Source of the DNA: Theionarchaea archaeon
Lineage (GTDB): Archaea > Methanobacteriota_B > Thermococci > Methanofastidiosales > SZ-28-30
Length of the DNA stretch: 64,000 nucleotides
NCBI GenBank assembly: GCA_018992685.1
Contig: JACVGT010000018.1
Location: 1 to 64,000 of the forward strand
Direction of reading: 5' to 3'
Position 1 is the stretch's first letter, and the number at the start of each line of letters is the position of its first letter. The position numbers were made by a program, and so were the translations under genes. The notes beneath the pieces were generated by a model that worked only from the letters and a program-made list of their open reading frames with translations, was not told where the DNA came from and searched no databases. Positions 1 through 64,000 of this stretch are shown one piece after another.

Positions 1-35
1 TCTGGTCCAAAGCAGTAACAAGTTACCACTTCCAT
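1..35 (-). CDS. Start of an unidentified gene running off the left edge
   Basis: An ATG at 35 on the minus strand opens a frame reading MEVVTCYCFGP before the window ends. It is preceded by the strong Shine-Dalgarno sequence AAGGAGGTGA (plus-strand 41-50), six bases before the start, and by a TATA box near 91-103. These signals support a real start. The product cannot be identified from eleven residues; two cysteines spaced C-Y-C are the only visible feature. Confidence 0.55.
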   Translation of the reverse strand, partial: MEVVTCYCFGP

Positions 36-90
36 GGATTTCACCTCCTTAGACTTGTTTCCCAGATCTCCCACGCCTCCTGATTTCTTT

Positions 91-103
91 CCTTTTATAG
101 GGG
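91..103 (-). promoter_or_regulatory. TATA box for the gene starting at 35
   Basis: The minus strand reads CCCCTATAAAAGG, a good archaeal TATA element. Transcription would start about 25 bases downstream, near 70, giving a short leader that contains the Shine-Dalgarno sequence. Confidence 0.5.
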
Positions 104-119
104 ATTATTACATTTATTT

Positions 120-700
120 GACCGTAAAGTATATTAATCTGTTGTGTATAGAGTGGATCGGGTACCAGCGATAGAACGCACGAACAAATGAGGAGAGCTT
201 CGTACCTGAACGTGAGAACCTACTCTTTGTGGTCGGTACCCACTGTCATGATGAACTGGAGAAAAAGTACCTCAACCACATGATCGTGACAGTCCGTGAC
301 GTGGAAGCAGGAAGGACTGAGAGAACGAATTCGATCCTTCATAAAAGCCCGGAACTGCCCCCTTCGAGACCGCGCTTCTAATCCCTCGTATGGTGGCTCG
401 CACAGAGGATATCACTGCCACCATACTCATGATCCGGGTGGAAAGGCTTCCACTTGAACTACCTCGAGGAACTGGGCTGTGAACCTCCCTTCACCACTCC
501 GTGCCCAGTTCCTCACCCATGTCCTCACGAGAAAAAGAAAGATCCATAGGAAGGTCCTAACATGAGCGGAATCTTCGCACTTGAAAAATTGCTGAAATAT
601 TGGAGTATTCATCAACAAATATTTTACCTCTTCACCAGAGGATGTGTGGCGGACAGGAAGGTCCTATTCTTCCTTGACGGCATGGGAGAAGGCCCTGATA
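120..700. other. Gene-poor segment upstream of the HTH gene
   Basis: No convincing gene. On the plus strand about 219-345 an open stretch with protein-like composition (reading GTHCHDELEKKY and onward) ends at in-frame stops and lacks a start signal, so it may be a decayed gene. Nothing in it was recognised. Confidence 0.3.
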
Positions 701-710
701 GGTGGAAGTG

Positions 711-1748
711 ATGAGTGAGACATCCTTTCTGAATAAGCTGCGACGGTGCTACCGCATTTATGAGCAGGTGTACCAGGACCCATTGATACCTCTCTATGAA
801 ATAGCTCGGAACACAGGACTCTCCAGGAACACGGTCTCCAAGTATCTGCACGAGATGCAGGAACAGGGCTGTCTTCTGGGGCCTTATTTGAGGATGAAAC
901 CTACTCCTACCTACAGGGAATACGTGTATCTTGCTACATTCTCTGATCCAAAGAGGACATTCACTGCCCTGAGCCACTTTCCTTCGGTAGTTGATGTGGT
1001 CCACACGTTCGGGGACTGGACGACACTGTTGATCACGAGCCAGCCACTGGATATAACGAGGATGTATGGGTTCCAGGATCTGGTCCTGTCTGAATGTAAG
1101 TATTCTACGGCAACACCAAAGACTGAGTTTACGAGCTGGAATGCTGCTCTTTCTAAGGCCTCCGAGATCCTGGAAGACCCGGGTCCACCTTCACGATTGA
1201 AAAGAGAGATGGCGCCTCCTCTAGACTGGGGAGAGGACCAGTGGAAGATCTACAGTAGTTTCAATTCCAATATACGGAAGACAGTCACCACTTCGCTGCA
1301 GAAGGTCCTGGTTCGGTATGAAACCTACACCACGTGGATGGAAGATTTGACCACTCACTGCACGGTGCATACGGGATTCTATCCACGATCCTACAGTCAG
1401 TACACGGGTCACTGGTTTCTGTTCTCCAGTTCATATGAATCGTTACTTGTGGAAGTGTTCAGCTGCTTACCTGCCACTCCCTGCATTATAGAAACGGAGA
1501 GCCACGTACTGGTATTCGTTTGTACGGTGTCGTCTTCAACTGTGAAAAGGCTTACAGGCCTGATTGTTGATATGAAGAGTGGAGGACTGATAAAGAAAGT
1601 GGACCATGGGTTGGTGCTACGGGAGGCCCACCCACCGATTGATTTTTGTCCATTTACAAGAAAGGAGGAGAAGGACCATGGAGAGAGAAACCAGTACAGA
1701 AAAAGTCCTGATCGAAATAGAGGAGCCCTGCATCATGGACCTGGTTGA
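711..1748 (+). CDS. Lrp-like HTH transcriptional regulator (paralogue of those at 16.3 and 17.7 kb)
   Basis: 345 residues from the ATG at 711, which has an AGGTGG motif just upstream; GTG codons at 702 and 708 are alternatives. Residues 15-60 form a winged HTH of the Lrp/AsnC style (IPLYEIARNTGLSRNTVSKY followed by a wing with GPYLRMKPT). A long sensor-like region follows with no catalytic motif. Organisation and wording (HTH, then GPY, then a domain measuring about 300 residues) match the two tandem paralogues at 16294 and 17735, though identity is low. The last 24 codons overlap the next gene in another frame, so the end of one or the other may be imprecise. Likely a DNA-binding regulator; ligand unknown. 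Confidence 0.7.
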   Translation: MSETSFLNKLRRCYRIYEQVYQDPLIPLYEIARNTGLSRNTVSKYLHEMQEQGCLLGPYLRMKPTPTYREYVYLATFSDPKRTFTALSHFPSVVDVVHTFGDWTTLLITSQPLDITRMYGFQDLVLSECKYSTATPKTEFTSWNAALSKASEILEDPGPPSRLKREMAPPLDWGEDQWKIYSSFNSNIRKTVTTSLQKVLVRYETYTTWMEDLTTHCTVHTGFYPRSYSQYTGHWFLFSSSYESLLVEVFSCLPATPCIIETESHVLVFVCTVSSSTVKRLTGLIVDMKSGGLIKKVDHGLVLREAHPPIDFCPFTRKEEKDHGERNQYRKSPDRNRGALHHGPG

Positions 1749-1875
1749 CCCGGATGAAAGAGTACAGTTGAGAAAGTGCATCATCGAGAAGATCAGACCG
1801 GACGTTGCTGATTTATTTGTCACTGAGGTAGGGAGACTTTTGAAGGAGAAATATGATCTATCTCCGGTGGACTAG
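1678..1875 (+). CDS. Small acidic protein of unknown function
   Basis: 65 residues from the ATG at 1678, chosen because AAAGGAGGAG ends a few bases before it. The product is acidic and helix-prone (begins MERETSTEKVL, ends KYDLSPVD) with one conserved-looking EEPCIMDLVDPDE segment. It overlaps the end of the HTH gene by about 70 bases and its stop overlaps the stop of the convergent CHAT gene. Probably co-transcribed with the HTH gene. No family recognised. Confidence 0.55.
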   Translation: MERETSTEKVLIEIEEPCIMDLVDPDERVQLRKCIIEKIRPDVADLFVTEVGRLLKEKYDLSPVD

Positions 1876-4800
1876 CCTTTTCTCTCTTCTAACCTCTTCA
1901 GGCTCCTCTTGACAATTTCTTGATAATACTGATCCTTGAATTCAAAATATATTTCCAGCGCCTTCTCGTAGTTCTTTCTGGCCTCATCAAACTCCCGCAA
2001 CTCCTCGGCCACCATCCCCAGGTTGTGGTAGGTTGATGCCTGAGAATACCGATCCTTAAATTCTATTTTTATTTCCAGCGCCTTCTCGTAGTTCTTTCTG
2101 GCCTCTTCAAACTCGCGTAACTCCTGGGCCACCATCCCCAGGTTGTGGTAGGTTCCTGCCTGAGAATACCGATCCTTGAATTCGATGAATATTTCCAGGG
2201 CCTTCTCGTAGTTCTTTCTGGCCTCTTCAAACTCTCGTAGCTCCTCGGCCACCATCCCCAGCTGGTGGTAGGTTTTGGCCTGTTCGTATCGATCCTTGAA
2301 TTCAATATCTATTTCCAGGGCCTTCTCGTAGTTCTTTCTGGCCTCTTCAAACTCTCGTAGCTCCTCGGCCACCATCCCCAGCTGGTGGTAGGTCGATGCC
2401 TGAGAATACCGATCCTTGAATTCAATATATATTTCCAGGGCCTTCTCGTAGTTCTTTCTGGCCTCTTCAAACTCTCGTAGCTCCTGGGCCACCATCCCCA
2501 GGTTGTGGTAAGTTGATGCCTGATAGTACCGATCCTTGAATTCGATTTTTATTTCCAGGGCCTGCTCGTAGTTCTTTCTGGCCTCTTCAAACTCTCGTAG
2601 CTCCTGGGCCACTCTCCCCAGCTGGTTGTAAATGCTTGCGGTCATCAGTGCTTTCTGCTTTTCTTCCGATCCAGTAAGATTCTGAAGAATATCTAAGGCC
2701 CTGAGATATGCGTCTGTAGCCTGGGTAAGCTGCTTGGTCAACAGGAATCTTCTGGCAATGTCATCAACAACCCCAACCAATTCCACACCTGCCTCACCTC
2801 CGAGCAGTTGAGGTGGATAGTCCTCAATTCTCCTGAGTACCATCTCTCCCAGGCGAAGGCCTTTATTCTGATCTTGGATTGCGTCAATATAGTCGGACAG
2901 ACAGGCATACGTGTTGATGATACTTTGTTTCCTCTGTAAACACATCTCAAGAGCTGCATAAATGTTCTCATACTCTAGCTCTGCCAGCACCAGGGCTGTC
3001 TGCTTCCCTTCAGGCTCCTTCGAGAGAAAAAGAGTTCGTATGAACCCTGCTAATCCGGTGTAATGAGCCATGAACGCCTGATTCAAATGTTCCCGTCCCG
3101 GGTCGTCCAGGGTTTGTTGCAGTTTGGTGCGCAAGAAGTAGGGGAACACAGGCTGCAGGCTCATGATGGGTGTATTTTGGCCGAGTGGCTCCATCAGTCC
3201 CCAGTTTACAGTTTCCTGGATCACCTTTTCCCATAAGTGGAAGGGCCAGTCCCTGAATGTGGGAAACGTCCTGAGCTGGTCTGTGTACTGCGGCAGGAAT
3301 TCCAGGTTTATCACAGACGTGAAGGGTGCAAGGCACAGTAACAGCTTCTGGGCATCTGGAGAGAGGTTACTGTGTGAATAGTCCACACACCTGAGAATGC
3401 TTTCCGTCTTATCCTTGCCGTCCTGCCTTTCCAGGTCAACGTCCCCTGCCCGTAATGATTCAATGATCTGGGCGGGAGTGTGGTGCGTGAGATTCGGGAG
3501 AATGACTTCCATTGCCAGAGGAGAACCTGCTAAGAGCCCCATCAGCTGATGGAACTGGGGATCCTTCGTGGGGAGTTCAATGTGTAGCTCTTTGAGGATC
3601 TGGACAGCCAGATCTGACCGTGCTTCAGGGTCCAGTCCTCCCAGCTGATAGGTGTTCCTCCTGAATGTCTCATTTTTGAGCCAGGATTCCGTGCCTCTTG
3701 AGCCGAACAGGACGACAGACTTCCCACCAGATAGGTCGCGGAGGAACTCTTTGAGTGTTTCCTGCTCGTCTTCGGGCAGGGTGTTGGGGATGGCCAGGGG
3801 ATGACCAGTGATGGACTCACAGTTATCCAGGATGAGGCAGTAGCGTTCTGACTTCAGGGCAGTACTGATCTTACCCTTCTGGGTGGCCAGACTGCTGGAC
3901 TGGAAGGTGGCACGGGTCCTCTCATCAAACAGCTTCTGTGCCAGTAAAAAGAGGATCTGTTCAAGGGTGAAGGCTGTCTCATCGTAACCAAAGTAGAATG
4001 ATTGCCTGACAAACCCTGTTTTCTCCCACCACCAGGCGAGGTAGTCCAGGAGTGTTGATTTTCCTGTTCCTCCCATCCCGGTGAGGAGGAGCATATTGTG
4101 CTGAAGCAGATGCTTTTCAATGGCCATGATATCGAGGTCTCTTCCGAAGAATCCATAGTTGGGTTTATGGTGAATCCTGTGAGAGAGTTCCTGCTTCTGA
4201 AAGTAGGCTTCTTGTTCCTGGGGGGTAAAATCCCGCAGGTTGAAATCTACTGGTCTATTCTGGTAGATGATGGGGAGTAACCAGTCTTCTAAATCAATTG
4301 TCTCGTTGAAGTAGGCCTTTCTCCCTTTCTGCTTGTAGAGCTGCCTTCGTCCCCTGCTGACAGCATCTGGCAGGGACTGGCGGGCAAACACCTGCCTGTA
4401 GACTTCCTCCATCAAAATCTTCGCTGCTGAAACGGTGACTGAATAACTTAAAGCCAGGGTGGCCTGTATACCAGCTCCCATTAAGGTGCTGCCAAGGCTG
4501 GTCTCTCCACGCTGGCCAATGTGTTTTGCAGATTGGCACGCATTGATAATACATACGGGGATCTGCTTTGTCAGAAGCAATTGAGCCAGTTCTGCTGCTT
4601 CTACTGGTACAGCCTTACCTTTCACATCGCTTTCAAAGAATAAGAATGCCCGAAGACCTTCATAGTGAGGGATATCATCCAGCCCCCACCGTGATTGGAA
4701 GAGGACCTTTTTAGCCTTTCGGGCTTCCTCCAGGTCTGCATAGCTGGCCAGTGAACCGTGGGTATCAAAGTGGATGATATGGTAGAATCGCTCCCCCACC

Positions 4801-4958
4801 TCATCGAGGTGGTCTGAGAGGGCCTGGAAGGTCCCAGGCCTGAGGTTGTGGACCTTGACCTTCAGCTGTGCGGTCTCCAGGAGCTCTACCATGGGGCGTG
4901 AAATCGTCCTGTAGCCCACATCCTCGTCCTCATCTGGTCGAGCAGTAACAAGGAGCAC
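1872..4958 (-). CDS. CHAT protease-STAND NTPase-TPR protein, C-terminal main part of a frameshifted gene
   Basis: About 1028 residues. A CHAT (caspase-like, clan CD) domain comes first, with the catalytic pair visible as His in IIHFDTHG and Cys in CIINACQSA. A STAND/NB-ARC NTPase follows, with Walker A GMGGTGKST and Walker B CLILDNCES. The end is a tail of TPRs, the last six almost identical. Such proteins are sensor-effectors in which repeats sense a signal, the NTPase oligomerises and the CHAT domain cleaves a target; several act in phage defence. The target here is unknown. Homology continues upstream past 4958 in this frame to about 5115, into IHWESLKDPDLPHPLA, a typical CHAT-family N-terminal motif, so the true start lies in the separate fragment at 5035-5385. 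The first listed codon is a GTG inside a conserved strand and is unlikely to be a natural start. Confidence 0.8.
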   Translation of the reverse strand: MLLVTARPDEDEDVGYRTISRPMVELLETAQLKVKVHNLRPGTFQALSDHLDEVGERFYHIIHFDTHGSLASYADLEEARKAKKVLFQSRWGLDDIPHYEGLRAFLFFESDVKGKAVPVEAAELAQLLLTKQIPVCIINACQSAKHIGQRGETSLGSTLMGAGIQATLALSYSVTVSAAKILMEEVYRQVFARQSLPDAVSRGRRQLYKQKGRKAYFNETIDLEDWLLPIIYQNRPVDFNLRDFTPQEQEAYFQKQELSHRIHHKPNYGFFGRDLDIMAIEKHLLQHNMLLLTGMGGTGKSTLLDYLAWWWEKTGFVRQSFYFGYDETAFTLEQILFLLAQKLFDERTRATFQSSSLATQKGKISTALKSERYCLILDNCESITGHPLAIPNTLPEDEQETLKEFLRDLSGGKSVVLFGSRGTESWLKNETFRRNTYQLGGLDPEARSDLAVQILKELHIELPTKDPQFHQLMGLLAGSPLAMEVILPNLTHHTPAQIIESLRAGDVDLERQDGKDKTESILRCVDYSHSNLSPDAQKLLLCLAPFTSVINLEFLPQYTDQLRTFPTFRDWPFHLWEKVIQETVNWGLMEPLGQNTPIMSLQPVFPYFLRTKLQQTLDDPGREHLNQAFMAHYTGLAGFIRTLFLSKEPEGKQTALVLAELEYENIYAALEMCLQRKQSIINTYACLSDYIDAIQDQNKGLRLGEMVLRRIEDYPPQLLGGEAGVELVGVVDDIARRFLLTKQLTQATDAYLRALDILQNLTGSEEKQKALMTASIYNQLGRVAQELREFEEARKNYEQALEIKIEFKDRYYQASTYHNLGMVAQELREFEEARKNYEKALEIYIEFKDRYSQASTYHQLGMVAEELREFEEARKNYEKALEIDIEFKDRYEQAKTYHQLGMVAEELREFEEARKNYEKALEIFIEFKDRYSQAGTYHNLGMVAQELREFEEARKNYEKALEIKIEFKDRYSQASTYHNLGMVAEELREFDEARKNYEKALEIYFEFKDQYYQEIVKRSLKRLEERKG
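1961..2620 (-). repeat. Tandem 120-bp repeats encoding near-identical TPRs
   Basis: Five to six consecutive 120-bp units encode 40-residue TPR-type modules with the core ELREFEEARKNYEKALEI. Units differ mainly at a few positions, for example the residues before EFKDRY and the choice of HNL or HQL. The near identity at DNA level points to recent unit duplication or gene conversion. Confidence 0.85.
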
Positions 4959-5034
4959 ATTGATCTGGGGAGAGGGCTTGACCTCAGCTTCGATGGCTGG
5001 AGGGTTATTATTTTTCCTGACGATGGTCAGCCCC

Positions 5035-5385
5035 TCAGTTGCCAGTGGGTGTGGTAGGTCTGGGTCCTTGAGAGACTCCCAGTGTATGGCATGAAACTCC
5101 TGCGTTGTATTGGCTGTACAGTCTTCTGTCCCCCAAGACCTGCTGGAAGAGGGTTACACCATAGTCATGCACTGCCTTGACAGCCCTTTCTGCCTTTGTG
5201 GTATCGATGAAAGGGAACCTCAGGAATTCCTCAAAATACCATTCAAGACGGTGCTCTGTCTCCGGGTCAGAAGGATTCTTCATGGTGACAGCGTATTCTG
5301 GACCATGATTGAAAGAAACTGCAATGTTAAAGGTATTCTGATCTTTATTCTTTTCTCTTATTGTGATCGTATTGGACGATACCAT
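5035..5385 (-). pseudogene. N-terminal fragment of the CHAT-STAND-TPR gene, out of frame with the rest
   Basis: 116 residues from an ATG at 5385 with AGGAGGAG upstream. The motif LEWYFEEFLRFPF followed by a segment ending LFQQVLGD is the usual N-terminus of long CHAT proteins. After LYSQY (near 5120) the frame changes: the wrong frame reads to a stop at 5035, while the next frame reads TQEFHAIHWESLKDP and runs on into the CHAT domain. Family members usually have roughly 10-20 residues between these two motifs that are absent here, so a small deletion probably caused the shift. Sequencing error is the main alternative. Confidence 0.7.
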
Positions 5386-5482
5386 TTGCTCTCCTCCTGA
5401 GGAGGGTCTTCCCCAATTCTCGAGTGTGACATTGCATACAGTCTTCCCCTATCTAGGTTAGCTCGTATTTAAGGTTGTTCAG

Positions 5483-5496
5483 AGGAGTATATAAGT
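5483..5496 (-). promoter_or_regulatory. Candidate TATA box for the CHAT gene
   Basis: The minus strand contains CTTATATACTCC, and a second TATA-like element (TTAAATAC) lies at about 5465-5475. Either would place a start site upstream of the ribosome-binding site at about 5390-5397. Confidence 0.4.
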
Positions 5497-5581
5497 GTTA
5501 TCACACCAGTGTATCAATGGATATCTGAGATTTGATCCTCTGTGAACTTTACAGCAGAGGAAGAGATTCTTCATAATTTGC

Positions 5582-6355
5582 TCACTCAAGAATCTTTATC
5601 TGGTCAGGTGTTTTCACAATAATTTCTGGTTTCCCCCTATACTCTCGTATGAATCCGATAATCTGGACTTTTCTACCCAGGTAGTACTTTTCTGGACTCT
5701 CTGGAAAGTCAGGGAAATCACATGCAAAGATTACGGCCGTGAAATACTGCTGCCATTCTGGATCAAAATTCAGAAAACATACCTCTCCCGAGTTATATGT
5801 ATCCATGATTAGACCTTCAACGATTACATAACATCCATAATACTGATCTGCTTCTCTCCAGCTGATAACAGGGATGCCACCCTCCCACTTCAGATCAACT
5901 CTAGGCTGGAAAACACCCAACCTCCACAGGCCTGCTTTCTTTGTTTCTGCTTCAATCTCTAACTGAATATAGTACTCCCGATTGGGATCATCCTTTGAAA
6001 GATACCTCACTTCACTGTAGCCATTCTTGACCATCTCCTCATTGACACACATGGAATCGACATATACATATCTCAATAGCCTGTCATATGCATCTCTGTC
6101 TTCACCTTGTGTTACCAGTACTACTTTCTTCCCGAGGACGAGGCAGGAGAGGTAGTCTCTGGCAATGTCTCCTCCTGGTTCGAAAAGTCCTGGAGCATCA
6201 ATCCCAATCAATCGCACTGATTCTCCATTGTTCAACTCGATTGTATCCCCATCAAGTACTGCCACACAGGATAGTGCCTGGGGTTGCTGAATGCAGGTGT
6301 TAACCACAACTACTATAAGCACCACAAAGAGAGAGCTTCGATTATGCATTGGCAT
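5582..6355 (-). CDS. Secreted staphylococcal-nuclease-like (thermonuclease) protein with C-terminal OB-like domain
   Basis: 257 residues from the ATG at 6355, chosen because GGAG lies about six bases upstream and the start is two bases after the stop of the upstream gene. An N-terminal hydrophobic segment (SSLFVVLIVVVVNTC) is a signal anchor or a weak lipobox. The SNase domain shows LDGDTIEL, VRLIGIDAP and DRLLRYVYVD, covering the usual metal- and phosphate-binding Asp and Arg positions. A second domain of about 90 residues (GCYVIVEG, VCFLNFD, YLGRKVQIIGFI) resembles OB folds often fused to SNase. It probably cuts DNA or RNA outside the membrane. It follows the lamin-tail gene and is likely translated with it. 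Confidence 0.75.
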   Translation of the reverse strand: MPMHNRSSLFVVLIVVVVNTCIQQPQALSCVAVLDGDTIELNNGESVRLIGIDAPGLFEPGGDIARDYLSCLVLGKKVVLVTQGEDRDAYDRLLRYVYVDSMCVNEEMVKNGYSEVRYLSKDDPNREYYIQLEIEAETKKAGLWRLGVFQPRVDLKWEGGIPVISWREADQYYGCYVIVEGLIMDTYNSGEVCFLNFDPEWQQYFTAVIFACDFPDFPESPEKYYLGRKVQIIGFIREYRGKPEIIVKTPDQIKILE

Positions 6356-6357
6356 AA

Positions 6358-7320
6358 TCAACTCCAGCAAAGTGAACCCGCAGGGTTCCCTTTATCGTCC
6401 TCCAGATACGCACAATCTCCTCCTGTATTGTTCCAGATTGCTGCATATTTACCCGGAGCTCTACCAAAATACAGCTTAGTACTGGTATTCGTTCCTATCC
6501 CAGTATAGACGAATACTGATTGTCCAGCTCTCAAGATGAACCCAGAGGGGAAGATGAAGACATGATCACGCGCCGTTCCTTTCTTGTAAGCTTTATCATA
6601 CAACCTCCATCCAGACATATCCACATCTTGACTCCCATCATTGCAGATTCTCACCCATTCCCCATTTGGATTCTCATTGTCATCTCCGGGAGCATTATAG
6701 TTCACGAAACAAATCTTGATTGAGACTATTTCTTCTCCAACTGGACACCCTTTGTTACCTTTCTCTCCTTTTTCACCGGGGCAGTTATCGTAGCAATCCT
6801 GGAGGCCGTCACCATCACTGTCTTTGGGGCACCCTCGTGTGTTGACGATGGTGCATCCTGGGTTGAGACAGTCATCAACATTATCGGGTATACCATCGTT
6901 GTCAGTATCCTTCTGAGGTAGAGAAGTCCCTGGAGGTTGAGGAGTTTTTGGAGGTTCTGTGGATAGGGCATATCTGCACTGATCTGTATTCGCTTCAACG
7001 ATATAGTCTTTGATACATGCACCTTTGAAGCATCTCATTTTCCACAGATCGTAACCAGAGCACTCATAGCCACAGTCAATGCCTTTGCATGGATTATCTC
7101 CTGCAAAGTAGACTGCAGTAGGTACGATGAGTATTGCTGCAAGAAGAACAGCTCCAATCTTGAGCTGTGGAGAACTGGATCGCCATTTTTGCAGGGGGAA
7201 AGATGCTGATTTTCTCTCTGGTGGCTCATCCTGCGCTTTGGAAGGGAATCGTGTCCCACATTTCATGCAAAAGAAAGACCCTGGAGGATTTTCTGTCCCA
7301 CATCTACGACATTTTACCAT
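6358..7320 (-). CDS. Zinc-ribbon membrane protein with thrombospondin type-3 repeats and a lamin-tail domain
   Basis: 320 residues. The N-terminus is a zinc ribbon ([22 protein letters not shown]) predicted in the cytoplasm, followed by one membrane segment (about 53-72, [17 protein letters not shown]). Outside are a cysteine-rich stretch, calcium-binding thrombospondin type-3 repeats ([30 protein letters not shown]) and a C-terminal lamin-tail (LTD) domain with [10 protein letters not shown] and MSGWRLYD. LTDs are known to accompany extracellular nucleases, and the next gene is an SNase two bases downstream. The pair probably forms a surface nucleic-acid-handling module. ATG at 7320. Confidence 0.75.
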
Positions 7321-7375
7321 ATTCTCGCCATCATAAGGAGATGATCCCTTTTATAAAAGCTTTTTCATTGACTAC

Positions 7376-8122
7376 CTATCTGTTCATTAGCTGTATTATC
7401 CTGTCATAAAGTTGATTCTTCTGCTTTAATTCTTCTTCCATCTGTTTTCTTAATTTCTCTGGCTTGCCCGCATTGAAATCTGGATGGAGGACCTGGTTCC
7501 AGTATCGCTTCTTGGCTTTCACTTCTTCTACAGTGGCAGAGGGACGACAGCCAAATTCCTCCAGCATGTCTGCCAAGGGAGTGGACTGTGAAGATTGTGA
7601 AGCCTTCTGATGAGTTTGTTCTGGCCATTCTTCATAGCAACTTCCATAGTACTCTGGATCATAGTGAAATTCCACCTGGTTATTGTACTTATTCACTCGA
7701 CACGAGATGTTTGAAAAGATGTATCGCCTGCCTTTTTCGACATGGAAGTGTGGCTGCCTTTTCCATACATTAAGGAGGATCATCCTACCATCCCAGTCAA
7801 TGTAAAGACGATCGGGCTGATTTGGTTTTCTTTTCAATGCTACACTGCAGACCATTCCATTGATCTTGATATTCTTCCTTCCCAGCAACGGTGACCATGG
7901 TGATTTCACTCTGAATTGTTCTGCTGTAGAAGACAGTTTTGGTCTCCATTGTAAGGAGACAACCTTATAGATAATAATTGTGCAAGAAATGATCAGTATA
8001 GTGAATATATAGGGATGTTCTTCCACCAGAGAGGATAAGAAGTCAAAGAAAGCATAAAAGAAAGCTACAGCAAGCACAAAAAGGCAGATAAGACCCTTTG
8101 ATTCAGATCGACTCCAATACAT
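7376..8122 (-). CDS. Membrane protein with a C-terminal J-domain
   Basis: 248 residues. Two hydrophobic segments lie at about 10-30 and 38-57. A beta-rich soluble part follows (INGMVCSVALKRK, RLYIDWDGRMILLNVW), then about 60 C-terminal residues with J-domain features: a helix with VEEVKAKKRYWNQ, the invariant HPD at about 213-215 in LHPDFNAG, and a final amphipathic helix. J-domains stimulate Hsp70 (DnaK); a membrane-tethered one would recruit the chaperone to the membrane. Start ATG at 8122 with GGAAGGG upstream. It lies upstream of the lamin-tail gene in the same direction with a 55-base gap, and may share its operon. Confidence 0.65.
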   Translation of the reverse strand: MYWSRSESKGLICLFVLAVAFFYAFFDFLSSLVEEHPYIFTILIISCTIIIYKVVSLQWRPKLSSTAEQFRVKSPWSPLLGRKNIKINGMVCSVALKRKPNQPDRLYIDWDGRMILLNVWKRQPHFHVEKGRRYIFSNISCRVNKYNNQVEFHYDPEYYGSCYEEWPEQTHQKASQSSQSTPLADMLEEFGCRPSATVEEVKAKKRYWNQVLHPDFNAGKPEKLRKQMEEELKQKNQLYDRIIQLMNR

Positions 8123-8220
8123 AATCTACCCTTCCTTTGAATGTAGGTATCATCAAGGTTCAGCGTGTAAAGAACTTTCAAATTATTAAGGTTTTGGATA
8201 TCCAGTAATATAGCAGTGGA

Positions 8221-8355
8221 CTAGCGACTTGTTTTTTTTCTCGAAATTCTGAGTAAATATTCATCAATGATTTTCAGTTCTGTCCATCCGCACTCTTTGC
8301 TCAGTCTCGACAGTGTCTCGCTGTACCTATCAAGAAATTCCTTGATTTCAACCAT
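8221..8355 (-). CDS. Short ORF, possibly the end of a broken gene
   Basis: 44 residues from an ATG at 8355 (MVEIKEFLDRYSET through DEYLLRISRKKTSR). The same frame stays open and protein-like for about 15 codons upstream (GDSAAGYYKF) until the T-rich repeat at 8396, which suggests the 3-prime remnant of a longer gene rather than a complete one. No ribosome-binding site was seen. Function unknown. Confidence 0.3.
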   Translation of the reverse strand: MVEIKEFLDRYSETLSRLSKECGWTELKIIDEYLLRISRKKTSR

Positions 8356-8395
8356 GAATTTGTAGTAACCTGCAGCACTATCCCCGATGGGCCCC

Positions 8396-8425
8396 TTTTT
8401 TTAGAGATACTTTTTTTAGAGATAC
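8396..8425. repeat. Perfect tandem duplication of a 15-bp unit
   Basis: TTTTTTTAGAGATAC occurs twice head to tail. It marks the end of the open stretch described at 8221-8355 and the beginning of a strongly AT-rich segment. Confidence 0.8.
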
Positions 8426-8720
8426 TATTATTGATTTTGACAAAAGGTTCCATATTTTTTCAAGGGGGAAAAACGATAATAATCTCATAATAGAAGATAA
8501 ATATGTCATGAAAGTATGAATGGTCATAAATGTTCATAAATCAAGGAAAAAAAAGGAAAAATCTGAGATATTAGAAAAAAGAATTGAAAAGATTACGAAA
8601 ACTGAAGGTTGACACTCGTAGATCTCCCAGGAATTTGTCTTTGTTGATAATGCATTTGACCAATAATTACTTCTATATAGAAAAGACAGATGGTCAAAAC
8701 CTTTCTGTTGGTACTCCTTC
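8426..8720. other. AT-rich intergenic stretch, no gene seen
   Basis: Poly-A and poly-T runs with no supported gene on either strand. Partial repeats of TGGTCATAAATGTTCATAAA-like sequence near 8520 are the only visible structure. Confidence 0.4.
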
Positions 8721-10730
8721 CTATGATCCAGAAAACAATGGATGATCAGCTATTCTCTCCAACATTTGCTGCAGAAGCTCAGTGGCTTCAATAAGATTGC
8801 GAGCTGCCTTCTCCATCTTGGCTGCAGATTTTTCAATTTCAGAATCAGTTCTTGTTGACTGTTCAACTTTCTGGGAAAGGGTATCAATTGCCTTCACATG
8901 AGTCTTGATATTCTCACTGTAGAACCGTGTTGTCTCAGAGAAGTATTCAAGATCCTTTCTGAACTGGTCCTGTGTCTCCTGGATAGTTGTTATCCCTTTC
9001 TTGATTTTCTTATTCTCTTCTGGTAATTCCCTCAGAAACTTCTTATTAATCCTTCCCGTGACCACATCATCAATGAAGTCTGAATAACTCTCCGAAAAAT
9101 GCAGGGCTTCCTGACTTTCAACTTCTAGATGGATTTCCTGTGACTTGTCAATGGCAATAATATACTCAATGAGTTCACCTGTAGAATCTCTCCTTACAAC
9201 CTTCGTCCTGAAATGGAGTAATCCCTTCTTAATTACTTTCCGGGCAAAGATGTCATTCTCTAGAGCCACGTGGGCTGTCTTTACTGCAGCTGGTTCTGAT
9301 AAATCAATAGTAATTCCGTAGTCACGGAGTCTCTCTACCACTTCATTGACAAAATTGAGTATCTGTCTTTCAAATTCAAAGGGGGAAGTAAAAATAAAGG
9401 GATTCTTGGGTAATATGTTGATGAACTCACCTGTGGGATCTTTTGATTTGAAGATATAAGCTTCTGTGAAGTGCTTGTGAATACTCTTTTTGCCAAAGAC
9501 CCATCCTGTGCTCTTGAGTCTGTTATGGTTGCACTGTAATAGCTTGAACTGTATGAAGAGTCTGTGGGCATTCTTCTGCTGCCAGGTGATGTAATCATCA
9601 AAGGTTTCAAGAGGGTTACCTGGTTCTGAATCTGGTGGAATATCTTGATCAGCTGTCGGAGTCTGTGAGATCTCTCTGTCTGCAGGCTGGACCTCATGGG
9701 ATGGCTCAACTTCAAATGAATATGGCTCATTTATTGGCTGAATTTTTGAGGATGAACTATCAATTTTTGAGTCGTTTTTTACCGAATCAAGAAACCCTAC
9801 AAACCCCTTGATAGCAAGTTCTGTTGGAACATATATATACTGGTTTCCTGTCTGATTAATGATAATTAGTTTATTCTTTTCCAACTTTTCAGTATATTTT
9901 TTGACCATGTACCTGGAAACCTTATTTCTCCTGGCTAATTCCCTTTCAGAGAACTGTTCATACTTATTCTCCTTGGACAGTATATCCATCAGAATGTTCT
10001 TTTCCACTGGGTCCAGGTTACCAGGTCCTCTTCTCCCCCCACCTGATTGGCTGAAACTCTTCAAAAGGTTTTCAAAAGGTTGACCATCATTATCCAAAAA
10101 AATCTGAGAGTTACCACCTAAATCATCTGAAAGGGTGTAATGTCCCCAGGCCATCTTGATGACTCTTTCATCTCTTACTAGGTTTCTCATGTGGCAGTGA
10201 GCTGTTGAGGGGTCCACTCCAGCAAAAGAAGCAATGTCCTTGAGACGGATTATGTTGTTGGTTAAGGCCTGGAGGACCAATGCTCTGGTAGTTGGACCCT
10301 GCTCTTTTTTGGGGGCACTGCCTGCAGTAGTGTTGGTAACCTGGATAGAATCAGTGAGTGTATCAGATCCTACTGGGATCTCATTTTTCCGGTTGTCGAC
10401 CTGTTCAGCATAGACCTCATCAGCTCGCTTAAATGAATCTTCATAGAATTTACTAGATTCTTCCTCTTCACTAACCTCATCAGAGAGGTGTTTACCTTTA
10501 TACACTTTCCATTCCCATTTCTCCCAGAATTTCCTAGATATCCTTTCTCTACTCTCTTCAAAGTTCTTACAGTCCTCTCTCTTCACCAATTTCCTGACAT
10601 CATTATCTCTCCAGCAGCCATCAAAGAATATCCTCTTACTGGGACCAGAATATTCTTCAAAAATAACAGCATGCCTGCACTGCAGGCATGTGTATAGACA
10701 TTCTGGCAGTCGATCAATCACCACATTCAC
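8721..10730 (-). CDS. Zinc-finger, double winged-helix, coiled-coil protein of unknown role
   Basis: 669 residues. The N-terminus has Cys residues spaced as in a zinc site (CLYTCLQC, then single Cys in DGCWR and EDCKNF). A charged linker leads to a first wHTH at about 145-205 (LKDIASFAGVDPSTAHCHM) and a second at about 245-315 (ARRNKVSRYMVKKYTEKLEK, wing IYVPTE). The middle (about 380-580) is a mixed domain with an internal basic strand. The C-terminus (about 590-660) is heptad-rich coiled coil. The start is a GTG at 10730, fifteen bases after the small HTH gene, so the two probably form an operon. The layout fits a DNA-binding or partition/replication protein of an integrated element, but no known family was recognised. 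Confidence 0.6.
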   Translation of the reverse strand: MNVVIDRLPECLYTCLQCRHAVIFEEYSGPSKRIFFDGCWRDNDVRKLVKREDCKNFEESRERISRKFWEKWEWKVYKGKHLSDEVSEEEESSKFYEDSFKRADEVYAEQVDNRKNEIPVGSDTLTDSIQVTNTTAGSAPKKEQGPTTRALVLQALTNNIIRLKDIASFAGVDPSTAHCHMRNLVRDERVIKMAWGHYTLSDDLGGNSQIFLDNDGQPFENLLKSFSQSGGGRRGPGNLDPVEKNILMDILSKENKYEQFSERELARRNKVSRYMVKKYTEKLEKNKLIIINQTGNQYIYVPTELAIKGFVGFLDSVKNDSKIDSSSSKIQPINEPYSFEVEPSHEVQPADREISQTPTADQDIPPDSEPGNPLETFDDYITWQQKNAHRLFIQFKLLQCNHNRLKSTGWVFGKKSIHKHFTEAYIFKSKDPTGEFINILPKNPFIFTSPFEFERQILNFVNEVVERLRDYGITIDLSEPAAVKTAHVALENDIFARKVIKKGLLHFRTKVVRRDSTGELIEYIIAIDKSQEIHLEVESQEALHFSESYSDFIDDVVTGRINKKFLRELPEENKKIKKGITTIQETQDQFRKDLEYFSETTRFYSENIKTHVKAIDTLSQKVEQSTRTDSEIEKSAAKMEKAARNLIEATELLQQMLERIADHPLFSGS

Positions 10731-10745
10731 ATTCCCGATTTTCTT

Positions 10746-11057
10746 CTATGAATTCATGATGTCCTTGAGTCTGTAGTAGTTGTCTTCAAGGTCCAGAGTT
10801 TCCACCACTCGGGAAATAGAGACCACACTCGTTCTCAGTATCAAGGCAATCCCCACGTTGGTCACTCCCATGTTGTGGAGTATACTCACCTGGTCAGGAT
10901 CTACGTCAGAACATAAATGACAGTTATTCACCATCTCCAGCTTCTCAAGTCGGTAACCCACAGCAGCCTGTGTGACACCTAATCTCACTGCAATTTCCTT
11001 GTTGGTCAGTCCTTGAAGATAGAGCTCCAGAAGCTCTCCATCTGAAAACTTATTCAT
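10746..11057 (-). CDS. Small double-HTH regulator
   Basis: 103 residues with two consecutive HTH units: about 5-40 (LTNKEIAVRLGVTQAAVGYR) and about 58-92 (GVTNVGIALILRTSVVSISR). It begins with ATG at 11057 and has GGAGGTTAG upstream. It precedes the 669-residue protein by 15 bases and is itself preceded by hairpins and a perfect 20-bp palindrome, consistent with autoregulation. Probably a repressor of the two-gene unit. Confidence 0.65.
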   Translation of the reverse strand: MNKFSDGELLELYLQGLTNKEIAVRLGVTQAAVGYRLEKLEMVNNCHLCSDVDPDQVSILHNMGVTNVGIALILRTSVVSISRVVETLDLEDNYYRLKDIMNS

Positions 11058-11080
11058 CCTTCTAACCTCCTCCCCCTTAC

Positions 11081-11126
11081 GGGATCACTCGGAGTGATCC
11101 CTCTGCCTTTGGCAGGAACAGGATTG
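11081..11126 (-). promoter_or_regulatory. Cluster of hairpins in the leader of the small HTH gene
   Basis: GGGATCACT-CGG-AGTGATCCC (11081-11101) is a perfect 9-bp stem with a 3-base loop. It is followed by CTGCC-TTT-GGCAG (11103-11115) and a GGAAC/GTTCC pair. The set lies 25-75 bases before the start codon. It could be RNA structure or protein operators. Confidence 0.5.
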
Positions 11127-11175
11127 GCCCGTTCCACAAGGGGTGTGTATAGATTATGTCCAGGTTGTGCAGGAC

Positions 11176-11195
11176 TGCCTTTCTTAAGAAAGGCA
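11176..11195. promoter_or_regulatory. Perfect 20-bp palindrome, probable operator
   Basis: TGCCTTTCTTAAGAAAGGCA is identical on both strands. A TATA-like element on the minus strand (CTTTATATACCC, about 11232-11243) would place transcription start near 11210, so the palindrome sits just downstream of it, a typical repressor position. The small HTH protein is the obvious candidate binder. Confidence 0.55.
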
Positions 11196-11243
11196 TTAAA
11201 TCCCACATAACCAAAAAGAAGAATAAAGATGGGTATATAAAGT

Positions 11244-11640
11244 TAATTAATACAAAATATTACATTATAATATTTTTTGAGGCAAATTATTTTAGATTTT
11301 AATACCGGTTCAAGCCTCTTCACAATTTTGAATGATAAAAAGAAGAAAAGATTATTTTTTCCATGATGTATCTGTCAATTAAATCAAAAGAATATCAAAA
11401 TTCCAAATAATAAGTAGATTGTGAAATCAACACAAATTAATCTCATCAAGACGATATGATTTCTCTTGATCAAAAAATCGAAGTGAATCTCATCCTCTAT
11501 TTTCCCGTAAAAAAATATGAGAATATCATATATTATAACATTTTTTGGCTTGTAAAGCTTTCTGTAAGCGATCAAAGCTTTCTGCTAAAGCTTCATGACA
11601 TTAAAATCCATAAAAAAGGAGAAGAGCATCAAATCCTGGG
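11244..11640. other. AT-rich intergenic stretch, no gene seen
   Basis: Very AT-rich sequence between the accessory HTH unit and tRNA-Arg. Short open frames are low-complexity and lack start signals. A local inverted pair (AAAGCTTTCTG, repeated near 11555 and 11575) was seen. No copy of the tRNA 3-prime end was found to mark an integration boundary. Confidence 0.4.
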
Positions 11641-11646
11641 TAAATA

Positions 11647-11733
11647 TGCCCCTGCCGGGATTCGAACCCGGGTTTCAGGCTGGCTCCGAATCTTCTCCGG
11701 AGGCCTGTGCCATATCCACTAGACGACAGGGGC
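11647..11733 (-). tRNA. tRNA-Arg(CCG) with a 15-nt intron
   Basis: The minus strand folds as a tRNA: acceptor GCCCCTG/CAGGGGC with discriminator A, D arm beginning GTCTAG, anticodon stem CAGGC/GCCTG, T arm CCGGG-TTCGAAT-CCCGG. The anticodon loop is 22 bases instead of 7. Removing 15 bases (plus-strand 11682-11696) after position 37 leaves loop CTCCGGA, anticodon CCG. The flanks form a bulge-helix-bulge: central helix CTCC:GGAG, bulges GGA and CCA, and a mini-stem GAA:TTC, as expected for the archaeal splicing endonuclease. The gene starts four bases after the stop of the HTH-CBS gene. Confidence 0.92.
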
Positions 11734-11737
11734 ATTG

Positions 11738-12301
11738 TCACGACTTTACCATCAACAGCCCCAAGATGTCAGACCTGCTGATGATCCCCACTGGTTTCCC
11801 AATCTCTTCAACAACCACAACATTGTTCTCCTTTAACAAAGAGAACACAGATTCCAAACTCTCATTCCTACTGACTGTTGGCAGAGGGTCATCCATGACC
11901 TCGTACACTCTCATGGTCCGGAACTTCTCCATCTTCCTGACATCAATTTTCTTTATTAAAGACTTTTCTACCACACACCCTACTATCCTCCCTCTCCTGG
12001 TGACTGGTATCTGAGAAATATCATTCCTGCTCATCAACCGGATGGCGTTTTCAACAAAATCATTGGCATCAATAGATATTATGGGATTGACCATGACATC
12101 ACTTGCCTTCCTGACCCCTTCCTCCATGCTTTTCAAGGAGTCCACAATCTTCTGATACGTTGAAAGTTTGGGATCGGCCTGTCCTGTTTCCAACTTGGCA
12201 ATGTATGCCTGGGACACTCCTGCTTTCTCAGCCAGTTTCTCCTGTGTGATGCCAAGTCTCTTGCGCATCCGTTTTAACTCAAAGAGCTCTACATTCCTCA
12301 C
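11738..12301 (-). CDS. HTH-CBS transcriptional regulator
   Basis: 187 residues. An Xre-type HTH occupies about 8-60 (LGITQEKLAEKAGVSQAYIAKLETG). Two CBS domains follow, about 65-122 (VMVNPIISIDAND, IPVTRRGRIVGCV) and 128-187 (VMDDPLPTVSRNE, GIISRSDILGLL). CBS pairs bind adenosyl compounds such as AMP, ATP or SAM, so this is likely a nucleotide- or SAM-sensing regulator. It is divergent from the SAM synthetase gene, with about 160 bases between them, which makes SAM a plausible ligand (inference). The GTG start at 12301 lies about 28 bases from a TATA box, so the mRNA is probably leaderless. tRNA-Arg follows four bases after the stop. Confidence 0.8.
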   Translation of the reverse strand: MRNVELFELKRMRKRLGITQEKLAEKAGVSQAYIAKLETGQADPKLSTYQKIVDSLKSMEEGVRKASDVMVNPIISIDANDFVENAIRLMSRNDISQIPVTRRGRIVGCVVEKSLIKKIDVRKMEKFRTMRVYEVMDDPLPTVSRNESLESVFSLLKENNVVVVEEIGKPVGIISRSDILGLLMVKS

Positions 12302-12322
12302 AGTTATGAAATTGTTCTACAT

Positions 12323-12334
12323 TATAAATACATT
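12323..12334 (-). promoter_or_regulatory. TATA box for the HTH-CBS gene
   Basis: The minus strand reads GTATTTATAATG about 28 bases before the GTG start. Confidence 0.5.
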
Positions 12335-12420
12335 TCGCTTCGCAGCACTCTCAATAACAGATCAAACCTGATACCTCCTCCTTCCAGATTTCCATTATTC
12401 TCGTCAGTTATATTTTGACC

Positions 12421-12438
12421 GAAAGATATAAATAGTCC
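12421..12438 (+). promoter_or_regulatory. BRE/TATA element of the MAT gene
   Basis: GACCGAAAGATATAAATAG contains a purine-rich BRE followed by ATATAAAT, about 34 bases before the GTG start of the SAM synthetase gene. Confidence 0.55.
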
Positions 12439-12464
12439 CTTTTGGAACGGGATGTGGTGATCCG

Positions 12465-13661
12465 GTGAATATCACTGTCGAACCGTTATCAAGGCTACCA
12501 TTAGAAGAACAGGATATTGAAATTGTTGAGAGAAAGGGAATAGGACACCCGGATTCAATTTGTGACGGAATTGCTGAATCTGTGTCCCGGTCTCTTTCTC
12601 GAAGCTACATCGAAGAGTGCGGCAGAATACTACATCACAACACTGATCAGGTGGAGCTGGTGGGAGGAAAATCCAATCCATTCTTTGGAGGGGGAGAAAT
12701 CTTACAACCCATGTACCTGCTGTTGTCAGGCAGGGCTACCATGCACTTCAACGACGGACAACGGAGATCGTTACCCACTCATAGAATCGCAATCGAAGCA
12801 GCCAAAGAATACCTGAAAACCAATCTCCCCAACTGCGATGTGGATTCCCATATCATCATTGACTCCAGAATGGGTGAAGGGTCTGTGGATTTGAGAGAGA
12901 ATTTTGAAGAGAATCAGGTCATACCTCGAGCCAATGATACGTCTTTTGGAGTGTCCTTTGCTCCTCTCACAGAAACGGAGAAACTGGTGTACAGTGCAGA
13001 ACGCTTCTTGAATTCTAAGGACTTCAAGAAGAAATTCCCTATGCTGGGAGAAGACATAAAGATCATGGGACTCCGCATAAAGGATGAGCTCCAGCTGACT
13101 GTGGCAGCTGCATTCATTTCCTCTCGAGTGGATACGCGCCAGGAATACGAACGCCTCAAGGAAGAGATCACAGAAGAAATCATTGAACAGTTCAACGAGC
13201 AGTGTAGTAGGAAGTTGAAAGTGGATATCAACACAGCAGACACTGGCCATTCAGCATACCTGACTGTCACAGGGACGTCATCCGAAATGGGAGATGACGG
13301 CTCCGTGGGAAGAGGAAACAGAGTTACGGGGCTTATTACCCCCTATCGCCCAATGTCCATGGAAGCTGCCGCAGGGAAGAACCCTGTCTCTCATGTGGGA
13401 AAGATGTACAACTTACTGGCTCGCAGAATTGCCAATGAGGTGGCTGAGCTTGAGGGAATTGCAGAGGTCCAGATCTATTTGCTGTCCCAGATTGGACATC
13501 CCATAAATGATCCTGCCGAAGCATGTGCCCGTTTGGTTACCAAGAGCAACACACGTGTTACTGAACTCGGACCGGAAATCAAGGAAATCATGAGCAGGAA
13601 TATCAAGAATGTGACCCAGATTACCAATCTGGTAGTAGAAGGAAGCCTGGACGTCTTCTAA
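12465..13661 (+). CDS. mat: Archaeal-type S-adenosylmethionine synthetase (methionine adenosyltransferase)
   Basis: 398 residues, the normal length of the archaeal MAT family (EC 2.5.1.6), which makes S-adenosylmethionine from methionine and ATP. Recognised from [18 protein letters not shown] at the N-terminus, [12 protein letters not shown], the central [12 protein letters not shown] and [15 protein letters not shown], the glycine-rich [16 protein letters not shown], and [10 protein letters not shown] near the end. The start is a GTG at 12465 with GGTGA five to nine bases upstream and a TATA element before it. It overlaps the convergent archaeosortase-like gene by four bases. Confidence 0.95.
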
Positions 13662-14188
13662 CCCTTCTTCAAAAATGCACTCTCCACCATATCCAGTAAG
13701 GCATACAAGTTCTGGTTAATTTGAGGTAGGTGTCGCTCAGATATCAGCAGGAAAAGCATTCCCGAGCCAATGGCAAGTCCTCCTGAAAAGATGTCATGAG
13801 CCAGCACCCAAGGGATGTCATGTTCTAGAAGGTAGTAGACTGCACCTATCCTTCCAATGTTCACCATGACAACAGCTGCTGAGCCTGTCACTGCGAAAAT
13901 TACTCTCCGTCTCAGGCCCGCCTTGGCTGCCATGATCATGCCAATGAAGAGTGCGACAATTTCCATGGCCGTGCAATCGATGGAAATGTACAAGTACTCA
14001 ATGTAGTGATGCCCATTCTGCTGATACCATGCCGCTTTCATCCCAAGCACAGTCACAAACTGAGCGGTGGCCTGGGAAGTAATCCGTTCCACAGGGAGAA
14101 GAGAAGCAACGACATACACCGCTGCTGCATAGACTGCAGCTCTCACCACATACTGCACTGGTTCACTCCGAAGCCTGTTCAATTCCAT
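13658..14188 (-). CDS. Archaeosortase/exosortase-family membrane protein
   Basis: 176 residues with several membrane segments. The catalytic triad of the archaeosortase/exosortase family is visible in order: Cys in SIDCTAMEIV, Arg in NIGRIGAVYY, and His in VLAHDIFSGG. Family members are transpeptidases that recognise a C-terminal sorting tail on secreted proteins and transfer it to a lipid anchor. No protein in this window has a recognisable sorting tail. The gene overlaps the end of the DUF460 gene by 26 bases and is probably translationally coupled. The subfamily cannot be assigned by eye. Confidence 0.75.
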   Translation of the reverse strand: MELNRLRSEPVQYVVRAAVYAAAVYVVASLLPVERITSQATAQFVTVLGMKAAWYQQNGHHYIEYLYISIDCTAMEIVALFIGMIMAAKAGLRRRVIFAVTGSAAVVMVNIGRIGAVYYLLEHDIPWVLAHDIFSGGLAIGSGMLFLLISERHLPQINQNLYALLDMVESAFLKKG

Positions 14189-15428
14189 TCTTGATCCTCT
14201 TTTCCTTGTATTCCTCTATAATTGTCTTCAATTGCTGTTCTTTCTGTTTGGCTTCAACGATCTCCTGCGCCATCTTCCAGCAATTGAACTCAGACTCGAA
14301 ATCCTCTTTTGGAATGACACCGAAATTCCCTAAGAACTTCAGGGGTATTTCCCTTTCCGAGATAACTGGTATTTTCGCCTTGGTGAATTCCTCTTCTGCG
14401 AGATGGGACATCCTTTCTTTGCTGATGATTGCTCTCACTCCCTTCTCCATGAGTTCTCGTGCCGTGGTGGGTCCCCCACCAGAGGGATCTTGCAGGTATA
14501 TAATATCTCCTTTCTTTATGGTAAATCTCTCATCCAGTGCTTTTATTTCTTCCTTGGAGAAATGGGGCAGAACTTTAACAGGGAGCGCTTTCTGGGAATA
14601 TTCCAGTGTTCTCATTTCCTTGAGAATTTCATTCTCCTGAGAGAGCAGTCTGGTTTTCTTTCTTTCAATTTCCAGTTCCTCCTCCAGTTTCCTGATGAAA
14701 GATTCCCTGTTCTTGATGGCCTGAGACTCCAGGGCTTCTTTTCTTGTCTTGCGATCGTATAACCTGAGATTCTGCTGGGTGTTTTCCAGTTGCTGGCGCA
14801 AGTCTTGATTCTCTTTCTCCAGGTCAGTTCTGTACTCTGTAAGGCGTTCTACCGTATGTGTCAGGTCTGCCACCTTTTTCTGCAGCAATGAAGCGGAGGG
14901 CTTCTGGACAGGTTCTGATTCTGGGTGAAGAGGCAATTCCCTGAGGGAGGGCGATTCAGATGAAATCTTCTCTTCAACCATGGCAATTGCTCGTTCCACC
15001 GGGTATCCTCTCAGGACGAGGGATTTTATTGTTTCTGAATGTTCCTCCATTCTTTTTTCCTGCAGTCGCGAATCGATGTTATCGAACTTGGCTTTATGGT
15101 GCTCAAGCGCCTTCAGAGCAGCAGCAAGGGCATCTCTCTGATGAAAGTTCTTGAACTGGTGATTCCTGGTCAGCTCGTTTTTCTCCTCTACGGACAGATC
15201 AGAAGGGGGTGTGTGCAGTTTGCAGTCGAAAGACCGACATAACTTGTCCACCGCCTGAGGTGCAGGATTAACATCAGTAGCGATGATGCAGGGTGATCCG
15301 AATTCGGAGATAAAACTGATAATATCCTGTAGGGAGAAATTCTTGCCAGAATAGAGGGAGACTACTTCTCCTTCCAGTGTAAGTATGGCCACGGCAGCCG
15401 TTGTTCCTGGATCAACTCCTGCTACAAT
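14163..15428 (-). CDS. DUF460 protein (RNase H-like fold, coiled coil)
   Basis: About 421 residues. The N-terminus is an RNase H/RuvC-like domain of the DUF460 (COG2433) family: VAGVDPGTTAAVAILTLEG opens the first strand, with a later acidic IIATDVNPAP and a Q-R-D-A segment (FHQRDALAAAL). A long coiled coil (about 165-260) and a C-terminal alpha-beta region follow. The conserved VDPGTT motif lies upstream of the first ATG, GTG or TTG codon in frame (GTG at 15392). In that frame a stop at 15435-15437 leaves only ATA (15434) and ATT (15428) as possible starts. AGGTGA sits at 15439-15444. The start given here, 15428, is therefore a non-canonical AUU, and AUA is the alternative. Function unknown; the fold suggests nucleic-acid processing. 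Confidence 0.75.
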   Translation of the reverse strand: MVAGVDPGTTAAVAILTLEGEVVSLYSGKNFSLQDIISFISEFGSPCIIATDVNPAPQAVDKLCRSFDCKLHTPPSDLSVEEKNELTRNHQFKNFHQRDALAAALKALEHHKAKFDNIDSRLQEKRMEEHSETIKSLVLRGYPVERAIAMVEEKISSESPSLRELPLHPESEPVQKPSASLLQKKVADLTHTVERLTEYRTDLEKENQDLRQQLENTQQNLRLYDRKTRKEALESQAIKNRESFIRKLEEELEIERKKTRLLSQENEILKEMRTLEYSQKALPVKVLPHFSKEEIKALDERFTIKKGDIIYLQDPSGGGPTTARELMEKGVRAIISKERMSHLAEEEFTKAKIPVISEREIPLKFLGNFGVIPKEDFESEFNCWKMAQEIVEAKQKEQQLKTIIEEYKEKRIKNGIEQASE

Positions 15429-15440
15429 ATATATTCAATC

Positions 15441-15620
15441 ACCTAGTATCAGGTCCGTTGACAGCGCCCTGAGGATCAACATGGGATGCCCAGGCGTGTC
15501 AAGATTCCCATGAGGGTACATACCTACTACGTGTGGTGATTTATGAATGTTTTCATTACAATTGCAGGAGAGGGCCAGGGGGACGACCCGGCCTGCCCCT
15601 GTTACCCGAGTACTTCGGTG
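15441..15620. other. GC-rich, hairpin-dense intergenic segment, possible RNA
   Basis: This segment is visibly richer in GC than its surroundings and can form several stems: TGACA-g-CGCC with GGCGTGTCA (15459-15501), CCC-ATGA-GGG just after it, GGCC-a-GGG with CCCGGCC (about 15577-15597), and a CCGAGTACTTCGG hairpin (about 15605-15617). No protein frame is supported. It might be a non-coding RNA or a structured leader or trailer between the DUF460 and SCP2 genes. The strand is undetermined. Confidence 0.35.
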
Positions 15621-15623
15621 TCT

Positions 15624-15971
15624 TCAGGTGAATGCAGATGCAAGCTTCATTAATGCACTCATATCTCCTTCAATGCGTATCTTCCCCTGCATCATTGCCA
15701 TCATGGCGTTGAGTTCCTTTTTCATGATACTGTCAATTACATCCAGCGTAGTAAGCACTGAAGCATCTGCGGAATCGTCTTTTTCTTGTAACGGTCTCTT
15801 GCTCATTTCCTCTACGGTACCATTCTCTCCGATTCTAATGATGTAGGCTTTATCCACATCTTCCAAGCAGAGCTGCAAGGTCTTTTTCCATCCTTTGTTG
15901 GAATCTGCCATGCTGTTCAGTCTGTCTTTGAACTTTTCCAGGAGGGAATCAGCATATTCTTCTTTGTCCAT
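15624..15971 (-). CDS. SCP2 sterol-carrier-like protein
   Basis: 115 residues from the ATG at 15971, chosen for the AAGGTGAG motif just upstream and because the longer frame has no family resemblance before it. The sequence follows the SCP2 fold: WKKTLQLCLEDVDKAYIIRIG, then a beta segment, DVIDSIMKKELNAMMAMMQGKIRIEGDMSALMKL at the C-terminus. The GKIRIEGD turn and final helix are characteristic. SCP2 domains bind hydrophobic ligands such as lipids. A TATA element (minus CCTTATATATGG, about 16005-16016) lies upstream. Confidence 0.75.
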   Translation of the reverse strand: MDKEEYADSLLEKFKDRLNSMADSNKGWKKTLQLCLEDVDKAYIIRIGENGTVEEMSKRPLQEKDDSADASVLTTLDVIDSIMKKELNAMMAMMQGKIRIEGDMSALMKLASAFT

Positions 15972-16293
15972 AGTCTCACCTTCAAATGATGCTTTCAATG
16001 AAGCTCCATATATAAGGTTTCTCACCCTCCTGTGGTGTTCATGCACAGCAGGGATTTCAAACAGGTGAAGCGTTCTCCCCTCGAAATCGTCAAAGAAAAA
16101 AAGAAAGGAAGCTGGATCTCGGAATACAAGGGCGCGACATGCTGGCCCGAGGCTCATGGGCCAACCATAACCTATACCTTTATAATATTGGCATATCTAT
16201 CAATATTGCGGTCATTGATTCACGCACAATTTGACAAATCGTACAACCAGAGGTCGGTCCAACAATGGTAAAAATGCGTGGAAAGGATGAATC

Positions 16294-17391
16294 ATGGATT
16301 CCAGATTTAACATCAATGAAAAGGAAGCCAGAATGCTGAACATCATTGGGAGAGATGCCAGTTTGTCCCACGGGGAGATTGCAAAGATGGTACAGTACAG
16401 GAGAGTCACGACTGTCTCTAAGAAGTTGAAAAAGTTCCAGGAAAAGAATCTCTTGAGAGGACCATACTATGATTTGAATCTCACCGGCGTGGGCAAAAAT
16501 CAGATCTACAATGTCTATTCCACAATGTCCTTTGCTCCCGAGGACATTGATTTTGTCTTCCGGATTCTCAAGGAGATTCCAGGGATCAGATGGATATTTC
16601 CCTCTACTGATCTGGATAGGTTTTTTGTTTATTTTCAGGTCAATCATTACAAGCACATTGGTGGGCTTCTGAAGGCTCTTCGCAAGAAAGAACTGATAGA
16701 GTACAACCTCTTTTCTTCACGATTCAAGTGGCTAAAAAGAAATCCAGATTTCTTTGGCAGTCCAGTCTCCTCTTCACAGAACTTGCTTGCAACTTGTGGG
16801 CTGCCTGACATCTCATATCGAAGGATCACTCCATCAGCAAAGTGGAACGATACAGACCTGACTGTTATGCAATACCTGCAAGTTCAGTCAGACAGTCCCA
16901 TGGAGATTGCCAGGCAAGAATACTCGAGACACAGGAATCTGTTGACCTACAACCAGATCAAGTACAGTATCCAGAAGATTAGGAATCATGGTATTATTGA
17001 ATCAGTTGACTATCACGTTGCGCCTCTCCCCAGGGAACGGTGTTTCACCGTGCTCCTGCTGTTGTCTGCAGAGAGAAGAGGGACCCTTCTTCGGATAATG
17101 GAGAATTTTGGAAAAGGATGCAGGCTCCACAAAACCTGCACGCTGGCGGGGAGGACAGGGCTTATGTTTTTGTGGATCATGCCCGAAGCTGCCACGAATC
17201 TGCTGAGTACATTTGATGACATCGATGGGCTGCGATGCAGCATGTACTTCCTCAGAAGCCATGATACTGCATACTTGTGTAGCTTTTCCTTTGAGTCTTC
17301 TACATTCAACACTGATGAACAGAGATGGGAGTATCCATATCAGGAAACTCAAAAGAAGGTAGAAAATTGGATAAAAAAAAGAGAAAAATAA
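16294..17391 (+). CDS. Lrp-like HTH regulator, first of a tandem pair
   Basis: 365 residues. The N-terminal HTH (about 10-55, DASLSHGEIAKMVQYRRVTTVSKKL) is followed by a GPYYDLNLTGVGKNQIY strand and a long region with an internal second HTH-like segment (about 185-230, TDLTVMQYLQVQ). The motif NPDFFG at about 150 and the ending QRWEYPYQ are shared with the paralogue at 17735 (NPDFFG, QRWVFPY). The ATG at 16294 follows GGAAAGGATGA. A DNA-binding role is clear from the HTH; ligand and targets are unknown. Confidence 0.75.
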   Translation: MDSRFNINEKEARMLNIIGRDASLSHGEIAKMVQYRRVTTVSKKLKKFQEKNLLRGPYYDLNLTGVGKNQIYNVYSTMSFAPEDIDFVFRILKEIPGIRWIFPSTDLDRFFVYFQVNHYKHIGGLLKALRKKELIEYNLFSSRFKWLKRNPDFFGSPVSSSQNLLATCGLPDISYRRITPSAKWNDTDLTVMQYLQVQSDSPMEIARQEYSRHRNLLTYNQIKYSIQKIRNHGIIESVDYHVAPLPRERCFTVLLLLSAERRGTLLRIMENFGKGCRLHKTCTLAGRTGLMFLWIMPEAATNLLSTFDDIDGLRCSMYFLRSHDTAYLCSFSFESSTFNTDEQRWEYPYQETQKKVENWIKKREK

Positions 17392-17399
17392 GAAAAGGA

Positions 17400-17594
17400 C
17401 TATTTCGGATGTTCGGGATCACTCCCAGGAACGGAATCCGTAGTGACTGGTGGATCGTCACCGTCGAATTCCGCCACCTCTCCTACTAGCGGTGCAGTCC
17501 CATCGAAATGTGAGGCAACACCCAGTGATATCCCCCCGAGGGTGCCAAGCATCAAGAGGGCGATTAACACCACTGCCATACTGACTGACTTCAT
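17400..17594 (-). CDS. Small secreted or membrane-anchored peptide between two HTH paralogues
   Basis: 64 residues from the ATG at 17594, chosen for the Shine-Dalgarno GGAGGT six bases upstream. An N-terminal hydrophobic segment (about 4-25, MAVVLIALLMLGTLGGISLG) is followed by an acidic, proline-rich exposed part ending SVPGSDPEHPK. It lies in the opposite direction between two paralogous regulators. It could be a secreted peptide or a small membrane protein sensed or controlled by them (inference). No family recognised. Confidence 0.55.
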   Translation of the reverse strand: MKSVSMAVVLIALLMLGTLGGISLGVASHFDGTAPLVGEVAEFDGDDPPVTTDSVPGSDPEHPK

Positions 17595-17734
17595 TCCACA
17601 ACCTCCATTGCTAAGAAAGACAAAAAGAAGTAAACACAAATATTTTTTCCTGAGAAGGATTTAAAAAGATGGACAGCTAAGTATATAATCAAAGGGAGAA
17701 ATTGGATCGAAATCCCATCAAGGGCTGATCATGT

Positions 17735-18835
17735 ATGCTTATCAACAAAGATATTGGAAATACTGACAAGATCATCCTAAATAGACTGGGAAAAAACGCA
17801 GATACTCCTATAACAGACCTTCTCACAAGTACACGGTACAGAAGGAAATCCTCTGTCTACAACAGGATTCGACACTTGAGAAGCGAAAAATATCTCTTTG
17901 GCCCTTACTTTGACGTTAACTATAACGCTATTGGCACAAATAAATTGTACTCAGTTTTTGTCTTTGCCCATTACGACCCACTGTACAGGGCTGCTGTCCT
18001 GGAAGCCATGAAGAGAATCAACTGCTGGACCATGATCTATCCCGTGAGAACCGCAGAAGCGTATCTGGGCATTTACAGGTGCAACAATTGGAATTACATT
18101 GCCACTCTCATGGGATTGATGGATCGATGGGGATGGCTCAAGGAATACAGTGTTCACAAATCCGAACATCGATGGATACTGAGTAACCCAGATTTCTTTG
18201 GCGCCTTCATGCCCGCCTCCGACTACCAGATCCCGACGAAAGAAGAGCTTCCTCACTTCCGGTATGAGACTATCGACCCCAACATCGAATACACTCAAAT
18301 CGATCTCACCGTTCTGAAATATCTATCCAGAAAAACGTGCAGATTAACGGAAATGCGAAATCTCGAATACCGCTACCATGGGATACGGCTAAAATATCAT
18401 GATCTCAAGCGGAGTTTTGACAGGCTAAAGAACAGCAACGTACTCCTAGAAAAGAATTTCATCATCCTCCCTCTGCCTTTGGACATGTCCTCTCTCTTCT
18501 TTCTCATCACACATGGAAGGAATTTCAGGTCTCATCTAGAGACTGTTGCTGGATTTGGAGAAGGGTTGCGATTGCACAAAACACTCATTGTAGTAGGGAG
18601 GGAGATAATATCCTATTTTTTGGCACATCCCTTGCTCGAAGGGAAAATCCTTGGAATAATTGAAGACAACATGGATAACGCCAAACTCTATGGAATAAAA
18701 ACTTATCCCTCTCATGAGTTAGCCATACAATCCCTTAATGACAACTACTTTGACGTGGAAAATCAAAGATGGGTTTTTCCCTATTCTAGATTCAGAGAAG
18801 AACTGAAAAAAATAAAAGAGAAAAGAGGAGATTAA
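17735..18835 (+). CDS. Lrp-like HTH regulator, second of the tandem pair
   Basis: 366 residues, a paralogue of the gene at 16294. HTH at about 10-55 (ADTPITDLLTSTRYRRKSSV), GPYFDVNYNAIGTNKLYSVF, NPDFFG at about 155, a second HTH-like segment at about 190-235 (IDLTVLKYLSRKTC), and an ending of QRWVFPYSRF. The ATG at 17735 has AAGGGCTGAT upstream and a TATA element (AGTATATAATC) near 17680-17690. Probably a transcription factor; effector unknown. Confidence 0.75.
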   Translation: MLINKDIGNTDKIILNRLGKNADTPITDLLTSTRYRRKSSVYNRIRHLRSEKYLFGPYFDVNYNAIGTNKLYSVFVFAHYDPLYRAAVLEAMKRINCWTMIYPVRTAEAYLGIYRCNNWNYIATLMGLMDRWGWLKEYSVHKSEHRWILSNPDFFGAFMPASDYQIPTKEELPHFRYETIDPNIEYTQIDLTVLKYLSRKTCRLTEMRNLEYRYHGIRLKYHDLKRSFDRLKNSNVLLEKNFIILPLPLDMSSLFFLITHGRNFRSHLETVAGFGEGLRLHKTLIVVGREIISYFLAHPLLEGKILGIIEDNMDNAKLYGIKTYPSHELAIQSLNDNYFDVENQRWVFPYSRFREELKKIKEKRGD

Positions 18836-18837
18836 TG

Positions 18838-18990
18838 TAGACCTAGGTCTCTGCCGTTGTTTCAGGTATTCATCCCGGGTAGGGGACGTCTCCCGGGACG
18901 GGCCCTCCGCATGGAGCTGTCCAAGAGAAGGCCTGGATGACGAGATTGAGGGTGTTAGTCCAACCCATGTGATCACCTCGTCATCTTATT
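18838..18990. other. GC-rich structured intergenic segment, possible ncRNA
   Basis: GC-rich island in an AT-rich gap. Stems include AGACCTAGGTCT (palindrome, about 18840-18851), TCCCGGG with CCCGGGA (about 18872-18898), and GATGACGAG (18936-18944) with CTCGTCATC (18977-18985), the last enclosing GGGT/ACCC and followed by a T-rich stretch. It could be a small RNA or a structured 3-prime UTR of the upstream regulator gene. Confidence 0.4.
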
Positions 18991-19782
18991 GTCTTTTTGG
19001 ACTACATTACAGATTTGTATTGTCTTAAAAGATGATTTATTGTCCTAGCTGGTGAGAAAGTCAATCTCAGAATCTGAGAACCTAAGAAAAGCCAAAATTC
19101 AGCCAGAGGAAAAGAGTCAGCTCTAGCTTAACACAAGAAATCTCTTTTATTATATGACAACGCGGAAAATATAAGATAGAAAAGCAATATATTTGATTAT
19201 ATTTATTCTGAAGACAAAATCATCAACGTCGTAAAAACTGGTTCCGAAACAGGCTATTCTGAATTACGTGAATCAAAAAGAATCGTTCTCAGAGAGTTAC
19301 AAGATGATTGTGTAGTTACCAACTGGTAAGAGTCGTCATATCCTGAAGAAACAATGATCCCAACATGAAAAGCATATGAATATGAAGTCCTGCAAAACAG
19401 ATAGTGTTCGGGAGATCCCTGTAAGGTGACCAAGGAGGTTCTTCCATCAGGCAATGAGTGTATGTAATGCCGGACAAATCAATTCTTCAAGGATTCGGCA
19501 AGTCCTCACGATGAGGTGTCTTTCTTTTTCTTCAATTTTGAAGTCAGCCTCTTGATATTGTGGAATGGATGCACTCACGTGTCGAGGCCACGAGAGGCTT
19601 CTCTCCTCTTCATGACGACAATTAAGAGATTTGAGAAGAAGAATCATTTGCAGGATAAAGACAGCTACCAGAAAAAGATCATCTCCGCCTGAAGTGTTCC
19701 TCAGAGGATCTCGAAGTATTTCCAGAGACTCCTGAAATCCTCCTGGACTCTGAGAGATGAGAACCTGCAGGTCAAATCGCTG
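18991..19782. other. Intergenic gap, no gene supported
   Basis: AT-rich sequence of about 790 bases. Open frames on the minus strand (about 19254-19454 and 19447-19647) lack start signals and protein-like composition. Nothing recognised. Confidence 0.4.
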
Positions 19783-20154
19783 TTACGGTAGTTTCCCCAG
19801 AACGAATTCAACAATGTCTGTGGCAAACTGATGAGAGAACCCGTGAGCAATCAAAAGTCTCGTCATCTCATGCCGGATGGAATCAGCCTCGTGTGGGGAA
19901 TCCATCGTGTCACCCATTTCGTCATAGAGGACAAGGAAAGCATGAATGACAGACGGGGCCATAATCTCATCATTGCCTCCAAATCTCACTGTGGGTCCTT
20001 TTAGATCTAGATCCTTGCTCTCTGCTTTTTCCACGAATTCTACGAAGATTTCCCATGTGATATCAAAATACTGCGCCTCTTCTGGGTACTTCTTTTTCAT
20101 GTATTCCTTCGAGACCTTGTATATCTCATCCCTGTATGGTATCTCTTTAACCAT
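19783..20154 (-). CDS. Hypothetical helical protein
   Basis: 123 residues, mainly helical and charged (VSKEYMKKKYPEEAQYFDIT, then FVEFVEKAESKDLD), with histidines in HAFLVLYDE and LIAHGFSHQFATD. The start is three bases after the stop of the upstream wHTH-TPR gene, so they form an operon. No family recognised; it may be a partner of that regulator. Confidence 0.6.
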   Translation of the reverse strand: MVKEIPYRDEIYKVSKEYMKKKYPEEAQYFDITWEIFVEFVEKAESKDLDLKGPTVRFGGNDEIMAPSVIHAFLVLYDEMGDTMDSPHEADSIRHEMTRLLIAHGFSHQFATDIVEFVLGKLP

Positions 20155-20157
20155 GGT

Positions 20158-21519
20158 TTAACCCCCCTGGGTAGTTTGTGAACTCTCCAAGAGGAATTCC
20201 ACCAGTTCTTTATAAGCTTTTTTGATTTCTTCGGTAGTTCCGAATTCCCTTGCTTTCCTCAAGCCGTTTTCCAGGTACTCATGTTTCTCTTTTCTGTCGA
20301 TCTCCCTGAGGTTGTGTTCCACTTTTTGGATGTCGGGAGTATGCTCCAGGCCCTGATACACTCGTAGGCTTTCCTCCCAAAGCTCTCTCGCCTTGGCATA
20401 GTCTTCTTTGCGAGCATAGCACAGTCCACAGTTATACAGAGCAGATGCATGTCTGGATTCGTCACTTCCAGCTAGAGTTAATGCCTTCTCAAAAGCCTTC
20501 AGTGCCTCGTCCACCTCATCATTCATGTAGAGACAGGCACCCATGTCATTGGAGAGATCAGAAAGCAACAAGGTATCTCCCACATGTTGAGCTATTCTGT
20601 AACACTTGTTGTAGTATTCCTCGGCTGCACCATATCTTCCAAGCTTGAATGCTGTGGTTCCCAACCCTTTCAAGGCGTATGCTCGACCCCTCGTGTCTCC
20701 TGCTTCCTCACACAGAGACTCCATATGAAGATATTCCTTTTCTGCGTCCTGCAGGTTTCCTTTCAGTTCAAGGACATTTGCCCTAGTGAAGAGAACCCAC
20801 GCCATGACTTTCTTGTCCAAATCGGGAGGTCCATCCCTGAGAGAATGGAAGAGGGCTTCGTTGTCCTGTTTTTCTCTTTCATCCTGAATTTCATACACTC
20901 TCTTAAGACATGCATCCCATTCCTCTGAAGTACGCAACTTGTGGGTTGCTTCGTCTTTCGCCATGCCAAAGATTTCCCTTCCCTTCTCTGACAGCATGTA
21001 GGGACTCTGTTCCTGATAGACTGTTTTCTTGTACTCGATATATCCCTTCATCCTCAGTCGTTGAAGATAGCGATAGATATTCGCTCTAGAGAGACCTTTC
21101 TCCTCAGGGAAGTTCTTCTGCAGATAGTCCGAAATCTCTTCCGTTGTGACTGGTTGGTTAATTCCCACAGCACAGACGATGTGAAACATGAGTTCCCATG
21201 GTTTGATTCTCAGTTCACCAATTATGTCCTGAAGCTTTTCAAGGATTTCACTTTTCAGTTCATCGGGTATCGTTGCATTTCTCTTTCTCCTGTCCCCAAA
21301 CAAGTTCAACCCCTTGTTCGTGATAGAATGGAACTCTTGGCCCTCTTTGTCGACCTTCTTGAGGTATTCTCTCATCACAAGTTTTTCCACAATGGAATCA
21401 GCGTCTTTCCCGAAGGTTCTGAGCTGCTGTTTGAGAATTCTCCTTTCTTTTGTGCGGGCGAAATTGAGGATTTCGAACATGAGTTCTGCCTCTCCTGCAT
21501 TGCCATTATCCGAATTCAT
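20158..21519 (-). CDS. Winged-helix and TPR protein
   Basis: 453 residues. The N-terminal part holds one wHTH-like region (about 10-75, ILKQQLRTFGKDADSIVEKL) and a clearer second wHTH (about 115-180, TTEEISDYLQK, SRANIYRYLQRLRMKGYIEY). Residues about 240-440 are TPR-like helical repeats (AYALKGLGTTAFKLGRYGAA, SALYNCGLCYARKEDYAKA). This layout matches archaeal TPR-containing transcription regulators, in which repeats sense a protein or peptide partner. The ATG at 21519 lies about 27 bases from a TATA-like CCATATTAAC, suggesting a leaderless mRNA. Confidence 0.7.
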   Translation of the reverse strand: MNSDNGNAGEAELMFEILNFARTKERRILKQQLRTFGKDADSIVEKLVMREYLKKVDKEGQEFHSITNKGLNLFGDRRKRNATIPDELKSEILEKLQDIIGELRIKPWELMFHIVCAVGINQPVTTEEISDYLQKNFPEEKGLSRANIYRYLQRLRMKGYIEYKKTVYQEQSPYMLSEKGREIFGMAKDEATHKLRTSEEWDACLKRVYEIQDEREKQDNEALFHSLRDGPPDLDKKVMAWVLFTRANVLELKGNLQDAEKEYLHMESLCEEAGDTRGRAYALKGLGTTAFKLGRYGAAEEYYNKCYRIAQHVGDTLLLSDLSNDMGACLYMNDEVDEALKAFEKALTLAGSDESRHASALYNCGLCYARKEDYAKARELWEESLRVYQGLEHTPDIQKVEHNLREIDRKEKHEYLENGLRKAREFGTTEEIKKAYKELVEFLLESSQTTQGG

Positions 21520-21965
21520 ATTTCTGTATTCTTACACCAAGTTAATATGGTTATTGGAGTATCGCAAAATTTGGGATTTTACCACCTCAACTGCCATTGA
21601 ACGATTTCAGAGATCATGGGGTTCTCTGTCTTCATCACGTCATGTCCTAATCCCACGTACCTGCACTCTTAACAAATGAGCAAGGCCACAAGGATCTGAA
21701 ATGTTACAAGCCTGTTAACTCTATCGTGCTAAGATCCCAGAAATGATATCTCCTGATTTTATATGATCCATGAAGTTCTTGAAACGCTTTCCTATCCCAA
21801 AGAAGATAATCCCAGGTGTTCTCAACTTTCGTAAAAGATATTAAAAGATTTTGAACTTTCTCAGGGCCTACTTTGCAGTTATTTCTCTTGGACTGGCAAC
21901 ATGAACAATGAAAGGCTTTTTATGCTTATTGACGTATAATTTTCTTGCGAATTTCCGGATAAGTT
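21520..21965. other. Intergenic gap, no gene supported
   Basis: About 450 AT-rich bases with no supported frame apart from the promoter of the wHTH-TPR gene at its left end. Confidence 0.4.
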
Positions 21966-22184
21966 CTAAACAAGAATATCCTCAACTCGGAGGGGATTTC
22001 TCCCCTTCAGGGGAGCCAGTGCAAGTGCACCTGGCTCCTCATCTAACTCTTGGAATTCTCCTTTGCTCAATTCAAAGGAGAGCAGCAATTTACCTGTAAT
22101 TATCACCTGTATGATAGATCCCGTGATGTTCTGCTGAAGTACAGCCTCTATAATCTCGGCTGACGAGCCTTTGTGACACTGCAA
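21966..22184 (-). pseudogene. Possible remnant with faint TOBE-domain resemblance
   Basis: A 72-codon frame from a TTG at 22184. The pattern AEIIEAVLQQNITGSIIQVI followed by a charged turn and ending RVEDILV faintly resembles the C-terminal TOBE domain of ABC-transporter ATPases. No ATPase lies upstream, so it would be a remnant. A TATA-like GAGTTTTATAGT about 29 bases upstream could also make it a short leaderless gene. The assignment is weak. Confidence 0.3.
21990..22039. other. Overlapping, mutually exclusive hairpins
   Basis: AGGGG/CCCCT, CTCCCC/GGGGAG and GGAGCCAG/CTGGCTCC (22013-22020 with 22032-22039) overlap so that only some stems can form at once. The segment is GC-rich inside AT-rich DNA and lies within the putative TOBE-like frame. 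Confidence 0.35.
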
Positions 22185-22294
22185 ACCAAGATAAAAGGTT
22201 TTGAATACTATAAAACTCCATTAAAGGGTTTGCTTCTTAATGAAACACACTGAACAATAAGAACCTTTTTATGGCAGATATATATAGTTAATCT

Positions 22295-23056
22295 ATGAAA
22301 AAAATCCCTGTGCTGGTACTGGCGCTCTGCCTATCAGTCTTCATACCCGCAGCTCAGCCCCAGGAAGATGAACTTCCTGCAGGAAAGGAACTCAGCATTC
22401 TGCTCTCAGTGACAGTGATTGACTACCAGGCATCAGTACAGGACTTCTTTTTTCAGCAAAAGCTTCTTGGTGCAACGTCTCTTGAATCGAAGCTGCACAT
22501 TCTCGTAACACAGATTGATGAGCTGACAGCGATTATGATTCAACTGGATAGGCACAGGATGTCTCTGATCCAGAGCCTGCAGAATGCGACTATCACAACA
22601 GAGCAATTTACAGTTGAAATGCGTAAGCTTGCAGCTGAAGTCCTCATACTGGCCCGTTCCTTCAATGGGCTTGGTCAGAGCATTTCAGAGACTGTGTTGA
22701 ATGTGCCACCTGGAGCGGAGGAACTCGCTCTCTTCGTCCTTGAGAAGTTCAATGCTGCAGCCGGACTCATATCAGAAATGGGTGTCAGTGTGTCTCAGAC
22801 TGTGGGGCAACAAGGTCTTGATGTGTTTTTTATGCCAGAAATCCCCCAGATACCTGAAATGGCAAAGGAATCGGGAGAAGAGGAGTCCCAGTCGGAAGAT
22901 TCGGAGAAATCATGTGATGAAGAGGGATCACAAGCCAGAAACACGGGGAAGCCAGGAGAAGCAGAAGAAGATTTGAGATCAAGAGACACGGGGAAGCCAG
23001 GAGAAGCAGAAGAAGGGTCAGGAAAACATGGAGGAAAAAATTCTTCTTTCCTGTAG
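22295..23056 (+). CDS. Secreted helical protein with acidic repeat tail
   Basis: 253 residues. A signal peptide (about 1-22, MKKIPVLVLALCLSVFIPAA) precedes a helical region (about 30-180) with little recognisable similarity. The tail from about 195 is acidic and repetitive, with two copies of a TGKPGEAEE segment. Start ATG at 22295 lies about 28 bases after a TTTTTATGG element, probably leaderless. The next two genes in the same direction are a membrane wHTH protein and a subtilisin. Function unknown; likely extracellular. Confidence 0.6.
   Translation: MKKIPVLVLALCLSVFIPAAQPQEDELPAGKELSILLSVTVIDYQASVQDFFFQQKLLGATSLESKLHILVTQIDELTAIMIQLDRHRMSLIQSLQNATITTEQFTVEMRKLAAEVLILARSFNGLGQSISETVLNVPPGAEELALFVLEKFNAAAGLISEMGVSVSQTVGQQGLDVFFMPEIPQIPEMAKESGEEESQSEDSEKSCDEEGSQARNTGKPGEAEEDLRSRDTGKPGEAEEGSGKHGGKNSSFL
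22935..23020 (+). repeat. Duplicated segment in the acidic tail
   Basis: Two copies of ACACGGGGAAGCCAGGAGAA followed by GCAGAAGAA, about 45 bases apart, encode the TGKPGEAEE repeat. Confidence 0.7.
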
Positions 23057-23161
23057 ATTTGGAGTCTACTTGAATTCCTACCTGCCCACTTCATCCCAAC
23101 ATATTCTTTTCTAGTGCTTCATGAGAAAAACACTTAAAGGGCACGTCCTTATCTAATCAAG

Positions 23162-24076
23162 ATGAAGAGAATTTCAGGAGCTTGCTTGACGGGAGTGGTC
23201 CTTGTGTTAATGCTTTGTGCGGCGGCCTATTCCACTGAAATTACCACCATTACGATTCAACTAGATACTACAGGTTCAGCGCTCTGGACGGTGGAGGATA
23301 GATTTGTATTGGTCACAGAAGAAGATGAGAAGCTCTTCGAGGAATTTCAGAAGAACGAGGCACTAAAGGAAGAGAAGCTCAATGAGTTCAAGAAAAAGAT
23401 GAGCATGCTTCTGGAAGAAATCAAGTATGCCACGAAGAGATCCATGAACATGAGCAATTTTGAGATCTTCATGGGAAAAGAAGTCAGTGTAACTAACACA
23501 TATGGAGTTATCCTCTTCAGATTCACATGGGAAGAATTTGCACTTGTGCATGATGATCAAATTATCATGGGAGACGTGTTTGAGGGTGGTTACTACATAT
23601 CTGCAAATGAGCTCCTGGTGGTGGAGTTTCCTGAACCATATCGCCTGGTGACAGCAGTTCCATCCCCTGACCATCTGAAGGAAACCATGCTCATTTGGGA
23701 AGGCCCGATGAATTTCGCAGATGGCCATCCTGCTGTTGTAATTGAAAGACATGGGAGCTCAATCAGAAATGAACTATGGCTAGTTTCTATTCTGGCGGTG
23801 ATTCTCATCCTGGTGGCAATTGTGACACTAAAATCAAGAAAACCACAAGCAAGCACGATTACCCCTCCTCCATACATCGATGACAAGCAATTGACTATTG
23901 ACGTTGTACGAAAGCATGGGGGGGCAATACCTCAAAAAGAACTCCCTGATCTGACTGGATTCTCCAAAGCCAAAATATCCATTCTTCTAAAGGAACTGAA
24001 GAAAGATGGGATTATCAGGAAAACGTTTAGAGGAAGAGAAAATGAGATTGTGCTTATCGACAAAGAGTCCGGCTAG
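23162..24076 (+). CDS. Membrane-anchored winged-helix regulator with extracellular domain
   Basis: 304 residues. A signal peptide (about 1-24, ending AAAYSTE) leads to an extracellular beta-rich domain of about 180 residues (TITIQLDTTGSALWTVEDRF). One membrane helix lies at about 204-225 (LWLVSILAVILILVAIVTL), and a cytoplasmic winged helix occupies about 240-300 (IDVVRKHGGAIPQKELPDLT, SKAKISILLKELKKDGIIRK). The architecture is that of archaeal membrane-tethered wHTH proteins that may pass an outside signal to DNA. ATG at 23162 follows a TTAAAGG element by about 25 bases. The subtilisin gene is next downstream. Confidence 0.75.
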   Translation: MKRISGACLTGVVLVLMLCAAAYSTEITTITIQLDTTGSALWTVEDRFVLVTEEDEKLFEEFQKNEALKEEKLNEFKKKMSMLLEEIKYATKRSMNMSNFEIFMGKEVSVTNTYGVILFRFTWEEFALVHDDQIIMGDVFEGGYYISANELLVVEFPEPYRLVTAVPSPDHLKETMLIWEGPMNFADGHPAVVIERHGSSIRNELWLVSILAVILILVAIVTLKSRKPQASTITPPPYIDDKQLTIDVVRKHGGAIPQKELPDLTGFSKAKISILLKELKKDGIIRKTFRGRENEIVLIDKESG

Positions 24077-24282
24077 CTATTCATGCCCTGCCTAGAGTAA
24101 CCTACCCTTAAACTGGAAGAATTCAGGTCTTATTGACATGAGCCGAGGTTCTGTGTTTCTAATTCCGACACACGTACCATGCTCAGGTTTTTCTGCCATT
24201 TTGAATTGTAATGAAAAATCCTAAACGTTCTTAGTTCTCCATAAAAGATTATGCCATCTTTTAAACAAAATGAACAATGAGA

Positions 24283-24293
24283 GGATTTTTATA
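24283..24293 (+). promoter_or_regulatory. TATA box of the subtilisin gene
   Basis: GATTTTTATAG lies about 50 bases before the start. Transcription from near 24313 would give a 25-base leader carrying the Shine-Dalgarno sequence AAAGGAGGTGA. Confidence 0.55.
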
Positions 24294-24337
24294 GTGCAGG
24301 AAGATAAATAACAAAAATGTAAAAGGAGGTGAAAGAC

Positions 24338-25477
24338 ATGAAGAAGATCGCAGCTGGAGTTTTGGTAATGTGCCTTCTCCTTTCTGTTTCTGGAGTATTT
24401 GCAGCAGCCCCTGAGAGGGTCATTGTTGTGTTCCACGACAATCCCGACGCCAACTTGGTTGGACAGTACGGACAGGTTGAAAGGACATTCCATATAATAC
24501 CTGCTGTGGTAGCCATTATGCCTGAAGAGGCTGTCAAAGCCCTGTCCAAGAATCCTCGCGTGAAATATATCCAGCCTGACATCATACAGTACGTTACACC
24601 CATGCAGATGAGTGTATCTGCTGAGCCTTTGGCTCAGGTACTGCCTTGGGGAGTGGACCGGATTGATGCAGAGCTGGCATGGAGCACGTCCACGGGAGCT
24701 GGTGTAAAGGTGGCCATTGTGGACACGGGGATTGACATGGATCACCCAGACCTGGTTGCAAACATCAAAGGTGGATTTAATGCCATTGCAGTCAAGGGTA
24801 AATACAGAGACCCTGACAACTTTGATGATGACCACGGCCACGGTTCACACTGTGCAGGTATTGTAGCAGCAGTCGACAACAGCATCGGAGTAGTAGGAGT
24901 TGCTCCCGAAGCGTGGCTGTACGGTGTTAAAGTGCTGAGCAACAGCGGCAGTGGCACGACCACTGACTGCATCGAAGGTATTCAGTGGTGTGTAGACAAC
25001 GGAATGGATGTCATATCAATGAGCTGGGGTTCCACGACGTATGATCAGGCTCTCAATGACACCTGCCAGGCTGCTTGGGATGCGGGATGCGTTTTGGTGT
25101 CCTCTGCCGGAAACAATGGAGTAGAGACTCCAGACGGTTACCCATCAGCATACCCCTCAGTGATGGCTATATCTGCCACTGACTCTAGTGACAACATTGC
25201 CTCATGGAGCAACTACGGAGCTGAGATTGAACTCGCTGCCCCTGGTGTGTCAATCTATTCCACCTATGAGGACGGTGGGTACACTACGATGTCTGGTACA
25301 TCAATGGCATGCCCCCATGTATCTGGTGTAGCAGCCTTGATTCTGGGAGCTCATCCAACGTACAGCAACCAGCAGGTCAGGCAGACCTTGTGGAATACAG
25401 CAGAAGACCTGGGTACTCCTGGCTGGGACATCTACTATGGATATGGATTAGTAGATGCTCAAGCAGCAGTCGTCTAG
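24338..25477 (+). CDS. Subtilisin-family (S8) serine protease, secreted
   Basis: 379 residues from the ATG at 24338, six bases after GGAGGTG; the GTG at 24329 is part of that ribosome-binding site. A signal peptide (about 1-23) is followed by an inhibitor-type propeptide (about 27-85, ERVIVVFHDNP, VKYIQPD) and the catalytic domain. The triad is visible: Asp in VAIVDTGIDMDHPD, His in DDHGHGSHCAG, Ser in MSGTSMACPHVSG; the oxyanion Asn is in SSAGNNG. Length and order are those of a compact secreted subtilase that matures by autoprocessing. The protein ends shortly after the catalytic domain, with no added repeats and no sorting tail. Confidence 0.93.
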   Translation: MKKIAAGVLVMCLLLSVSGVFAAAPERVIVVFHDNPDANLVGQYGQVERTFHIIPAVVAIMPEEAVKALSKNPRVKYIQPDIIQYVTPMQMSVSAEPLAQVLPWGVDRIDAELAWSTSTGAGVKVAIVDTGIDMDHPDLVANIKGGFNAIAVKGKYRDPDNFDDDHGHGSHCAGIVAAVDNSIGVVGVAPEAWLYGVKVLSNSGSGTTTDCIEGIQWCVDNGMDVISMSWGSTTYDQALNDTCQAAWDAGCVLVSSAGNNGVETPDGYPSAYPSVMAISATDSSDNIASWSNYGAEIELAAPGVSIYSTYEDGGYTTMSGTSMACPHVSGVAALILGAHPTYSNQQVRQTLWNTAEDLGTPGWDIYYGYGLVDAQAAVV

Positions 25478-25488
25478 CTCTGATGCTA

Positions 25489-25512
25489 TCTTTTTCTTTT
25501 TCCTTTTTTTTG
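25489..25512 (+). terminator. Poly-T terminator after the subtilisin gene
   Basis: Runs of T in TCTTTTTC and CTTTTTTTT follow the stop codon by about 15 bases, typical of archaeal intrinsic termination. Confidence 0.5.
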
Positions 25513-25778
25513 AATTCAAACAGAAGTGATAGTCCACGTTCTTCTGAAGATTATCCCTCTGTAAAAGACGTCTCAACAGTTCCGTGAATTATGAGGGAGA
25601 TAGTCCAGCTGAGAATTCGGGCACTGGCGTCACATGCAAAGAACTCAGAACCCTGCAATTCTCATATGACTGTCCCGTCAAAAGAGTCTCCATCAAGCGG
25701 AGTAAGGTAATTCTCCCTTACAACGGGCTACCCAGATTTGTCGTGTGTGGAAGAAAAGGCTGTATAGACCCTTCCGTA
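25500..25778. other. Intergenic gap, no gene supported
   Basis: An open plus-strand frame here crosses into the antisense of the Xre gene and lacks a start signal. Nothing recognised. Confidence 0.4.
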
Positions 25779-25973
25779 TTACTCGTCCAGAATAAACAGT
25801 TCTTCAATAGTAGTACTCAGTGCTTTTGCCACATCATAAGCCAGTTTGAGAGAAGGGTTATACCGGCCCTTCTCCAGAAACACAATTGTCTCTCTCCGTA
25901 CACCTACTCTCTTGGCAAGCTCCTCCTGAGTCATGTCGTATCGTGCTCTGAACTCTTTGATTCTGGTAATCAT
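25779..25973 (-). CDS. Small Xre-family HTH regulator
   Basis: 64 residues from the ATG at 25973, which overlaps the stop of the upstream gene as ATGA. It is a compact HTH_3 repressor: [20 protein letters not shown], then [14 protein letters not shown], then [15 protein letters not shown]. This type is commonly encoded with DUF2178/DUF3796-like membrane proteins. It is the likely binder of the three palindromes at 26817-26874. Confidence 0.85.
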
Positions 25974-26299
25974 CTGTTTCCCATCCTTATGTAGTAGAAC
26001 AAAGACAGAATACACACAAGGAGACTTCCTCCGTACAGAAGTGCAAACGCAGCGCCAAGCAACTGCGTTTTCCCGGTCAAATATATGTATGCCACTGATA
26101 CTGCACCTGAGAACATAGTGTACATGAATGCATTCCGGGCTGCTTTCCCCACAAATGTCTCAAGCATCTCATCATTTTCCCTGTACAGAGAAAAGTAGGA
26201 AATGAACCCTATTGAACACAAGAAGGCCGTCTTTCCTTCAACGAAATACAGAAGACTCAAGAGAGACAAGAATCCAAGATACCACATTGCATTCTTCAT
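25970..26299 (-). CDS. Small membrane protein, DUF3796-like
   Basis: 109 residues with three or four hydrophobic segments and a central motif [21 protein letters not shown], which resembles the DUF3796/DUF2178 type of regulator-associated membrane proteins. It overlaps the upstream gene by four bases and the downstream Xre gene by four bases, so all three are translated together. Biochemical role unknown. Confidence 0.6.
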
Positions 26300-26718
26300 G
26301 CTGCCACCTCTACGTCCCCTTTTTTGTCGAAATACCAGTAGGAAACAAAATATGTCCCTGCCATAACGAACACTGAACCTGAGAGAGCTACCACGACGTC
26401 CATGGTAATTACAGTGAGGTTGGCAAAAATCAGGACGATCATAAAGAGAACGCCCACACGGAAGGAATGAGCCATAGCGTGCACCATCAGCCTGTCCAGT
26501 CGTTCATCAGTTATGGGCACATCTTTGTTTCTCCTCCCTCTATAGTGTCGAATCATCTGGACATCAGCAAGAAGCACCAGGACGACACACATGACAAGTG
26601 TGGACCTCAAGACAGTATTTCCCCACCAGTTTAGAGACAGAGAACCCACAAAGGTTCCTACGGCAATCACGCCAGCCACTAACAACAGTGGCCAGATGGG
26701 TTGAGCTTCTTCTTTCAC
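26296..26718 (-). CDS. Membrane protein, DUF2178-like
   Basis: 140 residues with four predicted membrane helices and the cytoplasmic motif VPITDERLDRLMVHAMAHSF, typical of DUF2178-like proteins. First gene of a three-gene operon ending with an Xre regulator. The start is a GTG at 26718 with GAGAGGTGG upstream. Confidence 0.65.
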   Translation of the reverse strand: MKEEAQPIWPLLLVAGVIAVGTFVGSLSLNWWGNTVLRSTLVMCVVLVLLADVQMIRHYRGRRNKDVPITDERLDRLMVHAMAHSFRVGVLFMIVLIFANLTVITMDVVVALSGSVFVMAGTYFVSYWYFDKKGDVEVAA

Positions 26719-26816
26719 TATACCACCTCTCCACTGAATGGATTACTCCCAAGAGATCTGAAAGAAAGAGTGTCCTGCAGATATCTCCCATCCTTGTGAT
26801 GACTGTCTGTGGGTGT

Positions 26817-26874
26817 GTTAGTTTTTTCTAACTTATTGTTATTTATTTCTAACATGATGTTAGATATATCTAAC
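26817..26874 (-). promoter_or_regulatory. Three phased palindromic operators of the Xre operon
   Basis: The unit GTTAG-N6-CTAAC occurs at 26817-26832 and 26859-26874, with a one-base variant (GTTAT) at 26838-26853. Starts are exactly 21 bp apart, two turns of the helix, so bound repressors would lie on one face. A TATA element on the minus strand (GCTTTATATATGC, about 26875-26887) lies just upstream, so the operators cover the start site of the operon. Confidence 0.75.
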
Positions 26875-26945
26875 GCATATATAAAGCTTTCGGTCAGCCT
26901 TCAGTGTAAGGGTGGAATCTGCTTCCTGCGATTATTCGCCAGGAG

Positions 26946-27866
26946 TTATCGGGGTAGCAACGCTTTCAGATTTCGTGGAATGACGTCCAACCAATCTTCC
27001 ATTTCAAGAGATGTCAATTTCAGTGCAGTGTCAGAAGGAAGTTCTTCAAAAGGAACCCCTTCCAGGAGCAGCGTGGTCTCGGTTCTTGAAAACACGGGAC
27101 CTTCTTCAACTTTGGTTGCGACTTTCCTGTTTTCCGGGCAGGCGTACTGGCACTTGATGCAGCCCACCAGACAGTTGTGCCATGAGGGGTCAATCCATCC
27201 AGGGAAAGGGATTCTGCTGGGCCTTTCATTGTGCAGGGTCAGGCATCGCTCGGCATCGATGAGAAACTGTTCTGAGGTGATGGCGCCGGTGGGGCACTCT
27301 TTCATGCAGACAGAACACCTCTTGCAAGGTTCCATCATCTGTGGGTTCTGCCAGCTGTCGCTGCAGGGTAGATCAGAAAAGAATACAAGAGGGATGTGGA
27401 AGCTTCCCATCTGGGGAAGATACGTGAGGTTGTTCCTTCCGTAGGATGCAAGCCCACTGTGGGCAGCAACCAATTTCTCAGGAAGAGAGGCTTCAACGAA
27501 CACATATTCTTGATCAGAAAGCTCACTAAGCAACGTACTGATCATTTTAGTGGTTCTCGCTACGGACAGATAGGTGGGAGGTATAGTGACGGGGACTCTC
27601 TTTTCATTCCAGAAGAAGACAACCTGAGTAATGTGCTGAGGAACTGCGATCACTATGAGGGATGCAGCCTCTGAGAGATCAGAAGGGGGTTCAAAGGAGA
27701 ATCGGCTCAGATGTCTGTCGTAAATCTCATCAGGGATAGACACCCTCTTATATTGCTCTTCCAGCTCTTCTTTCATGTTCTGAAGATGGTCAATGGAAAC
27801 AATGCGCCCTTCATATCGGTGCTTTCTCAATTGAGAGAGTAGTTCTCGTCCTGGGTGATTAGACAT
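26946..27866 (-). CDS. Double [4Fe-4S] protein of the epoxyqueuosine-reductase (QueG-like) superfamily
   Basis: 306 residues. Two ferredoxin-type cluster motifs are visible: CKRCSVCMKECPTGAI (about 182-197) and CLVGCIKCQYACPEN (about 232-246). The N-terminal part (AASLIVIAVP, HSGLASYGRNNLTYLPQMGS) matches the QueG-like reductase fold, in which the G-x-G-x-N segment precedes the clusters. Whether it reduces epoxyqueuosine is doubtful in an archaeon; a reductase or corrinoid-activation role is possible. A TATA element lies about 28 bases upstream of the ATG at 27866. Confidence 0.75.
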   Translation of the reverse strand: MSNHPGRELLSQLRKHRYEGRIVSIDHLQNMKEELEEQYKRVSIPDEIYDRHLSRFSFEPPSDLSEAASLIVIAVPQHITQVVFFWNEKRVPVTIPPTYLSVARTTKMISTLLSELSDQEYVFVEASLPEKLVAAHSGLASYGRNNLTYLPQMGSFHIPLVFFSDLPCSDSWQNPQMMEPCKRCSVCMKECPTGAITSEQFLIDAERCLTLHNERPSRIPFPGWIDPSWHNCLVGCIKCQYACPENRKVATKVEEGPVFSRTETTLLLEGVPFEELPSDTALKLTSLEMEDWLDVIPRNLKALLPR

Positions 27867-28061
27867 ATCCTCTACTCAGGGGAATGTGCATATAAGGATT
27901 CCCCAGAAGTCCCCATAAACTCCTGCCGTGTCAGGCGTGATGAATAATTCTCTTGCTCCTAGAATTCATAAGCTATGTCGCAAGAATGTTCCCATCCATC
28001 CCCTAGTGGGATTTTGAACTGTTTCTTCCCGACAATAAAAAATAGAAAATAGAGAAAAAGT

Positions 28062-28412
28062 CTAAAGTCCTTTTTTGATAGCATCTAGTCTTTCTTTTGC
28101 TTCAACAGTCTGCAGCATATTCCAAAGCTCTTCCAGGGGACCACAAGGATAGTCTGTGCAGTGTGCGCAGTTTATGACTCCTTTTTCAGAACCGCACTGT
28201 CTCACTTTGCACATTGTGCAGTGCTTGAACGGCTCACCTTCACCGGTGCATCCGTCGCAGTTGATCTCATCGGCTTCTACAACCCATTCTGGACTTGACC
28301 ACGCTTTGGCAGTTTTTTCCCGCATTTCGTTGTCATCTGTTCTCTTGGCTATGAAAGCAGGACATTCATTGCAGACGAGTCCGCAAAAGGCCACCATCTC
28401 TTCTTTTGCCAT
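28062..28412 (-). CDS. DUF3795 cysteine-rich protein
   Basis: 116 residues with the DUF3795 cysteine pattern: FCGLVCNECPAF, then INCDGCTG, HCTMCKVRQC, INCAHCTDYPC. These probably bind zinc or an Fe-S cluster. GAGAGGTG lies before the ATG at 28412. Function unknown. Confidence 0.8.
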   Translation of the reverse strand: MAKEEMVAFCGLVCNECPAFIAKRTDDNEMREKTAKAWSSPEWVVEADEINCDGCTGEGEPFKHCTMCKVRQCGSEKGVINCAHCTDYPCGPLEELWNMLQTVEAKERLDAIKKGL

Positions 28413-28637
28413 TATAACACCTCTCGAAAATACTCCTATGTTCGGCCAGAAATCTTCCCTGAAGAAATGATAACTGGAGAGTTAAAAGCTTTGTGCTGAG
28501 ATCTCAGAAATTCAAAGCTTTCAGGCTCTGATTAGATTGTTCAGACCCAGAAGTTCACAACCTTCATCTCTCCACATCCAAAAGGGCAACGATTGAGGGT
28601 CACAGTGTAGACAGCCACGATTCCTGAATGGGACCCG

Positions 28638-29660
28638 TCAGTATCTTCTCTGAACTCTGGGATAGCCCTCAAAAGGAGTTTGGGGCTCCAGACTAACCCA
28701 CTCACCTTCTCTGTCCAAACGAGAGAGTGACCGTAAGAGGTCAAAGGTCACCCATCGAGAGGCCTGAGGGTTCTTATATTCCCACAATCCGTATTCGTCT
28801 TGCAGTCCTCGAATGAAAGCCACGAGGTTGCTGACCCGCTGATCCTCCAGGGTTGCACCGACTCTCCAGCACAGGTCCAAGACAAGTCCAAGATCAAACC
28901 CAGCGAAGAATGTTATGAATCCTCGAGCAGGTTCTGCTCCCACCATTCTCGCAGTTTCAATGCCCAGAATGGTCTGATCGCGGGTCTCTCGAGCCAGCAG
29001 TAAATCCAGTGCTCGACGAGCTTGCTCGCAGTGCCGGTACTCAGGGTGAAGAGAAAGACACTGTAGAGCACCGGTGGTATTTGATCTGCATCCAAACCGG
29101 GAATGAGGCAGTGCGCGGTATCCAGCCCGGTACCCGTAGGATCCTTCAACGGTGACTCTTGTAGGCCAGGCTCCATCTGGCAGACGGTGTTTCAGCAGCC
29201 AGGCATAGGCTTTTTCTGCCCTGGGATCTGTTGCGTAGCCACAGAAGGCCAGCCCTCTCAAAGGGAGTGCAGTCTGTAAGGGAGTCACCACCGTACCTTT
29301 CCATTTCTGGTCACCCGGAGACGGCCACGATCCATCATCTCTTTGCAGCGAAAAAATGAATTCTGCGCCCCGCTTGATTGCAGGATTAGAAGGATCCACC
29401 TCCATGTATCCCAGTCGAGCCAAAGCCTGCGCTGTATTCAACAATCGTGTGCCCAGAGTCAACCCTGCAGACTCTGTTGCTTTCCAGGAGCCATCAGAAC
29501 TCTGGAGCTGCAGCAAATTCACTACCAGAGGATCGTTCTCTCGCAAGCTGGCGAGTTCACAGACCTCCACATCATTTTCAGGTCTGCCCAAGAGTTCACG
29601 CAGAACCAAATACCGGAGCGAGGGCGAGGGGCTGGAAAGGAGGAGGGGAACCCACGTCAT
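28638..29660 (-). CDS. QW-repeat alpha/alpha-barrel protein (squalene-cyclase/prenyltransferase fold)
   Basis: 340 residues with repeated QW-type motifs: LQSSDGSWKAT (about 53), LQRDDGSWPSP (about 104), LPDGAWPTRV (about 160), LQDEYGLWEY (about 292). These belong to the terpene cyclase/prenyltransferase alpha-alpha barrel superfamily. The DxDD acid motif of squalene-hopene cyclases was not seen, so catalytic function is uncertain. It overlaps the double-UvrA gene by four bases (ATGA) and must be co-translated with it. Confidence 0.7.
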   Translation of the reverse strand: MTWVPLLLSSPSPSLRYLVLRELLGRPENDVEVCELASLRENDPLVVNLLQLQSSDGSWKATESAGLTLGTRLLNTAQALARLGYMEVDPSNPAIKRGAEFIFSLQRDDGSWPSPGDQKWKGTVVTPLQTALPLRGLAFCGYATDPRAEKAYAWLLKHRLPDGAWPTRVTVEGSYGYRAGYRALPHSRFGCRSNTTGALQCLSLHPEYRHCEQARRALDLLLARETRDQTILGIETARMVGAEPARGFITFFAGFDLGLVLDLCWRVGATLEDQRVSNLVAFIRGLQDEYGLWEYKNPQASRWVTFDLLRSLSRLDREGEWVSLEPQTPFEGYPRVQRRY

Positions 29661-32600
29661 GTGGTCCCCTCTAGTACCTCTCTTACGTATCGTCCAGTGA
29701 TAGTGCCCTTCTGACAGAAGTCTTCAGGAGGAGCTTCACCCACTACGGTCCCTCCTTCAGGCCCGCCCCCGGGACCCAGCTCAATCAACCAGTCACACGA
29801 GGCCAGTACATATGGGTTGTGCTCGATAACAAGTACTGTATGGCCTGCATCCACGAGCTGCTGCAGGACATCAATCAATCGACCGACATCCTCCATGTGC
29901 TGGCCAACGGTAGGCTCATCCAGTATGTAGAGAGAACCCTGAGGTGTTTTGCCGCACAGTTCCTTGGCAATCTTGAGCCTCTGAGCTTCTCCCCCCGATA
30001 GACTGTACCCCGGCTGGTGCAATGCCAGATATCCAAGCCCCACCTGCTTGACTGCCCGCAATATTCGGACAATCCTCTCATCATCCTCGAACAAAGAATA
30101 CACTTCATCAATAGTGAGGTTGCATAACTCCGGGAGCGTCAATCCCTCGATTCTGACATCCCATGCCTCAGGCGAATATCCTGTCCCATTGCATGCATCG
30201 CAGGGAGAATAGACACATGGCAAGAACCCCATGTCCATCCTGAGAGTGCCTCTTCCGTTACACACTGAACACCGCTTCTTGAAATGCTCCACCCCCAATC
30301 CCAGGGCTTTGGCGCCTTCACTGTGCGCATACACGTTCTGCAATATTTCGTTCAGCCCAAGAAATCCTGCCGGACTGTAAATTCCTTTTCTGGTTTGATC
30401 TACCAGAACTACCCTCTCTGGTGCACCCTCAATCTTGTCGTGAGCTCCAGGGGCTATGGGTTCATGTGCAACTGATGTGGTCTGTTTTCTTGGAGATAGT
30501 GCCCGTCCCAAGATATCAACAACCAGGGTACTCTTTCCAGAACCCGAAACACCACAGATGCCTACGAGAACTCCCAGAGGTATATCAACGTCAATATCTT
30601 TGAGGTTATGCTGGCGTGCACCGCGAATATGCATCCATTTCCGGGGTGATCTTCTCTCTCTCACATGTATTGAACGTTCTCCTCGCAGCCACGCCCCTGT
30701 TACCGTGTCCGTCTGGCCAATGTCAAGTACTGACCCTTCGGCCACAATGTGTCCACCTCTTATCCCCGCACCTGGGCCCATGTCAATGACATGATCTGCC
30801 TCTCTGATGATCATGGGATCATGTTCCACCACGATGACTGTATTTCTTTCATCTCGCAGCTCTTTCAGGGCACTCACCAGTGCACTGACCTCGGAAGGGT
30901 GCAGTCCACGGGAGGGCTCATCAAGAAGGACTGTCAATGATGTTAATTTGCTTCCCAGAACGCCAGCAAGAGTAACTCGTTCAGCCTCCCCTGCAGATAG
31001 TGTGGCTGAAACTCTGTTCAAGTGGAGGTATCCCAACCCCACCTGTAGCAGAAATGTGAGTCTCCTCAAGCAAGCCTCCAGGCTTGACGTGACAGCACGT
31101 GATGCAGGTGGGAGGACAATGCTGCTAAGAACATCTGCGAGTGTAGCCAGGGGCAATTCAGCAAGCTCATGAATGTTGTATCCCTGCAGTGTAACCGCCA
31201 GAAACTCCGGCCGCAGTCTTCCCCCATTGCATTGAGGGCATACCACAGCTTCTGTATAGGTCCCACCCACATCCCAGTCGCGAATCCAGCCAAAAAACCC
31301 AGGGAACTTGTGCTCACGTACGGAGATTTGACCTTTTCTGTTGACAGAGGAAACTGTCAGGGGCTCGGGATCACCAAAAAGGAATGCATCTTGCGCTCTT
31401 TTGCTCATTTCATTCCAGGGGGTGACCTGTGGATCAAAGTCGTATCTCTCTGCCAGAGCCTGAACCATATAGTATCCCGAGTTGAAAGGCTTACACAAGA
31501 ATCCTTTGGGGAAGAACCCTGGAGAGTACATTGCCCCCTTGCAGAGGGGGGCTCCAGGGTTCACAATCAGCTTTTCTGGATTGGGCTTCTGGAGGGTCCC
31601 CACTCCCTGACAGGTGGGGCAAGCCGAAAGCCAGTTGGAGAACAGGAAGGCACTGGATTTCTCAAGAGCGGCAGTAGCCCCACATGTGGGGCATTCCCAG
31701 GTTTGACCACGGTCCATTGAAGAGCCACACTCCAAGCAGGCCCGCTTCCCTACGGTTGAGATGAGTACTGTGAGGTGATGCAAGATTTCAGTATCCGATC
31801 CCACAGTAGCACGTCTGTTAAATCCGCGGGACCCTGCCTTCACTGACACAGCCACTCCCAGCCCCATCACCGATTCAACAGGCGCTTCAGGACCCTCCTT
31901 GACGGATTGCCTCTCATACATGGACAAGCTCTCCAGAAATCGCCTCCTGGCCTCAGCTTCTAGAACATCAGTGACCAGTGAGGACTTTCCTGACCCTGAA
32001 ACTCCCGTAATGACCGTTAGGACGCCTTTTGGTATGGTAACAGAGATGGATTTCAGATTGTGTGCACAGGCGCCGGTAACAGTGATGTCTTTTGACGCTT
32101 CAGGCACTGGGCGAACAGAAGGAGCCGGAGGTTCCGATTCTGCCAGAAGCACTTTGGCCGTCAGGGAACGTTCTTCTGATAGGAGGTCGTCTGGCTGGCC
32201 TGCAAAAAGCAATTCTCCTCCTGCAGGCCCGGCCCTCGGTCCCAAATCAATAATCCAATCAGCCGCACGCATAATGTCGGTATTGTGCTCAATTACAACA
32301 ACTGTTCCGCCAGCCCGCACCAACCGATCCAGGACAGTCAAGAGTCCAGAAATGTCTTTGGGATGCAGGCCGGTGGAAGGTTCATCCAGTATCAACAGTT
32401 TCCTAGACAGGGATCTGCTGCCCAGATACCTTGCCAGTTTGACCCTCTGTGCTTCACCACCTGATAATGTAGGGGACGGCTGCCCCAAGGACAGATATCC
32501 TAACCCGACGTCTCTCAAGGCTTCCAGAATGCGCTTTGCCTGGACTCGCTCGCTTGCTGGAAGGGTTCTATGATTCAGCAAGGGAAGTGCTTCATCAATG

Positions 32601-34501
32601 GTCAATTCATAGAAATCCGCAATGCTAAGGCTCTTATCACCAAAATCTATCTTCTTTCCAACTACTTCTTCTGAAAACCGATTTCCTTCGCATCTCTCAC
32701 AGGTGATCCAGGTAGAAGGGAGGTAGCGCATCTTGACTTCCACTGCTCCCATCCCCTTGCAGACGGGACACATTCCCTCTGGGCGATTGAATGAGAAGTG
32801 CGAGGGTGATAGTCTCGTAGCCCGGGAATAGAGTCCACGGACTATATCAGACAACTTGGTATAGGTTGCAGGATTGGACCGGGGATTTCTTCCTATAGGA
32901 CTCTGGTCAACGACAACGGGGGTAAGGGAAGGTCCCTCGACTCTTTCACATCCCCGAGGGTTCTTGCCCCGCAAGGAGGGTTCCAAGACGTCAATAAAGG
33001 TGCTCTTACCTGAACCAGAAACACCTGTGACTACTGTCAGTCTGCTCAGAGGTATGGGCACATCAATGTCCTTTAGATTTCGCAAGTGTGCTTTCCTGAC
33101 CACAAGGAACTTCAAGGGTTTTGTGCGGCGTCTAGGCAGGGCCACCTTTTTCCGAAAGCTGAAATACTGACCAGTGGGTGTTTCTGCCTTCCACAATTCC
33201 TGCGGAATTCCTGCAAAAACGATTTTTCCTCCCCTGATACCTGCACCAGGCCCCAAATCAACAGCATAGTCTGCTATGGCTGCTGCCATTCGGTCATGTT
33301 CTACAAAGATAACCGGGCCAGCGAGTTCTCTAAAGGCAGGGACCAGGTTCTGCACATCATAAGGGTGCTGGCCGATGGTGGGTTCATCCAGAATATGGAG
33401 CATATCCTCTAGTCTGCTGGTCAAAGCGACTGCCAGGCGCACTCTTTGAGCTTCTCCTCTGGACATGGTGGGCGATGATCTGTCCAGGGTGATGTATCCC
33501 AGCCCCACCGTCTGCAAAGCTGTCAGTCTGGTCACGATCTCTGTGTAAAGGCGGTAGGCAGAATCTGGAAAATCATCACCATCAAAGACCGTTCGGGCTT
33601 CATCTACTGACAGGCCCAACATATCTGGCAATCTGAAGCCTTTCCAGGTGACAGCTGCTGCCTGTGGGTGTAACCCGGTATCCAAACAGGAAGTACAGCC
33701 TTCTCCCTGACAGTATGGACATACCGTGTGGAAATGTTTTGGCTTCACAGAATGAAACCAGTACCCACACTTCACACAGACAGAGGCACGGGACAGGATC
33801 TCTTCTTTCTCAAGAGATCGAATAATGACAGCAGTTGAACCTAGGGCAAATGCCTTCTTGACAGTTTCACGGGCTCTTGTAGCTGTGACCTCTCCTGACA
33901 ATGAAGCTACTTCGATCTCGATCGAGTGGGGGTCTTGAGGGTTGAGGGATTTCTTTGTCCAGGGATGACCATCAACAGTAACATGGTCCCCAAATTCATG
34001 CGTCAGCAGTTGGATCAACGTTGTGTGGCTTCCGTGAACATTATGCACCAAGGGGGCAATCACGGTGATAGGTGAATCTCTTGCCCTTCTCAGTACGATT
34101 TCCACGATTTCATCTTCAGTCAATAAGGCCAACCCAGTCCCACACTGCGGGCAATACCGATTCCCAAAATTACTGTATAGGAGTCTGAGAAAGGGATGTA
34201 ATCCTGAAGCAGTGGCCAGTGTTGAAAGAGGATTTCGATTAAGCAGATTCTGACCGACAGCAATGGCAGGACCCAACCCGGATATGGTTTCTACAGAGGC
34301 AGGGACCAGTTTCACTGACGACCCCAGTGAAAAAATCTCCAAGAATCTGCGGTGAGCCTCATGATAGATGGTGTCAAACACGAGTGAAGACTTGCCTGAG
34401 CCTGACACTCCAGTGACTACCGTGAGCCCCTCGCCAGGAACACATACATCAATATTCTGCAGATTGTTCTGTCGTGCACCTGCTACCTCAATGTTCCTCA
34501 T
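29657..34501 (-). CDS. Double-length UvrA-like ABC ATPase (two UvrA units fused)
   Basis: 1614 residues with four ABC modules. Walker A motifs GVSGSGKSS/T lie near residues 30, 497, 835 and 1320. Signature motifs are MSRGEAQRV, LSGGEAQRV, LSAGEAERV and LSGGEAQRL. UvrA zinc fingers are present (CPVCKGMG with CERCEG; CSVCNGRG with CDACNG). In the first half the UvrB-binding domain is present (VIAPLVHNVHGSH, IEIEVASL) but the UvrA insertion domain is missing. In the second half the UvrB-binding domain is missing but the insertion domain remains (LAERYDFDPQVTPWNEMS). Ordinary UvrA is about 940 residues and dimerises; this looks like a covalent dimer. UvrB and UvrC are not in the window. A TATA element lies about 29 bases before the ATG. 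Confidence 0.88.
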   Translation of the reverse strand: MRNIEVAGARQNNLQNIDVCVPGEGLTVVTGVSGSGKSSLVFDTIYHEAHRRFLEIFSLGSSVKLVPASVETISGLGPAIAVGQNLLNRNPLSTLATASGLHPFLRLLYSNFGNRYCPQCGTGLALLTEDEIVEIVLRRARDSPITVIAPLVHNVHGSHTTLIQLLTHEFGDHVTVDGHPWTKKSLNPQDPHSIEIEVASLSGEVTATRARETVKKAFALGSTAVIIRSLEKEEILSRASVCVKCGYWFHSVKPKHFHTVCPYCQGEGCTSCLDTGLHPQAAAVTWKGFRLPDMLGLSVDEARTVFDGDDFPDSAYRLYTEIVTRLTALQTVGLGYITLDRSSPTMSRGEAQRVRLAVALTSRLEDMLHILDEPTIGQHPYDVQNLVPAFRELAGPVIFVEHDRMAAAIADYAVDLGPGAGIRGGKIVFAGIPQELWKAETPTGQYFSFRKKVALPRRRTKPLKFLVVRKAHLRNLKDIDVPIPLSRLTVVTGVSGSGKSTFIDVLEPSLRGKNPRGCERVEGPSLTPVVVDQSPIGRNPRSNPATYTKLSDIVRGLYSRATRLSPSHFSFNRPEGMCPVCKGMGAVEVKMRYLPSTWITCERCEGNRFSEEVVGKKIDFGDKSLSIADFYELTIDEALPLLNHRTLPASERVQAKRILEALRDVGLGYLSLGQPSPTLSGGEAQRVKLARYLGSRSLSRKLLILDEPSTGLHPKDISGLLTVLDRLVRAGGTVVVIEHNTDIMRAADWIIDLGPRAGPAGGELLFAGQPDDLLSEERSLTAKVLLAESEPPAPSVRPVPEASKDITVTGACAHNLKSISVTIPKGVLTVITGVSGSGKSSLVTDVLEAEARRRFLESLSMYERQSVKEGPEAPVESVMGLGVAVSVKAGSRGFNRRATVGSDTEILHHLTVLISTVGKRACLECGSSMDRGQTWECPTCGATAALEKSSAFLFSNWLSACPTCQGVGTLQKPNPEKLIVNPGAPLCKGAMYSPGFFPKGFLCKPFNSGYYMVQALAERYDFDPQVTPWNEMSKRAQDAFLFGDPEPLTVSSVNRKGQISVREHKFPGFFGWIRDWDVGGTYTEAVVCPQCNGGRLRPEFLAVTLQGYNIHELAELPLATLADVLSSIVLPPASRAVTSSLEACLRRLTFLLQVGLGYLHLNRVSATLSAGEAERVTLAGVLGSKLTSLTVLLDEPSRGLHPSEVSALVSALKELRDERNTVIVVEHDPMIIREADHVIDMGPGAGIRGGHIVAEGSVLDIGQTDTVTGAWLRGERSIHVRERRSPRKWMHIRGARQHNLKDIDVDIPLGVLVGICGVSGSGKSTLVVDILGRALSPRKQTTSVAHEPIAPGAHDKIEGAPERVVLVDQTRKGIYSPAGFLGLNEILQNVYAHSEGAKALGLGVEHFKKRCSVCNGRGTLRMDMGFLPCVYSPCDACNGTGYSPEAWDVRIEGLTLPELCNLTIDEVYSLFEDDERIVRILRAVKQVGLGYLALHQPGYSLSGGEAQRLKIAKELCGKTPQGSLYILDEPTVGQHMEDVGRLIDVLQQLVDAGHTVLVIEHNPYVLASCDWLIELGPGGGPEGGTVVGEAPPEDFCQKGTITGRYVREVLEGTT

Positions 34502-34742
34502 GGTAATGTTCCTGAGCAGGAACGTATAAACCCTTTCTTTTTCTCTGGAATCGTGAGAGCTGAGAACTAATCTCTATTCTCTAACTCCCACAAAGGAGAA
34601 ATAAAAGCAAAATGAGAATGCACCGAGAAGTTCAGCCTTATGCGCTTCAGAAATTTTCCACCCGATCAGCCTTCTGTATTGGTCAAAAGTCTCCTGGCCA
34701 CTGCCCAACCTCCCAAGGTCCATTCTTCAGACTTCGCCACCA

Positions 34743-35411
34743 TCAAAATCGGACTAATAACGGCCTCACCCTATCCTTTGATGAATCATATGAACCTTTT
34801 TCAATTTCCCTCTCACAAGCTTTTGAAACCCTGAACACATCAGCAGGATACCCTGAGGCTCTACACTCAATCTCCCTCACTTCGTGCACGTGGCCTGTGG
34901 TCCACTCAGCAAGGGCTGCAAGAGCGCCTACTGTGACGTGACATACAGGCGAAGAAGAAAAAACGTCCTCACTCTCCCAGTTATCCCTGAAAATGATGAG
35001 AAAGCAGTCTTCCTCTTCCTGCAATTCCAGTCGAGGCTCTGACATATCTTCAGGTGAAGGATATCTCTTTTCAACAGCTCCTATCAATTTTACGAGGGCA
35101 TGTCTCAATCGGGGCTGTTCTGGGCCCAGGAACCGTAGACACAGAAGTAACCGTGTTGCCCACGAGTATTTTTCAAAGCTTTTCTTAACAATTTCTCTGC
35201 CGATTCGCAATTGGAGACTGCGAACACCTCTTCTTCCGAAAAGTTCCAGAAGAGAACGGCATAAGATCTGGAGATCCTCCAATGGAACATGAGTCTTATC
35301 GTCTGAAGGGGGGAAATTGTCAATGTACTTTTCAAGATGAGCATAATTCAAAACAGATTCTAGCCCGTGATGCCCTACAATTCCTTCAGTAGTTTCCAGA
35401 TAGATTCTCAT
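34743..35411 (-). CDS. V4R-domain (4-vinyl reductase-like) protein
   Basis: 222 residues. The C-terminal half carries the V4R pattern: VCHVTVGALAALAEWTTG followed by HVHEVREIECRASGYPADVF. V4R domains bind small hydrophobic ligands or metals and serve as sensors or in pigment chemistry. The N-terminal half (YLETTEGIVGHHGLESVL) is typical of stand-alone archaeal members. The ATG at 35411 lies about 27 bases from a TTAAGG element. Confidence 0.65.
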   Translation of the reverse strand: MRIYLETTEGIVGHHGLESVLNYAHLEKYIDNFPPSDDKTHVPLEDLQILCRSLLELFGRRGVRSLQLRIGREIVKKSFEKYSWATRLLLCLRFLGPEQPRLRHALVKLIGAVEKRYPSPEDMSEPRLELQEEEDCFLIIFRDNWESEDVFSSSPVCHVTVGALAALAEWTTGHVHEVREIECRASGYPADVFRVSKACEREIEKGSYDSSKDRVRPLLVRF

Positions 35412-35450
35412 GCTGAAATTATCTGTCTTTCTTCCCTTAAGCGTGGAAAA

Positions 35451-35588
35451 TCACCTCAAACAAAGTCCCAATCTGCAGGTTCTGACCATACATACATCCT
35501 CTGGTAGGTTCAATTCCTTCTTATCAACAAAATGCCGTGCCTGTGTTCCCAATAGAGACAGCGCTTCCACTTTCTTGAAGGACTGCAT
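35451..35588 (-). CDS. Possible 45-residue ORF upstream of the V4R gene
   Basis: ATG at 35588, reading MQSFKKVEALSLLG and ending RTCRLGLCLR. A TATA-like ACTTATAAATTT lies just over 20 bases upstream. A neighbouring frame also looks protein-like near the end, so a decayed gene is equally possible. Confidence 0.25.
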   Translation of the reverse strand: MQSFKKVEALSLLGTQARHFVDKKELNLPEDVCMVRTCRLGLCLR

Positions 35589-35935
35589 TCCACAGTGATT
35601 CCAAATTTATAAGTCTTGTCAATGAGCTGTAATGACCTGAGGTTTACCCAACGGAGTACGTTCTCTGCATCGACCTTGAATCCTTTTGAACATCAAAGGT
35701 GCAGCCTCCTGATCTTCTGAACCTATCTCAAATGCCCGTGGATCGTCCACATGGTTGTCCTGCCACATTCCTCTTGTAGATCATGGGACCTGCTACTCTC
35801 TTACAGCAGCGTAAATCTTCCCGGAGATCCTTTTCCACAGCGATCCACCGAAATCTTTTTATGTAGTTACTACTAACTATAATAGCTACTATGTGGCATA
35901 CATGACAGCAGCTCAAGAGAAGATGAGATGATACG
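35589..35935. other. Intergenic region with promoter-like inverted repeats
   Basis: No gene recognised. Near 35861-35892 lie AGTTA-CTAC-TAACT and ATAG-CTA-CTAT, two short inverted repeats around a TATA-like ACTATAATAG. They probably control the plus-strand gene pair that follows. Confidence 0.4.
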
Positions 35936-36106
35936 ATGACGCGAAATATAGCGATTCTGGAAAGTGTTATCCTGTCTGCTGTAGCCGCTGCGGGTAACCC
36001 TGTCAAATCTGATGAAGAAGGAAAAGAAGAATCATCACCCGTAAAGCGGTTCTCTCTGGTCAATCAGCGAATAGGAGAATTCTTGCGCGGGGTGAACAGA
36101 AGATGA
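35936..36106 (+). CDS. Small protein overlapping the DUF885 gene start
   Basis: 56 residues (MTRNIAILESVILSAVAAAG at the N-terminus, then a charged segment ending FLRGVNRR). Its stop overlaps the ATG of the DUF885 lipoprotein gene as ATGA, which supports it being translated. GAGATG lies upstream of the ATG, and inverted repeats with a TATA element lie 45-75 bases upstream. No family recognised. Confidence 0.5.
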   Translation: MTRNIAILESVILSAVAAAGNPVKSDEEGKEESSPVKRFSLVNQRIGEFLRGVNRR

Positions 36107-37959
36107 ATTATTCAACCCTTTTTTCCTGGATGTTAATTGTGGCACTGGCAACAGGATGTGTTGGACAGGGTACAAGAGAGAATACGTCGGGAGCGACTGG
36201 CTCGTCGGTACAGGATATCTTGGCTGAGCTGGAAGGATTGCCGATAGATAAGTTCTTTGAAGAGTCGTATAATCAGTTGTTGCTGAGAAATCCGGAACAT
36301 CTTACTGAACTGGGGATTGCCGAGAATTTCGGATTGAGAAATGATCAGCTTACCAATATCTCAGATAAGTATACGCAGGAAACACAGAAGCTTCAAGAAG
36401 GGATTCTGGAAATACTTCGAAAATATGATGTGTCCACACTGACGAAAGAACAAAAAGTATCATACCAGGTTTATGAATGGTACCTAGAGGATATGGTACG
36501 CGGCCATGAATTCATGTATTATGATTACCCAGTAACGCATTTTGTAACAGGTGCCCAGTACCAGCTCCTGCAGTTCTTTACTGAAATTCATCCCGTGGCC
36601 ACGCGCCAGGATGCAGAGGACTACATTGCGTGTCTAGAGCAAGTCGACATAAAGATGGAGCAATTGATCGAATCATTACAGAAACGGAAAGAGGCAGGAG
36701 TAATATCGCCGAAATTCGTTATTCAGTGGTCCCTGTACAGTATAAGAGGCATGGCACAGGGGGACCCGAGGTATCTTCCCTTCTATACAGCTTTTCAGGA
36801 GAAGGTGGAGAACCTTGATATCCTAAATGAGGAAAAAGAGACACTGCTCCAAGCAGCTGAAAAGGCAATTCAGGAGAGTGTGATACCGGGATACGCGAAG
36901 CTTGCACAGTATCTCGAGGATCTCGAATCTGTGGCTCCCACTGACGATGGGGTGTGGCAGTTTCCGGAGGGAGAGGAATATTACTCGTATACACTTCGTC
37001 ATCACACGACTACTGAAATGACTGCTCAGGAGATACACGAGCTCGGGTTACGTGAGCTGGAACGCATCCATCAGGAGATGAGATCCATCTTTGATGAACT
37101 GGGTTACCCTGCAGATGAGAGTCTTTCTGACCTGTTCCAAAGGGTTTCACGGGATTCTGGATATGTATCTGGTAGTGACGTAGCAGAAATGTATCAAACT
37201 CTCATTGAAGAGGCAGAACAGAACCTGGATTCTGTCTTCGACATCGCTCCTGCTGCAGATGTGATTGTCATTGCCGGTTCTGAAGGGGATTATTATACAT
37301 CTGGATCTCTTGATGGCTCGAGGCCAGGGGCCTTCTATGCCAACGTGACGGGCAGGGAATTCCGGTATGGGATGCCCTCGCTTTCTTATCATGAGGCAGT
37401 TCCAGGGCATCACTTTCAGATCGGTATTGCCCAGGAACTGAATTTGCCCTTCTTCAGGACAGATCTTATTTTTACTGGATATACGGAGGGCTGGGCTCTG
37501 TATGCTGAACGGCTGGCATACGAACTGGGATGGTATACTGATGATCCTTATGGCAATTTGGGCAGGCTACAATATGAAGCATTTAGAGCAGCCCGTCTGG
37601 TGGTGGATACAGGTATCCACGATAAGGGATGGACCTTTGACGAGGCTGAACGGTTCATGGAGGAGAATGCGGGATACAAAAACTCTGATGTTGTCAATGT
37701 TGAGTTTGAGATCAGCCGGTACATTGCCTGGCCAGGTCAGGCTACAGCCTACATGGTGGGTATGCTCAAGATCGTGGAACTCCGGCAGAACGCCATGGAT
37801 GCTTTGGGTGAAGCCTTTGACAGTAGAGAGTTTCACAGAATAGTGCTGGGGAACGGAAGCATGCCTTTATCGGTGCTGGAAGAGGTGGTTCAGGACTATA
37901 TTGATGACTCTCTTGGAAGTCATATGGTATGGTCTCATAATGGCATATACCTGCAGTGA
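36103..37959 (+). CDS. DUF885 family lipoprotein, putative metallopeptidase
   Basis: 618 residues. A lipoprotein signal ends in LATGC at about residue 19. The DUF885 family signature is clear: SLSYHEAVPGHHFQIGIAQE (HExxx-GHH zinc-site arrangement), FTGYTEGWALYAERLA with the downstream glutamate, and IAWPGQATAYMVGMLKI near the end. These proteins are thought to be zinc-dependent peptidases anchored outside the cell; the substrate is unknown. Length is normal for the family. Confidence 0.85.
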   Translation: MNYSTLFSWMLIVALATGCVGQGTRENTSGATGSSVQDILAELEGLPIDKFFEESYNQLLLRNPEHLTELGIAENFGLRNDQLTNISDKYTQETQKLQEGILEILRKYDVSTLTKEQKVSYQVYEWYLEDMVRGHEFMYYDYPVTHFVTGAQYQLLQFFTEIHPVATRQDAEDYIACLEQVDIKMEQLIESLQKRKEAGVISPKFVIQWSLYSIRGMAQGDPRYLPFYTAFQEKVENLDILNEEKETLLQAAEKAIQESVIPGYAKLAQYLEDLESVAPTDDGVWQFPEGEEYYSYTLRHHTTTEMTAQEIHELGLRELERIHQEMRSIFDELGYPADESLSDLFQRVSRDSGYVSGSDVAEMYQTLIEEAEQNLDSVFDIAPAADVIVIAGSEGDYYTSGSLDGSRPGAFYANVTGREFRYGMPSLSYHEAVPGHHFQIGIAQELNLPFFRTDLIFTGYTEGWALYAERLAYELGWYTDDPYGNLGRLQYEAFRAARLVVDTGIHDKGWTFDEAERFMEENAGYKNSDVVNVEFEISRYIAWPGQATAYMVGMLKIVELRQNAMDALGEAFDSREFHRIVLGNGSMPLSVLEEVVQDYIDDSLGSHMVWSHNGIYLQ

Positions 37960-38058
37960 ATTTGTATCAACCCTTGTGGAGGGTGTCGGTTCTTGATAGC
38001 CAGACTGTTCTTCCAACAAGCAGGGATTCAATCTCTCGGATGAATCCCAATGGAAAAA

Positions 38059-38910
38059 CTAACCCGGCTTTTTTGCGCTCACTATTGTCCACCAGCGGAC
38101 TGCATGATGACACACGAAATCTGTGAACCCTGCCTCCTCAAATAGACATGCAAGCTCTTCTGGAACGAAGGATCTCACGCCTCCATATTTGTGGTACAAG
38201 TGGCTGAGTTTTCGTGATACAGTCCCCATGGCAGGCACTTTCACTGTAGCCACCGTAAAGTGTGCTCCTGGTTTGAGAATCCTCAGAACCCCCTTGAGTG
38301 TTCGGGGAATGTCAGGGAACAAATGAAGTGCTCCACAGCAGTTGGCACCATCGAGGGAATTCTCAAAGAAAGGAAGGTCTTGAGCATCTCCATGGATGAA
38401 GAACAGGTTGTCGATAGATTGAGCCTTCTTGCTCGCATATTCTAGCATAGGCATGGACAAATCCAGCCCGGCAACAGTACCTTCGCTCAATTGCATAGCA
38501 AAAGGACGTGAATAAATCCCTGGACCACAGGCAATATCTACCAGAGATTCCGTTCCTTTGAGCTGATGGACATCTGAAATCAACTTGAATTCATCGTTGA
38601 ATGAAATCCCAAACACAATATTGCCGTATGGACCAGTTCTCCAGAACCAGCTCTCATATACATCAACGAAGAAGTCCCATTCAACAATGCTATGCCAGAA
38701 ATACCGTTTGACATGATATCTGGGAAGCACGTCAATGATGGTCCCCTTCACCCCGTATGCAGCACCGCACTTCCTGCAGTAGACATTGCCTCCAAGAGGC
38801 ATAAGGTCGAGCTCCCCTGATCTGCAATCAGGACACACTATCTCCACCTGTGAACGCTTGATGGCCAGCCTATGTTCCTCATTCACTTCTTTTTCTGGAA
38901 TTTCTACCAT
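38059..38910 (-). CDS. Zinc-ribbon class I SAM-dependent methyltransferase
   Basis: 283 residues. A zinc ribbon is at about 25-50 (IVCPDCRSGELD, VYCRKCGAAYG). A Rossmann-type methyltransferase domain follows with motif I LVDIACGPGIYSRPFA, motif II VAGLDLSMPMLEYA, GDAQDLPF, and the Methyltransf_11 pattern PRTLKGVLRILKPGAHF. The substrate is unknown; similar proteins act on lipids or small molecules. The ATG at 38910 has a strong AGGAGGTGA. A TetR-type operator at 38950-38966 covers its promoter. Confidence 0.85.
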   Translation of the reverse strand: MVEIPEKEVNEEHRLAIKRSQVEIVCPDCRSGELDLMPLGGNVYCRKCGAAYGVKGTIIDVLPRYHVKRYFWHSIVEWDFFVDVYESWFWRTGPYGNIVFGISFNDEFKLISDVHQLKGTESLVDIACGPGIYSRPFAMQLSEGTVAGLDLSMPMLEYASKKAQSIDNLFFIHGDAQDLPFFENSLDGANCCGALHLFPDIPRTLKGVLRILKPGAHFTVATVKVPAMGTVSRKLSHLYHKYGGVRSFVPEELACLFEEAGFTDFVCHHAVRWWTIVSAKKPG

Positions 38911-38949
38911 TTCTTTTCACCTCCTGCAGTTCTCTTCTTTCAATAATCT

Positions 38950-38966
38950 TGACTGACTGTCAGTCA
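38950..38966. promoter_or_regulatory. TetR-type operator before the methyltransferase gene
   Basis: TGACTGACTGTCAGTCA, a 17-bp near-perfect palindrome, lies 40 bases upstream of the methyltransferase start. The same sequence with one changed base occurs before the TetR gene. Confidence 0.75.
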
Positions 38967-38991
38967 AATTCCTTATGATAAAAAAGGGATT

Positions 38992-39639
38992 CTACTCTCC
39001 ATTGTGTACCTCCAGCATCTCAACAATGGACCCTGTCAATGAACCGTTCTGGACGCCCAGCACTCTTTCAATGATGGAGAATCCTGCTACAATTAGTCGC
39101 TTTTTCGATTCAGGGGACGTAGAGGTGAATCTGGATGAATCAAAAAGCCTATCCCAACATGAAAAAATCACTGAAGAAGCTTCTCGGGGATATTTTGTAT
39201 CAAAAACTCCTTCTTCTACTCCTTGTTGGATTACATCAGCGAAAATCGGCACAATTGCAGCTTCAGTTTTCTTTCCCATCTTAATGTGGAGAAGGCTATT
39301 TTTCTCCTGGTGAAAAAAGCTTATAAGTCCCTCATGTTCAGTTCCAAACTGATAAAACATCTTTATACTGTTTATGATCTTCTGAATAGCATTAATATCA
39401 TCTCTCTGGCTCTGCTCTCTAATAAAAGCTGCAATACCAGAGATTAACCGATCTACTACACTATCCAGTATTTCATCCTTTGATTTGAAGTAGTAGTAGA
39501 ATGTCCCTTGTGCTACCTGTGCTTTCTTCACGATGTCTGAAACCGGTGTTTCCTCGTATCCTTTCACGGCAAACAATTCCTCTGCAATGTCTATGAGTTC
39601 TTCTTTCCGAGTATCAGGATTCTTGGTTATTCTCGTCAT
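38992..39639 (-). CDS. TetR-family transcriptional regulator
   Basis: 215 residues from the ATG at 39639; a GTG at 39648 would add three residues. The N-terminal TetR HTH is at about 8-52 (ELIDIAEELFAVKGYEETPVSD, then AQVAQGTFYYYFKSKDEIL). The C-terminal ligand domain is unassigned. It likely represses itself and the methyltransferase gene through the matched operators at 39650 and 38950. Confidence 0.9.
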   Translation of the reverse strand: MTRITKNPDTRKEELIDIAEELFAVKGYEETPVSDIVKKAQVAQGTFYYYFKSKDEILDSVVDRLISGIAAFIREQSQRDDINAIQKIINSIKMFYQFGTEHEGLISFFHQEKNSLLHIKMGKKTEAAIVPIFADVIQQGVEEGVFDTKYPREASSVIFSCWDRLFDSSRFTSTSPESKKRLIVAGFSIIERVLGVQNGSLTGSIVEMLEVHNGE

Positions 39640-39649
39640 AAGCATCACT

Positions 39650-39666
39650 TGACTGACTATCAGTCA
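39650..39666. promoter_or_regulatory. TetR-type operator before the TetR gene
   Basis: TGACTGACTATCAGTCA, 7-bp arms with a 3-base centre, overlaps the expected transcription start of the TetR gene (TATA at about 39677-39690 on the minus strand). Confidence 0.75.
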
Positions 39667-39808
39667 CTATATAGTACACGTATAAAAAGGTTTCGCTTCC
39701 TTGAAAGATAACTGAAGATGCATATTTTCCGTTCTGTTGTGTCAGCCCAATCTACGGCTGCAGAATATCCAACAATCCAATGATGTTCAACTATGAGAGA
39801 GACACTGA

Positions 39809-41374
39809 TTACCCCGACACGATCTCAAAGAGCCCATATTTTCTTTCCAGCAATTTTAGGGAAAAGAATGCAATTATTCCGTAGGCCAATAACGCCAGGA
39901 GGATACTGTCAATACCATGAACCATGATTATAATCACCAGCAAAGGAGCAAACACCACACCCGTGAGGATCAGTCCTATGACCGCTGCCAACATTTGGCT
40001 CTCAGTCTGCGGAGGATAGTATAAGACCGCCACATTGCACAGTGTTGTTGCTATAATGCAAAACAAAGGGAGGAAGACCAGAGTAAACCAGAAAAGCTCA
40101 GCATCAGTCCCGCGCATGGGAAAGGCTAGAAAAGAGGTGATCAGGAAAGCATAGGACACTGCCATGGCAAGCACAGATGGGACAGCAATTTCAGACAAGA
40201 TGATTCTCCAATTGGACTCCGGTATAAGTTTTATAATCTCGACTCTTCGTATGTCTTCTCGGAGATCCCAGCGTAGGTTGTTTGCTGCTATCAAGGCCAG
40301 CGGAATCGAGAAGAACACACTGGACTCACCAAGGATGTATGAGTATATGAAATAAAAGGCCGCCAGGGCACTGACAGCTCCCAAGTTCCTGATATCTCTA
40401 AGAGCACTTGTCAGATTCTTCCAGATCAAAGCAGTAGATCCCACACCAAAAGGTCGAATCTTGAACATCTTTCTGGCAAAAGACTCAGAAACCACGACTT
40501 CTTTGGCGTACGCTTTTTTTCGCAGCGTCCATTGTTTTCTACTGATGGCTTCTGAAGCCTCATAGTAGTGGCTCTTAACAGAGAGGACTGCACCTAGTGT
40601 GACAGCATCGACAAAGAGTAATCCTAAGATTTTCGCTATGACAGAAAAAGATATTTTCCAGGCCAGGGCCACATCAGCAGCGAGAACAGCTGGCGCCATA
40701 GCTGCTCGCATAACAGTGGAGTTGAGAACAGACAGTGCTGCATCACTCAGCTCTGTCCCCCTTACCGTTTCCTGATACACTCCAGCCAGGAATAAACCAA
40801 CAACAACCAAACATGTCCCAATAACCACAGTCTTAAGACGAGAATACTTTAGCTCAGACAGATTCGAACCCAAGAGCACAATGAGCCAGCCCAGATTGAA
40901 GGCAAATACCATCAAGAGGGTAAGAGCTATCCATGAGAAGACCAGTCGGTGCCATACATTGAACATAAATGCAAAAGAGAAGACCCAGAAGAGGAATCCC
41001 CCCGACACGAAGGCCAGGGCTGCGTGGAGAGCATATTGTATTAATGTGCGGTTGAGTAGAATGGTCCGCCTGCTCAAAGGAGATGGGAATAGAAAATCGA
41101 TTTCAGGCAAAGAGAATACCAATGCGTTACCAGTTATAGAATAAAATACCAGCACCCACATTGTTATAGCCATGAAAGAAAAGAGAACCGGCTTGATGCT
41201 CAACGCTGTAAAGGGGGGCTCTGTGGGCGGAAGTCCCAGGGTGTATAATGTGAGAAGAGGAAAAGCAGCTATAACCCCAATAACGAGAAACGGAATCACC
41301 TGTTTGGGACTCTTTGCTGTGGATATGAACCTGTTCTTCACGAGGTGGAGTCCCAGGTACAGAAAGGCATTCAT
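39809..41374 (-). CDS. ABC exporter membrane subunit
   Basis: 521 residues with about ten to twelve membrane helices. The conserved segment LPEIDFLFPSPLSRRTILLN is typical of the large putative ABC-exporter permeases (bacterial and archaeal ABC-2-like). It overlaps the upstream ATPase gene by four bases, so the two form one transporter. The substrate is unknown. Confidence 0.75.
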   Translation of the reverse strand: MNAFLYLGLHLVKNRFISTAKSPKQVIPFLVIGVIAAFPLLTLYTLGLPPTEPPFTALSIKPVLFSFMAITMWVLVFYSITGNALVFSLPEIDFLFPSPLSRRTILLNRTLIQYALHAALAFVSGGFLFWVFSFAFMFNVWHRLVFSWIALTLLMVFAFNLGWLIVLLGSNLSELKYSRLKTVVIGTCLVVVGLFLAGVYQETVRGTELSDAALSVLNSTVMRAAMAPAVLAADVALAWKISFSVIAKILGLLFVDAVTLGAVLSVKSHYYEASEAISRKQWTLRKKAYAKEVVVSESFARKMFKIRPFGVGSTALIWKNLTSALRDIRNLGAVSALAAFYFIYSYILGESSVFFSIPLALIAANNLRWDLREDIRRVEIIKLIPESNWRIILSEIAVPSVLAMAVSYAFLITSFLAFPMRGTDAELFWFTLVFLPLFCIIATTLCNVAVLYYPPQTESQMLAAVIGLILTGVVFAPLLVIIIMVHGIDSILLALLAYGIIAFFSLKLLERKYGLFEIVSG

Positions 41375-42096
41375 TGGGGCTCCTCCGTGATCTTCAGAAA
41401 TACTTCTTCCAGTGAAGCATCTGAGGAGGCAAGTGCTGTCTTTCTGATTTCCTGTAGAGTACCTTCTGCAATTTTCTTCCCCTGATCAATGATCAGGATT
41501 CTGTTGCACAGTTCCTCCACCAGGTAAAGCATGTGTGAACTGATGAGTACGGTCTTTTTCTGGGCAGCTCTTTCAAGGAGTACATCTTTCAGGGTTCTGG
41601 CCCCTCTTGGGTCAATGCCAATCAAGGGTTCATCAAGCAGAAGGATCTTTGGATCGTGTACCAGCGCGCAACAGATAGTCAATTTTTGTTTCATTCCTTT
41701 GGACAAGGAATTGACTAGATCATTTCTCTTCTGAGAGAGCTCAAATAGATTCAGCAGCTCATCAATTTTAGAATCTGGATCAGGAACGGAATACAGCAAC
41801 GCAATAAATTTCATGTGCTCGTACACGGTGAGAATTTCGTATGGGTTGGGTGTCTCTGGCACAAAGGCCAGCAACCGTTTTGCTTCCTGCTCGTTCTCAA
41901 AAAGGTTGTAATCATCAATCATGATCAATCCTTCAGTGGGAAGAGCAACCCCACACAAACATTTCAGTGTGGTTGTCTTTCCTGCACCGTTGGGTCCCAC
42001 CAATCCAAAGATTTCTCCATCATGAATGGTGAAAGACAGATCATTGACCGCTGTCACTTTCTTGTACACTTTGGTCAGTCCTCTAACCTGGATCAT
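41371..42096 (-). CDS. ABC transporter ATP-binding protein
   Basis: 241 residues with all nucleotide-binding motifs: Walker A GPNGAGKTTT, Q-loop FVPETPN, signature LSKGMKQKL, Walker B KILLLDEPLIGIDP, and H-loop SSHMLY. It belongs to the ABC-2 export type. A TATA element (about 42118-42125) lies 25 bases before the ATG, so the mRNA is probably leaderless. Confidence 0.92.
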   Translation of the reverse strand: MIQVRGLTKVYKKVTAVNDLSFTIHDGEIFGLVGPNGAGKTTTLKCLCGVALPTEGLIMIDDYNLFENEQEAKRLLAFVPETPNPYEILTVYEHMKFIALLYSVPDPDSKIDELLNLFELSQKRNDLVNSLSKGMKQKLTICCALVHDPKILLLDEPLIGIDPRGARTLKDVLLERAAQKKTVLISSHMLYLVEELCNRILIIDQGKKIAEGTLQEIRKTALASSDASLEEVFLKITEEPQ

Positions 42097-42317
42097 GTAC
42101 AGGAATCAATAATCCTGTTTATATAGGTTTCTTAAAAGAGATGGAATGTGTGTAACTAGCAGAATCTTAAGATCAGGATGATGGATACTGTCAGAAGGTG
42201 TCATAATTCTATCGCACTGTGGTTTCACAATTCGTGACCTGTCAATCCTGTACCGCAGCAGGGCAGTTCTTTAGGGTTGGTCTCCTGGTAGTCAAGGGCT
42301 GAGGTGGCATCTCACTG
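42097..42317. other. Intergenic gap
   Basis: About 220 bases with the ABC promoter at its left end. No gene recognised. Confidence 0.4.
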
Positions 42318-43487
42318 CTAGAGTTCTTGCTGGATGATCTCTCTGAATGCTTTGACAAACACCACGTTATCGTGGTGATTCCCTACTGTTATCCTCAGCC
42401 ACCCGCCACATAATGGCCCCGCCAGCTGTTTTACCAGAATGTTCCTCTGAAGAAGTCCTTGGTACACGTCATTGCATCGTTCGTTCAGATTGACAGATAT
42501 AAAGTTTGTATGAGTCATATGTACATCAATCCCCATTGATTCTAGCTCTCTATACAGAAATTCCTTCTCTTCTTTCACATCCTGGATTATGGTCTGAGAA
42601 TATTCTATGTCATCAAGAGCTGCCAGTCCCGCAATGACAGCCAGGGAGCTCACAGAAAATGGCAGTCTCACCTTGGATAGTTGTTCAAGGTTTCGAGGCT
42701 GCGAGACCACATACCCCAACCGCAGTCCAGCCAGCCCGAATGCTTTTGAAAATGACCTGGTTATAATCAGGTTAGAATACTCATTCACTAATGGTACACT
42801 GGTAGTCTCTGCGAAGTCTGCATATACCTCATCAATCAACACAATGCTTTCCGGGGAAGCTTCCAATATTCTCAGGACCTCCCTCTCTTTGAGCAGTGTC
42901 CCTGTGGGGCTATCTGGGTTTACCAGAACTACGAGAGAAGCCCCCGATGCGATACAGTCCAGAAACTTGTCCAGTGGGAAAGAGAGGTCTTCACTGTATG
43001 GTATTTCATTAACTGATGCTTCCCGCAGTTGAGCCAGGATCTTCATCATTCCAAAAGTTGGAGAAGCCATGACCACTGTGTCCCCGCGATCCACATAGGC
43101 ATCCATGACACAGCGTATTCCTTCTTCAGCGCCATTGGTCAGGAAAACGAAATCAGGATTGATATGGTGATATTCAGCAATCTTGCAGGACAATATGTCA
43201 TAGTCCGGATAGCGGGAGACGTCACTCATCTCAAGTGAATGCAGGGCCTTCAAGACAAGGGGCGAACACCCCTTTGAACTTTCATTGAAATCCAGCAAAA
43301 CCTTGTTAGCTCTCGGTTCAGTTGAGATCTTGAATCGACTAACCTGTTCCACCCCTCTTCTCGGTTTCACGTGACCACTTTCTCTGCTCTCGGCATGCAC
43401 TATGGATTTCACCTCTGGGACTCCACCTGCAGCCTTTATCAATCCAGTCTTCGAAATGAAATGTCCTCGGTAATTCCGACCAGACAA
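42318..43487 (-). CDS. Histidinol-phosphate aminotransferase-like PLP enzyme
   Basis: 389 residues in the longest frame. Fold-type I aminotransferase of the HisC family: LLDFNESSKG at the N-terminus, FLTNGAEEGI, VVLVNPDSPTG, IVLIDEVYADF, the PLP lysine in TRSFSKAFGLAGLRLGY, and GGWLRITVG at the end. No other histidine gene is nearby, so the substrate could be histidinol phosphate or an aromatic or other amino acid. The frame opens with a TTG at 43487. Family similarity only begins about residue 46, where a GTG at 43352 has GAGAAGGG before it and may be the true start. Confidence 0.8.
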   Translation of the reverse strand: MSGRNYRGHFISKTGLIKAAGGVPEVKSIVHAESRESGHVKPRRGVEQVSRFKISTEPRANKVLLDFNESSKGCSPLVLKALHSLEMSDVSRYPDYDILSCKIAEYHHINPDFVFLTNGAEEGIRCVMDAYVDRGDTVVMASPTFGMMKILAQLREASVNEIPYSEDLSFPLDKFLDCIASGASLVVLVNPDSPTGTLLKEREVLRILEASPESIVLIDEVYADFAETTSVPLVNEYSNLIITRSFSKAFGLAGLRLGYVVSQPRNLEQLSKVRLPFSVSSLAVIAGLAALDDIEYSQTIIQDVKEEKEFLYRELESMGIDVHMTHTNFISVNLNERCNDVYQGLLQRNILVKQLAGPLCGGWLRITVGNHHDNVVFVKAFREIIQQEL

Positions 43488-43622
43488 AAATCAACGTGGA
43501 CCATCAGTTCCTGAGATGCACGTGGAGGCTGCTTTTTTTTCAGATGCTATTATGTCTTATCATTTTTCGCTAACAAGGTATATAAATGTTGTGAACGGTA
43601 TCTAGGTGAGAATCGGTCCAGC

Positions 43623-44222
43623 GTGAGACATATGAACGACATGATAGAAAGTCCAGACACCAAGAAAAAGAATAGAATTCCTCCCGGACAGAGAGTGACG
43701 GAGAAATGGCCTGTCCTTCAATACGGAAGTGTCTGCCACATAGACCCTGAAAAGTGGAGATTCACCTTGTCTGGACTCGTGGAGAAAGAGAGAACCCTCG
43801 GGATTGAGGAATTCATGTCCCTGCCCAGAGTAACAGTCTATTCAGACATTCACTGTGTCACAGGGTGGTCAAAGTTGGACAATGTGTGGGAAGGAGTAAG
43901 CACCAGTATCATCAAAAATCTGGTGACCATCTCCCCCGAGGCTCAGTATGTGATGGTCCATGCAGAGAACCGGTTCACTACCAATCTGACGCTATCTGAT
44001 TTCTTCGCAGAAGATGTGCTTTTCGCAATTAAGCACAATGGGAAGGAACTGACCCCTGACCACGGATATCCTGTGCGATTGGTGGTCCCCAGGTTGTATT
44101 TCTGGAAGAGCGCCAAATGGGTTACCGGTGTGGAGTTCATGGCAGAGGATAAGAGAGGATTCTGGGAATCTCATGGATATCACAACAGGGGTGATCCTTG
44201 GATGGAAGAGCGCTACAGCTAG
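43623..44222 (+). CDS. Sulfite-oxidase-like molybdopterin oxidoreductase
   Basis: 199 residues of the oxidoreductase molybdopterin-binding (SUOX/YedY-like) fold, without the C-terminal dimerisation domain. The molybdenum-ligating Cys is in YSDIHCVTGWSKLDN; HGYPVRLVVPRLYFWKSAKW is the other family signature. No Tat signal is seen, so it is probably cytoplasmic. A GTG at 43623 or ATG at 43632 are possible starts; TATA AGGTATATAAATG lies at about 43574-43586. Substrate unknown. Confidence 0.85.
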   Translation: MRHMNDMIESPDTKKKNRIPPGQRVTEKWPVLQYGSVCHIDPEKWRFTLSGLVEKERTLGIEEFMSLPRVTVYSDIHCVTGWSKLDNVWEGVSTSIIKNLVTISPEAQYVMVHAENRFTTNLTLSDFFAEDVLFAIKHNGKELTPDHGYPVRLVVPRLYFWKSAKWVTGVEFMAEDKRGFWESHGYHNRGDPWMEERYS

Positions 44223-44315
44223 GAGTGAAAGGTCGCATCTGAGAGGATCCTTCAGCGGAGGAGACAAGGATGGGCTGTCTATCATCCCCTCACATAGGGG
44301 AAAGGAGGAGAGAAG

Positions 44316-44936
44316 ATGAAACTAGAAAAGAAATATGATAATAACACTTTCGAGGCAAAGAAAGAGACCTCTGAACCTTTCACGATACCTACAAGAGGAA
44401 GGATCGGGAGACTGGCATCGAATATTGAGAAGATGGTTTCAAGAGATGTTGCTATCGCAGTGATGCAGGATGTCAATGAATTCCAGTCAGCGCCAACCAA
44501 TGCAGCGAAAGCATCCTGGCTGAAAAAAGCCATGGAAACTCTCGAAACTCTGGCAGGGAGAGAAACTACCATAAAGATCATGGAAGAGTGCGGAAGAAAA
44601 TGCTGTAGCAAGACATTAACGACACGTGCAAAGCAGATATTCAGCGAATCAGAATCTATTGAAGAATTCATTGAAACCATGAATAGGGCCCACCTGGGCG
44701 GAGGTCGACTCAGACTCCAGGGAGATACCATTACTGGGGGGTATAATCGCTGCTATTGCGGGCAGGTCAAGGAGACCAAGGATACCTTTCCCCTGACATA
44801 CTGTCACTGTTCTGTAGGATGGTATAAACAGCTCTTCGAGTCAGCCCTGGGCAGACCAGTGGATGTGGAACTGGTACAATCAATTGTGGCAGGCGCGAGA
44901 ACCTGTGAGTTTGTTATACATGTCGAGGAACAGTGA
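44316..44936 (+). CDS. Cysteine-rich DUF6144-like protein
   Basis: 206 residues. The central MEECGRKCCSKTL and C-terminal YNRCYCGQV and YCHCSVGWYKQLFESALG, followed by a CEF-containing strand at the end, fit the DUF6144 type as I remember it; its C-terminus resembles V4R/hydrocarbon-binding domains. The cysteines may hold a metal. It follows the molybdopterin gene in the same direction by about 90 bases, with GGAAAGGAGGAGAGAAG before the ATG. Confidence 0.6.
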   Translation: MKLEKKYDNNTFEAKKETSEPFTIPTRGRIGRLASNIEKMVSRDVAIAVMQDVNEFQSAPTNAAKASWLKKAMETLETLAGRETTIKIMEECGRKCCSKTLTTRAKQIFSESESIEEFIETMNRAHLGGGRLRLQGDTITGGYNRCYCGQVKETKDTFPLTYCHCSVGWYKQLFESALGRPVDVELVQSIVAGARTCEFVIHVEEQ

Positions 44937-44966
44937 TAGGTGAAAGAATCAGATGTAGTTAGGTGA

Positions 44967-45530
44967 CTATTTCATCCCTAATTTTTCGTTTTTCTCCAAG
45001 ATAGTTATAAGTTCTTTAAGTCTTCTTTTCTGGGTCTCCTCCCTTTTTGCAGAGGCTACCCAGCCAAGGTACTGTCGCTTGTATCCTGGAGCAAGTGCGA
45101 CAAAGTTGTTCCAGGCCGTAGGATTGGTTTTCAAGGTTTCCTCAATGTAAGGAGGGACGAGAAATTCTTTCTCGGGTTCTGATCTGCCTTCGAGAATCGA
45201 TTCGTCGATTTTCTGCAATCCCGCATCTGTCATTTTTCCCTGGTCGATCATCTTTCTTATTCTGGTGATATTCGAAGGGGACCACTTGCTTGCATCCCGA
45301 CGTGGAGTAAATTTTCTGGCGAATTTCTCATCATCAATGCTCTTTATCGTGCTATCTATCCATCCAAAACATATAGCCTCTTCAACTGCATCGTTATAAG
45401 GGATCGTGGGTTTTCCAGTACGTTTCTTGTAAAAGAGTAGCCAGATTTCATTCTGTCTATTGTGATTTTCCTCCAGCCACGTTCGCCACTGGCTCCGGTT
45501 ACTTACATACAGAAATCCTGTTACTTCCAT
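44967..45530 (-). CDS. YdeI/OmpD-associated family protein
   Basis: 187 residues from the ATG at 45530, chosen because a BRE/TATA element (CGAAATCTTTATAG) lies about 26 bases upstream; a GTG at 45569 would cover it. Family signs: NEIWLLFYKKRTGKPTIPY, AICFGWIDSTIKSID, KFTPRRDASKWSPSNI, and a YxxxYLGWVASAKREETQ-like C-terminus. YdeI-family proteins are linked to stress or bacteriocin tolerance, but the mechanism is unknown. Confidence 0.85.
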   Translation of the reverse strand: MEVTGFLYVSNRSQWRTWLEENHNRQNEIWLLFYKKRTGKPTIPYNDAVEEAICFGWIDSTIKSIDDEKFARKFTPRRDASKWSPSNITRIRKMIDQGKMTDAGLQKIDESILEGRSEPEKEFLVPPYIEETLKTNPTAWNNFVALAPGYKRQYLGWVASAKREETQKRRLKELITILEKNEKLGMK

Positions 45531-45617
45531 GACATTCCAGCCATTCAAGGTACTATAAAGATTTCGCACCTCCTGTTTTTCCAGGGTGTCTCACTCTCCT
45601 CTGAGAAGAGTTTTTCA

Positions 45618-46319
45618 TTACCACTTCGTGCTTATTATTACTCCCAGGTTTGTATGGTCAATGTCTGTGGCATGCAGCCTAATGCGATCTGAGATTACGT
45701 CAGTCTCGACTCTGAATCTGAACTTCGTGCGTTGACACTTGAGGAGCGGGCTGCTCTCAGTAATGAATTTGACTCCATTATCCACCTTCTCAAAGCGCCA
45801 CCCCCGTGGTGCCTCTCGGCCTTCAACGCTTTTCCAAGAGGGTGTCTGCACCTTAGGGAAGATCTCTATGTCATAGATCACAGCGGAGTAAGGTTCATTC
45901 TCGACATGAATATAAAGGTCGATCACGTTATCATCAGTGACAATAAACGATGAGCGGATCCCTGTAAGGATTTCCTTTGCCCCTTCTTCTGGTCTTTCTT
46001 CCTCCTCTTCTGGTTCTTCTTCCTCCTCTTCTGGCTCTTCAGGTTCTCCCGGTTTCTCTGGTCCTTTTTTCTTCTTCTCCTTCTTCTCCTTTTTCTCCTT
46101 CTTCTCCTTCTTCTCCTTTTTCTCTTTTTTCTCTTTTTTCTCTTTTTTCTCCTTCTTAGGATGTCCTGGGTGTTCTGGATGTCCTGGGTGTTCTGGATGT
46201 CCTGGGTGTTCTGGATGTCCTGGTTTTTCCGACTCACTCCCGCCTATTCTCTGGGCCAGACTTCTCAAGAATGCCAACACTGAATTCTCATTTTCTGTAA
46301 TACTATCACCTCCTCTCAC
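45618..46319 (-). CDS. Protein with PGHPEH and KKE repeats and a C-terminal beta domain
   Basis: Up to 233 residues. After a short N-terminal helix come four copies of a GHPEHP repeat, then about ten KKE units, then a proline- and glutamate-rich stretch (EEEEEEPEEEEER). A globular C-terminal domain of about 110 residues follows (SSFIVTDDNVIDLYIHVEN, RFRVETDVISDRIRL). It looks like a domain on a highly charged spacer. A strong AGGAGGTGAT at 46305-46314 points to an ATT codon at 46301 as start; the GTG at 46319, preceded by GGGAG, is the conventional alternative. Confidence 0.65.
   Translation of the reverse strand: MRGGDSITENENSVLAFLRSLAQRIGGSESEKPGHPEHPGHPEHPGHPEHPGHPKKEKKEKKEKKEKKEKKEKKEKKEKKEKKKKGPEKPGEPEEPEEEEEEPEEEEERPEEGAKEILTGIRSSFIVTDDNVIDLYIHVENEPYSAVIYDIEIFPKVQTPSWKSVEGREAPRGWRFEKVDNGVKFITESSPLLKCQRTKFRFRVETDVISDRIRLHATDIDHTNLGVIISTKW
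46062..46215 (-). repeat. Low-complexity coding repeats (KKE and GHPEHP)
   Basis: About ten units of an 8-12 bp TTCTCCTTC-type pattern encode KKE, followed by four 18-bp units (CCTGGGTGTTCTGGATGT type) encoding HPGHPE. Confidence 0.8.
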
Positions 46320-46465
46320 GCTACTCCCTCAATACGTATGGATGCAACCTTTTTACATCTCACGATGGCTAACAATTGAAAAGCTCTGCTGTTTCAACAG
46401 GCTTTGCATCCCATCCAATTAATATGGTTTTAAGATATAAAAATCTTTCTTTTTGAAACGCTTGA

Positions 46466-46621
46466 GGCTCACACGTACCAGACTCCAGAATAGGAAAGAA
46501 TACTGCAGATGTAATTTATTCTGGATCTGAATGGGTGCTGCAGGAAGTCATCACGAGATTGAGACAGAATATTGATTTAACAGGAGATTTCTTTGCCCCA
46601 CCAAAAATAGAATCTAAATAA
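46466..46621 (+). pseudogene. Possible fragment resembling a lipoate-ligase accessory domain
   Basis: A frame of about 50 codons with no start signal ends at TAA 46619-46621. Its end, RLRQNIDLTGDFFAPP, resembles the GDFF ending of lipoate-protein ligase accessory domains. No ligase catalytic domain lies nearby, so it would be a remnant. Assignment is tentative. Confidence 0.3.
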
Positions 46622-46650
46622 AAACAGCTTTTTGGACGCATTCAACCATG

Positions 46651-47661
46651 TCATTCATCCATGGATTTCTGATAAGTAGCCCTTCTTCTTACGGGACTGA
46701 ACCCCATGCGTTCATACAGACGCAGTGCTCCGCTGGGATTGTCTGCATCCACTCCCAGCACTGCCTCAATCATCCCTTCTTCTTTGAGCCGGCTGAGACT
46801 GCGGGCAATCAATGCTTTTGCCAGTCCTTTTCCTCTGTAAGGTTGCGCTACTGTTACGAACTCTACATGCCCCCTTCTGTGGTGGTATTCTTTGTTTTCT
46901 GCTTCATCAATGAAGTTCAGGATTGCGCCGGCCACCTTATTCTCAGCATCCCACGCCACCACCCAGAGGGCGGGATTAAAGGTGGAATCTCCCATCCATT
47001 CCTCGAACATCTCATCACGAAACCGTGAACCCTGCCACAGTTCTCTCAGAGACTGGCATGTGGCTCTCCAGATAGCCCAGTACTGGTCAGGACGAGCAGG
47101 GCAAACCTCAATTCCCTCGGGGAGAGGTGCATCAGGAATTGGCTCTGAAAGAGAACGTGCCATCCGGACCGAAAACCTCACAGGGGCATAGTTCTCGCTC
47201 TCAAGAAGTGATACCCAGTGGGTTTCAGTCTCTTGTGTCCATGCCTGAAAGAAATGAGGCTTTTCTATCAAGTGAGTCAATCTGATCTCCCGGCCTCTCT
47301 GTTCATTGTAGTGCACCATAGCTCTGCGAATCCCTTTTCCCCGCCATTCTGGCAGTAGATATGCAGCATGAGGGTAAACGCACACGTCCTCCAGATCTTC
47401 CCTCCAGACTTCCGTATATCCGATGACATCTCCATCCATCTCTACAAAGAGCATGTCAGTGTATGGATCAAAGTTGTAGAGATGGTTGAATCCGTTAGCA
47501 ATGTCCTCCACAGAGATAGAGAATTCAAGCCGGTCTTCATGCTTGCTTCCATTAAGAACGTTGACCATTGCCTTGTAGTCTTCTTTGCCCGTGAAGTGCC
47601 TGAAAGCCAACCCTGGGACAGGGGGTGCATCAGGTACTGTCATGTAGGGATCTGTTTCCAT
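46651..47661 (-). CDS. Tandem GNAT acetyltransferase
   Basis: 336 residues from the ATG at 47661. A TATA element (AAACCATATATGG) lies about 27 bases upstream and overlaps a longer frame that begins at 47685, which argues for the shorter start. Two GNAT domains: the first at about 20-150 (AAYLLPEWRGKGIRRAMV) and the second at about 190-330 (VEFVTVAQPYRGKGLAKALI, GVDADNPSGALRLYERMGF). Both keep the acetyl-CoA pyrophosphate loop RGKG. The arrangement resembles mycothiol-synthase-type double GNATs; substrate unknown. Confidence 0.85.
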   Translation of the reverse strand: METDPYMTVPDAPPVPGLAFRHFTGKEDYKAMVNVLNGSKHEDRLEFSISVEDIANGFNHLYNFDPYTDMLFVEMDGDVIGYTEVWREDLEDVCVYPHAAYLLPEWRGKGIRRAMVHYNEQRGREIRLTHLIEKPHFFQAWTQETETHWVSLLESENYAPVRFSVRMARSLSEPIPDAPLPEGIEVCPARPDQYWAIWRATCQSLRELWQGSRFRDEMFEEWMGDSTFNPALWVVAWDAENKVAGAILNFIDEAENKEYHHRRGHVEFVTVAQPYRGKGLAKALIARSLSRLKEEGMIEAVLGVDADNPSGALRLYERMGFSPVRRRATYQKSMDE

Positions 47662-47844
47662 GGTAATTTTGCATTTCGGAACCATATATGGTTTATTGCT
47701 CAGTCCCGAAATGAGTCGTAACTGCAGAAGTTACTGATCGCTATTGCCAGAGCTGATAGCGTCATCAAATCACCCATGGCATCACCATGGCCTTTGTGAG
47801 GTTAGTTTTTATGGGAAAGGGGTTCAACCACTGAGAGGCTAACA

Positions 47845-48267
47845 ATGAATAATGCAACATTTGTGATCAGGGAGTTCCGTCCCCCGGATCAGGAAGATGT
47901 CATCAAATTGTGGGACAAATGCAGGTTGACTGTTCCCCAGAATGACCCCAGGACAGACATTGAAAAGAAAGTCCAGTTCCAGCCCCAGTGGTTCTTTGTT
48001 GGGATTCTTGATGGTAGACTCATATCCAGTATGATGGTGGGGTACGAAGGGCACAGAGGGTGGATCAACTATTTGGCTGTTCTCCCTGATTTTCAGAGGA
48101 GGGGATTCGGCAGGAAAATGATGGAGAAGGCAGAATTCGTTTTGAGAGAGGTGGGGTGTCCCAAGATTAACCTCCAAGTACGAAAGAGTAATACATCAGT
48201 GATTCAGTTTTATGAGGCGTGTGGGTATTCAGAGGATGCTGTGACCAGCCTGGGGAAGAGGTTATAA
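47845..48267 (+). CDS. GNAT acetyltransferase
   Basis: 140 residues with the GNAT core: FVIREFRPPDQEDVIKLW, YLAVLPDFQRRGFGRKMME (acetyl-CoA loop QRRGFG), and VRKSNTSVIQFYEACGY. It resembles YpeA/RimI-type enzymes. GAGAGGCT precedes the ATG and a TTTTTATGG element lies about 40 bases upstream. It is followed by the ABC-class ATPase gene in the same direction. Confidence 0.85.
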   Translation: MNNATFVIREFRPPDQEDVIKLWDKCRLTVPQNDPRTDIEKKVQFQPQWFFVGILDGRLISSMMVGYEGHRGWINYLAVLPDFQRRGFGRKMMEKAEFVLREVGCPKINLQVRKSNTSVIQFYEACGYSEDAVTSLGKRL

Positions 48268-48301
48268 TAAATGTCAGGGGGCTGGCAGGAGAAGAGGTTA
48301 T

Positions 48302-50026
48302 ATGAAATCTGCTCAAGATCTTGGTAGAGAGCTCCAGAGAATCGCCGGAAGAGGATACAAAGCATACAGGAGCATACAGGGTGTATATGACTTTGCAAGG
48401 TATGTCCTCTTGATAGATTATGTCCAGGGAGATCCTTTTGCGTCTCCAAGTAGAATCAGGGTGCGAATCCCTCAACATGTGGCTCAATTTCCTGATAATA
48501 CATTCAACACAAAAAGCAGAGAAGTGGCCCTACGGGACTATGTAACCCGAGCATTTTATTCTGCTTCCAAGAAATTCTGTAGAGGGAGGCGTGGAACGGG
48601 CAAGAGTGGAATCATATCCATTGACCGGCCTGGCCAGGAAGTGCTGGAGAGAACCTCAGCATTCATCACGCCTGACTATGTGGAGATACGGTTTGTCATG
48701 GGTCTGCCTGCATTCGGCAGGAGAATTGCAGGAACCCATTGCCACGCCATGTTCTTTGAAGAACTTCCCAGAATAGTGGAATCCGTGCAGTTTGGTGCTC
48801 TGGATAGGGAAAGGCTGTATGAACATCTTTCCACTGTTGAGGATGCAGATTTTCTCAGGGACACGCTTTCTTGCATGGGGCTGGTGGGTTTTGTGGCTGA
48901 TGGTTCTGTTCTTCCTCGGGTCAGTGGTGTGGATCCACGACCTTTGACAGAGAAGGTGGTTCCTTTCAGGTCTCCGGATTCTCTGAGGAGAGAGGTTGAT
49001 CTACCGAACAAGGGTATAATTACAGGGATGGGGGTCCCTGAAGGGGTGACCTTGGTTGTGGGAGGAGGGTACCATGGGAAGTCCACACTCCTGAATGCCA
49101 TAGAGCTGGGTGTGTATGACCACATTCCAGGGGACGGGAGAGAGTTTGTGGTTTCCAATTTTGATACTGTCAAGATACGGGCCGAGGACGGGAGACGCAT
49201 TGAAAAAGTAGATATTTCCCCATTTATTGGTGATTTGCCTTTTGGACAGAGTACGAAATGTTTTTCAACAGAAAATGCATCTGGAAGTACGTCCCAAGCA
49301 GCCAATATCATGGAAGCACTGGAAGTGGGCGCCGAGGTTCTGATAATTGATGAGGATACGTCAGCCACCAATTTCATGATACGGGATCATAGAATGCAGG
49401 AACTGGTGTCGAAAGACAAAGAACCAATTACTCCCTTTATCGACAAGGTGGGGCAGTTACATGAGGACTATGGTGTATCGACCGTTTTGGTGATTGGTGG
49501 ATCGGGGGACTATTTTGATGTGGCAGACACAGTGATATGCATGGTTGAGTACGTGCCACAGGATGTGACGGACAAGGCACATGAGATTGCGGAGAGGTTT
49601 GAGGCTGAACGGATATCAGAGGGTGGCCAGAGATTCGGGGACATAACGGAGAGAATTCCCGTTAAGGAGAGTTTTGATGCCAGCAAAGGGAAAAGACAGG
49701 TGAAGATTTCTGCCAGAGGTATTGATACTATATTGTTCGGGATTCATGAGATTGATCTGCAAGATGTGGAGCAGTTGGTGGATGTGAGTCAGACGAGAGC
49801 AATTGGTGATGCGATCTACTATGCTACCCGGTATATGGACGGGGAGAGGACACTGAGAGATACTGTGGATGTTGTTTGCGAAGACGTACGAAAGAATCTT
49901 GATATTCTAAGTCCTGTAGCAGTGGGAAATTATGCAGCATTTAGAAGATTCGAACTTGTGGCTGCCATAAACAGATTGAGGACATTAAGAACGGCTCAGT
50001 CACGATGCAACGAAAGAAAATCTTGA
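48302..50026 (+). CDS. ABC-class predicted ATPase (COG3044/PF09818 type)
   Basis: 574 residues. Family signs: N-terminal YKAYRSIQGVYDF and YVLLIDYVQGDPFASPSRIR, LPAFGRRIAGTHCHAMFFEE, Walker A VVGGGYHGKSTLLNAIELGV, signature-like ASGSTSQAANIMEAL, Walker B VLIIDEDTSATNFM, and VIGGSGDYFDVADTVI. These single-chain ATPases occur in many archaea and bacteria without an assigned transport or repair role. RBS-like AGGAGAAGAGG precedes the ATG. Confidence 0.92.
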   Translation: MKSAQDLGRELQRIAGRGYKAYRSIQGVYDFARYVLLIDYVQGDPFASPSRIRVRIPQHVAQFPDNTFNTKSREVALRDYVTRAFYSASKKFCRGRRGTGKSGIISIDRPGQEVLERTSAFITPDYVEIRFVMGLPAFGRRIAGTHCHAMFFEELPRIVESVQFGALDRERLYEHLSTVEDADFLRDTLSCMGLVGFVADGSVLPRVSGVDPRPLTEKVVPFRSPDSLRREVDLPNKGIITGMGVPEGVTLVVGGGYHGKSTLLNAIELGVYDHIPGDGREFVVSNFDTVKIRAEDGRRIEKVDISPFIGDLPFGQSTKCFSTENASGSTSQAANIMEALEVGAEVLIIDEDTSATNFMIRDHRMQELVSKDKEPITPFIDKVGQLHEDYGVSTVLVIGGSGDYFDVADTVICMVEYVPQDVTDKAHEIAERFEAERISEGGQRFGDITERIPVKESFDASKGKRQVKISARGIDTILFGIHEIDLQDVEQLVDVSQTRAIGDAIYYATRYMDGERTLRDTVDVVCEDVRKNLDILSPVAVGNYAAFRRFELVAAINRLRTLRTAQSRCNERKS

Positions 50027-50080
50027 GGTCATGAACAGGTTGTGGATGAACTGACTCTGAACAATGTTCTTGATCAGAGT

Positions 50081-50641
50081 CTACCCTTCTCTTGGTTTAC
50101 AAATGACCTCCAGAACCCTCGTGTCAAAGAAGTTTTGCGAATGTGAAGGCATCATAACAACTGCCGTATCAGCCCCCCGTCCTGTCCCTCCAATTACTAC
50201 AACCTCTTCTCCCGCAGGTGTCAACCCAGAATCCAATGCCATGACAGCAATCTCCACACACACCTTCATCCCCTGAGAAAACATTCGCAATGTATCAGCA
50301 ACTATATCGGAAAACGTCCCCGTACCATACCTGTTTCTCACTCCTCTATTCAATCCTGCCAGCAGGTGCGTGGTAGTAAGAATTTTTGCTCCCTTCTTCA
50401 TCAGTTCATCTCTGTCTGCTTCAAACTCATCTCCTCCTTCCTTTTTGAACCCCATAGAATGAGTCACACACACCACATAAACATCAGGATTCAACTCCAT
50501 GACCCTCTCAATCGTATAACCCGTGGTAGATGCAACTACCACATACCTAATATCCAACTCTTCAGCTCTCTTCAGAGCCAGGTCAATACATTTCTCAGTA
50601 TTGTCTCTTCCTATCTGGTCAAAATATTCTGCACTCATCAT
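50081..50641 (-). CDS. Pyruvate-kinase alpha/beta-domain-like protein
   Basis: 186 residues matching the stand-alone pyruvate kinase C-terminal-like family (COG1751): DIRYVVVASTTGYTIERVM, VCVTHSMGFKKEG, ILTTTHLLAGLNRGV, and GEEVVVIGGTGRGADTAVVM. It lacks the catalytic barrel, so it is not a pyruvate kinase; an allosteric-ligand-binding or unknown role is likely. It overlaps the PUA gene (ATGATGA) and is the last gene of a four-gene operon. Confidence 0.8.
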   Translation of the reverse strand: MMSAEYFDQIGRDNTEKCIDLALKRAEELDIRYVVVASTTGYTIERVMELNPDVYVVCVTHSMGFKKEGGDEFEADRDELMKKGAKILTTTHLLAGLNRGVRNRYGTGTFSDIVADTLRMFSQGMKVCVEIAVMALDSGLTPAGEEVVVIGGTGRGADTAVVMMPSHSQNFFDTRVLEVICKPREG

Positions 50642-51219
50642 ATCACTTCCTTTTGACCTTTTTTGCCGTGCCTTCCCCTCTTCCCTCTCAAATAAAAACC
50701 TTTGTCCACTACATTTTTCAACATATCACCATCAAACCTCCCCAGCCCCAGAACTTCTCCACGTTCATTTACAACCACCCGAATGCCTTCTTCTCTCCCT
50801 TTCACGATATTCCCTGCAAAGACATCTCTCCCATAGCTGAACAACTTCTCCCCCTCCTCAGAAATAGCAGTCTTCGCATTCGTGACTCCAGAAAGCAGGC
50901 CAGCCAGTTCAACGGAGGGCTCAAATTCCTCATTCACAGTCCCTATCTCTACACCCAGACAATACGGTGTGACTCCTATCTTCCGTGCTGTCTTAAGAAC
51001 ATCTCCACTCACAAGATACATCCTCTTCCCTATAGCCACCAAAACTCCATCCAACGCCTTACAATCTACCTGTAGCTGCATCAAGTAACTTTCGAGAATA
51101 ATCCGTTCCTCACTGCTCACAATCCTCATTTTCCTCCCTGTTCTCCTCTTCATTCTGTCCCTTCCTTTTCCTTTCCCTTTCCTGTTCCTGTTCCACTGTC
51201 CGCTGTCCTGTCTCCTCAC
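50638..51219 (-). CDS. NIP7-like PUA-domain protein
   Basis: 193 residues in the longest frame. Residues from about 31 on (MRIVSSEERIILESYL, KRMYLVSGDVL, FSYGRDVFAGNI, VVVNERGEVLGLGRF) match the pre-PUA and PUA layout of NIP7/UPF0113-type RNA-binding proteins involved in ribosome biogenesis. The first 30 residues are Arg/Lys/Gly-rich and come from purine-rich DNA; ATGs at 51156 and 51129, the latter after GGGAGG, are likelier starts. In an operon with a YkgJ-type protein upstream. Confidence 0.75.
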   Translation of the reverse strand: MRRQDSGQWNRNRKGKGKGRDRMKRRTGRKMRIVSSEERIILESYLMQLQVDCKALDGVLVAIGKRMYLVSGDVLKTARKIGVTPYCLGVEIGTVNEEFEPSVELAGLLSGVTNAKTAISEEGEKLFSYGRDVFAGNIVKGREEGIRVVVNERGEVLGLGRFDGDMLKNVVDKGFYLRGKRGRHGKKGQKEVI

Positions 51220-51222
51220 TAT

Positions 51223-51798
51223 TCAATCACTCTCCTTCTCTTCTGGTTCCTCCTCCTCATAATCTATATACCACCCAATCAGAGCCTCCAGATCAGTTGC
51301 GAACACCTCATTTCGTAATACCAGTGCATCCCTCCTGATTTCCTCAAGATCAACAAGTTTCCCCCTGCCAACTCCCTTGCATGAAACATCTACGTACACA
51401 AAGGCGCTACTCCCATCATCCAGCTCTATGTTCTTCCCTTCTTCCTTCGTTAAAGGATAATCTGAAACACAGATGGGATACAGACGACAGACCAGTGGTT
51501 TGTCCTCCTGGATAGTACACATCCCATCTCTCAGAAAGACACAGCCTGAATCCCATTCTCTCCTATCCAGAACTAACTTCCTCTCCCCAAATATCACCAC
51601 AAAATCCTTTGGATCTCTGTATCTGGAAATTCTCTTTATGTCCTCGCAAGTCAAGGGAATACTCCTGGAACAGCAGCACTCACCACACATGACACATTCA
51701 AACCGGTGATCCTCAAAGGGGGACAGTACCTCTTTCATTGTCACGCGTAGCTCCTCACACTTAAACACTTTTTCACTGTCAGTCAGAATGTCAGTCAC
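51223..51798 (-). CDS. YkgJ-family cysteine-cluster protein
   Basis: 191 residues. The cysteine signature is FECVMCGECCCSRSIPLTCED, then GCVFLRDGMCTIQEDKPLVC with RLYPICV. Such proteins probably bind zinc or an Fe-S cluster. It overlaps the upstream DUF457-type gene by four bases (ATGA) and precedes the PUA gene by three bases. Confidence 0.85.
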   Translation of the reverse strand: MTDILTDSEKVFKCEELRVTMKEVLSPFEDHRFECVMCGECCCSRSIPLTCEDIKRISRYRDPKDFVVIFGERKLVLDRREWDSGCVFLRDGMCTIQEDKPLVCRLYPICVSDYPLTKEEGKNIELDDGSSAFVYVDVSCKGVGRGKLVDLEEIRRDALVLRNEVFATDLEALIGWYIDYEEEEPEEKESD

Positions 51799-52652
51799 GA
51801 AATCGGGATTTTCCTTCCTGCAGTCATCATGTACAGACTGTCGTCCTCCTCGTCATAGTACAGGGTAAACAGTCTGCTGGATCTGGGAAACAAATAGCTT
51901 CTGGCATCTCGTATTATGACATGCCTGTTCTCTCGAGAGTATGTGGGATATTCCAGAAAATGAGAGGTCATTGCTCCCTGAATCTTTGCATTGATTTTCT
52001 CTGCTAGCTCAAAATCTATCCCTTGACTCATCCGTGGAGCCTCAATGGTATGAGTCCTTCCCAGTACGTCCACCTTTCCTACCGTATAATCAGATCCCAC
52101 ATTGCAGAACACATAGGTAAAGTTCCCCATGGGTTCCAGGTTGGGGTAGGCGAGCCTGGTCCTCAACAAGAACCGCACTCCAATGTACCCAAAAAAGGCA
52201 GAAAAGGCCACTAATGGAGTAACAGAAACAAATCCGGATACACCCACTGCTAGACTCAAAATTGTCAAGGGGATATCAAAGATAGTCATCAATCCAAGGG
52301 AATATCTCTTGTCAGAAAAGGGTAGAAATGGGGATACACCCCAAGCAGTGACATAGTCCGTAAATATATGTAGTGCAAACCCACTGAGAATAATCACGGA
52401 GAATAGTGGGTTGATTACCAGGACCGCTGCAGATACCACAAGGGCAAATATCAGCGTGTGAGTGATCCCCCGGTGGGTGAATAATTGGGAGACTTTTGAA
52501 CGAGACCGTCTGCGGACTTGAGAGAAGATCAGCACGAAATCTATGTCCTGTATGGCTCCCAAGAGCCCCAGGAGCAAGGCTTCCAGTCCTTCAAACCCAC
52601 ACAAGTACGCTATTCCTACGCCCAGAAAGTAGTGGATAAATGCTGCGGCCAT
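51795..52652 (-). CDS. Membrane-bound metal-dependent hydrolase (DUF457/YdjM-like)
   Basis: 285 residues from the ATG at 52652, chosen for a TATA element (CCTATTTAAGAG) about 27 bases upstream; a longer frame would run into the tRNA-Gln gene. Family signs: FIHYFLGVGIAYLCG, LLGAIQDIDFVL, FTHRGITHTLIFALV and HIFTDYVTAWG, with histidines and aspartates for metal binding and several membrane helices. A soluble C-terminal domain of about 110 residues is extra. First gene of a four-gene operon. Confidence 0.85.
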   Translation of the reverse strand: MAAAFIHYFLGVGIAYLCGFEGLEALLLGLLGAIQDIDFVLIFSQVRRRSRSKVSQLFTHRGITHTLIFALVVSAAVLVINPLFSVIILSGFALHIFTDYVTAWGVSPFLPFSDKRYSLGLMTIFDIPLTILSLAVGVSGFVSVTPLVAFSAFFGYIGVRFLLRTRLAYPNLEPMGNFTYVFCNVGSDYTVGKVDVLGRTHTIEAPRMSQGIDFELAEKINAKIQGAMTSHFLEYPTYSRENRHVIIRDARSYLFPRSSRLFTLYYDEEDDSLYMMTAGRKIPIS

Positions 52653-52700
52653 GGTTGAGAAAATTTTCTCTCTCTTAAATAGGTTTGCGCAGTAGAATAG

Positions 52701-52773
52701 TAGCCGGGCCCGGCTTCGAACCGGGGTCGCGGGGTCCAAAGCCCCACAGGATTGTCCCCTACCCTACCCGGCT
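52701..52773 (-). tRNA. tRNA-Gln(TTG)
   Basis: Minus-strand cloverleaf without intron: acceptor AGCCGGG/CCCGGCT with discriminator A, anticodon stem TGGGG/CCCCG, loop CTTTGGA with anticodon TTG, T arm CCCGG-TTCGAAG-CCGGG. A TATA-like CCTTTTAAGCC lies about 28 bases upstream (about 52797-52807). Confidence 0.95.
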
Positions 52774-52872
52774 TTGGCAGAAATGTTTCGCTCTGAAGGC
52801 TTAAAAGGTTTGCCTCTTGCACTCTAAAATCAATCCTTCTCACCCAAAAAATCACTCATGTTGTCTCCTCGT

Positions 52873-53020
52873 TTATCCACCGAGTTTCGGATTTGTAAAC
52901 TCCGTCTGATTTACGGTGGATAATTTGGAACCCTGGATCTGGAGAGTTCTTGTGCCATGGGTTCTGAACGATCCATGTTGAGTCTTTCCGGGAAAACTGG
53001 ATATTCTTATTTATCCACCG
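52873..53020. repeat. Repeated TTATCCACCG motif with a long inverted repeat
   Basis: TTATCCACCG at 52873-52882 pairs perfectly with CGGTGGATAA at 52914-52923, enclosing a nested GAGTTT/AAACTC pair. A second direct copy (TTATCCACCGAG) lies at 53011-53022. No gene is supported in 52810-53040. It may be the terminator of the M29 gene or a protein-binding site. Confidence 0.6.
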
Positions 53021-53043
53021 AGATTCGAATTCACTGGTCTGGA

Positions 53044-54138
53044 TTACTGGATGAGTTCGCCATCTTCCATGATGACAGTACCATCAACTTTGACTGTGGG
53101 GCGCAACATCACTAGATCCCAGTGAAGGCTTGATTCATTCTCCCCTCCGAATTCCCTGTTCTCTCCCAGAGCAATGTGTATCGTTCCAATAATCTTCTCG
53201 TCAGTTATCACATATCCTGTAGGTCGAGTTATCTCGGGATTCAGTCCGATGCCAAGCTCCCCGATAACATCTTTCTGGCCATGAGAGTGAGAGAGAACAC
53301 CTTTGAACAGGTCCTCATTTTCCTGGCAGGTTACCGAGACCACCTTCCCATCCTTGAAGATACAGTCGATCCCCCTAATTTTTTCTCCTTTGTAGAAAGC
53401 AACATCAAAATATGCTCTTCCCTGGGCAGATGATTCTATAGGGGCACAGAAAACTTCCCCAGCAGGTAGATTATTGCCAATATCTCCCATAGATATATCC
53501 TCCTCAGAGATAATCCCATCATCGATGAAAACTGGCCTTCCTGCAATCTGAAATTGTAGATCTGTCTTTTCCGTGGTGATGTGTACAGTGTGGCCATTTC
53601 TCAGTAGGTCAGCCACAGCCTTTCCTCTGGTGTACAATTCCTGGTAGTCAGTGGTTACTGCTTTCCAGAACATGTCATGAAATTCCTCGTAACGGACCCC
53701 ATACATCTCTGCTTTTTCTGGAGTTGGAAATCCCATTCCTGTCCATCTGACCTTTCTTTCCAGTAAGATGTTGTTGATAGGTAGGCGTGATTTCCTCTGG
53801 GCTCCAATTCTCTCCTCCGGTACTGATTGGAAAATTCTGGGATCCTCAGTCCTGTCAAGAAAGATCTGACCATCCACGAATCGAGCTAGTTCCAGGGTGG
53901 ATTTTGGCGGGGTCTCCAGAAAGTCAGTGTCGGGCTCCAGGAGCAGCCTCGTGGTCAGTCGGTCAGTGTAGGGAGTAAGGACAAAATGAGCATTCTGTCT
54001 GGAAATTGCCACAGCCAAATCTTCCATAAGCTCAAAGCAGAACAGCCCTCCAGCAATCCATATGATCTCCCCCGCCCTGACCCTCATACACTGGGTCACA
54101 ATCGTCTCCGCTACTGAATCCAGATCTACGTTAATCAT
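53044..54138 (-). CDS. M29-family metalloaminopeptidase
   Basis: 364 residues with M29 (aminopeptidase T/AmpS) landmarks: an N-terminal VRAGEIIWIAGG, NNLPAGEVFCAPIESSAQG, an ELGIGLNPEITRPTGYVITDEKI segment with the metal-binding glutamate, IIGTIHIALG, and SSLHWDLVMLRP with the metal-binding histidine and aspartate. It removes N-terminal residues from peptides in the cytoplasm. Start ATG at 54138. Confidence 0.92.
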   Translation of the reverse strand: MINVDLDSVAETIVTQCMRVRAGEIIWIAGGLFCFELMEDLAVAISRQNAHFVLTPYTDRLTTRLLLEPDTDFLETPPKSTLELARFVDGQIFLDRTEDPRIFQSVPEERIGAQRKSRLPINNILLERKVRWTGMGFPTPEKAEMYGVRYEEFHDMFWKAVTTDYQELYTRGKAVADLLRNGHTVHITTEKTDLQFQIAGRPVFIDDGIISEEDISMGDIGNNLPAGEVFCAPIESSAQGRAYFDVAFYKGEKIRGIDCIFKDGKVVSVTCQENEDLFKGVLSHSHGQKDVIGELGIGLNPEITRPTGYVITDEKIIGTIHIALGENREFGGENESSLHWDLVMLRPTVKVDGTVIMEDGELIQ

Positions 54139-54335
54139 GACCTGAAATTCTCTTTTCCATTATAACTCTTTCCTCTGCATTCACTACGCTGCCATTTACA
54201 GGATGACCCACGAGAGTGTATGCTGCAGCAGAACGCGAGAAAACAGATTATGACAGGTATAGAAATGAGTTTCCCATTCAGCTGTGACCGAAAAGCTTTT
54301 TAGCTCATTGGTTTAAAGCCTCTCAGGTGATGCTT

Positions 54336-54590
54336 ATGGCAGAGATTATCAAGGAAATCTGCGAATCTCTGGAAGAATCTGTAGTGCAGGACCCTTCAGT
54401 ACCCAGAAACATAAGAAAAGCGGCTTCGGAAGCCATAGAACACCTAAGAAACCAAACCCAGTCAAGAAAGGTAAGGGCCCATTCTGCCACTGAGATACTA
54501 GATGAAATATCGAATGATCCTAATATGCCCATGCATACAAGAACGATTATCTGGCAGGTTCTCACTGAATTGGAGCGAATAGAAGATTAG
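54336..54590 (+). CDS. UPF0147 family protein
   Basis: 84 residues from the ATG at 54336, with AGGTGA five bases upstream. All-helical archaeal UPF0147: LEESVVQDPSVPRNIRKAA, then LDEISNDPNMPMHTRTIIW. The family is widespread in archaea; function unknown. Confidence 0.92.
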   Translation: MAEIIKEICESLEESVVQDPSVPRNIRKAASEAIEHLRNQTQSRKVRAHSATEILDEISNDPNMPMHTRTIIWQVLTELERIED

Positions 54591-54671
54591 ACTAATATCG
54601 ACATTCGACGTATATCTACTCGTTTTCCGTCACTGGAAACCTTTAAATAGATGGCTGCATCTTGTAAATAC

Positions 54672-55409
54672 ATGGAAGATATACCGTTATTCGGAAACGA
54701 GAGCACAAGAGCTCATAAGACAAAAGACGAAAAGCTCTATTATACAGACCAAGAGATCACGTCTAGAGAGAAGACCACTCGAAAGGCTCTCTATGTCCTG
54801 ACAGCTCTCGTGGTGGCCTGTGCTGCAGTCTTTGGCTACCTGTCCTACAACAGCTACGTCAATGACATCAGCATGTCACAACAAATATCAGATTTATCAT
54901 TAAGTATGCAATCAAGCTTCGCTGTTCTCTCTGAAAGTGTTGAAGCTCTAGGAAGAAGAATTACAGGATTAGAAGAAAGAACTACGCAGCTGGAGCAGGA
55001 TACAGCTGAGAACAGAGCTGAAATTGAGAAAACACAGAAAGAAGTCACCGATATCAAGAGCACTCAGGAAGAAATGCAGCAGCTTCAGATCACAGCTGAA
55101 GACTCTGAGCAGATTGCTCTGAACTGGGTGGCGGCAAATATTCAGGGTATAACCATTCCTCACCGGGAGTGGGACTTCAAGAACGGGAAGTACTATGTAT
55201 ATACGTTTTCTGTTGACAGTACCTCCTCTGCCAAAAGGGTAGAGGAAGAAATTGTCTCAGTGACTGAAACGGATGAAGGATTCCTGGTAAAAATGATTTT
55301 AACCTTTAAAGGGTTTACCTTCACCAATGACAAGCTCCACTGGGAAGTTGGAATTCTAGTGGACTACAAGGGGATCGCCACGCAAAAGTATATAAACTTC
55401 GCGTATTAG
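54672..55409 (+). CDS. Membrane-anchored coiled-coil protein
   Basis: 245 residues from the ATG at 54672, about 26 bases after the TATA element ACCTTTAAATAG, so probably leaderless. A cytoplasmic N-terminus of about 38 residues, one membrane helix (about 40-60, LYVLTALVVACAAVFGYLSY), then coiled coil (about 70-140) and a C-terminal beta domain (REWDFKNGKYYVYTFSVD). Topology suggests most of it is outside. The next gene, a secreted protein, starts nine bases downstream. Confidence 0.65.
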   Translation: MEDIPLFGNESTRAHKTKDEKLYYTDQEITSREKTTRKALYVLTALVVACAAVFGYLSYNSYVNDISMSQQISDLSLSMQSSFAVLSESVEALGRRITGLEERTTQLEQDTAENRAEIEKTQKEVTDIKSTQEEMQQLQITAEDSEQIALNWVAANIQGITIPHREWDFKNGKYYVYTFSVDSTSSAKRVEEEIVSVTETDEGFLVKMILTFKGFTFTNDKLHWEVGILVDYKGIATQKYINFAY

Positions 55410-55417
55410 AGTGCCGC

Positions 55418-55822
55418 ATGAAGCATGCAATGTTGGCGCTGCTGGTATTTTCACTCGCGGTGACAGGTGGTCTGGAGAGGAGCTTTTTCCTGGCAGACGA
55501 CACGCCCATTTGCCTCGTAGTAGTAGCAGATGATGCCAGCTTTGATGATCTGTTGACTGCAGCCCAGATTGCAAAAGAGATCGTGGATCTGGCTGGAAGT
55601 GGATGTCCTTTTTCACTTATTCGGTTTGAAGAGGAGATATCCAAGGAGGATACGGCAAAGTACAACCTTGTCGTACTGGGCGAGATTGATCTGAACCTCA
55701 AGGGGGATCCTGCAGAGGTTGCAGATGGACTGTTGCTGTACGAGAATCCTTTTGGAACGAAAAGACACGTGCTGGTGGTTGAGAACGCTCAATCGCTGCT
55801 TGATTTGCTTCAGGATCTATAA
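55418..55822 (+). CDS. Small secreted protein of unknown function
   Basis: 134 residues with a signal peptide (about 1-17) and an alpha-beta domain (ICLVVVADDASFDDLLTAAQ, YNLVVLGEIDLN, RHVLVVENAQ) that resembles the repeating units of S-layer-like proteins. Co-transcribed with the coiled-coil membrane gene. No family named with confidence. Confidence 0.6.
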   Translation: MKHAMLALLVFSLAVTGGLERSFFLADDTPICLVVVADDASFDDLLTAAQIAKEIVDLAGSGCPFSLIRFEEEISKEDTAKYNLVVLGEIDLNLKGDPAEVADGLLLYENPFGTKRHVLVVENAQSLLDLLQDL

Positions 55823-55967
55823 TCCTCTTTACATTTTTTTTTCATTCATCTGCTTTACATTTTTTTCATTCTGCCTTTTCCTGTGGAGAATTGCTGGCAG
55901 CCAGTTACAGCTTTTGAATCATTTGATGATAGAAACTTTTTTCAGTTCCCACAGATCTTAGATTGTA

Positions 55968-56753
55968 ATGATTGAAAACACATTTATTCTCCTGGATGGG
56001 ATAGGTGAGGTAACAGAACGGAACTTGTGGCGGAATGACGTAGTAACCTGGGAAGATTTCCTGTCCATGCGAAGGATTGAGAAGATGTCTGTCATAAGAA
56101 AGAAGAAGTATGATGGCCAGTTGATGAAGGCTCAGGACAGACTCGAAAAGGGAAATTCTGCTTATTTTTCGCGTAAATTGCACTACAAAGAACACTGGCG
56201 ATTATACGAAAAGTGGAAAGAGGAAACGTGTTTTCTGGATATTGAGACCATGGGGCTGTATCACGGAATCACCGTGGTAGGAATCTACTCCAGTAAGGGG
56301 TACAGAAGTTTTGTGAGGGGGATAAACCTGGAAAAGGGTCTCCTGGAAGAGGAACTCAGGCAGTACAAGATTCTTGCAACATTTTATGGGAGAGCTTTTG
56401 ACATGCCCTTCATTGAAAGGGAACTTGGAATCTGTGTGGATGTACCCCACATTGACCTCTGCTTTACGGGGAAGAAAATCGGATTGAAGGGCGGACTGAA
56501 AAAGGTGGAAGTACAGGTAGGTATTTCAAGAGAAGAAGATGTATGTGGACTTGATGGGCTGGATGCAGTGAGACTGTGGAACCTGTACACCAGGGGGGAT
56601 GAAGAAGCACTGGACCTCCTCATCAGATATAACGAGGCAGACACAGTGAATCTGAAAACGCTGGCAGATATCATGTACAACCGGTTGAAAGAGGAGACCT
56701 TCTTGCGGTGGCAGGCAGGTTCCGATAGAGAAGGGGTTCTTCTGAGAGGATGA
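55968..56753 (+). CDS. RNase H-like exonuclease-fold protein (COG3359 type)
   Basis: 261 residues. The nuclease domain (about 85-250) shows TCFLDIETMGLYHGITVVGI (DxE), FYGRAFDMPFIERE, HIDLCF and a final Asp in RYNEADTVNLKTLAD, the usual DEDD set. The N-terminal about 70 residues contain a helix-hairpin-helix-like segment (LLDGIGEVTERNLWRNDV). Such proteins trim DNA or RNA 3-prime ends; substrate unknown. ATG at 55968. Confidence 0.85.
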   Translation: MIENTFILLDGIGEVTERNLWRNDVVTWEDFLSMRRIEKMSVIRKKKYDGQLMKAQDRLEKGNSAYFSRKLHYKEHWRLYEKWKEETCFLDIETMGLYHGITVVGIYSSKGYRSFVRGINLEKGLLEEELRQYKILATFYGRAFDMPFIERELGICVDVPHIDLCFTGKKIGLKGGLKKVEVQVGISREEDVCGLDGLDAVRLWNLYTRGDEEALDLLIRYNEADTVNLKTLADIMYNRLKEETFLRWQAGSDREGVLLRG

Positions 56754-56793
56754 CGAGACAACTATTATAAACAGAGGGTACCAGGATGAATCG

Positions 56794-57465
56794 ATGTGCA
56801 GAATGCTGGCATTCATGGGACCCCCTTGTAGTCCTGAGGACCTCCTGACCAAATTCCAGAGGCTTGCTTTGTACGGAAACAGTATTGATGGAGTAGGTCA
56901 TAGAGATGGCTGGGGGATTGGATATTATTCTCACGGTATTGTCCTCACCAAGAAGGCCGAATGTGCGGCTGAAAGTACGAAATATACAGAAGCCGCTCTA
57001 GAAGCAGCCCAGAAGGCCCCCCACGTTCTTATGGCACATCTCAGAAAAGCTTCTCCCAACACTCCAGTAACAGATGAAGAAGTTCATCCTTTTCAGATAG
57101 ATCATTATCTGTTTTGTCATAATGGTTCTATCACCCAGAGAGATGGTCAGCCGCTTGGAAAAACTCTAGATAGTGTTCTCTTTTTCAGAAAATTGAGAGA
57201 AACATCCCTTATTGAAGCGGTAGCCTTTTTCAGAGACTTCAAGTACACCTCACTGACTTGTCTCCTGACTGATGGTGTCAAAATCTGGGCGTACAGAGAG
57301 TGCACAGAAAGAGAAGACTATTACACCCTGTACTATTGTACGCGTCAAGATTCTGTGATCGTATGTTCAGAACCAATCCTCGACTGTCGGTGGGTACCTG
57401 TGGACAACAGACAGCTCATTACTGTTCTCCCGGATCACTCCGTTCTGACAGAAATGCTCACATAG
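56794..57465 (+). CDS. Class II glutamine amidotransferase (YafJ-like)
   Basis: 223 residues. The nucleophile Cys2 follows the initiator (MCRMLAFMGPPC), and GHRDGWGIGYYSHG, LMAHLRKASP, and FCHNGSI are the glutaminase motifs of the Ntn-hydrolase fold. No synthase domain is attached. A TATA element (ACTATTATAAAC) is about 28 bases upstream. It converges on the radical SAM gene; the stops are adjacent. Confidence 0.92.
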   Translation: MCRMLAFMGPPCSPEDLLTKFQRLALYGNSIDGVGHRDGWGIGYYSHGIVLTKKAECAAESTKYTEAALEAAQKAPHVLMAHLRKASPNTPVTDEEVHPFQIDHYLFCHNGSITQRDGQPLGKTLDSVLFFRKLRETSLIEAVAFFRDFKYTSLTCLLTDGVKIWAYRECTEREDYYTLYYCTRQDSVIVCSEPILDCRWVPVDNRQLITVLPDHSVLTEMLT

Positions 57466-58728
57466 TCATCCGGCCAGTGTTTTGCATCCCACGTCTCCTA
57501 AAGGACACCCTGCCGTGCACTCCTCTTCCATGAGACAACCGTTGCATTCTAAAGGCATATACTTCTTGTTCCTGATGGAGGTAGCCAAGGGCGAATTCCA
57601 GATTTTCTCCCAGGGGTCTTTCAATATATTCCCCATCCCCTCAAACCAACTCTGGCAGGGTATTACCCTCCCGTCAGGTTCCACTGTCACATTAATCCGG
57701 GCGGCAGAGCACATCTTGAGCCCCAGTCCCAACCCCAATGGATCAAAATCACATCTCCTGGTGGGCGTATACCACACCATTTCGAGTCCCAATTCCAGAG
57801 CCTTGTCCCTGATGTTCTCTACATTGCCCTTCAATTCCTCAGGTGTGAGCCCATATTCTGCATCTTCTGCCCTCCCCGTCTTAATAATGGAATTCAGGGC
57901 GAACCGCTTCAACCCCATGCCAGAGAGCATTTCAAGAAGCTCTGGAACCTCATTGACATTCCTAGTTGTCAGGGTGGTATTGGTCAGTGTGAAAATGGAG
58001 GAATCTACACAATTCTTGATTCCCTGGACAGTCTCATCCCAGGCATCTGAGCAAACCATGTCGTTATGCGTTTTCTTCAACCCTTCTATCGTGATCTGGA
58101 CATGATCCAGCTCCACCTTCTCCAGGGCAGACACCATGTTTCTTGTCAGCAGCCGGCCATTGGTCACCAACCCAGTAACCATGTTCCGAGCATACCTCAC
58201 GAGGTCTACCAGGTCTTCCCGCAGTAACGGTTCTCCCCCTGTGAAAATGAGAGCACCTACATCAAGCGAGTCAATGATGTCAATAACCTGTTGCCACTGG
58301 CTGGTCTCTAATTCTGGAGTCTTCTTTGGTCCACCCATGTAACAATGGAAACAATCATTATTGCATCGATAGGTGACAGCCAGGTCAAATCGGTGAGGAG
58401 CCTTCAACTCACGTGAAAAGGGAGGAATACTCTCAATGCCCAGAAAAGAAAAGGGACAGACATCCCTTCTGGAAGCCAGAGTCAGTATGGAGAATAACAC
58501 CTGTTCATAATCCTTCTTTGCCGTTTCTTTAGATACCCTGTACTTCCTGGTCATTTTGTCCACTACGTCGGCCTCGTCCAGTTCTTCCATAATCATTCGA
58601 GTATAGTCTGCTGCTGTTTGGTTCAGGTACAGCAGGTGTGCTCCATTGATATTCAGTATAGAGTAGTCTTTTTCCTCTCTCAATGATAGACGCACCTGAC
58701 CTTCCTCGTATTGCAGTGTTTTCCTCAT
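57466..58728 (-). CDS. Radical SAM/SPASM enzyme with N-terminal PqqD-like recognition domain
   Basis: 420 residues. About 1-90 form a PqqD-like RiPP-recognition element (LNINGAHLLYLNQTAADYTR, VVDKMTRKYRVSKETAKKDY). The radical SAM core has the cluster motif CNNDCFHC (about 141-148) and FTGGEPLLREDL. The C-terminal SPASM region (about 335-415) carries the cysteines of auxiliary clusters: CSAARINVTVEPDGRVIPC, ECNGCLMEEEC, GCPLGDVGC. Enzymes of this layout modify peptides or protein tails, often forming thioether or C-C links. The gene lies nine bases after the DUF2207 gene, whose cysteine-rich tail is the likely substrate (inference). Confidence 0.9.
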   Translation of the reverse strand: MRKTLQYEEGQVRLSLREEKDYSILNINGAHLLYLNQTAADYTRMIMEELDEADVVDKMTRKYRVSKETAKKDYEQVLFSILTLASRRDVCPFSFLGIESIPPFSRELKAPHRFDLAVTYRCNNDCFHCYMGGPKKTPELETSQWQQVIDIIDSLDVGALIFTGGEPLLREDLVDLVRYARNMVTGLVTNGRLLTRNMVSALEKVELDHVQITIEGLKKTHNDMVCSDAWDETVQGIKNCVDSSIFTLTNTTLTTRNVNEVPELLEMLSGMGLKRFALNSIIKTGRAEDAEYGLTPEELKGNVENIRDKALELGLEMVWYTPTRRCDFDPLGLGLGLKMCSAARINVTVEPDGRVIPCQSWFEGMGNILKDPWEKIWNSPLATSIRNKKYMPLECNGCLMEEECTAGCPLGDVGCKTLAG

Positions 58729-58737
58729 GATATCACC

Positions 58738-60354
58738 TCAGAACCCTCCTCCTGAAGCACAGGCACAGGCACAGGAAACACAGGCACAGGCACAGGCACA
58801 GGAAACACAGGCACAAACACAGCTCTTATGGGCATGTGAAACCTCGGCAGATGGTTTTCCAGGGACAGCGTGCTTTTCCCAGCCTTTTTCCAGCGATTTC
58901 TTGTTCAATCCAAGTTTGTCCTCCACGTTCTTCTTGGCCTGTGATATTGACTCTGAGAAGTCCTTTCCATTAGATGCTTTCCCCAGGTTATACCATATCC
59001 ACCAGCTGGAAGGCGTGTAGGGCGTAGAAACATTACCAAAGGCGTCTCTGGTCTTCTCATCAAAGGTGGGATCAGCCATTAGCCAGTCCACCTTATCTCC
59101 AAAGAGCTTGTATCTGTCTTCTGCAGTAGCAGACTCAATATCTGCCCAGTAGCTCTTGATCTGTTCTCTGTAGAAGTCTTCTGTCTCTTTTCTGGAGTAG
59201 CCAGTCATCTTGGAATCCACTTTCTTGTATATGGTCTCCAGAAGGGTATTCACCGCAGTGCCATCCAGAGTTCCATCCTCTTTTATACCATGCAACAGGA
59301 ATTCGTTTTCATAGTACGTGAGATGGCCAGAGAGGCGCACCTCACTTCCGCAGTACTGACAGAACTGGAGCTCAACAGCAGAATCCAGAGGGGCTCCGCA
59401 ATTAGGGCAGTTGAAAGCTTCTTCTTTCTTTTTCTGCTCTATGACTTCAGCTTTTACAGGGCCCCAATCCAGAATCCGGAGGGCACCCTTCCGGACGAGC
59501 CCCAAGAGCATGAGATTCACCAGGTTTACAGGATGTGCATTCAGCACATAGGCAGCTTCAACAGAATCCAGATCTTTCCTGACACCCAGTGATTCCATGG
59601 ACAGCGTTGGTGAGGTATACTTCACTTTCCTGACCAACTTGAATATTATAAAGATGAACGCAAATCCAAGAAGGAGCAGCACCACAAAACAGCATACGAA
59701 CGTACTTGCAAGTGATCCCGGTTCTTTGACAGGTGTTACCGGCACTGCAGTCTCCTGCATGGTTACATAGGTTTCAGGGAAGGACACGCCGCACCTGAAT
59801 TGATAGTTAGATCCCACATTCGCACGTTCGAAGTATACAAAGGCCCTTCCCCCTTCCATTCCCCTGTTTTCTGCTGTGGCGGGGTAATTCCCGACTTCAG
59901 ATATATCACATCCTTCAGGTAAGATAAACTTGACTCGAAGAACCTCTGTTGGGAAATCAAACCACGTTGGAATAAATTCTACTCCTAACCTACCTTCTTC
60001 ATCTGGAAAAATCATATATAGTACGGAAAAGCTCACTTTAACCTCTGTTATGTCACCAGATTGGGCTTCATCAAGGAAAAACACTTTCAATCGTTCAGGC
60101 TCCTGTTCTACCGTCAGCATGCGTCCACTCTGGGAAGCTGCATAATCATACACGGAATCATTGGGTACACCCACATATATTCCTCTATGGGGGCCCTGTG
60201 TGGTCTGTATGGTAAAATAGTACCAGATTTCAACAGTAGAGTCGCTATTAATATAGACTTCAACATTCTCCTCTTTGACAATAAACTGAGGTGACTGTGC
60301 CTGCGCAGCACAGAGCATAAAAAACAGTATGACCAGGGGAATTACCTTTTTCAT
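58738..60354 (-). CDS. DUF2207 membrane protein with a cysteine-rich, GGGF-ending cytoplasmic tail
   Basis: 538 residues. A signal peptide (about 1-19) is followed by an extracellular DUF2207 domain (about 25-195, STVEIWYYFTIQTTQGPHRG), a membrane helix (about 215-240), and a cytoplasmic part with a wHTH-like segment (AAYVLNAHPVNLVNLMLLGL) and a zinc ribbon (FNCPNCGAPLD, QFCQYCGSEVRL). The last 45 residues contain SHAHKSC, then ten cysteines alternating with Ala, Val or Val-Ser (CVCACVSCACACAC and on) and the end ASGGGF. By topology the tail is cytoplasmic, where the neighbouring radical SAM enzyme acts. A TATA element about 29 bases before the ATG makes the mRNA probably leaderless. Confidence 0.85.
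   Translation of the reverse strand: MKKVIPLVILFFMLCAAQAQSPQFIVKEENVEVYINSDSTVEIWYYFTIQTTQGPHRGIYVGVPNDSVYDYAASQSGRMLTVEQEPERLKVFFLDEAQSGDITEVKVSFSVLYMIFPDEEGRLGVEFIPTWFDFPTEVLRVKFILPEGCDISEVGNYPATAENRGMEGGRAFVYFERANVGSNYQFRCGVSFPETYVTMQETAVPVTPVKEPGSLASTFVCCFVVLLLLGFAFIFIIFKLVRKVKYTSPTLSMESLGVRKDLDSVEAAYVLNAHPVNLVNLMLLGLVRKGALRILDWGPVKAEVIEQKKKEEAFNCPNCGAPLDSAVELQFCQYCGSEVRLSGHLTYYENEFLLHGIKEDGTLDGTAVNTLLETIYKKVDSKMTGYSRKETEDFYREQIKSYWADIESATAEDRYKLFGDKVDWLMADPTFDEKTRDAFGNVSTPYTPSSWWIWYNLGKASNGKDFSESISQAKKNVEDKLGLNKKSLEKGWEKHAVPGKPSAEVSHAHKSCVCACVSCACACACVSCACACASGGGF
58750..58822 (-). repeat. Hexameric TGTGCC coding repeats of the cysteine tail
   Basis: The minus strand repeats TGTGCC in blocks of one to three units separated by TGTGTTTCC; each TGTGCC encodes Cys-Ala. 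The block is repeated, so slippage or unit duplication probably set its length. Confidence 0.75.
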
Positions 60355-60375
60355 GAGAAGGTACCTGAATACAAG

Positions 60376-60390
60376 TATATAAATTTAGCG
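60376..60390 (-). promoter_or_regulatory. TATA box of the DUF2207/radical SAM operon
   Basis: The minus strand reads GCTAAATTTATATAC about 29 bases before the ATG at 60354. Confidence 0.55.
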
Positions 60391-60462
60391 AACTTGCCCT
60401 GAGAGAGGTTGGTATCAACTGAGGCGCGAAACCTTCTTTAAGGACCCGTTCCAAAAAGAGGA

Positions 60463-61548
60463 ATGAACGTTCGTTTTGTGTTGATGCTCACAGTATTTAT
60501 CATGACCGGGTGCTTGAATCAGTCTTCCAGTCCCCAGAGTGTGCCTGACCGAACGGCATCACTGCCTCAGGACAGGACCAAGATGACTCCTGAAATGGAT
60601 CTATATCCTCCGGTGGTTCATTCTGCGGAATGGGAAGATCCTGTACCCCTCCCCGGGTTTGTAAACACTCGAGGAGCTGAGGATTCTCCTTTTGTCCTGC
60701 CTGATGGGAACACGCTCTATTTCTTTTTCACGCCAGACGTAAGGAAATCTCCTCAAGAACAGCTCCTTGATGGAGTTACAGGCATTTATGTGGCAGCAAA
60801 GCAGGGTGCAACATGGGGCACTGCAGAGAGAGTTGCCCTTGAAGATCCAGCGGAGCTAGCTCTCGATGGATGTGTTTTTGTGAACCAGAATGTAATGTGG
60901 TTCTGTTCGGCACGTGAGGGGAATCTGAGAGAAATTGATATATATACTGCTGCGTTCAAAGACGGTACGTGGACATCCTGGGAGGGCGCCGGAGAAACAT
61001 TGAATCTGGAATATGAGGTTGGTGAACTCCACATATGTGAGGATGAGTTATACTTCCATTCTCTGCGGGCTGGCAGCAAAGGAGGGCTTGATATATGGGT
61101 CTGCAAAAGAGTGGATGGAGAATGGCAGCCTCCTGAAAATCTGGAGACTGTGAACACTCCTGAGAACGAAGGTTGGCCATACCTGACAGAAGATGGGAAG
61201 GAATTGTGGTTTACCCGGACATACCAAGGTTCTCCAGCCATTTTCAGATCAGAGAGAACAAATGGAGAATGGTCAGACCCCGAATTGATTATCTCTCAGT
61301 TTGCAGGTGAACCAACATTGGATAGAGCTGGAAACATCTACTTTGTCCATCATTTTGTAGACAAGAATGGAATCATTGAAGCAGATATTTACGTAGCGTA
61401 TCACAAGAGAAGTCACAAAGGAATATACGCCACAGATAGTCAGGATCGAGTCGATCTCACTCTTGGAAATGTGCTCGAATACTTCATGGATCGTTTGCTT
61501 CTCCATATCTTAGCCTATCAACAAGGTGAGAGTCCATGGATATTATGA
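60463..61548 (+). CDS. PD40/TolB-like beta-propeller lipoprotein
   Basis: 361 residues. A lipoprotein signal ends in MTGC (about residue 17). Propeller repeats of the PD40/WD40-like type are visible: DSPFVLPDGNTLYFFFTPD, DIYTAAFKDGTWTSWEG, GLDIWVCKRVDGEWQPPENL, EGWPYLTEDGKELWFTR, PAIFRSERTNGEWSDPELI. The last 45 residues after DIYVAYHK do not look like a propeller and may be an out-of-frame or added tail. The 3-prime end overlaps the GNAT gene by 13 bases. Extracellular; function unknown. Confidence 0.8.
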   Translation: MNVRFVLMLTVFIMTGCLNQSSSPQSVPDRTASLPQDRTKMTPEMDLYPPVVHSAEWEDPVPLPGFVNTRGAEDSPFVLPDGNTLYFFFTPDVRKSPQEQLLDGVTGIYVAAKQGATWGTAERVALEDPAELALDGCVFVNQNVMWFCSAREGNLREIDIYTAAFKDGTWTSWEGAGETLNLEYEVGELHICEDELYFHSLRAGSKGGLDIWVCKRVDGEWQPPENLETVNTPENEGWPYLTEDGKELWFTRTYQGSPAIFRSERTNGEWSDPELIISQFAGEPTLDRAGNIYFVHHFVDKNGIIEADIYVAYHKRSHKGIYATDSQDRVDLTLGNVLEYFMDRLLLHILAYQQGESPWIL

Positions 61549-62510
61549 TGAACACTTGGGATGATGTAGATATCCACGAACTCGCTCACTTTGCGTTTCG
61601 TATTCGACACGCTGAAGGACAGTTGAGCACTACCACTCTTGAGCAAATTGAACAACAAGTTCGCCACACATCGAAGACATATGCTTCTCGCGTTGTTACT
61701 GCACATTCAGAAGACATGTTGTTGGGATGGCTTTACCTGATTATTGAATACCCGAGACTGGTTCTCATGGGTGATTGGCACCCCATTGTTTTTCCGGGCG
61801 ACAAGGAGGGGGAAACTGCAGCCAGACTCATTGAGGAAAGTATTGAGTACACCAGGAGGGAAAAACGTGAACGATTGGAAGTCGCTCTTTCCGGAATAAC
61901 AGAGAAAAACAGCCACCTGTTCACCAAGCAGAAGGAATGGTACGAGTCACAGGGCATGGGGAAAGTGTCAGAGGAAATCTCCATGGAGTGTGTCCTCACC
62001 GGTAGCCTTGATGATGTGGAATTTCCTGAAGATGTTAACCTCAAATTACTCACAGAAATAGATAACGACAAGATTTACCCCTATTTCAATGAAACATTTC
62101 TCGCAAGCAGAAATATGCTGTGGCTCGATCAGACTGCTGAACAGCAACGAGTAACATTCGATTACTGGTTCAGCAGATCAAGACCGCTGAATGAGAAAGC
62201 ATCTATAATTCTCATGAGTGACCAACAAGTCATTGGATTCTCTGTGAGTCGACCTACTGCAGAGGGTGTCTACCTTGAGCCCTTCGGGATTCATCCGGAA
62301 TACCGGAAGAGAGGACTGGGGAGAGCACTTCTCTTGCATAGCATGAAAATCGTGGCGCAACAAGGATTGAAAACCATGTCTCTAGGGGTCGATATCGAAA
62401 ATAGACCAGCATGCCAGCTCTATCGGAGTGCAGGGTTCAAAGAATTACACCGGAACGTTGTATACTGCTGGAAAGACGTGCACATCCTCCGGCAAGGCAA
62501 TCATGAATAA
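61536..62510 (+). CDS. GNAT acetyltransferase with N-terminal GNAT-like region
   Basis: 324 residues from the ATG at 61536, six bases after AGGTGA. The C-terminal GNAT domain is clear (about 190-320: LEPFGIHPEYRKRGLGRALL, LGVDIENRPACQLYRSAGF). The N-terminal half (LAHFAFRIRHAEGQLS) resembles a second, degenerate GNAT without an acetyl-CoA loop. It overlaps the lipoprotein gene. Substrate unknown. Confidence 0.8.
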   Translation: MDIMMNTWDDVDIHELAHFAFRIRHAEGQLSTTTLEQIEQQVRHTSKTYASRVVTAHSEDMLLGWLYLIIEYPRLVLMGDWHPIVFPGDKEGETAARLIEESIEYTRREKRERLEVALSGITEKNSHLFTKQKEWYESQGMGKVSEEISMECVLTGSLDDVEFPEDVNLKLLTEIDNDKIYPYFNETFLASRNMLWLDQTAEQQRVTFDYWFSRSRPLNEKASIILMSDQQVIGFSVSRPTAEGVYLEPFGIHPEYRKRGLGRALLLHSMKIVAQQGLKTMSLGVDIENRPACQLYRSAGFKELHRNVVYCWKDVHILRQGNHE

Positions 62511-62572
62511 GACAAAGCTTCACATAAAGGCCTACCAACCCCCCAATGGTAGCGGTCTTATTAATCGAATTG

Positions 62573-62851
62573 TTATCTAGCGTCAGTAACCTTTATGATG
62601 TGATAGCCGAATTGCGTTTTCACAATATCTGAGAGTTCTCCCTTCTTTAACGAGAAGGCTGCTTTCTCAAATTCAGGTACCATTCTGCCCCTTCCAAACC
62701 AACCTAGGTCGCCACCTTTTTTCCTGGACGGGCACTCTGAATGCTGCTGTGCCAATTTGGAAAAACTGGCTCCCTTCTTCAACTCATCTAGAATTTTCTC
62801 AGCCTCACTCTTGGTCTTCACTAGGATATGACTTGCTTTCACTTCTTTCAT
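62573..62851 (-). CDS. Parvulin-type peptidyl-prolyl isomerase
   Basis: 92 residues, a stand-alone parvulin: [65 protein letters not shown]. It speeds cis-trans isomerisation of proline bonds in proteins in the cytoplasm (no signal peptide). A TATA element (about 62871-62880) lies about 26 bases before the ATG, so it is probably leaderless. Confidence 0.95.
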
Positions 62852-63141
62852 GAACCTACCACGGGTTACCGCATATAAAGGTTAGCTCAGTGCCAGTATT
62901 CAAGCTTCTCTTCTGGAAAACGCCTTTCACCTCATGAAAACCTGGCGATTATCCACCACTTTGTGAACATTCGCAGAACTGACATTCCTCTCAGAAGGAG
63001 CCACAATCCTGTATTGTCGCTATGCCATAGGTGTGACTGAAAATGTCCCAAGAGTAGCCAGTAAGCCCAGAACCTCTGTGATATGGTCTCTTCTACCCAC
63101 TTCAAATGCCTGATTATTTCTGCCGGAATTTCTCTTGAAAC
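62852..63141. other. Intergenic gap
   Basis: About 290 bases holding the parvulin promoter and no supported gene. A TTATCCACC string near 62948 repeats the motif seen at 52873. Confidence 0.4.
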
Positions 63142-63396
63142 CTAGAATGTCACCCGAAACAGGATGGCAAGCGAATTCTCTGCAAAAGGGAAATCCAGTC
63201 TTTTTCTGAAGTCAGCAAAAATCTCCCATTCCATAGTCTCAAGGAGGAAATCTATAGCATTAGTGTTGAGGCCATTGTCTCTCTGGACATGTAGCGTATC
63301 TCCAAGAAGAACTCCCTGAAAGTCTGGGTCCACGGAAGCATGACGCAGTGTCCGTTCTATAGCTGTATCCATTCTATCGAGCACGATCTTCACCAC
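63142..63396 (-). CDS. Hypothetical protein
   Basis: 84 residues from a GTG at 63396 (GTG at 63393 is the alternative), with GTAAAGGGT before it and a TATA-like ACTATATAAGC about 24 bases upstream. The sequence (IERTLRHASVDPDFQGVLLG, TNAIDFLLETMEWEIFADF) is well balanced and protein-like. No family recognised. Confidence 0.55.
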   Translation of the reverse strand: MVKIVLDRMDTAIERTLRHASVDPDFQGVLLGDTLHVQRDNGLNTNAIDFLLETMEWEIFADFRKRLDFPFAENSLAILFRVTF

Positions 63397-63589
63397 CCTT
63401 TACTACCATGTCGTTGCTTATATAGTTTTCCGTGATTCATACAGAAATTGTCCTTGGGTAAGAATAATTCCAGATACATGTGGTGTTATGTATGTCAGAT
63501 ATTCTAAGATTAAAAGGATGACTTCCAGCCTCATTTATGAGTTTTCATGACGCCAGAAATTGTGCAGTCCCGGGCTTGTCAGAATTGGC
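63397..63589. other. Intergenic gap
   Basis: Contains the promoter of the gene starting at 63396; no other feature seen. Confidence 0.4.
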
Positions 63590-63763
63590 CTAGTAAGCTT
63601 CGCAGAATGTGATGATTGTCTGTTCACCGGGTATCCTTGCATCGATTCTGTCTCTGAACTCTGAAAAGTTGTCGGGTGTTAGACTGTGCAGAAGCTTGAT
63701 ACGCTTTTCATCAATGCAGATACTCTCCGCTTCCTCCTCTGACGATTCATACCTCTCGGTCAT
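63590..63763 (-). CDS. Small acidic protein of unknown function
   Basis: 57 residues from the ATG at 63763, five bases after GAGGTGA; the longer frame upstream is not protein-like. It begins MTERYESSEEEAESICIDEK and ends RIPGEQTIITFCEAY. A TATA-like GTATTTAAGG lies about 35 bases upstream. No family recognised. Confidence 0.5.
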   Translation of the reverse strand: MTERYESSEEEAESICIDEKRIKLLHSLTPDNFSEFRDRIDARIPGEQTIITFCEAY

Positions 63764-63911
63764 ATCTTTCACCTCAGTACCTATATTGACGGGATGCCTT
63801 AAATACTTTGCTGTGAGTGAAAAAGAAAGAATTACCGAAAAAAATTTAGAAAATAAATCCGCCAGAAACAGCCAAGTCTCCCCAATTTCCCTTCTTTCAG
63901 GAGAATGAACC

Positions 63912-64000
63912 GTGGATATCTGCACAGGGAAAAAAGATTCGGCAGACCTCAAGATACTCTGTGCAGGTGCAGTGGTTGGTGCTTTGATTCTTGCCAAGAA
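63912..64000 (+). CDS. Possible start of a gene running off the right edge
   Basis: A GTG at 63912, eight bases after AGGAG, opens a frame reading MDICTGKKDSADLKIL and then a small-residue hydrophobic segment (AGAVVGALILAK) to the end of the window. The ATG at 63905 in another frame is the alternative. Product unknown. Confidence 0.35.
   Translation, partial: MDICTGKKDSADLKILCAGAVVGALILAK

Follow-up and report, generated by a model that had tools for sequence, protein, structure and literature searches.

The window, i.e., the whole stretch of 64,000 nucleotides that was analyzed, contains a gene for a membrane protein with a cysteine-rich C-terminus and, directly downstream of it, a gene for a radical SAM enzyme. 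This arrangement raises the question whether the tail of the membrane protein is the substrate of the enzyme, as the original prediction had proposed. Both genes and all features within them lie on the minus strand. The putative substrate, here termed the carrier, is a protein of 538 amino acids (58738..60354) with archaeal and bacterial homologues of the same architecture. Translation of the ORF confirmed that it ends with a ten-cysteine tail closing in ASGGGF: its C-terminus KSCVCACVSCACACACVSCACACASGGGF has 10 cysteines within 21 residues, followed by these six, and the putative modified core CVCACVSCACACACVSCACACASGGGF comprises residues 512-538 (58741..58821). The TGA stop codon of the carrier gene is followed by the nine-base spacer GGTGATATC (58729..58737), which resembles a ribosome-binding site with an SD-like GGTGAT, and then by the ATG of the enzyme gene, so that the predicted distance of nine bases was found in the sequence. 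Judged from this spacing, the two genes presumably form one transcription unit.

The enzyme (420 amino acids, 57466..58728; AF2 model with pLDDT 88) was predicted to carry a PqqD-like N-terminus on a radical SAM/SPASM protein, and Pfam recovered all three domains. The PqqD-like RiPP recognition domain (PF05402, 29.1 bits, cut-off 23.4) covers residues 1-86 (58471..58728) and is modeled as strands followed by three helices. The radical SAM core (PF04055, 73.4 bits; 57925..58377) has the CxxxCxxC motif (C122, C126, C129), which is invariant in 45 of 45 sequences, and the SPASM domain (PF13186, 42.7 bits; 57484..57711) contains C340, C358, C395, C398, C404, C408, and C415. C326, C340, C358, C395, C398, C404, and C408 are invariant in the 45 sequences, and C415, the eighth cysteine of the SPASM region, is present in 17 of them. 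By analogy with anSME, one auxiliary cluster could have an open site in most members, namely those lacking C415. Such an open cluster site serves substrate thiols in some maturases. The best structural match of the enzyme model in Foldseek was SkfB (E 2.9e-21 over 389 columns), and SkfB, SuiB, PqqE, and CteB were all within the first eight fold matches. The resemblance to SkfB, SuiB, and CteB extends along the entire enzyme model. SkfB and PqqE were also the nearest solved structures by sequence. The predicted fold is thus that of RRE-containing RiPP maturases. Every NCBIfam cut-off was missed by the enzyme, with scores far below, and its assignment to the curated maturases or heme enzymes was dropped for this reason.

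The carrier consists of a signal peptide, a beta-rich ectodomain, a single transmembrane helix, a winged-helix-like region into which a zinc ribbon is inserted, a helical part, and finally the tail. The predicted signal peptide (residues 1-20, 60295..60354) coincides with a hydrophobic segment at residues 1-19 and a helix at residues 4-15 of the AF2 model. The extracytoplasmic beta-sandwich domain (residues 22-200, 59755..60291) was modeled with a pLDDT mostly >90, and Foldseek matched it to ribophorin I/Ost1 and to the N-domain of M1 aminopeptidases. The transmembrane helix (residues 216-244, 59623..59709) has its Kyte-Doolittle maximum of 3.25 at residues 219-237 and is followed by positive charge; across 55 carrier homologues, the mean net charge is -0.8 before and +3.3 after this helix. 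Since there is one strong transmembrane segment with positive charges behind it, the tail is predicted to be on the cytosolic side. Signal peptide, ectodomain, transmembrane helix, and charge distribution thus all agree with the topology proposed before.

The proposed division of the carrier into DUF2207, winged-helix-like, and zinc-ribbon parts held only partially. The zinc ribbon (residues 312-339, 59338..59421) was recognized by Pfam as DUF7575 with 29.8 bits at a cut-off of 28.5, but it is not a general part of the carrier, as it occurs inside the carrier only in the order of the window's organism, and carriers elsewhere, which share just 22-33% identity with the window protein when the tail is set aside, are devoid of it. 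The DUF2207 label was not upheld by the Pfam model: PF09972 gave no match at E ≤ 1 anywhere in the genome, and what is left is a remote, weak hhalign match to the DUF2207 protein YciQ of E. coli over the transmembrane helix and the winged-helix region (probability 62%, P 7.3e-5). Filing the carrier under DUF2207 was therefore dropped, and so was TIGR04222, which scored 14.1 bits against a cut-off of 43 and whose protein gave no profile match. No NCBIfam model covers the carrier.

The tail forms the very end of the carrier, follows a linker that is variable and flexible, and is disordered in the AF2 model (pLDDT 33-40). It is near-invariant, and at the DNA level 23 of its 27 codons vary only synonymously among seven genomes of the window's order, three codons altering the residue. 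Because of this synonymous variation and because the tail pattern does not occur a second time in the window's genome, chance or a DNA-level repeat was rejected as its origin. The cysteines follow a CxC/CxxC spacing, and of 811 residues between paired cysteines in the tails, 754 are alanine and 56 valine. Two forms of the tail can be distinguished. The first, found in most archaea, has mostly ten cysteines in three blocks; the second, e.g., CACACACA-G-CACACAGGGR, has 6 to 8 cysteines and is found in bacteria and some Asgard archaea. That a tail can be even shorter is illustrated by locus L375 (genome G321), where the minimal CACACAGGGR with three cysteines adjoins a pseudo-enzyme. The tail is preceded by a conserved segment with the carrier consensus PG..FA...FT...T..TNP.P.

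If the tail is a substrate, tail and enzyme should be found together, and the original prediction had named a lack of co-occurrence as evidence to the contrary. This check was run starting from the tail and starting from the enzyme, and the pairing held in both directions. A tail profile detected the tail in 7 of 115 genomes of the window's phylum, which are exactly the seven with an enzyme orthologue of ≥ 60% identity (7/7), and in 0 of the remaining 108. In the six further genomes of the order that encode an orthologous enzyme (60-89% identity), the tail always adjoins. When the entire carrier was used as a profile, one more genome of the phylum was detected (G012), in which a contig end cuts the carrier before the tail; apart from this truncated copy, the carrier never occurred without tail and enzyme in the 115 genomes.

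Public species genomes were then covered with a DNA pattern for CxxCACACAxG, a strict version adopted because looser patterns gave excess noise in viral contigs. This tail-first scan yielded at least 67 loci with usable C-terminal tails among the matches listed. These matches included archaeal tails from Bathyarchaeota, other Thermoproteota, Asgard archaea, and Thermococci, and bacterial tails from Anaerolineales, other Chloroflexi, Aminicenantes, Coatesbacteria, Zixibacteria, Fermentibacteria, Acidobacteriota, and others. At 61 listed tail loci, at least 900 bp of downstream sequence were available. An active enzyme is encoded directly downstream on the same strand at 52 of them, and a pseudo-enzyme without the radical SAM cysteines at three. 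Neither was found nearby at the other six, but a full-length orthologue is encoded elsewhere in all six genomes, and likewise in three more genomes in which the stretch downstream of the tail was too short. The motif CxxCACACAxG is conserved by construction in this set, a bias from which the enzyme-first searches are free. In the latter, the tail adjoined the enzyme at 30 of 30 inspected loci of a Bathyarchaeota order and likewise at 30 of 30 of a Chloroflexota order. Among 151 genomes of the Bathyarchaeota order, 56 have both, one only the enzyme, one only the tail, and 93 neither, and both discordant genomes have N-runs, i.e., assembly gaps, across the missing part. The corresponding numbers for 151 genomes of the Chloroflexota order are 85, 7, 2, and 57. 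Two of the seven enzyme-only genomes have a tail missed by the search (with seven and three cysteines), four are explained by contig ends and one (G421) is unexplained; contig ends also account for the two tail-only genomes. Fisher values for these distributions are descriptive, since the genomes of one order are related and the P-values overstate independence. Pairwise distances of carrier and enzyme correlated with r = 0.92 (36 loci), which partly reflects shared descent. The pairing of tail and enzyme far exceeds chance.

The neighborhood of the pair was compared across about 70 loci. In line with the original prediction for the window, neither a protease nor an exporter recurs among the neighbors. 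A small gene for a transmembrane-zinc-ribbon protein lies upstream of the carrier gene at 34 of 41 suitable loci among the matches listed. The encoded protein (e.g., L171, L198, L206) has about 120 amino acids, two transmembrane segments, a zinc ribbon, and a conserved terminal [EN]P[KV]W, and it reached no curated family at cut-off. Since the window's own order, as far as it could be examined (L220), has no such separate gene and is the only one whose carrier has a ribbon, the zinc-ribbon function looks as if it had moved into the carrier. In Chloroflexi, the pair is followed by a pseudo-radical-SAM protein, which contains a PqqD domain but no CxxxCxxC, and often also by a class I methyltransferase. 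Such a pseudo-enzyme is present at at least 27 listed tail loci, mostly of Chloroflexi (L176:4251-5450, L169:3155-4522, and 25 others, a few being contig-end fragments), and at L190 and L201 it is the gene after the tail. It has the PqqD domain and a radical SAM-like barrel, lacks CxxxCxxC, and, in the copies that were read, also lacks most SPASM cysteines. The pseudo-enzyme probably acts as a partner of the active enzyme without being catalytic itself. At L190:2062-3747, L201:2783-4432, L371, L372, and L376, a third PqqD-radical SAM protein was seen, which is divergent and bears a GGGCSGCSGSCGTGG-like segment at its own C-terminus; at several loci it adjoins a carrier-like membrane protein without a Cys-Ala tail. 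Some genomes of the window's order encode downstream of the maturase an SPFH/Band 7 protein with C-terminal zinc ribbons (L005:65-1033, L007:2486-3446), which we take to be reminiscent of YdjI-type membrane-stress proteins. In the window itself, a gene for a class II glutamine amidotransferase-like protein (EgtC/GATase_4-like, 56794-57465) directly abuts the maturase gene in convergent orientation.

The co-occurrence in three groups and the predicted RiPP-maturase fold support the view that the tail is the substrate of the enzyme, and we infer this strongly. We consider it likely that carrier and enzyme form a substrate-maturase pair in which the enzyme introduces crosslinks, probably thioethers, into the cytosolic Cys-Ala tail, which stays attached. 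Since the conserved tail goes together with the same enzyme in both archaea and bacteria, it is very probably a chemically modified protein tail. The PqqD-like domain would bind the C-terminal, cytosolic part of the carrier, with the conserved PG..FA...FT...TNP-type stretch before the tail as a possible docking site, and the radical SAM/SPASM domain would then introduce covalent links within the tail. These links would most likely be thioethers from cysteine sulfur to a neighboring backbone or side-chain carbon, given that cysteines are the conserved residues and that thioethers are the product of the closest structural relatives, SkfB and CteB. SuiB forms a C-C link, which makes the thioether product uncertain, and we hold it with moderate confidence by analogy. 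Also with moderate confidence, the modified tail would remain on the membrane protein and provide it with a functional group that is derived from cysteines and lies in the cytosol, since no protease recurs and carrier, tail, and enzyme are tightly linked. Several observations count against a substrate-maturase pair: the substrate would be a membrane protein of 500-600 amino acids rather than a short precursor peptide, at the six listed tail loci mentioned above the enzyme is encoded at a distance from the tail, and the AF2 model gives the tail no structure.

The modified tail might instead be cut off to give a small peptide-derived product or cofactor, with the membrane protein serving only as a carrier, as in PQQ and mycofactocin, which set the precedent for such products. 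The PqqE and MftC models rank among the better NCBIfam matches of the enzyme, the position of the tail behind its flexible linker would suit a cleavage, and an M29 aminopeptidase is encoded 3.3 kb from the pair (53044-54138). The latter gene is, however, non-adjacent and belongs to no recurrent neighbor cluster, no peptidase or exporter recurs around the pair, and the strict association of the carrier with tail and enzyme in the phylum also speaks against this explanation, which we regard as unlikely.

The co-occurrence by itself would also be explained if the tail were of service to the enzyme, e.g., as a metal donor. According to this explanation, the tail is an unmodified metal binder of the metallothionein type, a buffer or donor of metal or clusters; one recipient could be the radical SAM enzyme, which would then have a different substrate. 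The cysteine spacing does resemble metallothioneins, the enzyme needs several iron-sulfur clusters, and the locus encodes further zinc-ribbon proteins. On the other hand, the restriction of 810 of 811 residues between paired cysteines to alanine or valine is more than metal binding demands, and the enzyme has a peptide-binding PqqD domain and the predicted fold of a peptide maturase, which makes an unmodified metal binder improbable. It is highly improbable that the enzyme belongs to the tetrapyrrole-type radical SAM proteins of the NirJ/AhbC kind and that its neighbor has no part in its reaction, as NirJ2, NirJ, and AhbC are among its best NCBIfam scores but reach at most about 128 bits against cut-offs of ≥ 500, and as the N-terminal PqqD domain, the near-strict pairing with the tail in distant phyla, and SkfB as the best structural match all argue against it.

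Returning to the crosslinked, attached tail, the most natural guess for its cellular role is a metal- or redox-related one. Tentatively, and with slightly less than even confidence, the tail crosslinked in place may be a permanent, protein-attached cytosolic cysteine cofactor that is built by a radical SAM enzyme and is metal- or redox-active; in this cofactor assembly, Chloroflexota might include in addition the pseudo-radical-SAM partner and often the methyltransferase.

No description of the tail or of its pairing with the enzyme was found in the open-licence literature, and NCBIfam has no model for either protein. A survey of archaeal RiPPs mentions radical SAM-modified RiPPs in general and not the carrier-maturase pair (PMC12144867). 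The carrier resembles DUF2207 proteins such as YciQ of E. coli in its order of ectodomain, transmembrane helix, and winged-helix-like region, but the Cys-Ala tail is specific to the carrier described here. The ACGX system (TIGR04340) likewise has a radical SAM/SPASM enzyme, and its target is a repetitive Ala/Cys peptide; with 74.4 bits against a cut-off of 400, the enzyme studied here is no member of this family. Most known examples of peptide maturation by radical SAM enzymes concern free precursor peptides, in addition to a few soluble enzyme subunits. In the compact system described here, which occurs in both archaea and bacteria, an enzyme of this kind is linked to the cytosolic end of a membrane protein with a highly repetitive and strongly conserved tail motif. 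With SkfB, CteB and the sactipeptides, SuiB, and PqqE, it shares the PqqD-like domain, the CxxxCxxC core, the SPASM cysteines, and an adjoining, co-encoded cysteine-rich C-terminal target with a conserved core. What sets it apart from these RRE-containing maturase systems is its target, a cytosolic tail on a single-pass membrane protein of 500-600 amino acids, and the lack of any recurrent leader-core peptide gene, protease, or exporter. Membrane proteins of the TIGR04222 family with Cys/Gly/Ser tails are encoded beside MNIO (DUF692) enzymes and were discussed as possible MNIO substrates (PMC12452194); among published proposals, this one comes closest to the pair described here. Both cases involve a membrane protein with a low-complexity, cysteine-rich C-terminal tail beside a peptide-modifying enzyme. 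They differ in the enzyme (MNIO there, radical SAM here, with no MNIO enzyme among eight window proteins scanned with family models), in the location of the tail (predicted periplasmic there, cytosolic here), and in the carrier family. This parallel suggests that the modification of cysteine tails is a more widespread theme among membrane proteins.
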